Notes under the pieces: generated by a model
Database searches by the model: none
What the model was told of the DNA's origin: nothing
What the model saw: the letters and a program-made list of their open reading frames with translations, nothing else
In this document: piece by piece, positions 1 through 64,000 of the stretch
Layout: the number at the start of each line of letters is the position of its first letter
How positions within the stretch are numbered: the first letter of the stretch is position 1
Program-made: the position numbers and the translations under genes
Origin: Inonotus obliquus
Lineage: Eukaryota > Basidiomycota > Agaricomycetes > Hymenochaetales > Hymenochaetaceae
DNA: 64,000 bases
Direction: 5' to 3'
Assembly: GCA_032164295.1 (NCBI GenBank)
Contig: JAJHTX010000006.1
Location: 372,001 to 436,000, forward strand

Positions 1-261
1 TGTTGTTCGGTGTAGAGGAGAGGGGGGGATGTCTACAAAGACTTCCAGTTTCCGCTTAAGAGAGCTGGAAGTTGCCCTGGAGGAAGTCGATTGCTTCGGC
101 GTTGCAGACGTGGGCTCAGGCTTGGATGTGGCCTGTTGAGGCGTCGCTCTAGCTGAAAGGACTGGAGAAGGTGGAACTTCAACGAAGACCTCTAGACGAC
201 GCTTGTGAGCGTCGGAAGTTCGCGGTCGAGGTGTGGAGGATGAGGCGAGAGTGGGAGGCAT
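1..261 (-). CDS. Unknown protein, N-terminal 87 codons (runs off left edge)
   Basis: An uninterrupted frame of 87 codons starts at an ATG at 261 and is still open at base 1. The peptide begins MPPTLASSSTPRPRTSDAHK and is low-complexity, rich in Ser, Thr, Pro and basic residues. It carries one short motif twice: KRRLEVFVEVPPSP near residues 25-38 and KRKLEVFVDIPPSP near residues 70-83. A repeated basic-LEVFV-acidic-PPSP motif looks like a short linear interaction motif or an SP phosphosite, but that is inference. I do not recognise the family. It is divergent to TIM17 with 217 bp between the two start codons, so the promoter is probably shared. The rest of the gene lies outside the window. Confidence 0.6.
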   Translation of the reverse strand, partial: MPPTLASSSTPRPRTSDAHKRRLEVFVEVPPSPVLSARATPQQATSKPEPTSATPKQSTSSRATSSSLKRKLEVFVDIPPSPLHRTT

Positions 262-478
262 GTAGGAATCCAGGGAGCAAGGTAGTTGTTGTTGATGTTG
301 AAGTTCAGTAACGCGCCGCGAAATATAAACAGTTGATGACCTAACCAACGCGTGACCGCGTTGATTACGTCAGTCAAAAAACTCAATGTCACATAGTGAC
401 AGTGACAGGAATTTGTTTTGCTGTCCTCCTCCCCCCTCATCTCATCTCTTAAGCAAGTAGACCAACTAAAAAGCCGTC
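262..478. promoter_or_regulatory. Divergent promoter region (unknown gene / TIM17)
   Basis: These 217 bp separate the start codons of two divergently oriented genes, so they should hold both core promoters. I see a weak AT-rich stretch (AAATATAAAC around 330) and no clear TATA box on either side. Nothing else is recognised. Confidence 0.45.
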
Positions 479-1190
479 ATGGCTCATGCTGACCACACCC
501 GCGATCCTTGGTTAGTCTATTTATTTGATTGACCGCTGGTTGAAGTGAGCTTTTTCTTTGTGATCGTAGCCCCTGGGTAATCCTCAGCGATTTTGGTGGA
601 GCTTTCTCAATGGGTGCCATTGGTGGTGGTATCTGGCATGGTATCAAGGGTGCACGGAACTCACCACGAGTATGTCCTTATCGCACCTCATTGATCAGAT
701 CAAGCTGCTGAGCTCAATGTAGGGTGAACGCCTTATTGGAGCTGCCTCCGTCATCAAAGCCCGCGCACCCGTTACAGGCGGTAACTTTGGCGTATGGGGT
801 GGAATGTTCTCAACGTTCGACTGCGCGGTAAAGGGCTATAGACAAAAAGAGGATGCGTGGAACGCCATCATTTCTGGATTCTTCACTGGAGGTTGCTTAG
901 CAGCACGAAGTGAGCGACTCTGTATTTGTTCCTTGTTCTCGGGATGGCTTATTGAATATTGTTACGACAGGCGGACCACGATCCGCTCTCGGCTCGGCCA
1001 TTGCCTGCAGTATTCTTCTAGGCGTTTTCGAAGGTGTAGGAGTGTTACTAAACCGGATATTCAGCGAAGGCAATCGACAGCAACTTCCTCCATGTACGTT
1101 GTTCCTTTCTACGTATCCCCTCTTGTCCCTATGCTGACTAGTCTCTTCTCAGTACCCGAAAACATGTCAGCGACCCCATCGCATGTGTAG
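479..1190 (+). CDS. TIM17: Mitochondrial import inner membrane translocase subunit TIM17
   Basis: Five short exons (introns start near 511, 670, 909 and 1094) join into a protein of about 158 residues, the usual TIM17 length. It begins [20 protein letters not shown] and contains the glycine-rich helix [20 protein letters not shown], then [16 protein letters not shown] and [16 protein letters not shown]. These are hallmarks of the Tim17/Tim22/Tim23 family, and the N-terminal acidic/CPW segment is typical of Tim17. Family knowledge: it is a core four-helix subunit of the TIM23 presequence translocase in the inner mitochondrial membrane. The exon after 909 restores AARSGPRSAL, which supports the splice choice. 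The Tim17 assignment is firm. Confidence 0.95.
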
Positions 1191-1563
1191 CACCATTAAT
1201 GTTCCACATTGCTCTGGACCCATTCAACTTAGACCTCTGTATTACTCTCTTTTGCATCTTATCCCTACTCTGCTTTCGCTACATAATACACTGTCTACCA
1301 CTGGACTCTTTTTTGTGGAGTTTGATAAATAAGGACTTGTAAGAACTTAAAGAGGTGGTTGGCGAGTCCGCGGGCGTGGAAGATGACTCTGTCATGCGGG
1401 ACTCGGTGTACTTCCTTCAGAGTCCGTCCACCGATTTTTTTTCGCTGGACACGTCCATCTGTGAGCTATGGGATATAATTTGTTCGAGCTGCCTCCAAGT
1501 GGATTGAAGCACGTGAGAAGCGGAAATGGGGACTGAAGTGTCTGCTGCTCTTTCTTCAGCTAC
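1191..1563. other. Intergenic, TIM17 3' flank and downstream gene promoter
   Basis: The two flanking genes are on the same strand. A T-rich tract (1432-1442) is the only notable feature. No ORF or RNA gene is seen. Confidence 0.5.
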
Positions 1564-3812
1564 ATGCCTCCCTATGCCTCCCGCTCGCTGATCCTTTCAG
1601 TGCGCTCGTCGCCTTACCTTCAATGTGCTTTACTATCTACTAGAACAAGACGCAGCCGACGACTACAAGTCATCAACCGGAATGTTTCCACCGCAGCTGC
1701 TGCCACTAGCTCCTCCACCACTAGCTCCTCCACCACGACGAGAAATATCTTGAACGAAAGCGATGTCAAGCAATCTACACGGAATGCACTCCAAGCATCT
1801 CGGTCGATCTTGCTGTCTTCCTTGCGACTTCAAGGGAAAGGGACGCTGGGAGTAGATACGCAGTCACTGATTGAACCACTCGTCGATGCTTGTGACGCGT
1901 TGACCACCGCGGAAGGAAGGGGAAATATCACGATCACAGGTGTGCTTGTTGCTCATTTTGACAAAACAAAAGATGTTGACTCATGGCCCACAGTGTATGG
2001 CGAGGAACTGCCCTGTCGGAATCTTGTGACTGTCTTATTAGATGATCCCTTGTCATCCGATACTTCGTTGCGCTCTGCGCTTCATAAGAGGTGGTCGACG
2101 CACGACAAAACTATCCTACGTTTCCGGTACGCGCTTTCTAATAGCGGTAATGAAGTTTGGTACTAACACATACATAGGCAGAATGGCGCCGACGCGAATG
2201 ACAATGGAATAGTATCGCTTCCCTCACCGTTCTTTTCTCGATTCTCCAGTCCTGTAACTCTTCAAGAGCTGCAATCCTCGTTACCTTCACCTGACACCAT
2301 TCTACACCTATTGGGAGCAGACGTACCTATTGTTGTTGCCTCACCTTTGTTCTTGCCCCAGCCATATCTTCTATCGGCATTTTCTTTGAACCCTCATGCC
2401 CTTTTGGTCATCGATGGCGCATTCGATCCTTCGTCTCCCTCTGCTGAGTCTTTGCGCTCACAAGCCGCAAAGAAGTATGGTATTCGAGAAAACCAGGTTT
2501 TGCTTATCGATACTGCACGCGCAATCCGCGGTGCTGGAGCTTTGTCTGCAGACCCCTCATCTGCATCGGCGGTCCAAACATTCCAGCAAGACATGCTATC
2601 TTCCGGTACTCCTGACCTATTGCGCGCTTTATCAAATACCATTTCCCTCGGTCTTGACAAGCTCCGAGCTGATACTGAATCATCAGTAACGAAATGTGCT
2701 TTGGAATCAACTAGGGGCGCGATAGACCACGCTCAAGAAGAAAGACGTCAAGTTCGAACAAATATCGGCGCTTTACAAGAAGAAGCTCTTGAAGCGCGAG
2801 AGCGAATGGAAGTGGAGATCCTAGGAGGTGACGCAGAGGTTGCTGTTGTGCAAAAAGAACAAAACCGCGTTGCGCGAGGGATTGAGAAAGTGAGAGAGGA
2901 AGTAAGAGGTGTTGTAGATGGGTTGGTGTGGTATCGATTACCGTTTGTCGTAGACGATGTGAGCGTGAGGGTTGATAGAGTTGTTGAGAGGTCGTTTGCG
3001 AGAGAGTTTGACAATGAGGCGAGTCTATTGTCTCAGTGTAGTTGAGGGAGCGAAGTTCTGATTGTACTACTTTCTAGCTCATATTTCATACTGGCCGCCT
3101 TGTATCCCTTCAAGCTCGCTTCGTCTCGCGTACGATGTCAGTCCTCAGCTCTCTACCGCCAGCCTTCCGTTCGTCCGTCCTCCAAAACAGTCTCGCGCAA
3201 ATTACTTCTTCTCCGTCCTTCGCGATCACACCTACCTCTCCTTCTCCTTCTCCGCCTTCTGCCACGACGTTTGTCAATAGCCAACCACCCCCGCCGGCGC
3301 TTCTAAGCCCACTCCGTACACGTACCACTCAACTCGCACATGCCACCCGCTTACTACACCTGACAGCCCAACGTCTCCTCCTATTCACATTTACAAACAC
3401 TTCCCTCTCTGCCTTTTCTTCCTCCCTTCTCTATGTACACACATCATTCGATGCATCTACGTGCATCTCTGTCGGTCTCCTAGCTGCGTTAGCAGGTCTA
3501 AGATGGTCTGTAGGCCGTTGGTCAAAAGCAAGAGAGAAGTGGTGGAGTGCGTTTGGACGAGTTGGTGATGGATTGGAGAGGGATTTAAGGAGCGTTTTGG
3601 GAAGTGTTTTGGATGAGAGGGTTTGTGTTGTCCCTCGGGAAGCGTGTAAGGGAATGAAGGAAGTCGTGGAGAAAAGGAAGAGGGAAGTTGGAAGATTATT
3701 GGACGAGGTTGAGAGATTTGAGGAGAGTTTAATTGGGGGTGCATGCAATGAAGGGGTTCATGGGATGAGGGAAAATGAGAAAGATGAAGATAGACGAAGA
3801 AACGATTCATAA
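1564..3812 (+). CDS. Mitochondrial inner-membrane protein, Mmc1-like
   Basis: Three exons. The N-terminus (MPPYASRSLILSVRSS... with many Arg, Ser and Thr and no acidic residues) is a typical mitochondrial presequence. Intron 1 (2127-2177) has a GTACGC donor and a TACTAAC branch site. Exon 2 ends in a long charged coiled-coil region (about 2650-2960). To join exon 2 to the third open frame, the best model uses a GC-AG intron at 3019-3077. It gives ...REFDNE | LIFHTGRLVSLQARFVSRT, with no stop and a sensible amphipathic helix. Exon 3 holds a hydrophobic segment (LLYVHTSFDASTCISVGLLA) followed by a basic tail. Order and character resemble fungal Mmc1-type mitochondrial proteins (dynamin-like, no visible GTPase P-loop), but this is recognised from memory and not certain. 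Confidence 0.6.
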
Positions 3813-4063
3813 TTTTGCATAGCTGGAGCTCTCCTTATTCTTATTGAAAATTCATCCCCCGGTCAAAGACGATTTTTGATGGAGCTACAAGTTCTGAATA
3901 GATAGCATTAAGACAGCGATGAACAAAGACATTATACATCCCCGACCCGTTTCATGCACTAGGGCACAAGGGCACAAGGGCATGCAACACAAATATAATA
4001 GTTTGTAGGACTACACTCAATAACAAGTTACAGAAAAGTCCGCGAGCAGATTCGTCGGAACGA

Positions 4064-5462
4064 TCACGAACTCGTTACGATAATCTTCGGACCAGCGGAT
4101 TGCTGCGGAGTCGCAGTCCCAGAGGATGATCGTGTAGGAGGAGGTCTCGACATCATCGCACCACCATTCCTCCGACCTCCTTCCACTTCCTCGTCACTCT
4201 CGCTATCCCCAATCCCGAACAACTCCTCCCTCTCATCCCATACATCTCCCAACCTAATTCTATTATTGTTTTTGCTCTGCTGAGGCGGAGCGGATGAATT
4301 GTTGTTGTTCGTGGTGGTACGACGCGAGTAATGCGTAGGAAGTAACATCGTCCCGAAATCGTCTTCGTCTTCGGAACTTAAGGGGCTGGTATAGTAATCC
4401 TCTGTCGCTGTGTTGTCGAGGGCAACGGGTCGGTATAGGCGTGCGATCTGGAAAGAGAGTGGACGACGAGTTTTAGTGATTGGTAGATGTGTGGGATAAA
4501 GAACTGTGAAGTAGATAGTAAGGATGTACCTCTCGTCGATGTCGGTAATATTTCTCCAGGTAATAAGCTATCCAGAGGCCGAGTGCTGAGCCTATGAGGT
4601 TTGCCTGTACATGATGAAACTGGTTAGCGCCGTTCGTAACTTCACAATTCGAAGTACAGGTTTGTAGAGGGGTCAAAGGCAAGGAACGGGAAGAAACATA
4701 AACAAAACCATGAACCAGTATTACTCACTGCAACATCACCGATATCAAATTCCTTGTACTTTCAAAGGTAAGGTAAGCGGGAATGAAACCCAGCAAGCCA
4801 ACAACAAATAACATACGGGCAATAAAGACTGTACGATCTCGCTGACGATTCCTCCGAGGAAGAAACATATCACGGCGGTTAGGATGAGAGGGGAGTGTCT
4901 CCAGATCCATATTCGTCGAGCATCCCTGCGGTTATAGTCTACTTTCAGTATTTAGCTCGTGCAACGATATTGGACTCTGGCGCTCTTCCCACTTAACCGA
5001 GCTACAAGCCTAGCCTGGTGGAGTGGAAAGAACGCCAAAGTCCAATATACATCACGACGGTTACAGTAAATCATTTCACTCACTCTTCGACGTCGAAGAT
5101 GAAATAGAACACTGTCGTTGCGAGACATAAGCATACAAGATGAAGGATCTTGTCGTTAAGTGGTAACGAATGCGCGAAATTGGTGAAGCCGAGGAAGGCC
5201 AGTATGAGCATTACGATGGACGTGAACAGCACAAACCACTATAAGTTCATTCATATCCACCTCTTTAGATTCATGATCATGTTTAGAAGAAGTGAAGGCA
5301 ACTCACTGGTCGAACACGCAATGGTAATTCATAGCTGGGAAGCTTGAATCTATACGACTTCATCACAGCCTTGAACAGACGTCTCCAAGACCTCTTGGAT
5401 CGCTTTCCAGATACTCTATCATCTCTATTTCTAGCAGTTGTTGGCGATGATAGACCGAGCAT
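4064..5462 (-). CDS. VanZ-like domain membrane protein
   Basis: Six exons read from an ATG at 5462 to TGA at 4064. A basic N-terminus (RSKRSWRRLFK) precedes helix 1 (WFVLFTSIVMLILAFLGF). Then come NDKILHLVCLCLATTVFYFI, a loop, ILTAVICFFLGGIVSEIVQ, and LLPYKEFDIGDVAANLIGSA. The patterns DK-LH, E--Q and FD-GD--AN--G are the conserved core of VanZ-like proteins, which in fungi are small multi-helix membrane proteins of unknown function. The C-terminal third is a polar tail with acidic stretches (SSEDEDDFG) and Asn/Ser runs. Intron 2 (4926-5083, 158 nt) is about twice the length of its neighbours because it contains a long hairpin (separate entry). Confidence 0.8.
4967..5048 (-). repeat. 82-nt intronic hairpin (27-bp inverted repeat)
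   Basis: The arms are 4967-4993 and 5022-5048 (27 nt each) around a 28-nt loop. They match at 24 of 27 positions. All three differences are C in the left arm against T in the reverse complement of the right arm. On the minus strand, which is the sense strand of the host gene, these become G-U wobbles, so the transcribed RNA can pair along all 27 positions; on the plus strand they would be C-A mismatches. The loop holds a further short inverted pair (GCTA/TAGC). It lies wholly inside intron 2 of the VanZ-like gene. It could be a miRNA-like precursor, a small foldback element or a structural intron element; the sequence does not decide. Confidence 0.75.
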
Positions 5463-5635
5463 TATGGCTGGTTAAAGCCGGACGCTGCGCTGACCGAGCT
5501 TGGTGGTGGTGGCGGAGGGAAGTAATTTGTGGGACGTCCCAAATCAAAAGTCGAAGCACGTGCCTTTCTCATCGATTCCGGTCCGTGGAGACTCAGGCTT
5601 GAATACCACACCACACATGTGGGCGCTGTGCATTT

Positions 5636-7832
5636 ATGAGCAGGACACGTAACGTTAATCTCAGACCGAACTTGCTTGGACGCTCTCGGATGTCCTCACT
5701 TACTTCATTCGCGAGGCCTTTGCAAGGTAGTTATCAGGTCGACTTAGCCTTGAAGTCTTCCGAATCCCAGAAGGAATTGGAAACGTACGTTCTTAAAGGT
5801 ATTTCGCATTACCCCGTCAGCTTTCGAGTAATATGAGCTCTGATGTGTGCCTTGACACACTCTCTGCTTATCCAGATGGAATCAAAGTCATTGAGCGATT
5901 CTTTGCCGTTCCGCTGGACTACTCAAAGCCTGACGGCGAGAGGATCCGAATCTTTGCGAGAAACATGATTCCGTTGAAGAAGTTGAAGGCTTCCGAGAAG
6001 GATGAGGTGGCTGAACTTCCCTATAGTGATTCGGGTCTCTTCTCAGGACATAAAAGGTCAGCTAACGGTCGTATCTTACTTAGTGTTGTACTTGCAAGGT
6101 GCTTTTCATTTCTGTTTGATACGCAGTCTGGGCTAACTCAATGTTTAGGTGGTCCGGGATTTGAAGTTACATTGAGCGCTGCACGGTATCTGCAAGAGGA
6201 AGTAAGCGAATCTCGCGTATAACTCGGTGCCATTGGTGATGATGTTCTTCAAAAGATTCATGAGAAAGGGTATCAGGTCAGCTTGCTAGCATTTCATCGC
6301 TACACTTCGACTACTGAGGACCATGCTCTAGACGCTATGGCTCGACCAACGGGGCACAGGCCTTAGCACACCCATCTCTGCGGACCTCTTGGAAGATAAA
6401 TCAGATGAAGAAAAGGCGGAATATCTCAAACATTTTCGGGCAGATAATATTGGTAACGTCTTCCACATGATCTAACTATCCGCGATCAATTAATTCCCGT
6501 TCCATAATAGTACGTGACTGCGAGTTGATCCGCAACGCTCTTCTCTCCCATAGAGGGGACCCGTCGGAGCGGAAGTGGACGTTGCTGGGGCAGAGTTTTG
6601 GCGGATTTATCGCCTTAAACTACTTATCTTTCTTTCCTGAAGGTCTGAATGAGGTGTTTCTTGCAGGCGGATTAGCGCCTATCGTGGACCATCCGGATCC
6701 CATTTACGAGAAGACAGTCCGTAAGTTGCTAATAGTGGATTTTGTTTGATGTTGACTTTGAGTTGGATGCTTGACGTTTCCTTACAGACAGGGTAGCGAA
6801 GAGAAATCAAGTATATTATGAAAAATATCCTCAGGACGTCCGGCGTGTCAGAAATATCCTGAATTATCTGGAGAGGAATGATGCCATCCTTCCGAATGGT
6901 GGCCGTCTGTCCGTAAACAGATTTCTACAACTCGGCATGAAGTTCGGTATGAAAGGTATCGTAATTTTAGTTCTTCCCTTGGTATCAAGTGTTCCGCTGA
7001 CACAAGCCTATAGCTGGCATTGACGAAGTTCATGGTCAGTGTCATCGAAAAAATTTGATGATTCTGTGTGTTAACCTATGGAACGTTATGCTTCAGAAAT
7101 CGTATTCCGCGCTACCAACGATCTCGATCTCTTCGGCAAGTTATCTTACAAACTCCTACAAACCGTACAAGATGCCTCTGGATTTGATACGAATCCTATC
7201 TATGCCATCATGCAGGAGGCAATTTATTGTCAAGGGTGTGTTTTACTCTTGTCACCACATCTTCTGTTAATGGAGTGACTACTTGTATAGACGCGCCTCT
7301 AATTGGAGCGCAGCCCGTATTGTAAAGCAGGATAGCAGATTCTCGTGGCCATTGACTAAATCGGGCGCAGGACCTGCTTATTTCACGGGCGAGATGGTAC
7401 GCGAAAATTACAAAGCTATTTCAAATTGAGTCTGTTGATCAACCTATTGCAGGTTTTTCCTGAAATGTTTGATGACTATGCAGGGCTTCGGCCATTCAAG
7501 AGCGCCGCGGAGATACTAGCCAAATTCGATGGGTGGGGAAAGTTGTACGACGAGGAACGACTTGCGGGAAATGATGTCAAAGTCACTGCTGCGTCGTATG
7601 TCATTCATTCTTTTATGTCAATTTCAATCCTGATTTATTTCGTGGTTGTTGCGCACCCGGTAGATACTATGATGATATGTACGTCGACTTTGATCTTGCG
7701 CAAGAAACGGTCACGAAAGTGCGCGGGACGGAGCAGTTTATCACGAACCAGATGTTCCATGACGGATTGCGTTTGCATACAAAGGAGGTTCTGGGGAAGC
7801 TGTTTGAGATTGCCAAGAGGGAGTATGTTTGA
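5636..7832 (+). CDS. Prolyl iminopeptidase-like alpha/beta hydrolase (family S33)
   Basis: About eleven exons. After splicing the protein shows GIKVIERFFAVPLDYSKP, then YLQGGPGFE (oxyanion-hole HGGPG-type motif), WLDQRGTGLSTP, and the nucleophile elbow GQSFGG (catalytic Ser). These are the signatures of proline iminopeptidases, which release N-terminal Pro from peptides. The C-terminal half (VFPEMFDDYAGLRPFK ... ASYYDDMYVDFDLAQET) supplies the Asp/His region, with the final His region near QMFHDGLRLHTKE. Spliced joins that fix the model: 6026-6083 restores PYMLYLQGG, and 6201-6253 joins RYLQEE to IHEKGYQ. The start could be the ATG at 5636 or the in-frame ATG at 5690. The stop is the TGA at 7830. 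Likely cytosolic; no signal peptide is seen. Confidence 0.85.
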
Positions 7833-7881
7833 CTGTGCAGGATTTAGGATAATTCCTGCCGTCGCACTGCCTTGGCTTAAA

Positions 7882-8115
7882 GATCGATCAGACTCAGACT
7901 GTGTGAATACTACATGATCCACTATCCATGCCGGACACGCAAACTGAGTACGCGATCACGTGTAGTCATTACTCGACGCGATTTGGGGCGCCGATCGAGA
8001 ATATCAATACGAATGATCGACGGTGGGTCAGGTGTGGTGTTCTTGACATAGGATGGAACTCGGATGAGGCTGATGACGCAATGACGTCGCTCATACCTTC
8101 ATCCTTCCTATAAAG
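7882..8115 (+). promoter_or_regulatory. BLI-3 promoter: three GATCGA elements, E-box, TATA box
   Basis: Upstream of the BLI-3 start codon the sequence has GATCGA at 7882-7887, 7993-7998 and 8015-8020, CACGTG at about 7957, a TGACGCAATGACGTC cluster around 8072-8086, and TATAAAG at 8109-8115. The TATA box lies about 75 bp before the ATG. GATCGA is the core recognised by the fungal White Collar photoreceptor complex, and bli-3 is a classical blue-light-induced gene in Neurospora, so light control is plausible. The motifs are seen directly; their function is inferred. Confidence 0.5.
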
Positions 8116-8188
8116 TCCCCTACCATCGAGTCGACTCTCTATTTCCCCCATCTTAATCTGCTGCCACTTCTATCTACCTTGACTCACA

Positions 8189-8979
8189 ATGGCCAACCCT
8201 ACACTCGACCCATACACTGCAAGCGCGGAGGACAGCGACATCACGCCGCAGAAGAAGATTGAGGACCTTAAAAAGATAATGAAGATAGTCCAGACGGGTA
8301 TGCTCACTACCCACGACAAGGATGGTACCTTGCACTCTCGCGCGATGACACCTGCTGGTCGTACGTCAATTTCATTTCTTATCCTTTGCTTTGTCTGGTC
8401 TCATTGAACTGCTTGACTCTGGTGGCACTCCAGCGTATCACGAGACACAATTGACGCTGTATTTCTTGGCGAACAATGTGTCGCAAAAGTTCGAGGAACT
8501 CCAGTACGATTCACACGTCAATGTCTCGTTTTACGACGAGAAGTCAACGAATTGGGCTTCCTTTGCTGGTATAGCGACTATCAGCCAAGACAAGGAACTT
8601 ATTAAGAAGCTTTGGACTCCGATGTTCGTTTTTTCTGTAGCTGGTACAATGCCAGTAGACTGATTCCCTGCAAAGGATCTCTGCGTACTTTGGCGATTTA
8701 AAAGACGGGGTGCACAAAGGAGATGAGAACGACCCTCGCGTATCCGTTATTCAAGTCGTCCCGCAGGAAATTAAATACTGGCTGGCAAAGCAAGGTGCAT
8801 TAGCTCGTACCGTCGGGAATGCATTTGATGCCATCACTGGAAAAACAAATGCTCCGGGAGATTTGAGGACCATCACAAAATCTGAGGTACGTTGGATGAT
8901 CTTGATTCGGTTTGTTACCGAGGTTGGTTAATGACATTGGATGCAGATTCAGCTGACCGAAGGTCTGCATGCGAAGTAA
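8189..8979 (+). CDS. bli-3: BLI-3-like pyridoxamine 5'-phosphate oxidase-fold protein
   Basis: Four exons give about 205 residues. The N-terminus MANPTLDPYTASAEDSDITPQKK is followed by IVQTGMLTTHDKDGTLHSRAM, LYFLANNVSQKFEEL, VNVSFYDEKSTNWASFAGIATI and VIQVVPQEIKYWLAKQG. This is the general-stress-protein-26 / Neurospora BLI-3 branch of the FMN-binding split-barrel (PNPOx-like) superfamily. The family binds flavin; the physiological reaction is not established, but the gene is light- and stress-induced in ascomycetes. The C-terminus ends ITKSEIQLTEGLHAK. The start is fixed by the TATA box 75 bp upstream. Confidence 0.88.
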
Positions 8980-9548
8980 ACACCTATGGTCCATGAGTAA
9001 GATTCTATTATCATGTACTTGGTAGTGCAAGGAGTAATTCAAAAATTGAGTTTTTCGTCCTCCTTAAAACAGTGTTTGTACATATTTGGATCTGCGAATG
9101 CGCCGGAGGGGTCCTTGCTTTCCCTTCAAACGCCTCTCAATTCTTTCGTTCGGCTAAGAGAACTCGATGCAACGCAACACTGGATTCGTCACAACGAGAT
9201 CTAACTCGCTTTGAAAGGACGTCAGGAAGTTCGTCAATATTTATGATATGCGCTCAGAATTGCCGAATCAGACTATTTTTGCTTGCCAAAGTCGGGTTCA
9301 ATTCGCGTATTCTAGCTCCTGCGCAAGCGAGTGGTGTTCCATTTCAATGGTTTCCCTTGAGGTCTCTCTGTGTCTCTTTCGGGCTCTGTTCCCCTTCGTC
9401 CTTGACGGTTGGCCTCTTATTGCGAGACTCCCGTTGTATCCTTGCCGGGCCTTTGCCTAAGTATCAGAACCTGCTATTCAGCTCACGCTCCCTGGAACGT
9501 TCTTCGCTCTCGCAGCTAATGTGCAAGGTTTTGTGGTAAAATCGAGTC
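8980..9548. other. Intergenic between BLI-3 and the first DUF6533 gene
   Basis: Contains the 3' flank of BLI-3 and the promoter of the next plus-strand gene. A plus-strand open frame crosses the region (9072-9539), but its composition shows no recognisable motif and it has no coding support. No RNA gene or repeat is seen. Confidence 0.4.
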
Positions 9549-11210
9549 ATGACGATAGTATCGCATGAGGATACAGATGGAAGTTTTCAAGCGCGGTTGA
9601 TACAGGGTGTATATGATGTGAATATAACGCGCTATGCAAGCGGTAGGTGTGATAGCCATTTCTAAGGACCAGAGCTTATATGTTTTCTCTTCGAAAACTA
9701 CGCGCATCAATCGCTTGGCTCTCCAGCCGCAGGACTTGTGCTTCTCCTGTACGACAGTGTCCTTACATTCGCTGATTCGGTAGATTTCATCAGGAATGCC
9801 ACCCCCTCTCCTGCGAAGAATGTGTTCCTCCTCAATCGGTATTTGGTGCCTTTGTCGCAGATATGTGTAGCAATCTGTGAGTCGTCCCTGAGTTGACTAG
9901 CCTGTTTAATCATGACTCTCGTTTTGCATTTCTTCACGGAAAGTAATGAATCACTACGGTGCTGGTGGGATATCGGATTTGGTGCGTCCTATTGTGCTTC
10001 CTGACTGCTGCAGCATGCCGATCTCTTTCTCTGTGAAAGGCCTGCCGGGTTACCCTCGTCTTCGCATTCATCGCAGGCGTCATTTCTATTGCGAGTGCCA
10101 ATGTCCTCGTTATGCTTCGTGTCGCCGCACTATGGGAGCATGATCACGTACGTGCAACTCTATTGCAATACATCAAATAGTCTCAGATCAGCTGTTTAAT
10201 AGGGCATAATAAGGCTGCTAATACTAGGGTTCTGCATTTCATTCCTGGTGACGATAGGGTTTTCTGCCGAGACTCTGTTTCGGAGCGTTCGTGAGTACTA
10301 AATAGTTAGTACTTCACTCTCAGGGTTAGTATTGACCAGGGGAATAGCTGGTATTGGATATATGGCCTCCGTTCACTCGTGCGTCTCTACAATCAAGGCT
10401 CCGCTACTGCCCGGTGTCTGGGCATCTTCAGTGCGTCTCGCTATCTAACAATCATATTTACTTTATATTTACTTTCTAGTACTGGGTATAAGCTAGCATT
10501 TGAGATCATCGTACTCATTCTTGTTGTCTTCAATGCTCTGAGCCGACCACGTGGAACGAGTACACCACTGAGACGTGTCTTGCTTCGTGATGGGATTCTA
10601 TTCTTTGCTGTGAATATTATCGTATTGGCTTACCATATGCACTGACATACATGTCCGTCGCTTATATGAACAGTCTCTTACGGGTGAGTCTCGATTTTCT
10701 TATTCGCTTGTTGTTATATTGAGTCCAGACTGCTTTGTAGTTTTACGTTTGGCGAACTTTATAATCGCGCTCATTGCTCGAGTTCGTCACTTCCACAATC
10801 AAACATCGCATGGTACCATTGCTAATCGTACTATGCCAGCCAACGCTCTCCGCGAGCGGAGTGTCGTACGTATTCATGGATCATTTTGAACCCAGGATGA
10901 ATGCAAACCACTGACGGACATTCTGGTTCTTTGGAAGTTTCATATGGGCCATGATAACGCTAGTACTCAACCGTTCTCTACTCAGCATTCACAAGGCCAC
11001 TTCGGAAGCAGCACACGTCCGGATATCCAGTCGAGCTAGCAGAGAGGATCGGGAACAAGGGACGCATGCGGAGGAGTATCCGCTTCAATTTGTCGGAGGC
11101 CACAAGGAATCGTGAGTCTTATTATACTTCTATTTCGTATTCCAGCCTGCAAATGCTAACTGCATACATTTAGTAGAGCACCTCAGCAACCGGTAGCCGA
11201 TTTGCGCTGA
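9549..11210 (+). CDS. DUF6533-domain seven-helix membrane protein (copy 1)
   Basis: About ten small exons. The protein starts MTIVSHEDTDGSFQARL. The DUF6533 core follows: TRYASAAAGLVLLLYDSVLTF, then FLLNRYLVP. Further helices include VTLVFAFIAGVISIASANVLVMLRVAALWEHDH, LLILGFCISFLVTIG and FEIIVLILVVFNALSRPRGT. The segment SFIWAMITLVLNRSLLSIHKAT ends the membrane region, and a polar tail ends APQQPVADLR. DUF6533 proteins are abundant in Agaricomycetes, have GPCR-like topology and no assigned function. Exon boundaries match copies 2 and 3, which helped to place introns. Confidence 0.78.
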
Positions 11211-11983
11211 AAGTGCGGATATTCTGTACTATAGAAAGTTCTATACGAAGTATGTTGCCGAGCTAGAAGGAAAAGGTTGCAAGTAATATACGGGATACAA
11301 ATAATCGTGGGTTCGATGTTCCTCATATTATCCTAGTTATCTTTGCTATCAGTAGCGTTTTTGTTCACATGTCTTGCAACTAAAGAATATTAATATTGTA
11401 TCATTTATCCACCTGCAATAATGAATTGATTGATACAAAGCCACATCCTCTGCGTTTGTGAGACCGGAAGCACGGAATGATCGACGCAGGTATCATCACG
11501 GTGGCTATGCAAACCTACTAAATACCAATAAGCTCTTCGAGCCATCCCGTACGTAAAATGCAACCTATGCTCTCGACTCTGGAAACTACTCTGATCGGAA
11601 TCACCGTACTTTGTCTTCATTGATGCTTGCTGATTTCGTACGAGCTCATCAGTCCCACGAACTACGAACCGTTCACTGAAGTGCTTCTCGACCGTGCTTT
11701 TTCTCTTTATGCGGTGACGTGGTTGTTGTCGGGTAATTTGCGTTTCTATGAGGGTGCTTGACGATGTTTTTCAGATTCGGGGAGCTACATGTTGTTACTA
11801 AGTGTGCTTGCTCCATAAGCGAGCTAACCGCCGGCGCTCTTTTCCAGGGGACTTTCTCGTTACTTGACTGGATCCTTCAGTCTTGAGCTCATTTGACACG
11901 ACATATTTATTCTGTTTGTCCTTTGTCTTACGGCGTGTTGGACTCGGAACGGCGCAATTGGAGGACTCAGACATCGCGTGGTC
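11211..11983. other. Intergenic between tandem DUF6533 genes
   Basis: 773 bp, AT-rich near 11300-11420. No supported ORF, RNA gene or repeat is seen. It presumably holds the copy 1 terminator and copy 2 promoter. Confidence 0.4.
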
Positions 11984-13913
11984 ATGACAGCGACAGAGGG
12001 ACTTGAAAGTATGGATTTAGGTCTCGTTATCCAGGATGTACAGGACACGAACAAGATGCGCTATGTCAGTGGTGAGTGGATTTCTCTTATCCCACCTTAA
12101 TCCACACTCACCAGTACCATTCGTAACTGTCTACGGGCCCTCGTACCTTCAACTACCTTGACCTACCGCCAATAGCGGTGGGACTGGTTCTCCTTGTGTA
12201 CGAGCATATCCTCACGTTCTCGGATGCTGTGGATTTCATCTGGGACGCCCCACCTTCTTGCGCAAAGACGGTTTTCCTCCTCAATCGCTATCTTGTTCCG
12301 ACAGCGTATATATGTGCCGCAATATGTAAGTTGAATCCTATCGTCGCCCTCTTTTTTATTTTACTTCCTGACGGGTTATTTGCCTCGTTTGGAAGTCATG
12401 AATCATTTTAGTGGCAGTGATTTATCTGACTTGGTACGAGCTTTGACTCTCCTGGAAAATGCGCGCAGTGATACTGATTATTCCTTCCTTGTGATCCACT
12501 TAGGGTTGCAAGATTGTGCTCGGAATGGCGTTCTTCATGGGAATCATTTCTATCGCGAGTGGGAATGTGCTGGTCATTCTTCGTGTTGTCACCCTTTGGG
12601 AACGTGATCATGTATGTATGCTAGTCCGCTATGTTCCTCCCGTCTCCTCTGATGAATGGTCTTATCCTGCTTTCTGGACCACGTTACTTATCGTTTAAAT
12701 CCTTAACTTGGTGGTAGTACGTTACGAAGCTCATGACCATCGGTTTCTGCATATCTTTCTCTACGAGTATGGCTTTCACGATCTATGTGAGCTATAGGAA
12801 CTTTCGTACGTCTCCAACTTATCATTAGGAGCCAACTGATTCAAACTTTGGAAATTTCAGCTGGGATTAGCTATGTTCCATACCTCCACACATGTGTTTC
12901 CCCTGGCGAGGAACCATTTCTTTCTGCTGTATGGGCTTCTTCGGTTCGTTTTTTTTTCGTTCTTAGTTCTTGAAAAGTGGTTTCTCATCAGCAATCTGGT
13001 TTCTGTGATAAGCTTATTTTTGAAGTTATGGTGCTCACGCTCGTCATTTACAATGCCCTCAGCAGACCACGCGGTACGAATACGCCTCTTCGACGTATTC
13101 TACTTCGTGATGGATTGTTGTTCTTCTCAGTGAGCCCTACTCCGAATTGAGGTTGTATGGCGTTTACTGATGAACCCGACATTGCGGGCCTCTAGGCTAT
13201 TGCAAGTAAGTTTCATTCCTAGCGCGTACTTGGCATAACGTCCGCTCCCGAAAGAAGAAAGCTAATCACTCTTTTTCTTGTAGTATTACGAACCATTAAC
13301 CTTATAATCTCAATCGTAGCTCAAGTTCGTCTCATTTCCACGCACCCGTTCATATAACATCAATTGACCACCTTATCCATTCCAGCCATATATTGTCTGG
13401 AGCGGAGCCTTGTATGTCCATTCCTCCTTCCTCTATCTATTCCCAGTCCGCCAAATTTCAATTGACTAAAATGTTCGGTTCATGGTAGCTTCATATGGGC
13501 AATGACGACAATCGTACTTCACCGTTCATTACTTAGCATCCACAAAGCTACCTCGCAAGCTGCTCATGCACGGTTATCAAGTACAAGGAAGGGCCATTCT
13601 TACGGCCGAAATCGTGTTAACCCCTCCGGCGGCGAGGACTCGGACCCGATTGATAGCCCGCTACCTGATTTGTTAGAAGCGACAGGACGAAATACGCCTG
13701 CCAATGACCTGAATGCTGGTGGTAGCAACGGTAAGCTATTCACCTGGGATACGTTTTGAGTTCTTAGAGTATCTGAGATAGACGTGTATAGGACTCGATA
13801 CACGTGGATACCACTCAAAGAGGTTTCGGAGGACTTACGAAGTTGGCTCGCTTGTTGGTTTGAGGAGGGATGATGCGGAGGAAGCGTATGGGATTGAGCT
13901 TGTGCCACGGTAA
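11984..13913 (+). CDS. DUF6533-domain seven-helix membrane protein (copy 2)
   Basis: Same exon layout as copy 1. It starts MTATEGLESMDLGL. The DUF6533 core reads MRYVSAVGLVLLVYEHILTF and FLLNRYLVPTAYICAAI. Later segments are MNHFSGSDLSDL, CKIVLGMAFFMGIISIASG, ILRVVTLWERDH, IFEVMVLTLVIYNALSRPRG and SFIWAMTTIVLHRSLLSIHKAT. The cytosolic-looking tail is longer than in copy 1 (about 90 residues with DSDPIDSPLPDL) and ends GIELVPR. The spacing and the shared MNH-SG-DLSDL segment show that copies 1-3 are paralogues. The function is unknown, possibly sensory given the seven-helix topology. Confidence 0.78.
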
Positions 13914-14742
13914 CATTGCATGAAATAATGTACTTGGATGCGCGGTATAATACGGCAATCAGTATTGTATATCGCTTAGTGTAATGTAATGATCATTGAC
14001 CGATACTCGCGTTATACGTACGTTCTTTTTCGGGATCAACGATTGAGTAGTCCTCTTTTCGATACGGTGCGACTCACTGTTCAAGAACAAAGTACTATGA
14101 AGCTGTCCTTTGTAGAGTCCCGAGTCATTGGTGACCTATTCAGGGGAATAGAAGAATTCACGGGTCGGATTGTAAGGCCATTACGGTTAGTTCATGGTCA
14201 TCCATCCCCTAGTCAGCTCAATAGCACACATGCATACATCTTCTCAGACAAACAGCGGAAAAGAAAGATCGATGAGAAATATATTATATTCTAAGACTTG
14301 AGTGAGAGACTTGAGTGAGAGACTTGGGTGCATGTACACAGTAATATGAGAAAATGAAATTAGGTGTAATGAGCGTAAGAATCGGGTTTAGAAAGGGATC
14401 AAAGGAAAGGTTCACATCGGTGAAGTGTATCACCAGATTAAAGAATGTATATACACCGAATACACAAGAAGGTACGAGAGATGAGGAACGACGAGCATTC
14501 TCATACTCGGAACCGGGAAATCGTCGAAGTCGTGAGTACGCGCGACGATGGAAGTCTATATGCTTGAGACGCATGGACAATACAGACTATCTGTTGATAT
14601 CTGATAGTGCGAGCATTTCCGATAAGCGCGAAGTTCCCACTACACTACATGGTTGAGAATATGGAACGGCTCTGGGGTGCAGGTAGCAAGTGGTAGATGG
14701 GAGATGGCAATTCGGAGATGGGAGACGGGCGATTGTAATCCG
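13914..14742. other. Intergenic between convergent DUF6533 and DUF6593 genes
   Basis: 829 bp between two convergent stop codons. A short direct repeat, (GACTTGAGTGAGA)x2 plus a partial copy, lies at 14294-14328. GGGAGATGG-like short repeats occur around 14697-14727. No gene is seen. Confidence 0.45.
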
Positions 14743-15532
14743 TTAGTCGGAACTGACTTTAAGCTCGACGCGTGGACGGGAGTCTCGCCGTCTACGTTCG
14801 ACAAGAAGGTAGCTCACTAGATATCGAATAACCATAAAAAGGTAAAATACGATTAGTTGTTTCGTGTCTCGAAGACATACGCGAATGAAGAAGACAGAAC
14901 TAACCGATGATTTGTTCCAGGGATTCGACGACTTCAGGCTTAATCTCTAGCCAAGCGTGTTTTGACATGCGGAAGAAGAAGAAATGACGCTTGTGTTTGT
15001 GTTTAATAACGAGTGGTTCTTTGTTCTCGCTATTTGCGCGAATCAACTGCGAATTCATGGTCAGCTTAGGACAAGAGATTTTGATAGACTGAATCAACTC
15101 ACCTGGAACTGTCGCTTGTGGGTCTTCCAGCGGTATGTAATGCCATTATTAGCAGTGAAGGTTCCACCACTGCTTTCAGAACGCTCGTTAGCTAATACAC
15201 CGACAAACGGGGAGAATTCAGATCATAACTCACTGCTTTTGCGGAGTAAACTTCAACCAATCACGAGCTAGGGTCCAAGGCGCGTTCTCGTCCTTGTCAA
15301 GCCCGAATCGCACGCGAGGCTCACGTTTAGGCTCACGCTCAATCTCTGCGATAGTCTTAATTTGCTGCGTATCATTATCGAGCCGACGGATTTTGGTTAT
15401 CGTTGGGTGCCAGTAACGAGTGACAACCTCATAGTAGAGTGCATCGCCATCTACAGAGATCGTGGTGTTGCGCAACGAGTTGGCAGTGAGCATCATGTTG
15501 TGCGGTGGGTCGGGCTTCTTTGGCGGCGGCAT
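14743..15532 (-). CDS. DUF6593-domain protein
   Basis: Four exons from an ATG at 15532 to TAA at 14743. The protein reads MPPPKKPDPPHNMMLTANSL, then the DUF6593 pattern: ALYYEVVTRYW----ITKIRR, IAEIE, VRFG, a short loop, GGTFTANNGITYRWK, and the last strands LVIKHKHKRHFFFFR and LEIKPEVVESLEQIIVSYLLVE. The last exon (SYLLVERRRRDSRPRVE) completes the final strand. DUF6593 is a small all-beta family common in Agaricomycetes with no known function. An in-frame ATG at 15643 is only a few bases from the TATA box, so it would lie before the transcription start; 15532 is therefore preferred. Confidence 0.8.
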
Positions 15533-15647
15533 TGTACTCAGAGGTCTGGGTCCGAAGAACTTGTCCGGTCTAGTCAGTCTGTTCAGAGTGAGGAGGGCAA
15601 AGCTAGGAGCCAACAGAGGAGTCGGACATAAGATACCCAACACCGGC

Positions 15648-15654
15648 TTTATAC
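15648..15654 (-). promoter_or_regulatory. TATA box of the DUF6593 gene
   Basis: TATAAAG on the minus strand, 116 bp upstream of the ATG at 15532 and only 5 bp upstream of the in-frame ATG at 15643. Its position argues for the downstream start codon. Confidence 0.5.
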
Positions 15655-16830
15655 TTCACCAGTCCAATCCCACAGACATCCATTCTCGCGCGGAGTGGCG
15701 GAAAGGGATCCCACGAGAACGGCGGGATGTACAAGGACAGGAACGTCTCGGGAATCACAGCCCGCAACGTCATTTTACCAGTTCTGACTCCAATGATTGG
15801 ATGCTATCTGTAACACTCGGTTGCGCGCGAGTGGGTTTGTGGGTACATAGCACGGCAGGCGTGGAAACATAATCACCAAAGTTGATCGAAACGCCGGCGT
15901 TGGATTGGTTCCTACAGCCTGTGGGATCGCGGATACACGGCATGCAGACCCGGTTCCAGAAGATCAAACGTTGCCTGTGGAATAAGCGTTATTTTTTCCT
16001 GACTTTGCCAAGGCACTCCAAAAGACAGTGGCAGTAGGTTTGTTCCTCGGTGTGTTGCTTGCTCCAGAATGCAAAGACAAAGGCAACTTAGAGTAGCTGT
16101 GGCCTTGAAGTACTTTATCTCCCAGACTAGTGAGTGTTCCGGGAACCACTTCAAAGTTTGAATCAAGTGGGTCCTAGAAACTTCTTTACTGAAAGAACCT
16201 ATTCTTGACTGGAGTCTTGCAGGTCATCATGGCACGAGTCCCATTTAACGGACAATGAGGTACAAGAAAGAGAGAAAAAACACGGAGAAAATGTGGCAAA
16301 ACTGGACAACAAGAACATTCTCACGGCCTATATTTCTTTAGTATCTATGCAGTAGTATGTACCGCACATCCCTACTATTTTTGCAGACACTTCTCATACT
16401 TTTGCAACGTTCTACACTTTCTATTCTGCGACGAAATGGGAACAACTTTTTGCTTGGTGAAAATTACTGACAAAATGAGCACATCAGATCTTCCTGATCA
16501 GGCAATCAAAACAACGTCTCAGCCAACAATTTTGTGTGCTGTGCTGGACGCGGACCGTTTATGTACTTGCCTCGCACTGCAACCAACATTTCAACCGCTG
16601 ACGGGATTTTGAATTGGTCGTGCCGCACTCTTCAAGGACGACACAAGCGCGACAATCGTGCGTCTCGGGCAGTGAGCTGGAGTTGCTGGTAACGAGGCAA
16701 TAACGCGCGTCACTGACGTGCCTACCCACGCCTCTCTCGCCCGGTACCGTTCGTGCGTACGGCGCATAAAAGCGCTGGCATCCTCAGTGAGGTCCCACAA
16801 AAGGCCCTTTCCACCTCTGAGCGATAGTCC
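15655..16830. other. Long divergent intergenic region, no gene seen
   Basis: 1.18 kb between the divergent DUF6593 and Sec2-type genes. Several short open frames exist but none shows a recognisable motif or a sensible splice chain. It should hold both promoters. Confidence 0.4.
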
Positions 16831-18438
16831 ATGCTTCATTTTGCAAGTCCGGTTTCGAACAACAACATGATCAGGAGACCGCAGAGGTCCGATAGTCTGG
16901 CGGGACTTGGTTTTAGCATGCAGGAGAATGCGCTACTTGCTCAGTTGCCGGAAGAGCTGCATGACATGCGGCGCGTGCAGGCGTATGGACAGGAAGAAGA
17001 CTTGAAGGAGGCACTCGGGAAGATGATTGAGCGCGTAGAGCAAATGGTTCGTCAAATTTGCTCCATTCTATCCTAAAGATTTCCTAACATTCTTTTGATA
17101 ATGATCTAGAGTGCACTTCTCGGCCAAGTACAGCGAACACAAACCGAGCTGGAGACCAATCTAAAGCTAGCAAGGTCCAATTTACAGCTGGCATTGGCCA
17201 ACAACGAAATGCTCGAAGACGCACTTCGACGAGAGAGTGCGATAGGGAGTAAAGATGTGGGCTGGAGGCGACGAAACGATCGACCGGATTCTCGACAAGG
17301 TAATTTTGCGAAGGAAACCTCTCAAAACATAGTTCACTCAAACTCGCGTCCGTCTTCGCGTCAAGGCTCCGTGTCCGTGCAATCTACACCGACCAGCGAA
17401 GCGATGGCATCTCCGACAGCGGATTCACCCAGAGCTGCCGTGGCGTCACCAGTCACCGCACAACCGGCCCAGCAGGACTCACGGTTTTTCCGATTCCGCT
17501 TTGGGTCATCGTCCTCATCGACGAGTCCAAACCCGAACGCGAGTGCCGGACCGTCTCGGCCCCATACCCCTCCGGTGTCAGCCGGGGCTATTCCCGGCTC
17601 GAGCTCTCGCAGAGCAGTAGACGTACTTCGCGATCGCGAACGAGACGCTTCGCATCTAACAAGCGCCTCTCTGCCAAGTCTCGTTGCGAGTACAACCAAA
17701 CGCGAAGATGAACTTGTCGCAGAACTGGCTGAAGTTCGTGCGAAACTTGAGAAAGTCTCAAACGAGAAACATACACTCGAGCAGGAAGTTGAAGGCTTGA
17801 GCCAGGCGTTATTTGAGGAGGCGAATAAAATGGTTGCACAGGAGCGGATTAAGTGTGCTGATATTGAGGAAGAGCTGAGGCAGGTGAGGCAGGAAAAGGA
17901 GGCATTGAAGAGTGCGATGAGGATTGTTGAGCAGGAGAATGAGAGGTTGAAGAGTCCACCTGCGTCAAGTGCTTCTGTATTCGCGGGCGCTGGTGCTGTG
18001 AATGGGGAGGATGACCCTACGCCTCAAGGTTCGCGAGACATCTCTCAATCCCATACGCGTCGCGCGAGCGAGAGCGAGAGTACGAAGTCTTCCATCTCTG
18101 CATTGGGGTCAACCAACGCCAGTGTCGACGCGGCTTGCATAATACGTCCACGCTCAACGTCTTCCACCCGCGGCTTCCACCAGAGATCTAGCTCCTCCGA
18201 ACGGGGCTGGGGAGAATCCTCAACCAAGTCAGCCAAATCCAACACGGAATCTCCTTCATACGCATCTATCCCTCTTCCCGACTCGGCTTCCGAGTCAGGA
18301 TCGATCATTTCTGAGAAAGCAGGGAATGTGTTTGAGGGGAGTAAGGTCATAGAGACGAGGGAAACACCGACTCTGCTCTTGACTTCACCAACACTCCCTG
18401 AATTCCCTTTCGAAGAGTCTCCTTGGACCCGATTATAA
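16831..18438 (+). CDS. Sec2-type Rab guanine nucleotide exchange factor
   Basis: Two exons (intron 17044-17109) give about 513 residues. A first coiled coil (MIERVEQMSALLGQVQRTQ ... LANNEMLEDAL, residues 60-115) is followed by a long Ser/Pro-rich linker. The Sec2p domain lies at about residues 268-351 (KREDELVAELAEVRAKLEKV ... EGLSQALFEEANKMVAQERI). ALFEEAN-MV is the hallmark of the coiled-coil GEF site of yeast Sec2 and Rabin8, which activates the secretory Rab Sec4/Rab8 on vesicles. The C-terminus is disordered and Ser-rich. An in-frame ATG at 16867 (MIRRPQRSDS) is an alternative start. Confidence 0.8.
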
Positions 18439-18984
18439 AAACGCAACAACCTGTACATGATATGAACTCCTCGTCAAGTTGCTTTCCCCTCGTTCTCTTT
18501 TTGGTTCTCTCCTATCTGAACTCCCGATTCGCCTTTTCTCGGTTCTTTCTCTCTATAATTGCTATTATCTCTGCGTAACCATTTCGCTTTCATTTCCCTC
18601 TCCTTTCTCATTTCGTCCATAGTTATTTCTTGAATCTTGAATCTTGAATCTGATTAACTAATATTTAGCAGTCCTCTGCGAGGTCTCTCTATATATGGAC
18701 ACACTTTTGGGATAGAATGTGATGCTTCGTTGTGTATCAGTAGTAATTTGCAAACCCAGATCAAATCACCAAACACCTTAACACTCATCCAATGTCACAG
18801 GCTTTAACCGGAATGACAACATCAACAAAGTAATAAACAACCACGCCTCGCAGAGCACTAGGCTGGGAGGTGTCGTCAATACATAGGTATAATACATACA
18901 ACAAACATAGTACTACGATAAAAGAACAATACATATAAGCTAAAGTGTCTGTCTCATGATGCCATTAAATGTCATTTTCCTAGC
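18439..18984. other. Convergent 3' region (Sec2-type / DUF6533 copy 3)
   Basis: 546 bp between two convergent stops. It begins pyrimidine-rich, has a small TCTTGAA triplication at 18627-18650 and then becomes AT-rich with scattered AATACATA motifs, consistent with polyadenylation signals. No gene is seen. Confidence 0.45.
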
Positions 18985-20960
18985 CTAGACGAAGCGGGAA
19001 TCCCTGATTCCACCTTCCTCAGTGTTTTCGATATCTGTCTTCTTGTCTGTCAGTTCAAAGGAACGAGCTGATGTTTCTCGGTATTCCTCTATTACGTCCA
19101 CGTATAATTGGCTTGATTTACGTCCTGGATCTGAAAATAGTGAATGATGGACGGTGAATGATAGGGGAACGTATAATGGAGGGGTGAAAGAGGGACCTTA
19201 CCTGGTCGAGTATCATTTGAAGCTCGTGTCCCAGCTGATGCCAGACTATACTCATCAATGACGGCACTATTAGTATATGTCCCTCGACTTGATAAACGCG
19301 TGTGTTTGGATTCGTGTGAGGCCTTGTGGATGTTTAAGAGGGAACGGCTAAGGACGAGAGTTACCATCGCCCATATGAAGCTAAACGGAAATGAACCATG
19401 TGAGTCATGTAGTATCAGAGTTTGAATTGGAGTTGCGAGAAGCTGAGGCATAGGTAGAAAGGGTAGTAGAAAGGGAAAGTGAGAGGCCCTTGAGGGTTCG
19501 AGAGGGATTAGTTTATGAAGAGAGTTTAGGAAGACTTACAATACTCCGCACATCGCCAGGGATGGCTGAATAGCGTGAAATGCTGATCAGATGATTGATC
19601 GGGTGGGCAGGAAGACGTGGAAGGACGTACTCGGGCAACGATTGAAAGAATAAGATTTGTTGTTCGTAAAGCTACAGAAGAAGTCCAGTCGTTAAGTTGT
19701 TAAACTTTCGTTTGAGCAGAACCGTCGATCACGTACTTGAAAGACACTGTATTTTTTTCATCATTTACCATCAAAACAGAGAGAAAAGAACTAGGACTCA
19801 CCGCAAAGAACTGGATTCCATCCCGACAGAGCACACGTCTCAGAGGCGCAGTTCGACTCCGCGGCCTACTGAGCGCATTGTACATGACTAACGAAAGGAC
19901 TACAATTTCGAAGAGAAGCTAGACATAAAATATCGATAAGCATATAGTGACAGCTTTGAGGTGATGACAGAGGCAGGGAGAAGCGTACCGTCGAAGCCCA
20001 TATTCCAGGAAGGATGGGTGATTTCTTCGTTACTACGCAGGTATGGACAAATGATATGTAAGTGATTCCAGCTATATCCATAAAAAATACATCGAGTCCC
20101 GTTTTAGTGCATATCGGTATTTGGAACTGAAGCAAGAGACGGGACGCACGATATGAATCGCGAAGGATGAGAACCATGAAAACAAGCGTTGCTGAGTAAG
20201 ACATGAAGAAGCTGATTGCAATCGCTCGTGATATGCGCTATCATCAGTAATTTCATGTCAGTTCAATCGACGTAATTGGAGAAATGGAGACAGGTGTTCC
20301 ATTTCTGTGAGAAGGCTCAAGACACTCACCGGATCGCGATCCCAGAGCGCAATGACGCGTAGAATGATCAGGATATTACCGCAGGCAACAGAGCAGATCC
20401 CAATCACGACAACCGTACTGATTATGAGCTTACAGCTCTATCATATGCACAAGTTATTAGCCATAATGGTTCTGAGAGAATAGAAGAAGAAAATTACAAT
20501 TTCAGATAATACGTCGCCAGAGAAATGATTCATGGCTGTTTCCGCAAAGCAGAAAAGGAGGCATTCGTTAATCCAACGCATAGAAGGAAGATGGTGAACG
20601 AAGCACTCACAGACTGCGCAGATTATTAGCGTAGTTGGGACAACATATCGATTCAGTAGGAACACTTTCTTCGCGAAGGATGGCCGAGCACTCCAGACCA
20701 AAGCAACCTCGTCTCGGAAGGTTAGCATATGATCGTAGAGAAGTAGCACAAGCCCCACGGCTTCAATCACAGTCGCCATTTTGTTTGTTTCCATGGTTGA
20801 AGATAGGATTGCGAAGGCAAGAAGTAAATTTCCAGCTAAGTACCCAGTAAAATCGGCCGTACTCACCACTAATGTATCGGGTGACATTCGCATCCTGTAT
20901 GCCTTGTGTTACTTGCGCCAATAGGGTTTCGATATCCATTTCAGCTCCGTGCGACGACAT
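18985..20960 (-). CDS. DUF6533-domain seven-helix membrane protein (copy 3, inverted)
   Basis: Read from an ATG at 20960 to TAG at 18985. It starts MSSHGAEMDIETLLAQVT. The DUF6533 core is TRYISAVGLVLLLYDHMLTF and FLLNRYVVPTTLIICAV. Then come SMNHFSGDVLSEI, CKLIISTVVVIGICSVACGN, ILRVIALWDRDP, LFEIVVLSLVMYNALSRPRS, SFIWAMVTLVLSRSLLNIHK, and an acidic tail ending GGIRDSRFV. Intron 1 is longer than in the other copies and the tail differs. It shares the exon order of copies 1 and 2 but lies inverted about 5 kb beyond copy 2, with two unrelated genes between. The function is unknown. Confidence 0.78.
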
Positions 20961-21875
20961 ACTACGAGGGGTAGCGTGTCAGCGTTAGCATTCGACCCAA
21001 GAAAGCCGATGAAGAACGTGTGAGCTAAGCTCCACTGAGGCTGTTGACGGGGAGGATGGAAATATCTCCAGTCCCAGCAGACAAAGTAGCTGGTTTCAGA
21101 AGAAGAAGAAACGGTCGCGATAGTCGCAAAATTAAACGTAGAATATAAAGTTAGAAGAAACGATAAAGAAGCTGATAGACTTGGATACATCCACTTGGCG
21201 CGATCATACGGAGTAGGATTTGCCCAGAGACGACAGGGACGAGTAGAGCTATTCGGCAGCACAACGGAATACCGATTACTTGGCCGGAATTAGACTGTGT
21301 CAGAAATCAAAGTAAATGGCTTGAAGGTATGCACCCCTCGTCACTTGAGCATAAAGTCCATATGGCTCAAGTCGAAAATAAGGAGAAAGATTGGCATTAC
21401 TACAAGCGATCAATTCACTCGCGGAATAGTGAATTTCTTATAATGACGCCAGGGGTAACTCGTACTAGGATAAGGGAAGTTATAATTGCACCCAAAGGAG
21501 GTAAGAACTAGGTAGCGACTTAACTTCAATCACAATCATTGCGCAGTTTACCATCCGAGTCAAGCCGAGCTGGCTGGCTGGGATCGGCGGAAGCGAACCG
21601 GCATGCCTCGCACCTGATTCGTTTTCCCCGAATATACCATCCCTGACGATAGATCTGGCCAGGCGCTGTAAGTACTAATCAATCATTTTGAGGAGCTTTG
21701 GCAACGATCCAAGATGAGACAGAATACGACCGGATGCTGAAGACTGTAGCTCCAGTGTGCCTCGCATCGTGTAGTTTCATTCCTCCAAGAATGACTGAAA
21801 ATCAGGTGAGATAGCGGCGGGAACAGCTATGTACAAGTCTAACTAGCTAGAGTAGTTGTGTCGTTTTTCTACAAT
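20961..21875. other. Intergenic upstream of DUF6533 copy 3
   Basis: 915 bp between the RRP12 stop and the DUF6533 copy 3 start, both minus strand. A minus-strand frame of 117 codons is present but lacks known motifs and probably covers promoter sequence. No tRNA fold holds up around the GC-rich stretch at 21565-21610. Confidence 0.4.
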
Positions 21876-24800
21876 TCACCGTCGACCAGTAACGGTCAGT
21901 TTTTGGGCACCTTTGCCCTTTACCGCTTTAGCAGCTTGCGACAAAGAAAGGTACGCATATGGTTCCAGACCGCCCTTTTTGACATCACCACCAGCTCGCT
22001 GGAAAAAAAAGGTATCTCAGATATCGACGTATTAGTCATATCGGGTTTCGTAAACCGTACCTTTGCCTTGAACTCTTGACCAATCTTGACGGGTTTCCGA
22101 CGTTTCGCCTTGCGCTTGTCGTTTTCTGCTGACTTTTCAATGTCCATCATCTCGACGTCTTCATTTTCAACCCCTTCCTCAGCCTCTCTCCTCCTCTTTT
22201 TCGTATCTTTATTGAACTTGACACGCCCGCGATGATCACGAGTGAAGCCGTCAACAGAAGTGAGAGTCTCGCGGTACGCTTCACCAGCAAGGCGAGCGTC
22301 TTCGTCCGGCTCGGCATCGCCCTCCGACTCGGATTCGATAAGCATTTTGCCAGTGCTTGAGTCGGTTTTGAATTTGGAGGCTTCTGCTCCGGGCTTGCGG
22401 GCCTGCTTCCGTGCACCTGTGTCGACATGTTCAGAGAACAAATTGATGGACTAGTAGAATTAATTTACCACTCATGACGCCAGTATTGGCTCCCTGTAGA
22501 AGGTCCATAGGCTCGTCATCATCGACGCGTAAACGAGCTCCCTTATCAAGACGGGCCTTTCCGTCTTTCTGTCGCTGCGAGCTTGGGCGTGCCCCCCCAT
22601 CGCTAGCTTCACTTTCAGTCTCGCTACCATATAGGACATCTTCAAACGCATCGTCTCCCGCGGCACGCGCTGGAGCAGCATCTTCATCATCGCTTTCACC
22701 CTCTTCAGTTGTAGCACGCTGAGCTGCCTTCCTGCGCTTCGCACGATCCTTGCGCTTCTTGATATTTGAGAGTACCTTCGCAGCTTCCTCGTCCTTGTCT
22801 GCTCCTCCAGCGGAATATACTGTTTCATATCCGACCCGCCTTATAAGTCGTTCGAAAATATGCCGTACTTTATCTTTGAAATGATTCTTGTGATCGTGCG
22901 ACCAACGAAGAAGCACTGGTACGAGTAGGTCAAGGTGCGGACGCAGGAGATCCAGGGGTTGAGTGTGAATGAAGAGCTTCACAAAACCTAGAGCTGACTT
23001 GACGATCTCACGGTTCGCAGATTTGAGGTACTCAATGAAAGTCAGGAAGATCTCCTTCTGCATCTCTTGAGAGACCTCGTCTGCATTAAAGGTTAGACAG
23101 CACCGAAGACCCGAGCAACTGTACTAGACATACCCTTGAATTCAAATATCAAACGCGAGATGGCAGTGATTGTAGCACTAATCATATGCGAACTCGCACC
23201 AGCTAGACCGCCGGCCATCATAGTGAAATATTCATCCAGATTCGCTGGTGCTAAGACATTTTCCGGTTAGCAAATATTGATATATGGAACACCATTTTCT
23301 CTCACTTTCAGTCATATCGTCCTCGTCCATGCCATTAAGCTTAGAACGCTTGACGATTCCACCCTCTTTCATCTTGCGTCCCATGGCAACGATTAGCTCG
23401 AAAGCCGCTAACCGAGCCTTTTCAGAAGGTTCCTTGGTTCCGAGGACTGCTTCAGGAATGAGAGAAGGAATTACGTGCAGTGCATCGGATGGAAGACTTG
23501 GAAGAAGGACTTTGAAGAAGGTAAGACGGTCCTGAAATTTGGTCCTATGTTAGCAGACGACGTCAGAACAGGTATCTAATCCACCTTCTTTGCCGCAGAT
23601 AAGGTATCTTCCGCTACTTCATCCATCTTTGCGTAAAGACTCTCCGCGTTGACATCGACCTTTTCGGCGAGCAGTACCCTGCTCAATATTTTGTACGCTC
23701 GTTTCTGTACACCATTGTCCTGAACTTTTAATACATCCGGTGTGAGACAAAGATCAAAGACCGCTCGTGCGTCGGTGCGGGAAAGGTAAGGCACGAGAAG
23801 GACAAGAATGTCCTGCATCGAAGAGACGACGGCGCGGTTCTTCTCGTTTTCGTTGGTCTTCGCATTCGCAGTTGTACTAGCGGAAAGTCTTGCTAGATTG
23901 GTCTTGAACATGTCGACGACCTTTCGGCAAGTCTTGTGCATTTCCTATAATAATTGCTCAGTTAATACCACATCATTGAAAAATGGAGTTCTGTGAGAAA
24001 AAGAACCTTCTCATCTGCTATAGCAGCCCAAGCACTAATCACATCGCCAACCATACCTTGCTCATTGTTCCCGACGGTACCGAAGACGTTGAAGAGCACC
24101 GCGAACCAGCTTTCCGCCTGACTTCTGAGGATCGCGAGATTCTGAGCGGCTTCTTCCGCAAGTAGCGCTTCGGGATCATCAGCACCTTCTGAAGAATTAG
24201 TATTGCTCTCAACAACGACTCTGAGAGCCTTGAGAACAGGGAGACGAAGCTCTGGTTGGCTATACAACAATTGAGATAGCATTTGAGCAAATTGCGGGGT
24301 CAAGGACTGGATTCCGTATTAATTATTTCAACAACAGGCACGGGACCGACGAAGAGCTAACTCACCTCCCGCAGATCAGGTGTTCGGTAACAGTACGCAG
24401 GAAGACCGTTCCAAACTTGTGAGACAAGTACACTCCACACCTTCGCCTCAGACGCGCGGCCCTCCACTTCAGCACGCTGCTGGAGATCAAACATGCGTTC
24501 CGTGAGCGGGACGAAATATGATATGAAATGGCGCAAGGGAGACGGATGGAGCTCCACCAGGAGCGGAAGAAGGAATGCTCGCGGTTCACGGCCTGCAGCA
24601 CGATCCTCCGGTTCAAGATTCAGCGGAAGTGCGGCGAGGAGAGCTTCGGGACCGATAACGGACATTGCTGTACGAAGAACCGCATCAGCAGCCTCCTTGT
24701 ACTCGAATCCTTTCTTCACACGCATGCCACCTATCTTCTGCAGCAATGGCACAAGTAAGCGCTCCGCCGCGGTCGCTGAACCCCGTCCTTCAGGGCGATA

Positions 24801-26054
24801 CCGAAGTGCGGATACAATTGAGGACACAACCGACAGAATCTCGGGAGTCGCACGAACGTAGGCAATCGAATCAAGTGATTTGCTTAACTGCAAGATGATC
24901 TGGGAAAGTGCGGCCTTGCCATTTCCGATAGACGCGTTAATGAATGCGGCTGTCATGCACTGCGTAATTCGTGAAAGAGCCGCCGCCGTCTGGAGACGGG
25001 TAGTAGAGTCGGAGGATTCAAGGTACGGAAAGATGGCCTTCCATACGCGCGGAACTTCCGGTGTACAAGCGTCTGAATCGGAGGAGGCATATCGGACCAT
25101 AACTTGGCCCACAACCTGTACCCATGACGGCAGAAGAGCGACGTCCGTTTTTAAGGGCGGCGAATCAAGTATAGCATGCAAGAGTTCCGAGGTTGACTTA
25201 TCTACGTTTCGTGGCATGGCGGGGTTATCGGGAATGGAGAGTAGGTCGGATAGGACTCCGTAAGACGATTGCGATAGGTAAGGATTGCCAAGTCGCGGCA
25301 AATTGAGGAGGGAGGTTGTAATCGCAGGTAACGATGATGGTGGGAGGTGCGGTAAGATAGGGTGTATGAATGCAAGAAGATGAATGGCGGCGTTCACAAC
25401 CTCATCTACGTTCGCAGTCTTCTTGCCCTTCTGTTTCATCAAGTTTATTTCCGAGAGCGCACTTATGCTCCATTCTCCTACTCGCTCTGAGAAAGGATGG
25501 CGTAGTAAAGGACTCGGGGGAGAAGCAAGGACATCTCTCACGGTATCCGCCGCTCGTTTCCTCACTTTCGGTCGAGGATCGAGGCAAAGCTGCAGAATAG
25601 TCGCGAAAGACTGTCGGACAGGCTGTGTTTCGAGTTGTGCTCGATCTAAAGCGCGCAAGACAGAGCTATACAGTGATAGTTGGGATCGTAACGGGGGCGC
25701 GCTTGGTTGTAACGGTATCCACAGTGGAGAGGTAAGAGATATCAAGGTGCTCAGATTCGTGCGGATTATAGGAGCGGGAACAAATGGGCCAACGAGGGCG
25801 AGGAGGTAGAGTTCAGCGGGGAGCAAGTCTCCGTCTCCAAGAAGAAATTTAGTCTCCTTCTCTTTCTGTACTGTACTTTCAAGAGCCGTTAGTAAACCAG
25901 CAAAGTAAGCCGCTGGTGTGCACGGGGTGTTTTGTTCCTTGAACGTTTCCTCGAGAGCTGTCAGTAATTTGGCTGGAGCCTTCTGGTGAGCGAGGGAGGA
26001 CGAGATATGAGGTCTGATCTTAGAAAGAGAGTTTTCCAAGTCCTCGGGCGGCAT
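21876..26054 (-). CDS. RRP12: RRP12-like ribosome biogenesis/export protein
   Basis: Eight or more exons encode about 1,250 residues of HEAT-like helices. The start MPPEDLENSLSKIRPHISSSLAHQK matches the usual RRP12 start. The frame stays open upstream to about 26138, but without another ATG. Central blocks (DPRPKVRKRAADTVRDVL, LNLPRLGNPYLSQSSYGVL) are typical NUC173-domain features. The C-terminal third is charged and disordered, and the end, GGDVKKGGLEPYAYLSLSQA, is a well-conserved RRP12 tail. RRP12 acts in processing and nuclear export of both ribosomal subunits. The mobile-element-like insertion ends only about 114 bp upstream of the start codon, so the native promoter may have been displaced. 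Confidence 0.92.
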
Positions 26055-26167
26055 TCTTGTCTTTTCGAGCCTTTCGTTGCTCCGATTTTTGTCTGCCAAT
26101 GTCGGTGAGGACGCGGAGGAATGGACTTGTGTCTTCACCCACCAAATTTTGAGTTTGCTGATGGCAC

Positions 26168-26490
26168 CACGGCGGGCAAAATAGGATATCAGCGGGGATT
26201 GTATTTTAAATATTTTTCGAGCATTTATTTTAAGTATCAGTAAGCATGCCGGCTGAGCTGATATTTAAAGTATCTTTCACGTGATGCAGTTTTAAATATC
26301 GATAAGGATATCGGTCTAAGGTTATTTAAAATATCGGTCGGATTATAATATGTAAATCAATATTTTAAATATTGCTTTACTGATATTTTAAATATAGGTC
26401 AAGATATCAAATTTGCCGAAATTTCAAATATAGATAAGGATATCGTCAAAGTCAATATTCTAAATATCATTCGAAGACATATTGAGCGGG
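26168..26490 (+). repeat. Left terminal inverted repeat with AT palindromes
   Basis: The outer 17 bp match the right end exactly. Inside, about nine imperfect palindromes of the type GATATTTTAAATATC occur near 26201, 26226, 26260, 26288, 26321, 26360, 26381, 26418 and 26453, spaced 21-39 bp, interspersed with GGATATC and AGATATC. The repeat ends at the start of the GC-rich tandem array. Confidence 0.8.
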
Positions 26491-26601
26491 CGACCAGCGG
26501 GCAATAAGCGGGCAATGGGCGGGCAATGAGAGGGTGATGGGAGGGTGATGGGAGGGCGATGAGCAGGCAACGGGCGGGCAACGAGAGGGCGATGAGAGGG
26601 C
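26486..26601 (+). repeat. Left 11-bp tandem array (about 10 units)
   Basis: Units are variants of G(C/A)GGGC(A/G)A(T/C)(G/A)(G/A), for example GCGGGCAATGG and GAGGGTGATGG. The period is 11 bp throughout. The same units appear inverted in the right array. Confidence 0.85.
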
Positions 26602-27656
26602 TACAGGCGGTGTAGAGAACTACGTGCGGCTGAGCTCGGTATCGACCCCGGTATCCCATTCTACACTTACCCCATGCTACGGTAAAGAGTAATACCGAAG
26701 GCTACAATCGATATGGGCTTAATTCTGCGATTCTACCGCTTCTTCCAATTAACAATACTTCTGTGATTCTACCGCTTCTTACTTCTCTTCGGTCCACGGT
26801 ACTTCTGCCGTCCTATCTACGCCTGCGGTTCCAACAAAGTACGAGGCTTCTGCGATTCGACAAGGCTGAGAACGATTGAGAACTGGTCCTACATACGTTT
26901 AGCCAGACTTCTGCGCCAATACCAAATCACCAATCCCTACGCCCGTCTTCCATCACAGTACCGAACCACCAGACTTCGATACCGATGATACCGATACCGT
27001 ACCGTCTGTTTATCTCCGTGGAGGGTTCGTTGATTCTTGATCGACGGACCAATCTGGCTAATTCCTCGGTTTGAGGGGTTAATCCAAATTCTACAATACT
27101 GGTTATGGAATTGCTAATCACCTTAGTGGACTGTGTAGCTGATCCGATCTGAAACAACTAGCAACTAACTAATATTGCAGTTGACCCTGATACTATAATC
27201 GTACAGTATTAAGTCGGCGTGAAGACGCGATTGTTATACTGATTGTTATTCACGATAAGGGAATATCGGGAATCGCACTACGTTGTGAGTAGCTTGTACC
27301 GTGCAGACAATAGGGAGAACAATCTAGTTGCAATCCGTATTTTTAGCTTCACTTCGATTTCACACAATCGGTTCAGTTCAGCCGTGTCGCTACTGGTAAT
27401 TTACTGGCTCGCAAGTAATTGATGTTACGATTTAACTTAGGGACTTATGGTAGGGTCCCTTGACTTGGATTAAACTGCTAGGTCGGCTCTACGATGGCCT
27501 CCTTATATACTAATTTACATGTGTGACGTTACTACCTTGTTACTTACTGTTTATGGTATTTATCTGTTTCTTCCTCTATGATACCTGGTCCGTGCTTTCT
27601 CTTTACTTCCTTCCTCATTTCACTACCTCTGTGTTACTAGCCTCTCTTTGATCAGT
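26602..27656. other. Element interior, left non-coding part
   Basis: About 1 kb with no convincing gene. It contains repeated GATACCG / CGGTATC hexamers (clusters at 26636-26655 and 26975-27005) and three runs of TTCT(G/A)CGATTCTACCGCTTCTT-like short repeats at 26725-26790. A minus-strand open frame of 76 codons (26927-27157) has no recognised motif. Confidence 0.4.
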
Positions 27657-28427
27657 TTAGTGTAGTGGGCGGTACCATCTTGTAGATAGGTTTGATCCTT
27701 GTGTAGGTAACGGCACTTGATCTAGTTCAGCTATTCTAGGTAATTGCTGAGTCATCTGTCCTTGTATTTCGGGTCTCGTTGGTATCGGTGGGATCGGTCG
27801 TGGTACAGTCAGCCAGTTTCGAATAGTTTGCACTCGTGTATATCCTGGCGTTGTCCTAGCGCGTTGTAGGGTTATCCCTTGTACTCCTTGTAGGTGTATT
27901 ACTCCGCCGTACTGTTCTACCTTTATTTCCATTATGGTATATCCATAAGGTAATCCTCGACTTATGTAATTCATTATCCAATGCCCCCAAGCATATGCAG
28001 TTCTCTCATTCGTTCCGGCTTGGTCTCGCTTGTAGGCAATGTCGACGTCTACTATAGCTGCGTCGCATCGTTCGTGTCTTCCTTCCTGTGCTACGTTTCG
28101 TATTCCAATCATCATTACAAAGTATCCGGCGTCGTAGGATAATACTCGTATCTCCCTTTCATAAGCCTTTTGCATTTGTTGGTTAGGGTCGTAGGTTAGT
28201 TCTACAAATCGACGTCGTATCATTATGTCGGCTTGTCCGTTCATTATGTCTCCGTAAGTGATCTCTCTGATTAATTCTCGCATTAGTCCTCCAGCTAGTT
28301 CTTTAGCTGGGCGGCACGTGTTGCAACATCGTAGTATATTGCTTCGCGGTGTCGGGGGAACGATGGGCTGTTCTAGTACTTGTATTACTGCCGCTAACCG
28401 TTCTTGTATCCAACGTAGGACGCTCAT
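27657..28427 (-). CDS. Element ORF A, unknown protein
   Basis: 256 codons from the first in-frame ATG at 28427; the frame is open to 28478 but upstream codons lack an ATG. The protein reads MSVLRWIQERLAAVIQVLEQ, then a Cys pair (CCNTCRPAKELAGGL). A predicted mixed alpha/beta core follows, with YFVMMIGIRNVAQEG, CDAAIVDVDIAYKRDQ and AYAWGHWIMNYISRGL, and a Pro-rich tail (VPRPIPPIPTRPEIQG). No known domain was recognised. It is weakly similar in order to ORF B of the same element: a Cys-x2-Cys region, a hydrophobic strand ending GI, a C---V-(V/I)---Y block and an aromatic helix. Possibly a DNA-binding or capsid-like product; this is speculation. Confidence 0.55.
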   Translation of the reverse strand: MSVLRWIQERLAAVIQVLEQPIVPPTPRSNILRCCNTCRPAKELAGGLMRELIREITYGDIMNGQADIMIRRRFVELTYDPNQQMQKAYEREIRVLSYDAGYFVMMIGIRNVAQEGRHERCDAAIVDVDIAYKRDQAGTNERTAYAWGHWIMNYISRGLPYGYTIMEIKVEQYGGVIHLQGVQGITLQRARTTPGYTRVQTIRNWLTVPRPIPPIPTRPEIQGQMTQQLPRIAELDQVPLPTQGSNLSTRWYRPLH

Positions 28428-29925
28428 AGTTATTGGCTTATTAATGATGGATAATACTACCTTTCTAACACCGTCCACCCATCCTGATACCGATGCTTAA
28501 TAGTCCACGTCTAGTCGATACTACGCCCTCGACAGCCCATACCAGAGGGAAAGGCTCACAAAGCTGCGATCGGTATGCCATATGTTGCTGCGAAGAGTTG
28601 GATCATGGTCGAAGCTCCAAGTCCGATGGTATGCCCTTCTGAACTGCCATCCATCGATACCGACGATACCGGTGTTGATACCGATGGTCCGCTCTGGTAC
28701 CGGAGTTCGTAACGTGTGCTAGGTCGAGACCACGCCCTCGGAGATCTACGTCGAGAGGAAGGTTGGGAAATGAATCAAGTCTGCCGTACGCTGCTTCGAT
28801 CTCGGAGGAGGCCATCGATCCGACTCGGAGGGGAAGCCAAGCAATGCCCAGTCGAGTCAGGCAACGCGTACCAATTGATATCGAGGGGCTCGAGCAATCT
28901 CATTGATGCCCAGGGACGATCCCAGGGTACTGATTGGTACCGAGCAATAGAGTACTCCATTGCCAAGGTTAGGTTGTACCGACATGTCAACATTGGAGCA
29001 TGCCGTCCGATCGATCGGTAGACGCCCAGACTGACGCCGCACGGATCATGATACCAGAACAAAGGTAAATCAGGATGACGTGCTTCTCCTGCTAAGGAGA
29101 TGACAGGGACATCGCCAGGAGCGCCCATGCGGTAGCTTGAGACACGTCCTTATTTTAGCGCTGGTTGACGTCGGTACCGCCGCCCTACCTCGGTGTTAGA
29201 AAACGCTCGCCCTAAAGGGACTATACAGTAACCACAATAGGACGGTCCGATAGTGTTACGGGTTCAGCGATGCTTTTCTAAGAGTTTCCGGAGCCTACTC
29301 GGTTTTCACAAGCAGGGCAGATTCCCAAGTATACTAAGCGTTGCCTCAGACGCTCTCGTTTACTAATCAAGTCGGGCCTCAACCTCGTTGACAGACTAGT
29401 AGGACAGTATCGACTGCCGTTCGTAAGCTTCCCTAGTCGGTGGGCGACTAATTAATCGTTCCACGCCGTAGAGTAAGAGAGGTTAAGCAGATTAGGTGGT
29501 CTTCAGATTAGAAGCTAGATGCCTAAGAGGACTCGATGTACAAGACGATCGAAAGAAAGATAGGGAGCTATGGTCTAAGTCTACAACTATTTATACCTTT
29601 TCCTCATGTTGTGGACGGACCACTTCCTACGCTCCATAGTTCCTACTCTCGATCTGATTCGTTATTCTAGCTTCCAAACTTGTCTGGTATTCCCATTGTT
29701 CTGCTGCGGATTGACTCATCGACTGTGCCCTGTGCAAGGCGATGACTCGGCGTTGACTCATCTTGACTTGAACTGAATTGAAACCTATGCTTGGGGTCGG
29801 CCTTGTGCTGCGCCCTGTGCATAGAGTGAGTCAGTGAGTGAGTCATTGAATGCGTGTTCGTATGCCATTGGTTTTGCATGGCTGCGCCGTAGTTAGAGTT
29901 CGCTCGTCCGCAGTTGCTCGTGTAT
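28428..29925. other. Element interior, middle non-coding part
   Basis: 1.5 kb between the two ORFs. It has more GATACCG motifs (28487-28495, 28647-28690) and GGTACCG (28937, 29171). Overlapping minus-strand open frames at 28603-29128 have no recognised motif. GAGTGAGTCA-like direct repeats occur at 29823-29845. No RNA gene is seen. Confidence 0.4.
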
Positions 29926-30702
29926 TTAAGGAATTCCGTCGGGGTTCCGTTGTATAGCATCTGGGGCTATGAAGGCTGTGATTTGCTTGTCGCCTCGGGA
30001 CTCTTGTTCGGGGCCGTCAAGTGTGATTCGACATCGGATATCATCGTGGGGAAACCAAGGTGGTTTGACATAGGTGCCTATGGCAATGAGTAGCCGTACA
30101 CTTCGTCGAGTATCGCTCGAAGGTATTCTCCAGCCTAGGTATAGGTCTCCTTGTAGTCGAATAGCTTTGCAGTATGCCCATAGTTCCCTGAGTGTGTTTG
30201 CAACCCATGCCGCTGTTATCGGTGAGCGGCGGTTTGTAACATAGTCTGCACTGATCTCCACGAATGTGCTTGGGCACTCGAGTGCTAATATATCATGGAT
30301 TCCTACTATCGTCCAGTGCGTCTTTGGTTGCATGCCTATTGCCGTATCCATTGCTATTGTTGACCTCGTGCGATTTCGAACAACCTCCGGGGGATTGTGG
30401 TATTCTCGATAAGCTGTTGCTCGTTCGCTGGACACATGATACGTTAACATGCCCGTTGCCTCCCATAGTATTATCTTGTGTAGGTCTTCGATGATCTGTC
30501 GCACTCTTCTGCATTTATAGCAAGCCGTTGGAGGCTGCTGTATTTGCTGCATTGTTTGCGAAGGTTTAGTGTGATCGTCGGGATTAGCGTTGCTAGCCGA
30601 TGCTTCTTGATCGTCGGCTTCGGATTGTATTAGATTCGCGTGTTCTCCGCTTCTCGCTGTCGATCCTGATCGTAGCCGGCCAGTGAAATTAACCGGTCCC
30701 AT
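29926..30702 (-). CDS. Element ORF B, unknown protein
   Basis: 258 codons from an ATG at 30702 (MGPVNFTGRLRSGSTARSGE). A polar, disordered N-terminus (QSEADDQEASASNANPDD) leads to TACYKCRRVRQIIEDLHKII with a Cys-x2-Cys pair. A folded-looking core contains HWTIVGIHDILALECPSTFV, ISADYVTNRRSPITAAWVAN, TLRELWAYCKAIRLQGDLYL and RLLIAIGTYV. The end is DGPEQESRGDKQITAFIAPD. No known domain is recognised and no DDE or other catalytic signature is obvious. Same strand as ORF A, with a probable distant common origin. Confidence 0.6.
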   Translation of the reverse strand: MGPVNFTGRLRSGSTARSGEHANLIQSEADDQEASASNANPDDHTKPSQTMQQIQQPPTACYKCRRVRQIIEDLHKIILWEATGMLTYHVSSERATAYREYHNPPEVVRNRTRSTIAMDTAIGMQPKTHWTIVGIHDILALECPSTFVEISADYVTNRRSPITAAWVANTLRELWAYCKAIRLQGDLYLGWRIPSSDTRRSVRLLIAIGTYVKPPWFPHDDIRCRITLDGPEQESRGDKQITAFIAPDAIQRNPDGIP

Positions 30703-30810
30703 CCGGGGTAGTTTCGATCGACGTTCCTAATCGAATCAAAATTTCAGCACAATCCTTTCAAGTTGTGCCTTCTACCACGACTCGCTGCGTCCATAGACGT
30801 CACTCCTGCA

Positions 30811-31003
30811 CCCACTTGTCGCCCACCTGTCGCCCACCTATCGCCTGCTCGTTGCCCTCTCGTTGCCTGCCAGTTGCCCTCTCATCGCCCTCTCATCGCC
30901 TGCCAGTCACCCACCCATCGCCTGTCCATCGCCCTCTCGTCACCTGCTTGTTGCCCTCTTGTTGCCCGCCCGTTGCCTGCCCGTTGCCCGTTCATCGCCC
31001 GCT
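30811..31003 (-). repeat. Right 11-bp tandem array (about 18 units)
   Basis: The reverse complement reads as consecutive 11-mers of the left-array type (GCGGGCGATGA, ACGGGCAACGG, GCAGGCAACGG, GAGGGCGATGA and others). About 18 units, so it is longer than the left array, and in mirror orientation to it. Confidence 0.85.
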
Positions 31004-31321
31004 TAATATCTACCCGAACAATACTTATAATATCCGGTCTGACGATACCCTTATTGATTCTTAAAATATCACCCAAGTAGATATCTTGATTGATATTTAA
31101 AATATATGCCAAATTGATATCTTAAATATCGATAAAAATATCAGTAAGAGGATTTTTTAAATATCTCGCAGATGGGGATATCCATATTTATATTTAAAAT
31201 ATCGACACGTGAAATATATTATAAGTATCGACGCAGCCGGGACGCTTATCGATATTTAAAATATCGGCAAAAAAATAATTTAAAATAGCTCCCCCTCCGA
31301 TTTTCTATTTTGCCCGCCGTG
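30996..31321 (-). repeat. Right terminal inverted repeat with AT palindromes
   Basis: The inverted counterpart of the left end, diverged but colinear. Palindromes of the GATATTTTAAATATC type recur through 31070-31265. The outer 17 bp are identical to the left end. Confidence 0.8.
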
Positions 31322-31446
31322 CACGTGCTTGGGTAATACAATCACGGGACTCAATGTCGGCGGATGTGCCAAGAGCATAGCCGTTTGTAGCGCCGCCAGC
31401 ACGGCAAGAGGCAAGAGGAGCTCAATGTTATTCTGGGACCACGACT

Positions 31447-33542
31447 ATGGCAGGCGACTACACGCCAACACCATGGACATATTATCTTATAAGGTTGGTT
31501 GCCCCTTTTTCCCTTCAATGAACTTAGCGTTCAGTGCTTTTGCAGGTTGCTTTTCAAGTTTGTCCTGAAAATATTCTATGGGACAATTGTTGTAGAGAAT
31601 GCCCACCTTACTCCTGAGAATGGCGAGGCTTGGTTAGCTATACAATGAAAGATAAAAGACCCTGCCAGCTAACTAACCGTATAGTATCATCTGCGCTAAC
31701 CACAGCAATTCCTTGACGGACGCTGTGTAAGACATTCGGGACTTTCTGGTATGGAAAGGGTCAAGACGCTCACATCTCTTTCGTTGTTAGGCTCTTGGTC
31801 GGGACTGTACCTCCTAATGTACGCTTGAGTGTTTTTTTGCGAGCTTAAGCGACTAACAAACCTTCTCAGAAGCGCAACTTCATCCGCCTTACTGCCAAAG
31901 CTACGCAGTTCGGACGGAAAACGTTCACAAGCTGGCTCATTGAAGCAGCAGGAACTGTACCGATCAAGCGTAGGAAGGACACGCCCGATGTAGAAGTTGA
32001 CAACAGCGAAGTCATGGAGAACCTAAAGAAGGTATATTTTTCACATGTTTATTTATAATGACTTACTGGGAGGATTATGAAGGTCTTGGAGCAAGGAGAC
32101 GCTGTATGTTTGTTTCCCGAAGGAATGAGCAGATACCATCCAACCCTTGCTCCTCTGAAGACTGGAGGTAAATAATGCTGGAATCTTACTATTCTGTTGC
32201 TCAATCTATACTAGTTGCCCGACTGATTTCGGATGTCCTTACTCGGAAGAAGGATGACTCGGCATTCAGGATTCATCTGCAGACCTGCTCAATAACGTAC
32301 ATGCAGGTGCATTTCTCTAGTTCCCTTAGTGAGAGTCTATAAGACGGGATTTTAGGCACCGGCAGCACTTTCGCTCCGACGTACTCATCACGTTCCATCC
32401 GCCAACGTCTTTCACTCCCAAGGTACCGTTCCATTCCCTCGAGCGTTAATATATCAACTCAGCACGAAAATAGGCAAATCCAGAGTTAATCGCGCCAGTA
32501 GATTTTAGCCACATTCGCTCATTAACATCTCTTATACATCAGCAAATTAGCTCAGGTACATTCGATGCTCCGTCTTGGGACATCGTACGTTGCGGGAAGC
32601 TTGCAGCACGTATCTACGCACCATTGGGAACTCATATGGCGCTTGGCGATTATGTGCGGGTATCCAGAGCCTTCGTTGAGGCTTTTAAATGGGCGGATGG
32701 AGAAGGCCGAGTAGAGAATGGTTTCTCAAGTGGTTCGGAGGAAGATGACGAAGAGCTCATGAAGGAACGGTGTGCACTTGTCAACGCACTCAGACGCGAC
32801 TTGAGGGTAATTGATCTACTTCTTGGCTGCAAATTATGCTCTGATCAGTCAAAACCAGAACTATCAAGACCAGCTTTCGAATCTTGGCATAAAAGACGAT
32901 CGCGTTCGGCGTCCCATCCCACGACTCATAATCCTCTGGAGGATTGTTGTCCGACTCTGGATGACTTTCTTTCTCACAATTATCTCCATTCCAGGACTCC
33001 TACTCTGGATCCCCATTTTCGGCGCAACGCAGTATGCTTCGTTACGCATGGTTCGCAAAGGTCCCGCATGGGACACATGGGATGAAATTGCACAAACGAA
33101 ACTCGTCATAGGATTTGGTATGGGCTGTGCTGTTTGGCTTGTTTCAGTATTGGCCACACTTCCTTTCGCGATGATTACTGCGCCCGGAATACCGATCATT
33201 ATGTGGCTTGCGCTTCGCTGGCTCGAGGACGCTATCGCCGCTAGTCGAGCTCTACGCGCACTGGTGTCGCTACTACTCATCGGTAAACCGCGCTTAAGAG
33301 CTTTGTACGCCCGCCGACAGGAGCTACATGCACGTTTGATGGTACTCGCAGTCGAGTACTTGAAATTGCCTCCTGATCCAGAGGCATTCTTTTCCGAAAC
33401 TGGAGGGAAGGAGAAAGGTCGCATTCGAGGTGGATGGGAAGGTAAAGTAAAGTACTTTTCTGTTAGGAGAAGGAGGAAGAGGGACTGGAACGAAACGCTC
33501 AGATTATACGATAAAGTTGACTATCCTAACGATTCATTTTGA
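31447..33542 (+). CDS. Glycerol-3-phosphate / dihydroxyacetone-phosphate acyltransferase (SCT1/GPT2 type)
   Basis: About ten exons. The start MAGDYTPTPWTYYLIRLLFK (intron 31496-31545) leads to the first acyltransferase motif CANHSNSLTD (His and Asp spaced as in fungal GPATs), then KRNFIRLTAKATQFGR, and the substrate-binding motif LFPEGMSRYHPTLAPLKTG. The segment FRSDVLITFHPPTSFTPK follows. Hydrophobic helices (LWMTFFLTIISIPGLLLWIP, AVWLVSVLATLPFAMITAPG) lie in the C-terminal half. These enzymes perform the first acylation of glycerolipid synthesis on the ER or lipid droplets. The intron after SITYM may use a GC donor (giving YMHRQHFRSD) or a GT donor (giving YMQHFRSD). Its start codon is 125 bp from the element border. 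Confidence 0.88.
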
Positions 33543-34165
33543 ACAGCGTAGTATCCTCATGTACAATACGGATCTAAGAAATTCTTGCTTTCTTGCTAAG
33601 TATGCCAGTGGGAGAATGAGATAGCTGGAGTCATCTGCCAAGGAAATGAGCTGGAACGTGGAGAAACTCTTGGAGTATGAAACAGAGCAGTTTGATTACA
33701 AGAAACATAGACATCAATCCCTTAACTCCATTCACAGCAGGAGTAACGACCCCATGTGTGCTTTGTGTTCCTTGCAATTCCACTATGGACCAACTGGAGC
33801 TGCACTCGTTGCTAATACCTCTTGCCGTTGGGTTCTTGACGGAAGCTACCGAAAACGGTCTCGCAAATGGTTGGTGAGACGACGCGATGAACCACTGCTC
33901 GATCATGTGAAGCCAGAAAGATTGGATTGAGATGTTCAAAATGTAAGCTGTGTGACTGAATTTGAGTTGAAAGGGAATAACTCGGTCATGTACAAAGTCC
34001 AATAAATATACGTTAGTTATACACAGGTACAGGTATGAAACAGTTGAAGGGATCTGCAAAGAAAGCTGGTACATGTGAAGGTAAGAAAAAAAAAGTCGTG
34101 TCTCTCATGAATGTTCAAAGGGGGCTGTGATATTGCGGCCGGGATGCAGGCAGGCGATTTCCTGT
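33543..34165. other. Convergent 3' region
   Basis: Between the stops of two convergent genes. A minus-strand open frame (33631-34074) covers it but has no recognised motif. Probably UTR and spacer. Confidence 0.4.
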
Positions 34166-35073
34166 CTATTCCTGTGACTCCGAAATTAGTCGGTAAGCCC
34201 TATTACCAGCAGCCCATGCATGTCCTGCATCAGCAGAGATGCCAGTGGTTACGACGCCAAGCAAAATAAAGATATCCCCGATCCAGGAGAGCGTATTGAG
34301 GACATAGGCAACACCTATAGCAAAAGACCTTCAGATTAATCATCCTCAAAAGACAAAGGTGTGCGCACTCGGCCTGGCAAACTCGAAGTATGGATGGTGC
34401 GCCGTAGAGTAGAGGTGAGTGATGAGCGAGAAAGTAATGATCTTGAAGGATGCTAAGAAAGATAAATTCATATTAAATCTGTGATCCTAGAGATAATGAT
34501 GTGAAGTACGGACCATGAAGACCCTGCAGCCCAGCAACAGCTCTCCAGACTCTCCGCCTTCTCGCACGGGTGCTTACCCCAATCAGGGCGGCCATAAGTG
34601 CTCCAGCACCAAACACCACGCCTAATTCCGCTGCGTATCCCGCAGTCCACCACATCAAGCAGAAGTAGCGATTGTCACTCTCGCAGTTGTCCTTCGTACG
34701 ACTAGGGAATGGACGGCACGAGTAGTCCGTGTAACGAATTTTGCCACTCTCCCCGGGGCCGGGGAAATCGATGGATTGGCGCTCGCAACGTTCAAGGAGA
34801 CCATAACGGATAATGGTCCTGGTGTGGAAAACATCAGGCGGGTGTACGTATATCCTTTTATGCGATAAAGTTGAATTAGATGGCTTTGTGCAAGGACTAG
34901 TAAGTTGGTTATTCCCCACCAATCTGGACGGATGATAGAGAGTACGTTCTGCACGAGCAAAATGTTGTCAGTGCGGCTGGTCGTGCCCTGGATGTGGCGA
35001 TAAAAAAGATACTTACGAAAAGAACCGTGATAGCAACGGCAAGAAAAGTAATCCAATACGACGTCTTCCTCAT
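34166..35073 (-). CDS. Four-helix membrane protein, Sur7/PalI/claudin-like
   Basis: Five exons, ATG at 35073. Helix 1 is MRKTSYWITFLAVAITVLFN. The outside loop holds DWIYVHPPDVFHTRTIIRYG, LLERCERQSI and YTDYSCRPFPSR; its Cys residues recall claudin-like loops. Three later helices follow: LMWWTAGYAAELGVVFGAGA, then IITFSLITHLY, then VAYVLNTLSWIGDIFILLG. The tail ends WAAGNRAYRLISESQE. Families with this topology in fungi include Sur7 and PalI at the plasma membrane; the exact family is not certain. It is divergent to the polymerase kappa gene with 221 bp between starts. Confidence 0.6.
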
Positions 35074-35294
35074 TTTCCTTGATAGTTTCTGCCTTCAAGA
35101 AGACAGTTAATTTGAGACTCCTGTTGTTGTTGTCGAAGACGGCGTTGATAGTGTTGACAGGGTGCTTTAACACTAGGCATGGGAATGACATGCCTAAAAC
35201 GCGTAGCACGTGCTGTATGGAACATGCCGAATGCTGAATACGCGTCCGTCGCGTGGCACTGGCAGTGTCGTGTTTATGTTGGTCTTCAACCATC
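35074..35294. promoter_or_regulatory. Divergent promoter (membrane protein / DNA polymerase kappa)
   Basis: 221 bp between the two start codons. CACGTG occurs at about 35209. No clear TATA box is seen. Confidence 0.45.
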
Positions 35295-38073
35295 ATGATC
35301 ATGACGGAGAACGATGCAGCAGTACCAGAACCATCCCAGGATACGGCGAGTCTCCTCAAGCGGCTGGCCGGTCCCTCCGTGACGAAGGCTGGGTGAGGCT
35401 TGAACAAGCTACAAGTCAATCAACTGACAGCTTCCACAAACAGCCTTGCAAAGGACCAAACTGAGATCAATCGCATAATAGCTGAGGTATCAAAGGGCTC
35501 AAAATTCTATGAGGTGTGCGACACAGAGACACTGACGTCTTAAGTTGCTAAGAACGACTCTGCAGAATGAGAAACGGAAAGACAAGGAACTTACGGAACG
35601 AATAGCAAAGATCCTGAAGATCAAGGATGAGCTAATGAAGGAAGCTAATATTCGTGAGTATTTCTGCTTGAACGACTAGAATACTTCTGATGACCTGCTT
35701 GAAGAGAGGGTTGAGTTGGACGCGGACAAGCTGGTAAGCTCGATCGAAATGAGCCTTGAACTCAAGCCACTTGACCAATGACAGCTTGACGAACTGGAAG
35801 CAGAACGAGATCTCAGCCAAAGTATCGTTCACGTAGACATGGATGCCTTCTTTGCTAATGTAGAAGTCCTGCACAATCCAGACTTAGAAGGCAAGCCGTT
35901 TGGAGTGGGTCAGATTGGATTGCTTCTGTACTTCCACTTTCTCACCAATTAATTACCCTTGCAGGTGGGCGGTTTAAAGAGTGTTCTTAGTACAGCATCA
36001 TACGAAGCCCGAAAGTATGGTGTTCGTTCGGGGATGGCAGGTAAGATTTCTTGCTTTGTCGGTGTTTGCTCGTCTCAACCTCACTCCAGGCTTCGTTGCG
36101 AAAAAGCTCTGCCCGGATCTGATCGTCATCCCTGTGAACTTTGAAAAGTATAACGAAATGTCGCGAAGAGTTATGTCCATCTTCAAAGAGTACGATTCTA
36201 CGATGTTGGTAGCTGGCTGTGACGAAGGCTATTTGAAGCGAGCGTCTATCCACGTGTCATGCTTTCAACGGCGCTTATAGGTTCCTTCTTCAGCATTACG
36301 AAGTATATCACTAGCCATGGTATCTCTGCAGAAGACTGTGTTAGGCAAATGCGGCAGAGAGTATTCGAAGAGACTAGCCTCACCGTCAGTGCCGGAATCG
36401 CACCAAATAAGGTCAGTCTGACCGCTCGAGTTTCGTAATTTTGACACTTATATTTCACCATAGATGCTTGCAAAGGCATGTAGTACTATCGAATACGCTA
36501 GTTAGCCCACCGATTCTTATGTCTCTTGCTCAGATATGCTCGGATAAGGTAGGGCGGATTCCCTTTTGCTTGTCTATTCGGCTTTATGAATTCACACTAG
36601 AATAAACCAAATGGTCAATTTGCTCTGCCTTTTGAACGTCACGCGATAAAGGACTTCATTCGCGATCTGTCGATCCGGAAACTACCAGGGGTGGGACGTG
36701 TACATGAGCGCTTACTTGATTCCATTGGCGTCAAGGCACGTATCTTGATTTTAATATCGTATATTCTGCGTCTTATAGGGTGAATGTTTCTTTAGACGTG
36801 TGGTGACATATATACACACAGAGCTGTTATCTGGCTGATGGATCACTATTTCTCGAAGACGTTCCTTTATGGTGCCTATCTTGGCATAGCGTCTAACATG
36901 GTCGAGCCGTATCAACGCGAGGAGCGTAAGAGCATTGGGGCAGAAAGGCAAGATCTCTGCATAGCTTACCTACCGGTATGCTTCTTGTGGCTAACAATGG
37001 GTGAACAGGACGTTCCACTCGCTCAAGGATTACGATAAGATTCTGGAGAAACTGGAGGAAGTATCCGTCGAGCTCGAGAATGAAATGAGAGACAATGGAT
37101 GGGCGGGCAAGACCGTGACGTTGAAGTACAAGCTAGACACGTTCCAAGGTGGCTGTTCATTGACTATCCAAACTTTCGTGGACAATTCTGATGATGACTA
37201 AGTGTGCACTCGTGCAAAGTCCTTCAACCGGTGGATTACAAAGAAGGATGACTTATTCAACGTACGTTTGTCTCCTTTCCGTTCAGTGTTGCTAATTACC
37301 GAATTGGATGATACAGACGGGAAAAGAACTCCTGAAACCTGAGCTTCCGCTATGCATTCGACTCATCGGACTTCGCGTAACGAAACTCAAGGACCTGCGT
37401 ACTCCGGCTGACCAAGGAATCAGACGAGTTAATAGTTCACTTCTCGTTTTGAGTTCTCCATCTGACCGTGCCTTTCTTGTCTATCCAGTTCTTACAGCCC
37501 AGCAATGTGTCTGACCATCACCATCGCTCCGAACGATCTCCAAAGAAGCGGAAGATAGATAGTAGCCATGAAAATGATGAACAAGTGACAGGATTCCAAC
37601 AGCTCATCGAGGAGGAAGAGGAAGATGTTCTGAGAATGTCAGAGTTAGCGGATGTGGACGAGGACCTCGGGAGTGCCATTAGTGCTCAAGTTCCGGTACC
37701 CGAGTCTGCCCAAATCACAAATGAGTCGATGTCCCCCGTGAAGCCCCCGCGGTCAAAACAAACCAATCAAACGGCGACGGACGAACGGACTCCAAGCCCA
37801 AGCCCAAGTCCAGCGACTCAAGCATGTCCAATCTGCGGAAAGCAACTCAATGCTCGGGATAACCTTGCCCTCAATGCTCATATCGACTTCTGTCTCAGTA
37901 AGGACGTGATCAAGCAGGCTTCGGCTTCTGCAGTCGAGTCTGCTGGTCCAAGTGAGAACAAGAGGTCCAAGCCCAGTAGTGATTCTGGACAAACGTTGCA
38001 AGTCTGGGATTGGCGAGAAAAGCAGAGAGAGGACCAGAAGCGAGTAGGGATGAAGCGGAAAGGTAAACGATGA
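35295..38073 (+). CDS. DNA polymerase kappa (Y family)
   Basis: About fifteen exons. The N-terminal helix ([40 protein letters not shown]) is the kappa 'N-clasp'. Palm motif I is [15 protein letters not shown] (catalytic Asp), and motif III is AGCDEGYL (Asp-Glu). Then come [35 protein letters not shown] (helix-hairpin-helix), and [10 protein letters not shown] before the little finger. A C-terminal [23 protein letters not shown] segment is a UBZ-type zinc finger that binds ubiquitin. The enzyme performs translesion synthesis at ubiquitylated PCNA. Three introns start with GC (36476-36533, 36736-36795, 36948-37008). The start ATG at 35295 is followed in frame by another at 35301. Confidence 0.93.
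36412..36600 (+). other. Micro-exon cluster with GC-AG intron in the polymerase kappa gene
   Basis: Between a GT-AG intron (36412-36463) and a second GT-AG intron (36549-36600) lie a 12-nt exon (36464-36475, encoding MLAK) and a 15-nt exon (36534-36548, encoding ICSDK). They are separated by a 58-nt intron that begins GCATGT and ends CTCAG. Only this chain restores the conserved NKMLAKICSDKNKPNG core. Confidence 0.8.
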
Positions 38074-38279
38074 CCGACCAACTGACGAGTCGCGGATGTC
38101 TTGGATAGCACATATCCGGGTGTTCGCATTACATGTCTTCTCTTTTAGCAACGACTGGTACGGACGAACTGTAGCGATATTAGCATGCGCACAAGCAATG
38201 CCCTTGACATCAACTATCTACACAAGTATCTGACACATGCATTTTTAGAGAATTTTCCTTCCGATTAACCGCCTGCTTA

Positions 38280-39894
38280 TCAGCGAGCCAATAAATACCT
38301 TCGGTTCTCGAGAGCGAGCATTCTCTTGATGGCCTCCAATTCTAAATCAAAGTTCCTATCGGATCTCCGACCTTCCAAAATGCAAACGCGCTTGTCAGAG
38401 TCAATCTTGACGCAATATACCTGATTCCTCACCTTGACAAGCGTCTCCAACGCCGCGTCCGAATTCTTCACAAGGTCATCATCGAAGTTGATCATCCCTT
38501 CTGGGAATACCAAAATAACTGTGCTCCCGCCATACGCAAACCATCCCAACTCTTCTGCCCTTTCAACCCTCTCGCCCTTCTGCTTACTCCACCCAATAGA
38601 ACCGACAAGCAATGCGCCAATCGCAACAAACGCCACAATCTTCTGCGTCACCTCCTCTTTGATGTACAATACGTGTCTCTTGTTCGCTGTGAAGACGTCA
38701 AAGTCCACTTCGGTCACAGCTTGTGGATTGACGGTGTAATACGTTCCCGGGATCTCGACTGGTCCGTGGACTATCTCACCTGCGATGGGAGAGTGAAAGC
38801 GATGGTAGTCTTGGGGAGCGAGTCTGAATGCTGCTAGTGATGCTCTTGGAGTGGGGACTGTATATTCTGGGTTTGGGTCTGGACATAGGTTGGCTTTATG
38901 AGTGTGTGAGGTGGAAGGACCGTGTAAGAGGGCTGTGAGGCTAAATTCGTCTCCTTTGATCCTGAAGCGATAAATGGGATTCATGAGAGACTAATCTAGA
39001 TCAAATAATTACACTCACCAGACTTTCTGAGCTTCCTCAACAGTTTGAAACACCGTCAATCGGCAGTCCGCCGCTGAACATACCCTACGTGGATCTGGAT
39101 CTTGTACTGGTCTTGCCCCAGGTTTGAGTTTTCTGGAGATACGATCAATACAGGCGCTTTCAAGTTCTACGCTTGAGCAGTGAATCATCCTTACCGATAG
39201 AAGAACTCGTTGAAAGTTTTGTACTTTGTTATATCTGGTTCGAGAAGATCTGATAGATCGATTTCATAGGTCTTGATGAAAGACGGAATCGACTCTATGC
39301 TTTCCGGAGAGTCGTATATTTTCCCTTGCTGTCATCGATCATTATATCATGACCGACTCTATCTGCGAATCCGAGCCTTACTTTGATCGACTGCTCGCGG
39401 AGAAGATCTTCAACTTCACCACATTCGAGAATCCTCACTTGCTCTTTCCCATAGAACAACAAGTGCATGCCAATCCTACGACAACGAAATCAGCAGCACA
39501 ATCTTATTCCTCCATTGAACCAGATCAACACGGTACTGACCTAGCATAAATCGGCATACTCTCAAATATCTTCACACTCCCCGGAGGCTTACTCGAATCT
39601 CTCAGAGCAACGTAATTCCCTGCGTGATACTTGACCGTAACTTTCTCAATCCCCGGTATGAGTTTCTCTAACCACGCATGACATTTCGAACCCGGTTCTC
39701 CGTGTGCGTGTATGCCCTGTGTAACATCGTGTTTCTGATTCTTGGTATTTTGAACGACTGTCGTTAGAGCTCGAGTGTGCAGCGTTGCTTCTGAATCCAT
39801 TACACGACCGAGGTTAGATTCGAGGTTTCATGTAATTGGAACAGAATATCTGATCAAGTTACTTACCTTCATGAGCTGTAGTATCTGCAGTCAT
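38280..39894 (-). CDS. Phosphatidylserine decarboxylase
   Basis: Six exons. A short first exon (MTADTTAHE) leads to the N-terminal domain with YARIGMHLLFYGKE, QSIKQGKIYDSPESI, ITKYKTFNEFFYRKLKPGAR and CSAADCRLTVFQ. The catalytic domain has WIKGDEFSLTALL, APQDYHRFHSPIAGEIVHGP (Asp-His of the self-cleavage site), and AYGGSTVILVFPEG. The Ser in GGST is the self-processing site that becomes the pyruvoyl group; the usual motif in eukaryotes is LGST or GGST. The C-terminus LENRRYLLAR has no C2 domain. It converts phosphatidylserine to phosphatidylethanolamine. No mitochondrial presequence is visible, so it is probably a soluble or endomembrane form. Confidence 0.9.
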
Positions 39895-40364
39895 GGTGGT
39901 GAACGATACGAATGAGAGCGAAGGGATGTGTCCTGATCAACCACGATCACTGAATACGAAACTCCTCATTAGTTCACTTTATACCATGACGTACGCATTT
40001 CGGTTGCTGTCCAAAAATAGTATCCTGACATCATACACGCGGGCTATTTATGGATAAGCCACAGGCTGCTAGTAAATCAGCGCGGACGGAAAAGACTATG
40101 AAATGGGCTACTTCAACTTGTCTAGCGAATTATTCAATGAAATGATCCTGCAGAGTTCTAGCTGGTTTATTAATGAGTGCATACTAGTATGTGGTCGGCA
40201 AAGGAGTGAATAGGGTAAATGAGCGGAAGTTAGATTTGGGAGGAGGTCCATGGCGGTGATATGAGTAGGGATAATCCAATAATCCATGGGAATGCCCCCG
40301 AGTAGAAAAGGTCCGTATTGATGAAACTGGCGGCTAAAAAGCTAACGACCCCATTAAGAATCAT
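39895..40364. other. Intergenic, PSD promoter and chitinase 3' flank
   Basis: 470 bp, no ORF with support, no repeat seen. Confidence 0.4.
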
Positions 40365-41948
40365 TCAGCAGAACGGTAAATCCTCCTCATCTTCATCATT
40401 AAGTCCAACCGCAGTACGAATCGAATCCAAAAGCAACTCATCCGCATCCCCAGCAACCTCCCACATAGCAAACCCTCTCAACCCCTCATTCTTAATAAAC
40501 TCTCCCTTCGCAGCGTATGAACGAGGTCCATCATAACTAACAATCGTCTCCGTAGCATTGATATAGAGATATTCCGTCTGACTGCAATCGTCAAACCGAT
40601 ATGGAACACCCGGAGCAGCGGCGGTTCCGTTTTCGAGGAGTAGTCCGGAATCGACTAAGGACCAGAAGTTCCATGTATCGCCTGCAGGATCTTCGGTGCC
40701 GCATTGATTAACTCCTGCTTCGTCAGCCCATGTATCGCCCAGACCACGCCCCACAATCGAAGGAAACGAAGCAATCACTTGCCCTCCATCGACACCGGCG
40801 AGTGCTTCCAAAGGGTCAACGATAAACGCATGTCCATACGTCGGAACACCCAGTGTGATCTTGTGTCTAGGCAAACCCGCATTCGTCCATGCCTCAATAG
40901 CGCTAACCGCACTCCCCACTCTCCTATCCTCCTCAACACACGAATCATTCAAAGGCGCATTCGGACCGACAGATCCACTCCAAGATCCCCAGACATCATA
41001 ATTCATAATCTCAACCCAGTCAAATACTTCTGCGAACGCGGATACGTTCGAGGAAGGATTACCGGTTTCGTCATTGAAAGGAGTGATAGAGACTGCCGCG
41101 GTTACAAGGAAGGATGTGTTCGATCTGAGTTGTTGAAGGAAAGTGAGGAAGTTATTGGTATCGCTGGGTGAGATGATGTTGCATCCGAGTCCTTGGCGGT
41201 TGGGATATTCCCAGCTTCATCATCGGAAAATTTATATAAGCCGGGTGCTCCGGATAAATTCTCACAAGAGAAAGACGTACTCAAAATCAATCCCATCAAG
41301 CTGGTACGTCTCAACGAGTTCCGTCAAAGCATTTGCGTACAGCGTACGATTCCTCTCATCACCAACATTCGACGAGAAAAAAATGGACCCTGCCCATCCA
41401 CCGATGGAAACCAACGCTTTCACACCCTAAATTTACGAGGTGATGTCAGCTCAATCTTGCGTGATGAAATTAAGGATTATTATGAAGTGGAGCCCTTACA
41501 TTTTCGTGTGCCTTAGAAACGAACTGCGGAAGAAGTTCTGCATCCGCCTCTGGAAGCGAAATATCTGATGGATCCTCCCTGCTCGGCCTTCAGGGAGTCA
41601 AAAATTTTCGGTTCCTCAGCAAGACTCCACGAAACACCGAATAAAAAAGAAATGCCAGGATATAAACACGTACATGAAAGCATAATAAACATGCGTGTAT
41701 TTATCCCATGGTACTTGATCAAGAGTGACGAATTGCGAATGCCACTCGGTGTACCATGCAGAAGCAACCTGCTCGATTTCTTCCACTTCACCAGTAGTTA
41801 CGCTGGCGTCGACGGAAGCATCGACATCAACGCCGGTGTCTTGCCTCCGCGTGAGACTTCTGGGATGCTTAGGCGGGCTAGGATTATAGAATGAGGAAGC
41901 TGTAGCTAACCCTACTGCACTGGCGAGGAGAGCAGAACGGAGGAGCAT
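40365..41948 (-). CDS. Secreted GH18 chitinase
   Basis: Signal peptide MLLRSALLASAVGLATASSF, then a propeptide-like RR site. GH18 strands follow: WDKYTHVYYAF, VKALVSIGGWAGSIFFSSN and LDGIDFDWEYPN (DxxDxDxE with catalytic Glu), then FDWVEIMNYDVWGSW (strand 6 with Asp and Tyr), ITLGVPTYGHAF and GLRGFAMWEVAGDADELL. The intron at about 41220-41280 falls exactly inside DGIDFD|WEYP. No chitin-binding module is seen. Likely extracellular, acting on chitin of the cell wall or prey. Exon 2's acceptor is one of three nearby AGs (41594-41605); all keep the frame. Confidence 0.9.
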
Positions 41949-42699
41949 AGTCTTAGGTAATTCTTACGAGTCAGAAGAATGAGCGGAAGGGATGAAGTCA
42001 ATGAGGAAAACCTGGTGACGACGAGGGCCTATCATTTATAGCTGATTTTCCCCTTCCCTTCTTCGCCGCACCTGTCTTGGGTTTCGGGTCCATAATAGTG
42101 CCTCACGTACAACGGAAGGATTCCTAAGAATATCCTCTGTGATGAACTGATATGCGAGGGATCGGTATTAACAATACGCGAGGAATCGGCACAAATGCAG
42201 CCGGACGCACTAGATGTTCCAAATTTCAGCGAGAATCGGATCTAGGAACCTATGAATTTGAGGGGAGTCTGAACACTTCCCAGTGGCCATTATAGATTGA
42301 TTAATGTCAGTACATATGTTTTAGTTGCCAGAATGAGACCACAGTAGACAAGATATTTTGACGGAGCCGCAGATCGGGAAATGCAAGGTGGCAAGAAACG
42401 TTATACTTGAAACAATAGTCTGGACGTTCACACAAGAATCGCAGCTTCTCGAGAGAAGCACGCGATTCGTTTGCTCTGGAATAACTCTTGAAGGATGTGG
42501 AATGCGTGCTGATAGGTTGTATTTGATATGATACGAAATATACGGAAGCACGAGAACGCCGAGGAACCCGGATTGTCATGCTAGAATACCCATGAGTATA
42601 CTTCCATTCATGTCAATTGACACGTACCATCATTAGTCAATATTCAAGAAAACAAAAGTAAAAAGCTAGTATGTATCACCCAGTCCAATTCTCCAGTGC
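41949..42699. other. Chitinase promoter and TGT 3' flank
   Basis: 751 bp. No supported gene. GAGGGATCGGTATTAACAAT-like and GAGGAATCGGCA-like stretches at 42150-42190 form a short imperfect direct repeat. Confidence 0.4.
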
Positions 42700-44791
42700 C
42701 TACCTTCCGACTGGATCTCGTCCATCCGCCTCAGCATACTCCCACTTTGCTCCATTCCCATCAACGACTCGCGCACTTGGAACACCGTCCAAAATATCCA
42801 CGCCGACACTACGCAGCGCATCGACGCACCACTTGGGATACACCGGTCCGCTCGGGTCTGTCTCTACCTCCGCTTCTTCTACCACCTCCTTGTCTCCTTC
42901 CTCTTCCTTCCCTTCCGGATCTTCTTCCTTCTCCTCCAATCCAGCCTTATTTCGCTCTTTACGTTTTTGTTTTTGCTTCGGCTTTTGTCGTTTGTCACTA
43001 GAGGAAGACGCATTCTTGGAGTTGGAATCAGGGCTGTAATAAGTCCTGAAGAACGATCGTAGAAAATCGGGGAATGTTCCTGCGACTATGGCGTCCCGCG
43101 CTCGACCCATCAAGGACGCTTGGAATACGATGTTGTGCTGCGTAATCGCTATAAACAAGTCTCCAGTAAGAAGAGAGAAACAATAAGGCTGAAGTCACGA
43201 ACCATGCGCTGCCACTGTCTCTTCAGCGATGAGGTGATGTAAGAGTGCACGCGTCATACCACCCACACATGTTGGACAGGGGCAATCCTCGTCGATAGGT
43301 AGCATATCCTTAGCATGTTTTGCAAGTCCTGGATATCGAATGAACAAGGATGGTTTATAAACGTAGATGGGAAGACATACGAATATTCAAAGGCCCTCGC
43401 CACGTTAGCGCGACGCCGAATCGAGCAGTTCGTGTCGGGAACACACAGTCCGCCTGGATTCCGTGGGGTGTTCTAGCCAAAGTCATACAAGAAGAAACGC
43501 AGTAAACGAACCATATCTATCCCAAGCGCAACGCACACTAGCAAGTCTAGAAGATCGGGAAAGGTCAGGCGAAACTGTAAGAAGTTGAGAAGCTGAAAAC
43601 CAACCCTCGGCGAAGCCAACGCCCATGCAATATCGTGGTTCTATAAACGGGGAACAATGTAGTACTAAGAAGTGAAAGCTGTGTATGAACACCTACTGTC
43701 AACGGGTAACTTATCCGCGCATTGCTTGACTCTAAACTTGCATTCGTATTCAAAAGTATCAGAGAGAGGCCGAGTGAGATCTCACTCACATCCTCCAGAA
43801 ATCATCTAAATCCAACAAGATCAGTTCCTTCCACTTTCACCTACCAAATCAAAGCCATAACGCGTACCTTTCGCCTCTCCGCCACTCAACCCACCAACCG
43901 CATACCCCGCGACTCTTTCCTTCCTCCCAACCATCTCATCCAGACAAATATCTCTCAACCTCTTGTCCAACCCACCCTGAACAATCGCAAACAAATTCTG
44001 GGTCGTCTGTTTCCCGCTCTTTTCGTGAAAGGCTATACAACGATCGAGCCATCGGACAGAGCGATGCATTGCTTCTTCTACACGAGGACCTGTTAAGAGC
44101 GACGGGACTGGTTACGTTTGTATTTGTTTCGTGAGCATTGATGAGTGCGCATGGTGAAGAGACGGTAGTAAGAAGGAGGCGTGGAATGATAGTAAAGGAA
44201 GAATTACCAACGTCATCTAATTGCATTATAATATCTGCACCAATGGAATGTTGAATCGCTATACTCTGTTCCGGCTTCAATACCAAAACAAACGAACATC
44301 AAGCCCCTCACCATTCAGCTTTCAACCCCATCCCAAATTCAAAGACAAACTCACCGAAAGCATAGTCATTTCCCCATCAAACGGGCTCTTGAAAACCGCT
44401 CCCTCCTCTTCAATCTTCACAAACTGACTCAACGAAACTAACTGAAACCCTCCACTATCCGTCAACAAATTCCTCCTCCATCCTTCAAACTTATGCGCTC
44501 CACCCGCTGCATCTAACACTTCTAACCCCGGCCTCAGATTAAGATGATACGTGTTATTAAGTATGAGTGTGATCCCGAGCGATTCGACCTGTTGAGGTGT
44601 TAGACCTTTGATGGCTGCTTGAGTCGCTACGGGCATGAAGGTAGGCAGCATCGTTGGTCCGTCTAATGTATGTTAGACCGTCAAATTCAACGTATTTCCG
44701 TCAATTGTGTGAAGTAAGGCGCACGAGCAAGAGTCATCCTTGAGACACGCGCTTTTGTTACAGGACATCGCGCAATAATTTCGAACTGCAT
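42700..44791 (-). CDS. Queuine tRNA-ribosyltransferase catalytic subunit
   Basis: Eight or so exons from an ATG at 44791. The protein reads [51 protein letters not shown] and [16 protein letters not shown]. The last of these is the general acid/base Asp region. Then come [36 protein letters not shown] and [18 protein letters not shown], which holds the nucleophile Asp. The zinc ligands are in [19 protein letters not shown]. The C-terminus has an added acidic/basic low-complexity segment ([25 protein letters not shown]) before the end. The enzyme exchanges guanine for queuine at position 34 of GUN tRNAs and in eukaryotes pairs with a QTRT2 partner. Fungi salvage queuine from outside. Confidence 0.92.
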
Positions 44792-45028
44792 TGGAAGGCG
44801 AGCTGCTCTAATGGGTGGATATAGACAGATAGTATTCGAGAAGACGGCAGGAAGGAGGTGACTACTTTTGGTGCGTTGATCACTGATCGTCCCTGCTGAC
44901 TCAACTCAAGAACCTAATCAGATTATTACGACATATATGCAAGCCGTATAAAGAATAAAGCAAGATAGAACTACGGTATGAAGCGCCTTTTGGACGTGCA
45001 AATCGCCCGCACCGTGCTCTCCATCAAA

Positions 45029-47828
45029 TCAATAGTTATTCACTCCTTGAACAACTCTTGGATATGTGCTGCGAACCATCTATAAATGAAGAGAGAGTGA
45101 TACAAGGCTCAGCAAGTCGGCCACAAGTAGAGAGACGAATCACATTACCTCGAACAACTCCGGAGCTCGTATCGCTAATATCTCAGGATGTTCTCCCAAC
45201 CCAACGAAGCTATAATCTTTCAGTCAGCTCAAGGTTCGGTATTGATATCCCACTTCCCTTGACGTACATGGTCGATACACCAGCTTCAAGAGCAGAGCTC
45301 AATGTCAAAGCTATAATGCAAAACCAATCAGTCATTCTGCGAATCAGGTCAAACAATCTGTACGTACAACATTGCAGTCCGATGAGGAATGCGAAAAGGA
45401 CAACCGGTGCTGTATACTGTCCATCCGAGTTATAGCTCGGATTCGTATCTTCAAGGACTCAGATTGGCTCGAAATCAATTGGCAATGAAGTCGACTTACA
45501 GCGCAGGTACAAGTACCCGAAGAGTGACGATAGCAACCCCACAACATATCCTCCCCATGTCAACACTATCCTAACGGTCAGTCTTACTTTGCACTATCTA
45601 GCTTGACACGGAACTCACCCATCCCGACAAGTGAGTCATTGATGAGAGCATCAATTCCTACAAAACGGGGCGACTCAGGAATGATCACCTAGAGACAAAC
45701 AAGACCTTACCCCGATCCTTGAACATGTTCCAAGTGCTCTTAGCCGCTTCGATGTACGTCTTGCCATACAATGCTAATCAAATCGTAAGTAGACAGTCCC
45801 TTCACGACAGACACTAGATACATACCAATCTGGATGTAAGCGTATCTTCAAAGCTGCCCGTGAGCTACAAATCCTAAACCGTGCCAGTGATAAATCGCAC
45901 CTGTTGAAGTACTCCACCATCGACTCGATGCATCCGATACAACATTCCGCACAGCACGCGAGGATAAAACCGACCGCTGCGTACGTTTTACACTAGTCAA
46001 TCCCCAACGGCAATCACAGCAAAGAACTCAACACTACTCACGATTTCCTTCCTCAAGAGCCATCTGCTTGAGGATGCGGAAAAGAAGACGAATCATCTCA
46101 AGGATAGTGACAATGAGAGAGCCGAATGCAATCGAACCGAGGGAGAAAGTGGATGCACGAAGGAAAGCACTGAATGTAGGATGGTCTGGCTGTAAACACA
46201 TCAGATATGTGAGCCAGTGTCAACCAATACGCAAGCCAAGTAAAGCTCACCATCTGCCCAGCCGACCTTGGCCCAAAGTAATACCACGCTAAAGAAGATT
46301 TCGAAATTAGAGTCTCCACATCCCCAATTCAAGGCTGTCTAGAACGCTTTCACATACCTCCGTACGGACCGCCTGCCATTGTTGCAAGCGCGACGTTACC
46401 AATCACTTGCGAGGTCCAGAGGTAGCAGAATACCTCGTATACAATCAACCCTGCGACCTTCCCAGACGAGCAGGCTGTGCCAGTGCTACATGCTGAGGCG
46501 TAGATAGCTCGCATCAGACGGGAAGTGCCTGGAATGGGCCAAAACTACATACATGAACTTCCTGGCGTGTATTTCGCATAACTATTTTATCAAGGATAAT
46601 ACGCTCAGCATTAGGCAAACCTTAATGACTCTGCAAAATAGACACTCACGTAGCAATAGCCACAAATGTAAACCAGCTACATATCAAAACATCGAAAGAT
46701 CAACCCCTCATAATAGAATGTGACAAGCGAGGACTCACATGCTCAAAGCGGCCTGAATAATAAGCGACGTGAAAGCCACGACGTAAACACTTAGATGATG
46801 CTTCGACACATCAATCGCAACCTGCAAAAGAAGTGACGAGAACGGGATTCGCGAACGGAACGCCCAATACGAGAGGACTGAGATAATCGCGATTACAGTA
46901 AAGATAATGGCTGCGGCTGCAAAAGTCACAATCCAAATTCGCGGGAAGTTACGGCGAGAGAGTCCTAAGTCGAAAGGTCCTGAATTCCAGCAATAATTAT
47001 CACTTACAGGTATAACCCATTATCCAGTAGTAGATGCATATACCACTAGAATGTCAAATAAGCACCACAATCTTAGCGTATAGTGAAACACCAAGCACAC
47101 TTACATATTCAACAAGATTGTCAGCACAAGCGTGACGTGCATAATTGCTTTTGTGAACGCGCGGGTAAACAGCAACTGCGCTGTAGATAAAATGAGGGCC
47201 GCCGCCGTCACCAACAACAGAAGAATCACGGTATGCCTATTCGGTGGAGGCATCACCAATCAATTAACCATCCGAATAGAATCACACAGGAGAATATCAG
47301 AGGGTTTCACGTAACGTTCAATGAATAACCATATTCGACAAAGAGCAAGGAAGGAAGTAGAACGCACTGGTTAAGCGTAATATCCGACCCCGTATTCCCT
47401 CCTCCTGACCCAACTCTGCCACCTCCATTGTCACTGCTCCACGAGCTCAACACGATGCCTGTGACTATACAGAATCCCACAAACTACTCAGACATGTTCC
47501 ACAATTGAGAGTGCACGAAAATACACGTGTATTCCATCCAACAAGCGACCACCGAAAAAATACTGTCAGGCCACTGAAACACACCATACAGCACCATGAC
47601 ACGCACCTGAGCAATAAACAACAATAGAAATATCGGGTCCTTAAAGGACTTCTTCGGTTTGAACCTATCCCCCTCATATGGATCTTTCATATCACCATCA
47701 TAGCCATAGCCATAACCACCTGCAGGTGGCGGAGGTGCGCTGGGTGCATACGGCTGGGACGGTCCCGGAGCATACATTGGCTGCTGTTGCTCGTAAGGTG
47801 GATACTGATTGTTGTAGTACTGAGCCAT
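45029..47828 (-). CDS. PNS1: PNS1-type choline transporter-like membrane protein
   Basis: Many small exons (more than ten). The cytosolic N-terminus is MAQYYNNQYPPYEQQQPMYA with Pro/Tyr/Gly-rich sequence, then DPYEGDRFKPKKSFKDPIFL, the typical PNS1/CTL start before helix 1. Helices follow at intervals to 45300. The end reads YVVGLLSSLFGYLYLR, APVVLFAFLIGLQC, LEAGVSTIFVGLGEHPEILA and FEMVRSTYPRVVQGVNNY. The EAGVST-FVGL-E-P block is the conserved C-terminus of the family. Yeast Pns1 is a plasma membrane protein of unclear substrate; human CTLs carry choline or ethanolamine. Individual exon joins in the middle were not all traced. Confidence 0.85.
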
Positions 47829-48356
47829 CCGCGGCGGAGTAGAGAGTGCGGTAAAGGGGTTTATTGTCTCGGTCAGAAAGTGGTGACAAGACGAGCTTGA
47901 ATAAGACCCGCTGGGCATTGCCTGGAGGTCGGTGATGCCGCACACGGTGATGACGGCACGGCTATGAGGGAAGCTCGGCTGACGCTTCGGCATAGCCGGC
48001 AGTGATCTGCATATCGCTTCACTGCCAAGACTTCCCACCCACCCAGAACTATTTTCTTTTCCTTTTTATTCCACAGCTCAAACTACGGTCACACATACTT
48101 TGAAGAAAACCTAGTTCGAACACCCAGCAGAGCAAATCATACAATATTCCTACCTATCACGCATAATAAAAGTGAGAATAATAAAGTGGCGATGAAAATA
48201 GCGGAACCAGAATCTGATCTAGGCATCAACAGCGAAAGTCCCCAGCATCGGCGAGATGAAATCGCCTATTCCGCCTCAGCACTTCTGCCACATCTTCACG
48301 TAGTCACTACCAAACGATCATCAGTCATCGCTAAGCACGAGGAATCAAAGGAAAGC
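47829..48356. other. PNS1 promoter and KRE6-type 3' flank
   Basis: 528 bp, AT-rich at 48050-48185. No ORF with support. Confidence 0.4.
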
Positions 48357-50347
48357 TTACATGGCCATGCCGCGACGCTTGGGGTCTTCAGGCCAAGTTG
48401 AGTACCAATTTTCCTGCGCCTTGGCAAAATCGTACATCGCGTCTGCGCAGCTGTATTTAGTACTCCATCTCTTCTTCTGGACGACCGGTGAAGTTTCTTA
48501 CCCTTGGAACCATCGAACCACATCTTCCCACCCAACGTGTCCGGGAACCAACCGTTCCGGCCTCCAACGGCAACGTTCATGATGAGGTAGAATGCTAGAC
48601 GCTTCAGTCAGTATGGCCTCGTGCCATGAAAGGGATGTCTTACGCTTGTCAAATGGAGCCGAGTTACTGTCGCTATTCGTCCACGGGTTCGTGATCGAAA
48701 TCGGCTCAGAGCCGTTGAGAGCAATCAAGGGAAAGTCGCCTCGGTCAAAGAAGGGCTTGTCGAACTTGATTTCGAACATCTCGTGCAGAGGCGTGTCCAC
48801 ATAGGATCTCAGGAACTTGTCAGACCACTCGAGGACGAATGTGTGGTAGTCATCTGAGAAATCTAAGCGTCTTCCGGTGAACCATCCGAAGGTCTTCGCG
48901 ACGGCGTTGATGAAGTCAACAGGACCCCAGTTCAGTGACGTTCGGACGTAGTTGCGACCTCTGCATCAGAAGCATTTAATGATCAGCGAGGTTAGATGCC
49001 GACTCGACGATCAGTGCTTACTGGAAGATGTAATCCAAACCATTACCGCGCGACTCCATGATGTCAATTTCTCCGCTCACAGGCCATGGGCCATATTCGT
49101 TGTCGGTGGGAAGCATCCAGATTGCTGGCCAAAGCCAATCACCCCTAGGCAAGCGAGCACGAACCTCGACACGTCCGTACTGAATGGCATGGCTAAACTT
49201 GGTAGTAATACGCGCACTCTGTACCGGATTAATGACAGACTTCAACGTCGAATTAGACACTCTTCCACACGCGGTGAGGTTCGCATTTGTGCAGCCAGTA
49301 ACGTTGTAAATATGACCGTCGAAAACAGCTTCTTTGCCAATTTCGTCAGAGGTGAGCGTCGGCACCAAATAGAGAATGCCATCCTCAACGAATGAATTGT
49401 TCGGGTGGCTTGTCATCATCTCAAACTCGCCATTGCTGTGTGAGTGTCAGAACCTTACTTAGACTGCTGGAGAAACGGACGAACCCAAAACCTCCCATGT
49501 CAACTTCATGAAACCATGTGTCGCGATCAAGACCATTCTCGAAGTCGTCATCAAGAACGAGGCATAGATCGCCTACATTATCTAACTTCGATAGCTTGAC
49601 AAGCATGTCCAATGCCGAAACACTTGCCATGAACAAGACCATAGAGATTGTGAGCCAGTAGCTGACATATTCAAGGAAGTCTTTCTTCTGAAGCCAAGGT
49701 TTGGAAAGCGGCTTCCTGTCCAAATCCAGGAGTGCATTGGACTTGAAAGGCAACCTCTTCCTTCCTACCTTCATCAAAGGCGAAAGTTTCGAGGGATTGG
49801 GAGAGCCAACAACAGTATCTCCAGGAGAGCTTGGGTAAAGAGAGTAAGAGGGCGGACCTGCAAGCGGGCTCCGCGAGCGGCTGACAGAGTACGCGCTGTA
49901 AGTTGGCGTCGATGGTGGAGAAGCCAACGAGTCACGCGCTTGGGTGAAAGATTCAGGCGGGTTGGAAAGAGGACGGTCATTATCAAAAGCTGTAAAACGC
50001 GTCTGCGAGGTCTGATACCCTACGGCATACAAGTCGTGAGTGTAGCGGGAAAGAGAGCGAACACTGTCGGGGATATCAGACTCAAGCGAGTCACGGTGGA
50101 TGGGTTGGAAGATGTTGGCACATGGGGGAGCTGTGTCATGAGGACCTCCACCTACCACAGCCTCGGCTGGGTAGTATTCAATGTGCTGCTCATCACTAAA
50201 GTCATCGGCACATGCATCTATAGCGGAAAAAGAATATGAATCCGATTTGGTAGACGAGATATGCCACTGCAGCATACCTATGAGAAGGGAATTGGGGCGT
50301 AGAGGGCGATTGGGACAAGGAGAAGTGTTGCCTTGATCGTACGCCAT
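48357..50347 (-). CDS. KRE6/SKN1-type beta-glucan synthesis protein (GH16)
   Basis: The N-terminal cytosolic part is Ser/Pro-rich and disordered (MAYDQGNTSPCPNRPLRPNS ... PLAGPPSYSLYPSSPGD). A type II membrane anchor (YVSYWLTISMVLFMASVSAL) and the lumenal GH16-like domain follow. The catalytic region is PVSGEIDIMESRGNGLDY (E-I-D-x-x-E). Further GH16 features are LPRGDWLWPAIWMLP, SLNWGPVD, FVLEWSDKFLRSYVD and FYLIMNVAVGG. It ends NWYSTWPEDPKRRGMAM. KRE6/SKN1 proteins act in beta-1,6-glucan assembly in the secretory pathway. The last intron has a TACTAAAT branch site (near 48449) and the stop is TAA at 48357. Divergent to SSL1. Confidence 0.92.
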
Positions 50348-50805
50348 GATAAAGTGCTGAAGTTGCAGCAGACCGACGAGACAATACAAGACGAGAGGAT
50401 AGATTGAGGTAAAGGAGTGTGGGGTGTAGAGAATAGCTTGGTGGCAGTCGGTGATGAAGGAAACGCTTGAATGACCAGCAGTTGGACGCAGACTTTATAT
50501 GTATAGTCAGCCTCGTTCGCGATGCCGGTCTGCATGGCTGACAACGGCACAGTCCACACAGTAGTCAGCCAGAGCAGGTGGTCGTCAAAATTCTTGATTT
50601 CTTCCTGCAACATAAGTAGCCATGCAGTTCATTACCACAGAATTTAAGTATCATGGCTGGCCCTTTTGATTGCATAGTTCATCGCGGTTCAGAGCATTTA
50701 CGTCTGAATGAACTCCAAGATGCGGGTGAAGGTTTATGTCAAGAGAACAACAACGCGCCCTGCACTCGGGCAACGCGCCGATAACAGTTCACTTCAACCG
50801 CCACC
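50348..50805. promoter_or_regulatory. Divergent promoter (KRE6-type / SSL1)
   Basis: 458 bp between the two start codons. No TATA box on the SSL1 side, whose start sits in the strong context CCACCATGCC. Confidence 0.45.
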
Positions 50806-52731
50806 ATGCCGCCTCGACGTACGGAAATAGATGATGCAGGCTCCGACGATTTCATTAGCGACGACGACGATCTTTACGGTGATTCGGGGCGCAAAAGGTC
50901 TGGTAAGGCTGGTAAAGCTGGAGGCAAGAAACGTGACAAGGGAAAAGGCAAGACCAGCGAAGTCAGTGATTCTTGGGTCTATAGTGAGCTCAGCTGAGAC
51001 TTCTTGTCTGTCATTTACAGTCGTATGCTTGGGAGGCTACGTATACGCGTTCATGGGATACTGTCCGAGAGGACGAGACAGGAAGTCTGCAGGGCGCCGT
51101 GAATGAGCTACTTGCTCGAGGTCGCCGACGAAGGTACGCGAATTGAGTACCAACAACATACGACAGCTCATACGCTGAATAACTCGCAATTAGATTACTC
51201 TTCCCCTCTACTGCAATCCGCCGTACAATCATCCGTCACCTAATCCTCGTCCTCGACCTGTCAGCTTCGATGCTGGACCGCGACATGCGGCCGACTCGTT
51301 TCGACCTTGTACTCTCCATCGCACGTTCGTTCGTCGTCGAATGGTTTGACCAAAATCCTTTAGGTCAGATAGGTGTCATTGGTATGCGTGCAGGGATCGC
51401 TGAGCGAATCGGGGAGATGTCTAGTGCGTTCGTTCCGTATGACAAGTTGGAGCCCGTGGCTGATGGCTGGGTTTGAGGTAATCCGCATGATGTGCTGAAA
51501 TCAATACAGGAAAGACACAAACTTGAACCCACTGGCGAACCAAGTCTACAGAATGCTATCGATATGGCCCGTGGGAGCATGAGGTACATCCCTCCAAATT
51601 TTCTTATGTGTATTGAACATCCACCAGTTCGTAATTTCTATCGATACCGAATAAACTCATGCAAGCCACCTACCGACACATTCATCTCGCGAAATTATTA
51701 TGATCTTTGGGTCTCTGACAACAGTCGACCCCGGAAATATTCATGACACTCTCGATACATGCATACGCGATCGGATTCGTATTTCTATTATTGCGCTTGC
51801 GGCCGAGATGAAAATATGTCGAGAAATGTGTGAAAAAACTGGCGGTAAGTAACTCCGATTCCTCAGTCGTGCGGGTCGAAGCACTAATGGTGTCAATCGT
51901 TCTACAGGACAATTTGGCGTCGCTCTCAACGAGGGTCATTTCAAGGACCTTCTTTTCGAGCTCATCCCTCCTCCTGCACAACGCGCGCTCTCAAGAGCCG
52001 CAGGAGCAGGGGCAAGCTCAACAAACCCAGCAGCGGACCTAATGATGATGGGTTTCCCCACACGACTACCCGAAACTTCACCACCTGCGCTTTGTGTATG
52101 CCATTCTGAGCTTAAAACCGCTGGATTCGTTTGTCCGCGATGCGCAGCAAAAGTGTGCGACGTTCCAACAGACTGCGACGTCTGCGGCTTAATGATCGTC
52201 AGCTCCCCCCATCTTGCACGAAGCTATCACCACTTATTTCCTGTGAAGCCCTATCAAGCCATGTAAGTCAACCTTTTCACATACTTTGATTCCCTTGGTT
52301 GGTGTGACGCATGATCTCCTCGGGAAGTCTCTTTGAGCACTTGACCTCCTTCGCATTCATTAGCCGCCCAAAATCCTTCCCGCGCACTTATCTGCTTCTT
52401 CCAATTCATGAAGTACCACCGGAAGTGCTAACTATTCATTATTCATTGCAGAACAGGCACCGAAACCAATAGCGCATCTGCCTCACCAATCTGCCACGGC
52501 TGTGCCGCACCCTTTCCCCAACTTCCTAACCCTGGTCCCGGTTCCAGTACAGGTCCTTCAACTGGCCCCGGTTCTGGGGTACCTCCTCCCTCGACTAATG
52601 CTACCACTACTTCGGATGGAATGAGTCCCCTCGGGAAGTATCGTTGTCCAGACTGCAAAAACGACTTCTGCACTGAATGTGACGTCTTCGTGCACGATGT
52701 TGTGCACTGCTGCCCCGGATGCGGAAAATAG
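50806..52731 (+). CDS. SSL1: TFIIH core subunit SSL1 (p44)
   Basis: Seven or so exons. An acidic N-terminus ([17 protein letters not shown]) and a Lys/Gly-rich stretch precede [13 protein letters not shown]. The von Willebrand A domain holds [40 protein letters not shown] and the second half [20 protein letters not shown], then [17 protein letters not shown]. The C-terminal zinc modules are [20 protein letters not shown] and [29 protein letters not shown]1 binds and stimulates the XPD/Rad3 helicase in transcription initiation and nucleotide excision repair. A Pro/Gly/Ser-rich insert lies between the zinc modules. Confidence 0.92.
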
Positions 52732-53380
52732 TTTAATGCCAAGTTAACTTCAAAGTTTGGCTTTCCGATCGTTCGAGAATCGGAAGCTGTGTGAACTGTA
52801 CCGCAGTCTCGTTTGTGTTCGTAGACTTCCGATGCGAAACAAGGAGAGAAAGGACGGATAGGAAGGGCGCCTTGCTAAAATCAATCCTCAAAGCCGATTT
52901 CCTATCTCAGGGTATGACAAAGCAACGTATCTCAAGTTTCATGTTACACTATACCAGTGATAGCGACACCTTCATTTGCCAAGGTCCATAGGAGACGATC
53001 ACAGCCAATCGCTTCTCCATGTTTAACATGACTGCGTTCAAGGCCTGTCTTATGGGATCCAGCAAGATAAGGGGTTGCAGAGTCTCCTGTGTAAAGCGAT
53101 TGCCAGTTGGGAATAAGTGATGATGACTCCGGTATATGTTCTAGTCAGAGGGTCTGTCTGATATGCAAACTTTGAGGCAATCAAGGCGACCTTGAACAAT
53201 GATTTGGTGGCTGGAGCTGATCTACTGAACCTATGATAAGATAGCACAAGAACATCTGTTGACTTCAGTGTGATGTCACGGTAAACTTCCACTGCCGCGT
53301 CACATAACTCATGCCACCTCCACTCGACTTGCCACCACCATCATCCTATCGGCCACTCGAAAGCACCCACAACTGCATGA
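52732..53380. other. Intergenic, SSL1 3' flank
   Basis: 649 bp. A small inverted pair TTCCGAT / ATCGGAA lies at 52763-52785. No gene is seen. Confidence 0.4.
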
Positions 53381-54350
53381 GAGTCAAACGATCCTTCTAA
53401 GAACGAGGTTGAACGACTCCATCGCCTGCATGAAGAGGCAAAGAGTAGGCATGAGACTGACATTACTCTGCATCGCATTCATCGCTCACCGTTGGCACCT
53501 GATGGCCCCAGTGATGTACAGGCTCCCCGCCTGCCTGAAAATGAGGATGACCCGTTCGGCTCAGGAATGACCAGGCATGTACCACCGACGACCAGATTTT
53601 CCTGATTCATTCGGCTCAAGATTATGTTGATGCTTCACCATCTCGGCACCTCCTATTTCCCGATCACCCATTCAACGAGGCCGAAGCTCTCTAGCAGAAG
53701 TTGGTCAATGCACAAAGTCATATTAATACTCTCAAGGTCTCGCTATGTCGGGAGAAATAGTTGTGTATGGAATACAAACGAAAAATGACTGAGACCGGAT
53801 TTCGGCCCAACAGTAGATACGGAAGTACCAGAACCCAAAGTGAAGCCTCGTTTGACGCCCTTCGGATGGAGAGGACGCGGTCGTGGACAAACACTTCTTG
53901 TTCCCCGAAACTGTGGCAGTACACTTGCTCAAAAACTAATTGCGGCACAGAACCGTCCGGATGAAGTCTGGAGGAAGATATCCTTGATGAGGTGCCCGAC
54001 CGGTATACCTCGACAGCCGCTCCTAATTCCATAATGGATGATCGCACTGGTGAGGCCGGCATGACGAGCGTCGCCGCTCCTTCGCCAGTTGGACCGACTG
54101 TTCCAAAGTCCCCGTCACTTGAACCTAGCTAGTATCGAGGGCATGTATCCTGAATTCGCAAACTTCCTCCGCCGGGACTTGTCATCGTCTGCCACCCGAA
54201 GAGTAAGTTCGTTCAAAAGGGACACTAGTCACGGTGGGGGCACTATCACTGGTCGACGTCGCCGTCGCGGTGGCACAGCCTTCCAGCAACCACGTCCTTC
54301 GTCACTTGTCGATGCGCCAGAAGCTCGTTCTGGTAAACTCAATACAAGCA
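53381..54350 (+). pseudogene. Decayed coiled-coil protein gene
   Basis: A protein-like reading survives only by moving between two frames. Frame 2 from 53381: NEVERLHRLHEEAKSRHETD, PRLPENEDDPFGSG, then a stop. Frame 1 from 53608: DASPSRHLLFPDHPFNEAEA, then TAG, QKLVNAQSHINTLKVSLCRE, then TAG, MEYKRKM. Frame 2 from 53813: VPEPKVKPRLTPFGWRGRGR, LVPRNCGSTLAQKLIAAQN. Frame 1 from 53965: SLEEDILDEVPDRY. Frame 2 again: ASIEGMYPEFANFLRRDLSS and a Ser/Arg-rich end. Two stops fall inside the coiled coil, so introns alone cannot explain it. The family is unknown. It stops just upstream of the tRNA. Confidence 0.6.
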
Positions 54351-54405
54351 AATTAGTGAGCGTTCAAAGCTATGGCTTGGTTATTTTATTCTTTTTATCT
54401 TCAAA

Positions 54406-54504
54406 GGGTATTTAGCTCAGTTGGTAGAGCGTACGCTTCGCATAATCATACCGCCCTTGATCATGCTATGCGTAAGGTCGCGTGTTCGATTCGCGCAATA
54501 TCCA
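54406..54504 (+). tRNA. tRNA-Ala(CGC) with a 26-nt intron
   Basis: The acceptor stem GGGTATT/AATATCC includes the G3-U70 wobble that defines tRNA-Ala, with discriminator A73. D arm GCTC-AGTTGGTA-GAGC, anticodon stem TACGC/GCGTA, loop TTCGCAT with anticodon CGC at 54439-54441, T arm GCGTG-TTCGATT-CGCGC. Mature length is 73 nt. The intron is 54443-54468, in the canonical place one base 3' of the anticodon. A short T-run (54523-54527) follows as a Pol III terminator. Confidence 0.95.
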
Positions 54505-54778
54505 TGTGTGTAAAATTGACATTCTTTTTCCGGTTTTGTTCATTTTTCCTGCGGCGGTGCTGTGTAATTTTTTTGAAAGGCTATGCTGATTGCCAGAAAT
54601 GGAAAGTAAATACACGGCTACGTCATGATCACGTGGCTATTTCCCGCTTGATGCGGTGCTACTGAAATTTTAAAAGGTGAGGCGAGTGCAGTCAGTGAGT
54701 TGATCGATACAGACCACCACCTCCAGACGTCTTGCACGTCCATCTCTCGCTACTCAACAGCTCTCAAAAACACAGCGT

Positions 54779-54832
54779 ATGCATTCCGGGCAAGCCCTCT
54801 GCGGCGTAGAAGACGTTCCCTCTGTCCGCTAG
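54779..54832 (+). promoter_or_regulatory. Upstream ORF in the AdoMetDC leader
   Basis: A 17-codon ORF (MHSGQALCGVEDVPSVR, stop TAG) lies 176 nt before the main ATG at 55009. uORFs repress S-adenosylmethionine decarboxylase translation in a polyamine-dependent way in animals and plants. Whether this one is in the mature leader and does the same is inference; a 5' UTR intron could remove it. Confidence 0.4.
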
Positions 54833-55008
54833 CATCCCCTACTCACAGAAATACGACCTGAACCTTCGTAACTACGAACCACTAGTAGTACTAGTGCAAC
54901 CCTCTCCCTCGTCTCTGCACACACACACCAACATCGATTTAGATCGACAAAGATCGAACGCCGACATCTCCCGTTTCGGATTTCCCTTTCCTTACCGACG
55001 ACATATCT

Positions 55009-56669
55009 ATGGCCTTTGATGTAGAATCCGTAGCGCTCTGTCCTTTTGAAGGGCCTGAGAAGTTACTCGAGATATGGTTTGCGCCTGGTCCATCATGTGT
55101 ACCTGATGCGACTACGGCCTCTCGTGGCAAAAGTGGTTTACGTGCCGTTGAAAGGAAAGTTTGGGAAGAGATGCTTAATATCGTCAAGTGTAAAATCCTT
55201 AGTGTCATCTATGGTGAAGAGATGGACGCGTACCTCCTCAGGTTCGTATTGTTTTTCGCCTTTGTTTCTGGAAACGACACTGACTTGCTATTTTCTTGTG
55301 TGCTGCGGAATGCAGTGAATCATCCCTTTTCATATCCCCACACCGCCTCATACTGAAGACCTGCGGAACGACGCTCAATCTACTTGGCCTTCCGCGTATC
55401 CTCGCGATCGCGCGCGAGCACGCCAGGCTACCTGCAGTTTACCAATGCTTCTACTCGCGCAAAGCATTCATGTTCCCAGATAAACAACTCGGTCCACACC
55501 GTGACTGGGGTCTTGAAGTTGAATTTCTCGATCGACTTTTCGAACATGGATCCGCCTATACAGTAGGCAAAGTTAACCAACACGGAGATCATTGGTTACT
55601 CTACATGACCAGTCCCGATGATATGAGTTCCGGTAGTGGGACAGAGATGAGCTCTCTCGCTTCGTCTCTCTGCATTTCAGACGCAGGTGCCAAGACTCGT
55701 ACGAAAATGAGAGAAGATAATTGGGCGATTGTGAGTCGTGCAGGATTATACACGCTTCCTCTCTTGCCGCCTACACAGCAAGACTACACGATCGAGATCC
55801 TCATGACACACCTCTCACCTCGTGCACGCGCAGCGTTTTTCACACCCGATACTGTCGATCCATGCTGCACAGACGGCGAAAGCTCACCCGGTATCTACGC
55901 ACACCACCTTTCCGACTCCCTCGGAATAACCGACATCTTCCCGCGTCACCGCACTCAACTCGACGCGTACTCGTTCACTCCGTGTGGTTATTCCGCTAAT
56001 GCGTTGATTCATTGGGGAGGCGCGCCTGGTGCACTGCACGTGCATGATCACCTGGATGAGGAGAGTAAGAAGTTCGCAGAAGGAGAGGGATATTATACCA
56101 TCCACGTTACACCCGAAGAAGGTTGGTCGTACGCTTCCTTTGAGTGCAACGTCCCTCTTGCACCAAGACGCCATTCAAACGGAAACGGCGACACCGACAA
56201 CGCAGATGATATACCCGACATACGCACACTCGTCCGGCGTGTCGTGCGTATCTTCGAGCCCGGAAAAATCACCATGACCCTTTTCGTCCAATCTCGCGGA
56301 GACGGAGATGACTACGATGACGAGGCCGAGGACGAAGATGAAACTGAAACAGCAGTCGAAGCTGCGCAGCGGGCCTTCAAAGCCGCTCTCACACGACCTC
56401 CAAAGGGTGCTTCTCGTGGTTCTTCCCCATCTGATAAAACTACCACAATCGCTGTAACCCGCGAAACAGGAGCCATTTCAATCACTGTCGAAAACGGCGA
56501 TTCTTCGGTGATACGATCCGCTACCGACGGAACCAATAACGGTAATGATGATAATCACGGTGGACGCGGATGGGCGCCTGTTTACGATAGAGTTTACAAG
56601 CGCACGGACAAGATTAATTATGAATTCGGACGGTATGACCTCGCTTTCGCGAGTTTTGAAGCGACTTGA
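55009..56669 (+). CDS. SPE2: S-adenosylmethionine decarboxylase proenzyme
   Basis: Two exons (intron 55242-55315), 528 residues. It starts MAFDVESVALCPFEGPEKLL. The self-cleavage site is LLSESSLF, with cleavage expected between Glu79 and Ser80, which becomes the pyruvoyl group. The intron splits the AGT serine codon just before ESS. Next come ISPHRLILKTCGTTLNLLG, KVNQHGDHWLLYMTS and FTPCGYSANAL, then YYTIHVTPEEGWSYASFECN, all family signatures. An acidic insert (DDYDDEAEDEDETE) and a Thr/Ser-rich segment extend the C-terminal region beyond the usual length of about 350 residues. The product is decarboxylated AdoMet for spermidine and spermine synthesis. Confidence 0.95.
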
Positions 56670-58303
56670 TTTTTCGTGCCCGTCCCCGAGCCTGCTCCTG
56701 GTCTAGCCGTTCTAGCTTGGCCCTTCAAATGTGTCATGACATGTGAATGTAATTCGCTCTGTGCTATAGCTTGATGCGTCGATTAGGGGGCCGTGAGGTT
56801 CCTTCTTGCTTCCTAGAAAAATATTACAAAACCTTATTTATACCTTGCCGGCAGCGTTAGGCCTCTACTTGGATGTCGTCGCCGTCGCCTTCTGTTCGCT
56901 TTATAAAATGACGTGAATAAATTTGGAGTCGTATTACTGATTTAAATGTGTTGTACATACCCACTTTCGTCCGACCGAAGCGCAGGTATCACATGAGGGC
57001 AATTGAGGCGATTATCCGCGGCGGCGAACTGCAGGTAACGTATAGGTCTTGTTATCAGAAGCCAGAAACAACGTTGCAAGAAATCGGAGCCGCAGCAGCA
57101 TAAGTATAAGAAGTCGAAGACACAGAATCAATACGAACGCAAAATCCGCTGTGCCCTCACTGTCTCCTGAGCATCAGTGTAACAAAAACACGCATACTGT
57201 TATTTGTCTTCCATCTCCTCGCCAACGTAAGGATCGGATTTTGCTTCATCCGATGTTTACGAGAAGGAACTACGGAAATGGAAGACAATGAAGCTTACCA
57301 TCCACCAACTGGTGATACCTGAATGTCGCGTAGATAATTACCTCACTGGTAGTACATTGGTCGCGAATTCCGCCCCACCGGTTCTGTCGGAATTTAGATC
57401 AGGCTTTCAATCAAGATGTACGCCATCCCTCAGTCGGAGCCATCGGATTGAAGCAACACACCGCCGTTGCATTGTACTCGCTTTATGACTTGTAGTTTCG
57501 GCAAAGGCATCGAGTAGGTCAGGATGTCAGTTCGGGCCCGAGGAAGTACCCGTTGGGCAATCTGCACTCTGACCCATTTGAAAGATCATCACCCAGAAAG
57601 ATTTCATGACCCTTGGAAACTAGAAAAGTTTCATCTGCATGATCAAGTACGTCGATAAAACGTCTCAGTCTTTGTTGCTTGAACACCGAAGCAAGCCTAA
57701 CCAAGATTAACCGCTCGATCTTCCACTTGATATCTCAATAAACCCCATATTGTTAATTGAGTTCCAAAGATGGTGAGACCATAGCAATGCGGTTCAAGAA
57801 GAATGGCGACCCCACCTTGAGTGATGTGCAATCATTGGTCGGGTGACTTTTGAAGGCGCGCGGCGAGATATTTGGGATGCCCACGACGCTGTTATCAGAA
57901 CTTGAAGCTTAATAAAGGCTCCTATGTATAGTTAGGAACGTCTAAGCAAAAGGTTGGTTTCTAAATAGTCTCCAGACGGTATCCGTCCAGCACAATCACG
58001 CCTTCAAGCAAATTGATATCAGGGCACAAACGTAAAGAAAAAAGGTCCTATCTCAACATTGTGGCTCCGATTCAAGTTAGACCGGTATTTCAACGACCTC
58101 GGTCCCTGGAACCCTATCAACTCCTTCGCACAGTCTTCAATAGCGTGAATTTCTCACCTAGCCCCACCGCGGAATCCCGTCATAGTCTACGTCTTGGCCG
58201 AGATTAAGAGGCCATTCGGAGAAAAACCCATGAAGAGAACGGCCGAAAGCGTTATCAAGCCCAATAGACAAAATGAAATGAGTTATCAACAAGCAATAAC
58301 GAC
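56670..58303. other. 1.6-kb intergenic region
   Basis: No supported gene. Short open frames at 57049-57291 and 57519-57704 lack known motifs; the second starts at a non-ATG codon. No repeat or RNA gene is seen. Confidence 0.4.
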
Positions 58304-59023
58304 TCAGAAGAAACTAACCTTGTAAACGGTATAGTAGACGTCGTAGAGTCGATATATTAGCATAGCCCCGCGCAGATTCCCGTGCAGTGTTCGGACATCC
58401 ATGAAAATTTTACGATGGTGGTGGTGCTGGAGAGTGGCACAGATGTTTGGCTCGCCGACTGCTTGGCCTTGTTTGCATAGCCAAACATAACATTCATTTC
58501 CCAAACAGGGAATACATTCAATGATTCGCGTTCCGACCATTTCATTGAAATCTTCATACGTTATGGCTTGTCGGTTTGATGTCAGAACACAATTGATGGG
58601 CATATAAACACCGAATAACTGCGCAGCTTCCTTTGACATCCCGTATTCCTGAATCTTCAAGCTATTTTCCGAAATAAACCCTAGGTCCCCACTTGATCTA
58701 GTGGTTTTATCTCTTCTAATTAACGGCCTATCGCTTTCATGTACTTTACAATCGATATTGTATCCAAGATACAATGTCTCTTGAAATAGAAGTACTCCTA
58801 AGCAGCTGCAATTGCATGCGTCAGATGGCACACCGATCGTAACGTCGGATCTTAATAGTAGGCCACCGGACGAGACTAGCCCGAGGAACATCGGAGGAGA
58901 AATCAAATAGCGAGCCAGATGCAAACGTTCCAAGACAGCAACTAGTTCAGTAAATTTGTACTGATATGTTTTCTTTTTGGATAACTTGACCCTCCAGAAT
59001 GGAACACAGTCCAGGCGTATCAT
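58304..59023 (-). CDS. Unknown protein (single open frame of 239 codons)
   Basis: An ATG at 59023 opens an unbroken frame: MIRLDCVPFWRVKLSKKKTY, YKFTELVAVLERLHLARYLI, PPMFLGLVSSGGLLLRSDVT, SDACNCSCLGVLLFQETLYL, YGMSKEAAQLFGVYMPINCV and HHHHRKIFMDVRTLHGNL, ending TVYKVSFF. A possible donor (AAG|GTTAGT) near 58322 suggests that it may continue in a further exon. The length is unlikely by chance. I recognise no domain. It may be a lineage-specific gene or a relic of one. Confidence 0.4.
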   Translation of the reverse strand: MIRLDCVPFWRVKLSKKKTYQYKFTELVAVLERLHLARYLISPPMFLGLVSSGGLLLRSDVTIGVPSDACNCSCLGVLLFQETLYLGYNIDCKVHESDRPLIRRDKTTRSSGDLGFISENSLKIQEYGMSKEAAQLFGVYMPINCVLTSNRQAITYEDFNEMVGTRIIECIPCLGNECYVWLCKQGQAVGEPNICATLQHHHHRKIFMDVRTLHGNLRGAMLIYRLYDVYYTVYKVSFF

Positions 59024-60073
59024 AATATGTTCTGACGAGCTCGAACGGATGATTTAGATCGCGTCGTTTTCCTTTATCCACTGCCTCGAGGCTCGGTGAG
59101 CCCCCTACGGATCAGATGGAAGAATTCGCCTGTGTCTGTAAGGGTCTACCGAAACTGCTGTTTGTATGGAATGTACGACAAATTACATACCTTTTTGTGA
59201 GACTATGCTGCCTTCCACCACCACTACCACCGACGAGAAAGGACCATTGATGCCACTTTCTTTCTTGTTGGCCCTTGAAGAAGCCGCCTGAAACGCGCAT
59301 TTCATCAGCGTCAGGATCGCCCAGCGCGAAGGCTGTGTACGATGCCATGCAGAATACGCCTGCCGATCGAGGGCATAGAGCACCAAGGACCAAGGCATCT
59401 GTAATGAATCAAGAGGGTGCCCACGAGGCAGTCGTACTATTGGCTCTGCCTGACGTGTTGTAGTAGAGGGCCACAATAATTAGTTTGTTTGTGCCAGCAA
59501 ATGATCTCCGGTTACAAATCGTTTGCGGTCTCGTATCACAACCGCCAAACGGTGTCGTTTCTGTGTCAACCTCTCTGTTGCCTTCGTTTCATCTCACAGC
59601 CTCGTCGAAGCTCATTCAGTTTTAGACTATGAATACACTTGGATATCCAACAAATGAACCTTCCAAGGCAAGATGGTACAGTGCGGAATGCCGAAATCCA
59701 TTCAATACAATACACAAATGGCTTGATCTCTATTTCTGAAATCATCTGCACAATCGAGGGCATCAAATCGAACGGGCTGTTGCTTCAACTTCCATCATGC
59801 GTGCATCGGGCTACGCATGCAACCGGCACGCCGCTTTGCAATTTGATGATTAAACGCTGTTCATGGTTCTAGCCGCAGAAGTTTCATTGACCTTCTTGTG
59901 AGCAGAAGCTAACAAGCTTCCAGTCGCTGTTTTTGTCTTTCGGTAATGCGCTTCTCGAGAGAGAAGACTTGCATCCGCCATTATAGTCAGCAGCTCCCCT
60001 TTCTCTCGAGCTTAAATCTACCCACTTCGGTTCCACTGATACCCTCGACAGGGTCTAGGGAACGAGCTACTCG
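59024..60073. other. Intergenic, possible small minus-strand gene
   Basis: A minus-strand frame at 59112-59393 (MASYTAFALGDPDADEMRVS, GGFFKGQQERKWHQWSFLVG) has a plausible intron (AAAAG|GTATGT near 59190 to TTACAG) but no known motif. The rest shows nothing. Confidence 0.3.
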
Positions 60074-61647
60074 ATGAATGTCGTTCGTCTTTCCCCCGCA
60101 AGCCCAACGGCAGATCTTCGAGCTTTGCAGGAGGTCTCGGACTTCGCTTGGACGGACATGGGCTGGGGCGGGGAAGACCGATGGACCTATCGAATACTGA
60201 GCGATGAGCAAATAAACCAGGAGATGCTCCGTCTGGCTCAGCACGGCACCAGCGGAAACGTTGACTACGTCACTATCCAACCATGCACATCATACGAGGC
60301 ACGCTCACAAGACCGTTTCGCTATCCAGCACTGGGATTTTCCTGACGGCAGGTGGACCTTCTCCGCGATTTTTGACGGTGGGTATGATGTCTCCCTTGTC
60401 TTGGATCCGTCATGAGAATGGTTTGCTTTCAAAGGTCACGGTTCACATGGCACAGTCGATTATGTGGTGGAACACTTGCCTGCTCGGGTGAAAAGTGCAT
60501 TACATGGGACGCTAGCTCGCGGTTCTGCATCTTCGGCGACAATCTCCCATATTCTCAGCGAGGCAATCGTCGAGGTCGATCATGCGATCATGAGAGACTT
60601 TCAACGCCTATTCCCTGGCGGGCCGGACCAAATGGCTCGTCTTAGCGACCACCAGATAGACTCGTCGATAAAGTCTAAAAACGGCACTTATTCTCATAGC
60701 ATTCTTCGCTGCATGGGGGGCTCGACGGCACTTCTGACCCTCATGGACCCTTCTGGTTCTCATCTTTGGGTCGCCAACCTCGGTGACTGTCGAGCAGGTG
60801 AGGCTAATTTTAGTGAACTGCCAGCGGTGCGGGCCCAAACGCATGGCATTTCTCACCCATACATTACAGTGCTCATCTCAAAAAGACCTGGAGGGGGTTT
60901 CTCAGCTCGACGAGTAACGGAAGTCCACAACGGCGGGAATGCGCACGAACTACAACGTGTTAAAAACGAACATCCCGGCGAAAGGGAATGCATTGTTGAC
61001 GACCGCGTGCTGGGATTCTTGGCACCCACTCGAGGTAAGCAACAAGGGGAGGCCTAGAGCAACTTACTCACAGTGTGTGTTGCCCTAATTACATAGCCTT
61101 AGGCGATACCTGGATGAAGCTTCCTGCCATTTGCTCGCGTCGGATATTCATGCGAACAAGCGAGTTTGGGGCGCACGGCCTCTCTGACAAGCATGTCGAT
61201 AGGATAAAGACGCCGCCGTACGTTTCGAACACCCCCCAGGTCTTCCATCACCGTCTACGCAGAAACATTAGGCGCTCAGGTCATCAACGGCACACCTCAC
61301 TGCAGTCCAATGCAGTTAGTAGCCAGGGAGAAGAAGATGTGGCACTCATACTCTGCTCCGACGGTCTCGTTGATTTGTACGAGGATCAGGACCTAGAAGA
61401 GGATTATTATCTAAAGCGGTGGGCCGCCATGATCGGAGAGGTCACAAACAACTATTCGTCGCCGCCCAGCACATCGGTCTCCCGTTCCGCTCCGGAAAGA
61501 AATGGAAACCGTAGAAACATAGCGGTGCACTTGCTACGCGATGCCATAGGCGGTGATGATATGTCGCGGGCATCTGCTAATTTGACTGTGGAGATGGAGG
61601 AACGCTGGATGGACGATACCACCATACTCTTGCACAGATTCGCATAA
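60074..61647 (+). CDS. PP2C-family Ser/Thr phosphatase, PDP-like
   Basis: Four exons. MNVVRLSPASPTADLRALQE, then ARSQDRFAIQHWDFPDGRWT and FSAIFDGHGSHGTVDYVVEH (motif DGHG-H, metal Asp). GGSTALLTLMDPSGSHLWVA-NLGDCRAVL holds the second metal Asp. RVLGFLAPTRALGDTWMK and ALILCSDGLVDLYEDQD follow, and the last motif is RWMDDTTILL. The R-LG-LA-TRALGD pattern and long inserts are like pyruvate dehydrogenase phosphatase-type PP2Cs, but no clear mitochondrial presequence is present. The intron at 60380-60438 splits the DG|HG motif, which confirms the join. Confidence 0.88.
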
Positions 61648-62145
61648 CCGCAGTTGACTCGATCGCATTCTGGACCGATAGATTGATTTACTATTTCATT
61701 TTTCTTTTGGGATTTCGGCCTCGCAGTATAGAGTACTTCTAACCCAACGACGTAAATGCTATCGCTTGCACCAAAGCACATGCGCATCACGCTTTAATAC
61801 CGCCAGGGACGGGATGAATGATTTCCGTAATGACAGTGTGATAAGCCGAAGGAATCAACGTACATGCCCAAATTGGCCCTATCCATCCGGACGTGCATGC
61901 TCAGATTATGACCATTCGGCTGAATCAAAAGGCGATACTAACCTGCGGACAGGAGTACCATTAATAATAGCTGGACCGTTCGGATAGTTTGATCATTGAT
62001 AGATGTCCATGACTGTGGATAGCGGCACCGAGGAACTTTTTGAGGTCAGAAGACGTGATGCAATTGCATTTTTACGAGCCCCTATGTCGTTCTAAGAACA
62101 TACACCGCGGAAGAATACGACGGAAACAGTTGTTGTTCTATACGG
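61648..62145. other. Convergent 3' region
   Basis: 498 bp between two convergent stops. Nothing recognised. Confidence 0.4.
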
Positions 62146-63402
62146 CTATCCTCTCCTTCCGCGAGCTGCAGCAGGGACTTTCCGCTTCTTGAACAATCCG
62201 CCAGTGGATTCAGGAGTTTCCAGAGGCGTGGTTTCCTCCGACTTTTCATTCGGCTTGGCAGACCTTATTTCATAGTCCGATGGCTCAACTTTCGGAGTAG
62301 CATCGTTCCTCGCTTGTCGAGGCCCAGCAGCATCATGATGAAGTTGGTTGGGCTTGTCTTCTTTCTTAATTGAACGATCCGCGTCATTTAAATTCTTTGG
62401 CTCGTCGTTCTCTTCATTCGTGTCCGCCTGCATGTCACCTTCGGGCTCAGTAGCACGTTTCCAACGCGTCGGCTGCCACTTGGGTTTATCCCCAGTTAAC
62501 GTTTGTGATGTCTGCCCAGAACTTGTCTGCGACTCTGCCTTCTCTGCAATCGGGAACTGCGATGATTGTCCAGGCTCGAAGTTACGGACGGACGCCGCTG
62601 TGTGGCCGCTCATTTCTTTGGTCTGGTCCGTAGACTGGTCTGTGGCAACAAGAAAGGTTGGTTCTTCCTTCTTTTTTGACTTCAGCTTGATTGGTATGTC
62701 TCCCGGGTCCCAAATCTCGCCTAACCCAGCGCTGATCGTCCTTTTACGCAACTTGAAGCGCCTTTCATCTTCCTCATCCTCAAGTAATGCTTCGGCTTCG
62801 CGCTTCTGGGGCAGAAAGTCAGGAAGCACCCCATCTTTCGTGTCCTCCTCCTTTGGATCCTGTAAATCTTTGGGGAGCGGGGGAGGAGGGGGAGCAACTA
62901 CTTCCCATTCGCCAACGAGACCTTGGGTTCTACGACGTTCCATCTCGGCTCTTAACCGCTCTTCGTCTGGATCGGTAATACCCATAGACTGGGCCGTTGA
63001 GTAGTTTGACCATACGGAAGTAGGCCTTTCCGGCTTCTTCGCCGCAGTTGCAGTCTGCGGGGTCCTTGCTGCTTGCGACGACGAGGTCAACGAGGCGTAT
63101 CCAGCCGAAACGTCTTGAGCGAAAGCCGCGTTAGCTGCCTAAGCATCCATCAGTAAAAGTTCTTCCTAAGAAGACGTAAAAGAGCTCCTTACCACCTCCA
63201 CACGGGCCAACTCTCGCCTTTCTTCTTCCAAGTCCTTCTTCCTCCGTTCACCCTGCTTATAGATATTCTTAACATAACGATCTCTATTTCCTTTGTGACG
63301 CATTCCCGATTCATGCTGGCGTCGAGAAGGGGCATCATCTGTGATGTAAATTTCGCAATATTTGCAGAAATATTTCTTGTGCGAGAGCCAGTACTCGGAC
63401 AT
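62146..63402 (-). CDS. WBP4-like splicing-associated U1-type zinc finger protein
   Basis: Two exons (intron about 63139-63191). The N-terminus MSEYWLSHKKYFCKYCEIYI ... SGMRHKGN is a matrin/U1-C type finger with ligands Cys13, Cys16, His30 and His36. A helix (KKDLEEERRELARVEVAANA) follows, then a segment with VWSNYSTAQSMGITDPDEER, GEWEVVAPPPPPLPKD and RTISAGLGEIWDPGDIPIKL. The C-terminal half is disordered with KWQPTRWKRA and ends LFKKRKVPAAARGRRG. This order fits the WBP4/FBP21 family, which associates with the spliceosome; fungal members often lack WW domains, as here. Confidence 0.78.
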
Positions 63403-63617
63403 GGTGGTTGAGAGAATGAATGTGACAGTGACAAGTCGGCTGTGACAATAGAAATCACCTGCCGAATGTATTACCCAAATAGGTAATTAGTATCCACGCG
63501 TCATCGACCACCAGGACTCAGAAGCGTTACGCCCGTCGTCCGCAAACTGCACACAGTTTGTCTTCGTACGGGTCAACCTGTTTAGCGGCCACCATCTAGC
63601 TGCGGTTGCAAGCGGCG

Positions 63618-64000
63618 ATGAGCAAACGGCCTTCAGCCAAGGTAACATCATCTTTCGCTTCACGCACAGCGTTTGAAGCACTTGCTGTCTCCGACGCAGA
63701 GGAGGAAGAGGAGGTACAGGATGAACAGGAGGTGGAAGTCCCTCACCCATCTGACGTGTAAGCGCAAGTTTTAAAAATGCGAAAAAATGATCATCATTAA
63801 TATACGCAACAGAAATCCCCATGTTTCTGTGGACGAACCTCCGAGGCCCTCGAAGAGTGCCCAGAAAAAAGCTGCTCGTCAAGCACGTCAGCAAGCCAGG
63901 CAGGGGAATAAAGCGTTGCGAAACACTTCGCTCTCTTCCTCTCCGACCAGCAGTCGCGCAACTACTGATGAGCCACCTCGACCTGGGACTCCCGGATCGC
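63618..64000 (+). CDS. Unknown protein, N-terminal part (runs off right edge)
   Basis: An ATG at 63618 opens MSKRPSAKVTSSFASRTAFE, then the acidic AEEEEEVQDEQEVEVPHPSD. A GT-AG intron (63758-63820) joins to VNPHVSVDEPPRPSKSAQKK, AARQARQQARQGNKALRNTS and a Ser/Pro-rich stretch that is open at the edge. The N-terminus is charged and disordered. I do not recognise the family from this part. Confidence 0.6.

What the first reader, a model, noticed from the sequence alone, without database searches (positions are those of the whole stretch)
26168..31321. A 5.15-kb element with mirrored composite ends and no recognisable transposase
The ends carry identical 17-bp tips (CACGGCGGGCAAAATAG), then about 325 bp of diverged inverted repeat filled with AT palindromes, then mirrored arrays of 11-bp GC-rich repeats. 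Inside are only two unknown ORFs, both on the minus strand. This three-layer end structure does not match the Tc1/mariner, hAT, MULE, CACTA, Helitron, KDZ or Plavaka elements that I know. It could be a new DNA transposon group or a non-autonomous derivative whose partner is elsewhere in the genome.
Basis: partly seen in the sequence, partly recalled or inferred. Interest (0 to 1): 0.88.

Follow-up and report, generated by a model that had tools for sequence, protein, structure and literature searches.

The report
Jumping DNA stuffed with retrotransposon genes
The stretch is one copy of a cut-and-paste DNA transposon family with no engine of its own found, and its two mystery genes belong to other jumping elements that landed inside it: retrotransposon end repeats, normally non-coding, that here carry a gene apparently kept working by natural selection.

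Summary
The anatomy is real. The copy (26168-31321) has identical 17-bp tips, inverted ends 72% alike, 11-bp arrays and a CAC target duplication. I compared 24 copies including this one (1.3-24.5 kb); 16 of the 18 with both tips have perfect 3-bp duplications. A MITE with the same tips has 33 near-full rows. CAC..GTG termini with 3-bp TSDs are the published EnSpm/CACTA signature, so it is not a new terminal type; no transposase was found in the fetched copies. ORF A and ORF B are not its genes: each lies in an LTR of a chromodomain Ty3 retrotransposon. The surprise is those LTRs. Both ORFs start 44-59 bp inside U3, just after the polypurine tract, in gag-pol sense, and show purifying selection (12 of 14 tested pairs, P<0.05). 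A related LTR keeps ORF A at 43-48% identity; another LTR type has a different ORF. ORF B has 147 scored places, 115 without stops. An alignment search found 8 ORF A homologs elsewhere. LTRs are ordinarily non-coding; MMTV sag is the nearest architectural precedent. My searches of an open-licence library found no such report for fungal Ty3 elements.

The parts
26165..26167 (.). left target site duplication CAC
26168..26482 (+). left terminus: 17-bp tip CACGGCGGGCAAAATAG, then AT-rich palindrome-filled inverted repeat (about 72% like the right end)
26483..26601 (+). left array of 11-bp units, consensus TGAGCGGGCAA, same orientation as the tip core GCGGGCAA
26611..27006 (.). third nested repeat (R3, apparently TG..CA ends, LTR-like), first part
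   Evidence: outer end read by eye against L054
27007..28470 (-). solo LTR-A of a Ty3 chromovirus, 1464 bp, TG..CA, 5-bp TSD CCGTC (27002-27006 / 28471-28475)
27657..28427 (-). ORF A (256 aa from ATG), starts 44 bp inside the LTR (U3), CxxC; purifying selection
28471..29193 (.). R3, second part, cut off by LTR-B
29194..30760 (-). solo LTR-B of another Ty3 chromovirus, 1567 bp (the paired copies in C6_17.3k are about 1677 bp), no TSD
29926..30702 (-). ORF B (258 aa), starts 59 bp inside the LTR (U3), CxxC; purifying selection
30761..30810 (+). remnant of the type-2 interior next to the right array
   Evidence: 4594-5138 of the element matches C3_4.8k at 94.5%
30811..30999 (-). right array of 11-bp units (17-unit run), mirrored
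31000..31321 (-). right terminus: AT-rich inverted repeat and 17-bp tip
31322..31324 (.). right target site duplication CAC

Best explanation
26168-31321 is a non-autonomous EnSpm/CACTA-like cut-and-paste transposon copy. Shown: tips, inverted ends, arrays, 3-bp TSDs, a multicopy family, and nested LTRs. Inferred: a CMCT-type transposase, made elsewhere now or in the recent past, bound the tip and the 11-bp arrays (about one helical turn apart, sharing the tip core GCGGGCAA) and moved the unit in trans. After insertion the interior was overwritten by three retrotransposon pieces: solo LTR-A by LTR-LTR recombination (its TSD is kept), and LTR-B joined to R3 without a TSD, which points to recombination between two insertions with loss of the original type-2 interior. 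Both ORFs are LTR genes. Each starts 44-59 bp inside U3, directly after the polypurine tract, in gag-pol sense, so the 3' LTR copy would be expressed as the last gene of the retrotransposon (inferred, by analogy with MMTV sag). Selection has kept the proteins intact, so they probably help the retrotransposon; which step they serve is not known. My guess is a nucleic-acid- or host-factor-binding accessory protein (CxxC helix followed by an alpha/beta domain, weakly modelled).
For: Family and mobility: 51 rows with each end probe, some being pieces or opposite ends of one copy; 278 tip matches at <=2 mismatches against 14 for the reversed control; perfect TSDs in 16 of 18 copies with both tips, against 0, 0, 1 and 0 of 24 at shifted positions; 33 MITE rows 92-100% identical, and a MITE inside a MITE whose query segments overlap by 3 bp. 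LTR origin: identical ORF A copies flank a 1521-aa pol and identical ORF B copies flank a 1700-aa pol, in direct repeats of 1457 bp (99.9%) and 1679 bp (100%); both pols have RT, RNase H, integrase and chromodomain; polypurine tracts next to the LTR start. Selection. Conservation.
Against: No transposase was found in the fetched copies; PF02992 gave no hit, though nothing rang in its controls either. Two of 18 copies lack a perfect 3-bp TSD. Two of 14 ORF pairs show no clear selection: L014/L026 P 0.34 and L036/L014 P 0.056. In LTR-A the ORF is not more conserved than the rest of the LTR in 2 of 3 comparisons (0.023 v 0.012, 0.033 v 0.017, 0.010 v 0.018); in LTR-B it is, in 4 of 4. No RNA or protein evidence for the LTR genes. 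Structure models are weak (pLDDT 59 and 38).
Confidence: 0.87

Rival explanations
1. A new DNA transposon superfamily whose own proteins are ORF A and ORF B (a strong form of the reader's reading).
For: Neither ORF has a credible Pfam or NCBIfam match and both lie inside the element.
Against: ORF A and ORF B sit in LTR pairs around Ty3 pol genes and give 125 and 147 rows genome-wide; whether each row lies outside such elements was not checked. The short family members C10_2.4k and C12_3.1k carry neither.
Confidence: 0.03
2. A non-autonomous derivative of a Plavaka or KDZ element, which this genome does contain.
For: 17 Plavaka and 11 KDZ rows in the genome; Plavaka is in the same CMCT clade (PMC12730594, passages).
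Against: PlavakaB termini are CATCA..TGATG, PlavakaA TGT..ACA with 2-bp TSDs, Zisupton TSDs 8 bp; here CACGG..CCGTG with 3 bp. No tip with <=3 mismatches in 10 fetched loci, which cover only 4 of 17 Plavaka and 4 of 11 KDZ rows, mostly with 1.5-kb flanks.
Confidence: 0.12
3. ORF A and ORF B are chance open frames in young LTRs, not genes.
For: LTRs are ordinarily non-coding (PMC4667437, passages); many copies are young, so open frames could be simply undecayed; LTR-A outside the ORF is as conserved as the ORF.
Against: Nonsynonymous changes are below a context-matched null at P<0.02 in 11 of 14 tested pairs and at P<0.05 in 12; relatives 43-48% identical keep the frame; 8 homologs elsewhere at 34-52% identity.
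Confidence: 0.05

Closest known systems
EnSpm/CACTA DNA transposons (CMCT clade)
   Same: CAC..GTG termini and 3-bp TSDs (PMC12730594, passages); subterminal repeats (general knowledge of En/Spm, recalled)
   Different: No transposase found; very regular 11-bp arrays; about 315 bp of AT-rich palindromes between tip and array
Pack-TYPE / Pack-CACTA elements (recalled)
   Same: Type-2 relatives carry cyclin-like (Cyclin_N E 1.4e-31) and ubiquitin-like gene pieces between the shared ends
   Different: Outside rows that overlap type-2 DNA the best cyclin match is only 34%, so no donor gene was identified; the window copy itself has lost this interior
Ty3/gypsy chromoviruses
   Same: RT, RNase H, integrase, chromodomain in both; gag with CCHC and a protease seen for the LTR-A element; TG..CA LTRs, 5-bp TSDs, polypurine tract
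   Different: Their roughly 1.45-1.68-kb LTRs hold a protein gene under selection at the start of U3
Mouse mammary tumour virus sag
   Same: An accessory gene lying mostly in the U3 region of the LTR (PMC4667437, passages)
   Different: An animal retrovirus gene; no relation of sequence was tested. The likeness is one of architecture only

Membership tests
EnSpm/CACTA (CMCT) | termini 5'-CAC..GTG-3' | tested here: met
   18 of 24 compared copies, window included, have both tips within 4 mismatches of CACGGCGGGCAAAATAG; some read CAT at one tip; the other 6 have a damaged or displaced tip
EnSpm/CACTA (CMCT) | 3-bp target site duplication | tested here: met
   16 of 18 copies with both tips; window CAC/CAC
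EnSpm/CACTA (CMCT) | DDE transposase with C(2)C and H(3-4)H motifs | tested here: inconclusive
   none seen in fetched copies, of whose short interiors only the main ORFs were scanned; PF02992 gave 0 hits with no positive control; large tip pairs such as C5:2818233-2835774 and C6:2945076-2961353 were not read
EnSpm/CACTA (CMCT) | subterminal repeats (feature recalled) | tested here: met
   11-bp units, 408 over 24 copies, consensus TGAGCGGGCAA; run lengths vary from 0 to 17 per end
Plavaka | termini CATCA..TGATG (B) or TGT..ACA (A) | tested here: not met
   tips are CACGG..CCGTG (definition)
Zisupton (KDZ) | 8-bp TSD | tested here: not met
   3-bp TSDs (definition)
Ty3/gypsy chromovirus (LTR-A and LTR-B elements) | RT, RNase H, integrase, chromodomain | tested here: met
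   for the LTR-A2 and LTR-D types no pol was read
Ty3/gypsy chromovirus (LTR-A and LTR-B elements) | LTR TG..CA with 5-bp TSD | tested here: met
   LTR-A CCGTC in the window; LTR-A2 GCTAA; LTR-D CATTC and TAGCG; LTR-B copies with TSD in C6_17.3k, C13_12.8k, C2_10.1k read from the flanks; the window LTR-B has none
MMTV sag-like gene | gene within U3 of the LTR | tested here: met
   ORF A 44-814 of 1464; ORF B 59-835 of 1567; the U3/R border was not mapped
MMTV sag-like gene | sequence homology to sag | not tested
   no sag sequence was fetched; no claim of membership

The most novel reading that the evidence does not exclude
Several lineages of fungal Ty3 chromoviruses carry one ancient gene family at the start of U3 in their LTRs (ORF A, A2, B, D). 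Every retrotransposition copies the gene twice, and every solo LTR leaves behind a single-gene fossil or mini-gene; hundreds of such places, many still open, are spread through this genome. It is a retrotransposon accessory gene, perhaps against host silencing or for RNA handling, encoded where LTRs are supposed to be non-coding.
Probability: 0.55. Interest if true: 0.75.

Novelty: new variant of a known kind. Interest (0 to 1): 0.57.

Why it matters
The DNA transposon itself is a non-autonomous member of a known type, although its regular 11-bp arrays give a tidy, testable picture of transposase binding. The larger point is the LTR gene. A selected U3 gene shared by several fungal Ty3 lineages would be a non-animal parallel to MMTV sag and would make the question of what an LTR-borne accessory gene does testable in a simple host.

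Tried and rejected

Papers: passages only of PMC12730594, PMC9674265, PMC11117352 and PMC4667437; all others seen in search listings. Searches on LTR-borne ORFs, Pack-type or CACTA elements in fungi listed no report of this; the two papers listed for (PMC10787394, PMC9603552) and the two for one search were not opened, and subscription papers are mostly missing from the library.
Full report
OBSERVATION. The described structure is present at the stated coordinates. The tips are identical and the inverted ends align at 71-72%, far above approximate dinucleotide shuffles (138 against a mean of -48, sd 8.8, 200 shuffles). The arrays are strictly 11-bp periodic, with runs of 10 and 17 units. The element is flanked by CAC on both sides.

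FAMILY. The genome that holds the window (36.07 Mb, 30 contigs, unnamed; Plavaka and KDZ genes suggest a basidiomycete, an inference) has many relatives. The left and right 353-bp ends each gave 51 rows, of which some are pieces of one copy, opposite ends or short palindrome matches. By pairing them I fetched and compared 24 copies including the window, 1.3 to 24.5 kb. Eighteen have both tips within 4 mismatches; 16 of these have a perfect 3-bp duplication, 14 different triplets; the two failures are C12_3.3k (ACT/TAC, a TACT match if shifted) and C13_12.8k (TGT/TAT). The six others have a damaged or displaced tip and were not counted. Shifted controls gave 0, 0, 1 and 0 of 24. The tip pattern with <=2 mismatches occurs 278 times against 14 for the reversed pattern. 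One MITE sits inside another with query segments that overlap by 3 bp (C6:1186262-1186869), and C7:236472-237031 shows the same for an unidentified 201-bp insert: two filled sites whose empty form is known. The high identities point to recent movement (inference).

WHAT KIND. PMC12730594 (passages read) gives CAC..GTG and 3-bp TSDs for EnSpm/CACTA, CATCA..TGATG or TGT..ACA for Plavaka, and 8-bp TSDs for Zisupton. The window element fits EnSpm/CACTA by ends and TSD. The array consensus TGAGCGGGCAA (408 units, 24 copies) contains GCGGGCAA, which is positions 5-12 of the tip, in the same orientation; 112 of 5000 shuffled consensus units match as well (P about 0.02). I read the arrays as tandem transposase-binding sites, about one helical turn apart (inference). 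The one MITE that I read in full (L055) shows no such array by eye, so arrays may not be strictly required.

INTERIORS. Two basic interiors share the same ends. Type 1 is about 2.4 kb (C10_2.4k, C10_2.5k); type 2 about 3.05 kb (C12_3.1k, C10_3.0k, C6_3.2k). Type 2 carries a cyclin-like piece (L041:1060-1638 minus, Cyclin_N E 1.4e-31; PDB cyclins A2 and B1 at about 1e-19) and a ubiquitin-like piece (PF00240 E 3.3e-05 but under the curated cut-off; in PDB polyubiquitin chains give inflated E-values, single-domain chains 0.0095 and weaker, RAD23 0.047). Leaving out rows that overlap type-2 DNA, the best cyclin match in the genome is 34% over nearly the whole piece (C2:916541), so the donor is unknown. 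No transposase was seen in either type; only nine of the main ORFs were scanned.

THE WINDOW COPY. It is a type-2-derived copy: positions 4594-5138 of its 5154 bp match C3_4.8k at 94.5%. Its interior is now nested retrotransposon material: R3 26611-27006 and 28471-29193; solo LTR-A 27007-28470 with TSD CCGTC; LTR-B 29194-30760 without TSD, joining R3 to the type-2 remnant. Little more than the ends and about 50 bp of the type-2 interior remain.

THE ORFS. In C1_15.4k two identical ORF A copies flank a 1521-aa pol; in C6_17.3k two identical ORF B copies flank a 1700-aa pol, in direct repeats of 1457 bp (99.9%) and 1679 bp (100%). Both pols have RT, RNase H, integrase and chromodomain. In sense orientation the polypurine tracts AGAAGGGGGAG and GGAGGGGGGCGAG precede the LTR start, and the window ORFs begin 44 and 59 bp into the LTR. 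So both are U3 genes in gag-pol sense (the U3/R border itself was not mapped). LTR-A2 (1615 bp, TSD GCTAA, in C13_6.1k) has a 43% identical ORF A, and L057 and L058 hold further members at 43 and 48%; at DNA level only short blocks outside the ORF align between LTR-A and A2, while tblastx aligns the ORF at 45%. LTR-D (1481 bp, TSD CATTC in C6_17.3k; 1473 bp, TSD TAGCG in C13_9.0k) carries another ORF, 289 codons stop to stop in C13_9.0k and broken to 169 in C6_17.3k. No pol was read for A2 or D.

SELECTION. Nei-Gojobori dN/dS for ORF A close copies is about 0.11-0.34 (for example 0.013/0.065 and 0.018/0.085); two LTR pairs are uninformative (L015/L014 identical; L030/L031 two nonsynonymous and no synonymous change). 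L058/L057 is 0.050/0.328; A against A2 has dN about 0.5 with dS at or near saturation. For ORF B 27 of 28 pairs lie at about 0.06-0.42 and L026/L014 at 0.021/0.026. Against a null that keeps base and CpG context, 12 of 14 chosen pairs had fewer nonsynonymous changes at P<0.05; the two others were L036/L014 (0.056) and L014/L026 (0.34). The pairs are not independent. Compared with the rest of the LTR, ORF B diverges less in 4 of 4 comparisons, ORF A less in only 1 of 3, so LTR-A outside the ORF is itself well conserved.

COPY NUMBER. ORF B: 147 matches (147 of 208 candidates scored), all over residues 1-258; 115 have no in-frame stop and 32 have one or two, nearly all TGA (hand count). ORF A: 125 rows, 62 of them 84-100% identical over nearly full length (47 without stops), most others a diverged set at about 31-56% (hand count). 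ORF D: 105 rows, fragments included, many with stops. Spacings of about 9.8-9.9 kb (ORF A) and 12.3-12.4 kb (ORF B; 10.2 kb in C6_17.3k) recur, as LTR pairs should.

RELATIVES. Single queries found nothing in 5.8 billion proteins. The ORF A/A2 alignment found 8 proteins, E 3.2e-75 to 2.3e-34, 34-52% identity, from contigs of at most 1,887 bp, unnamed and probably metagenomic, with shared blocks CxxC, GQxDIMIRRRF, YEREVRVLSYD, IGIRN, LDIDIPY and VEVKED. ORFs A, B and D may be one family: a CxxC helix and a beta-alpha-beta-beta order recur in the A and B models (the B model has pLDDT 38), and hhalign scores beat 100 (A-B) and 99 (A-D) of 100 shuffles, but formal probabilities are 6.6% and 2.5% and B-D shows nothing. 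I treat this as a lead.

MECHANISM. DNA element: trans-mobilised cut and paste by a CMCT-type transposase not found here (likely, 0.8). LTR gene: read from the 3' LTR copy as the last gene of the retrotransposon, like MMTV sag, which lies mostly in U3 (PMC4667437, passages, which also states that LTRs are ordinarily non-coding). The expression route and the function are inference.

NOVELTY. The transposon is a non-autonomous family of a known kind. The LTR gene is, as far as the searches show, not reported for fungal Ty3 elements; those searches cover an open-licence library only and specific phrasings.

Noticed in passing
window 24357-26138 (minus): The ORF next to the element is an RRP12-like gene (RRP12_HEAT E 4.9e-54); the transposon lies only about 30 bp upstream of the ORF start as listed.
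   Followed up: partly
L041:1060-1638 (minus) and other type-2 copies: A cyclin A/B-like gene piece travels in many copies of this transposon family (50 rows; at least two low-identity rows look like ordinary cyclins), mostly with stops.
   Followed up: partly
L041:2677-2838, L039:2581-2766: A ubiquitin-like (perhaps RAD23-like) exon piece sits at the right side of the type-2 interior.
   Followed up: partly
L054 (G000:C5:476639-486192): A 9.35-kb tip-flanked element (TSD CAA) holding yet another Ty3 element with a chromodomain-like C-terminus (by eye) and short LTRs, and R3: several of these transposons are filled with Ty3 insertions.
   Followed up: partly
G000:C6:1186262-1186869 and C7:236472-237031: Nested insertions into MITE copies with 3-bp overlaps: natural empty-site comparisons.
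   Followed up: no
R3, window 26611-27006 and 28471-29193: A third repeat of about 1.7-1.8 kb that covers over 1 kb of the window interior and is shared with 8 other compared copies, often inverted or in pieces; no complete element that owns it was identified.
   Followed up: partly
L016:7930-8796 (minus): LTR-D carries another ORF at its start (105 rows in the genome) with only weak profile similarity to ORF A.
   Followed up: partly
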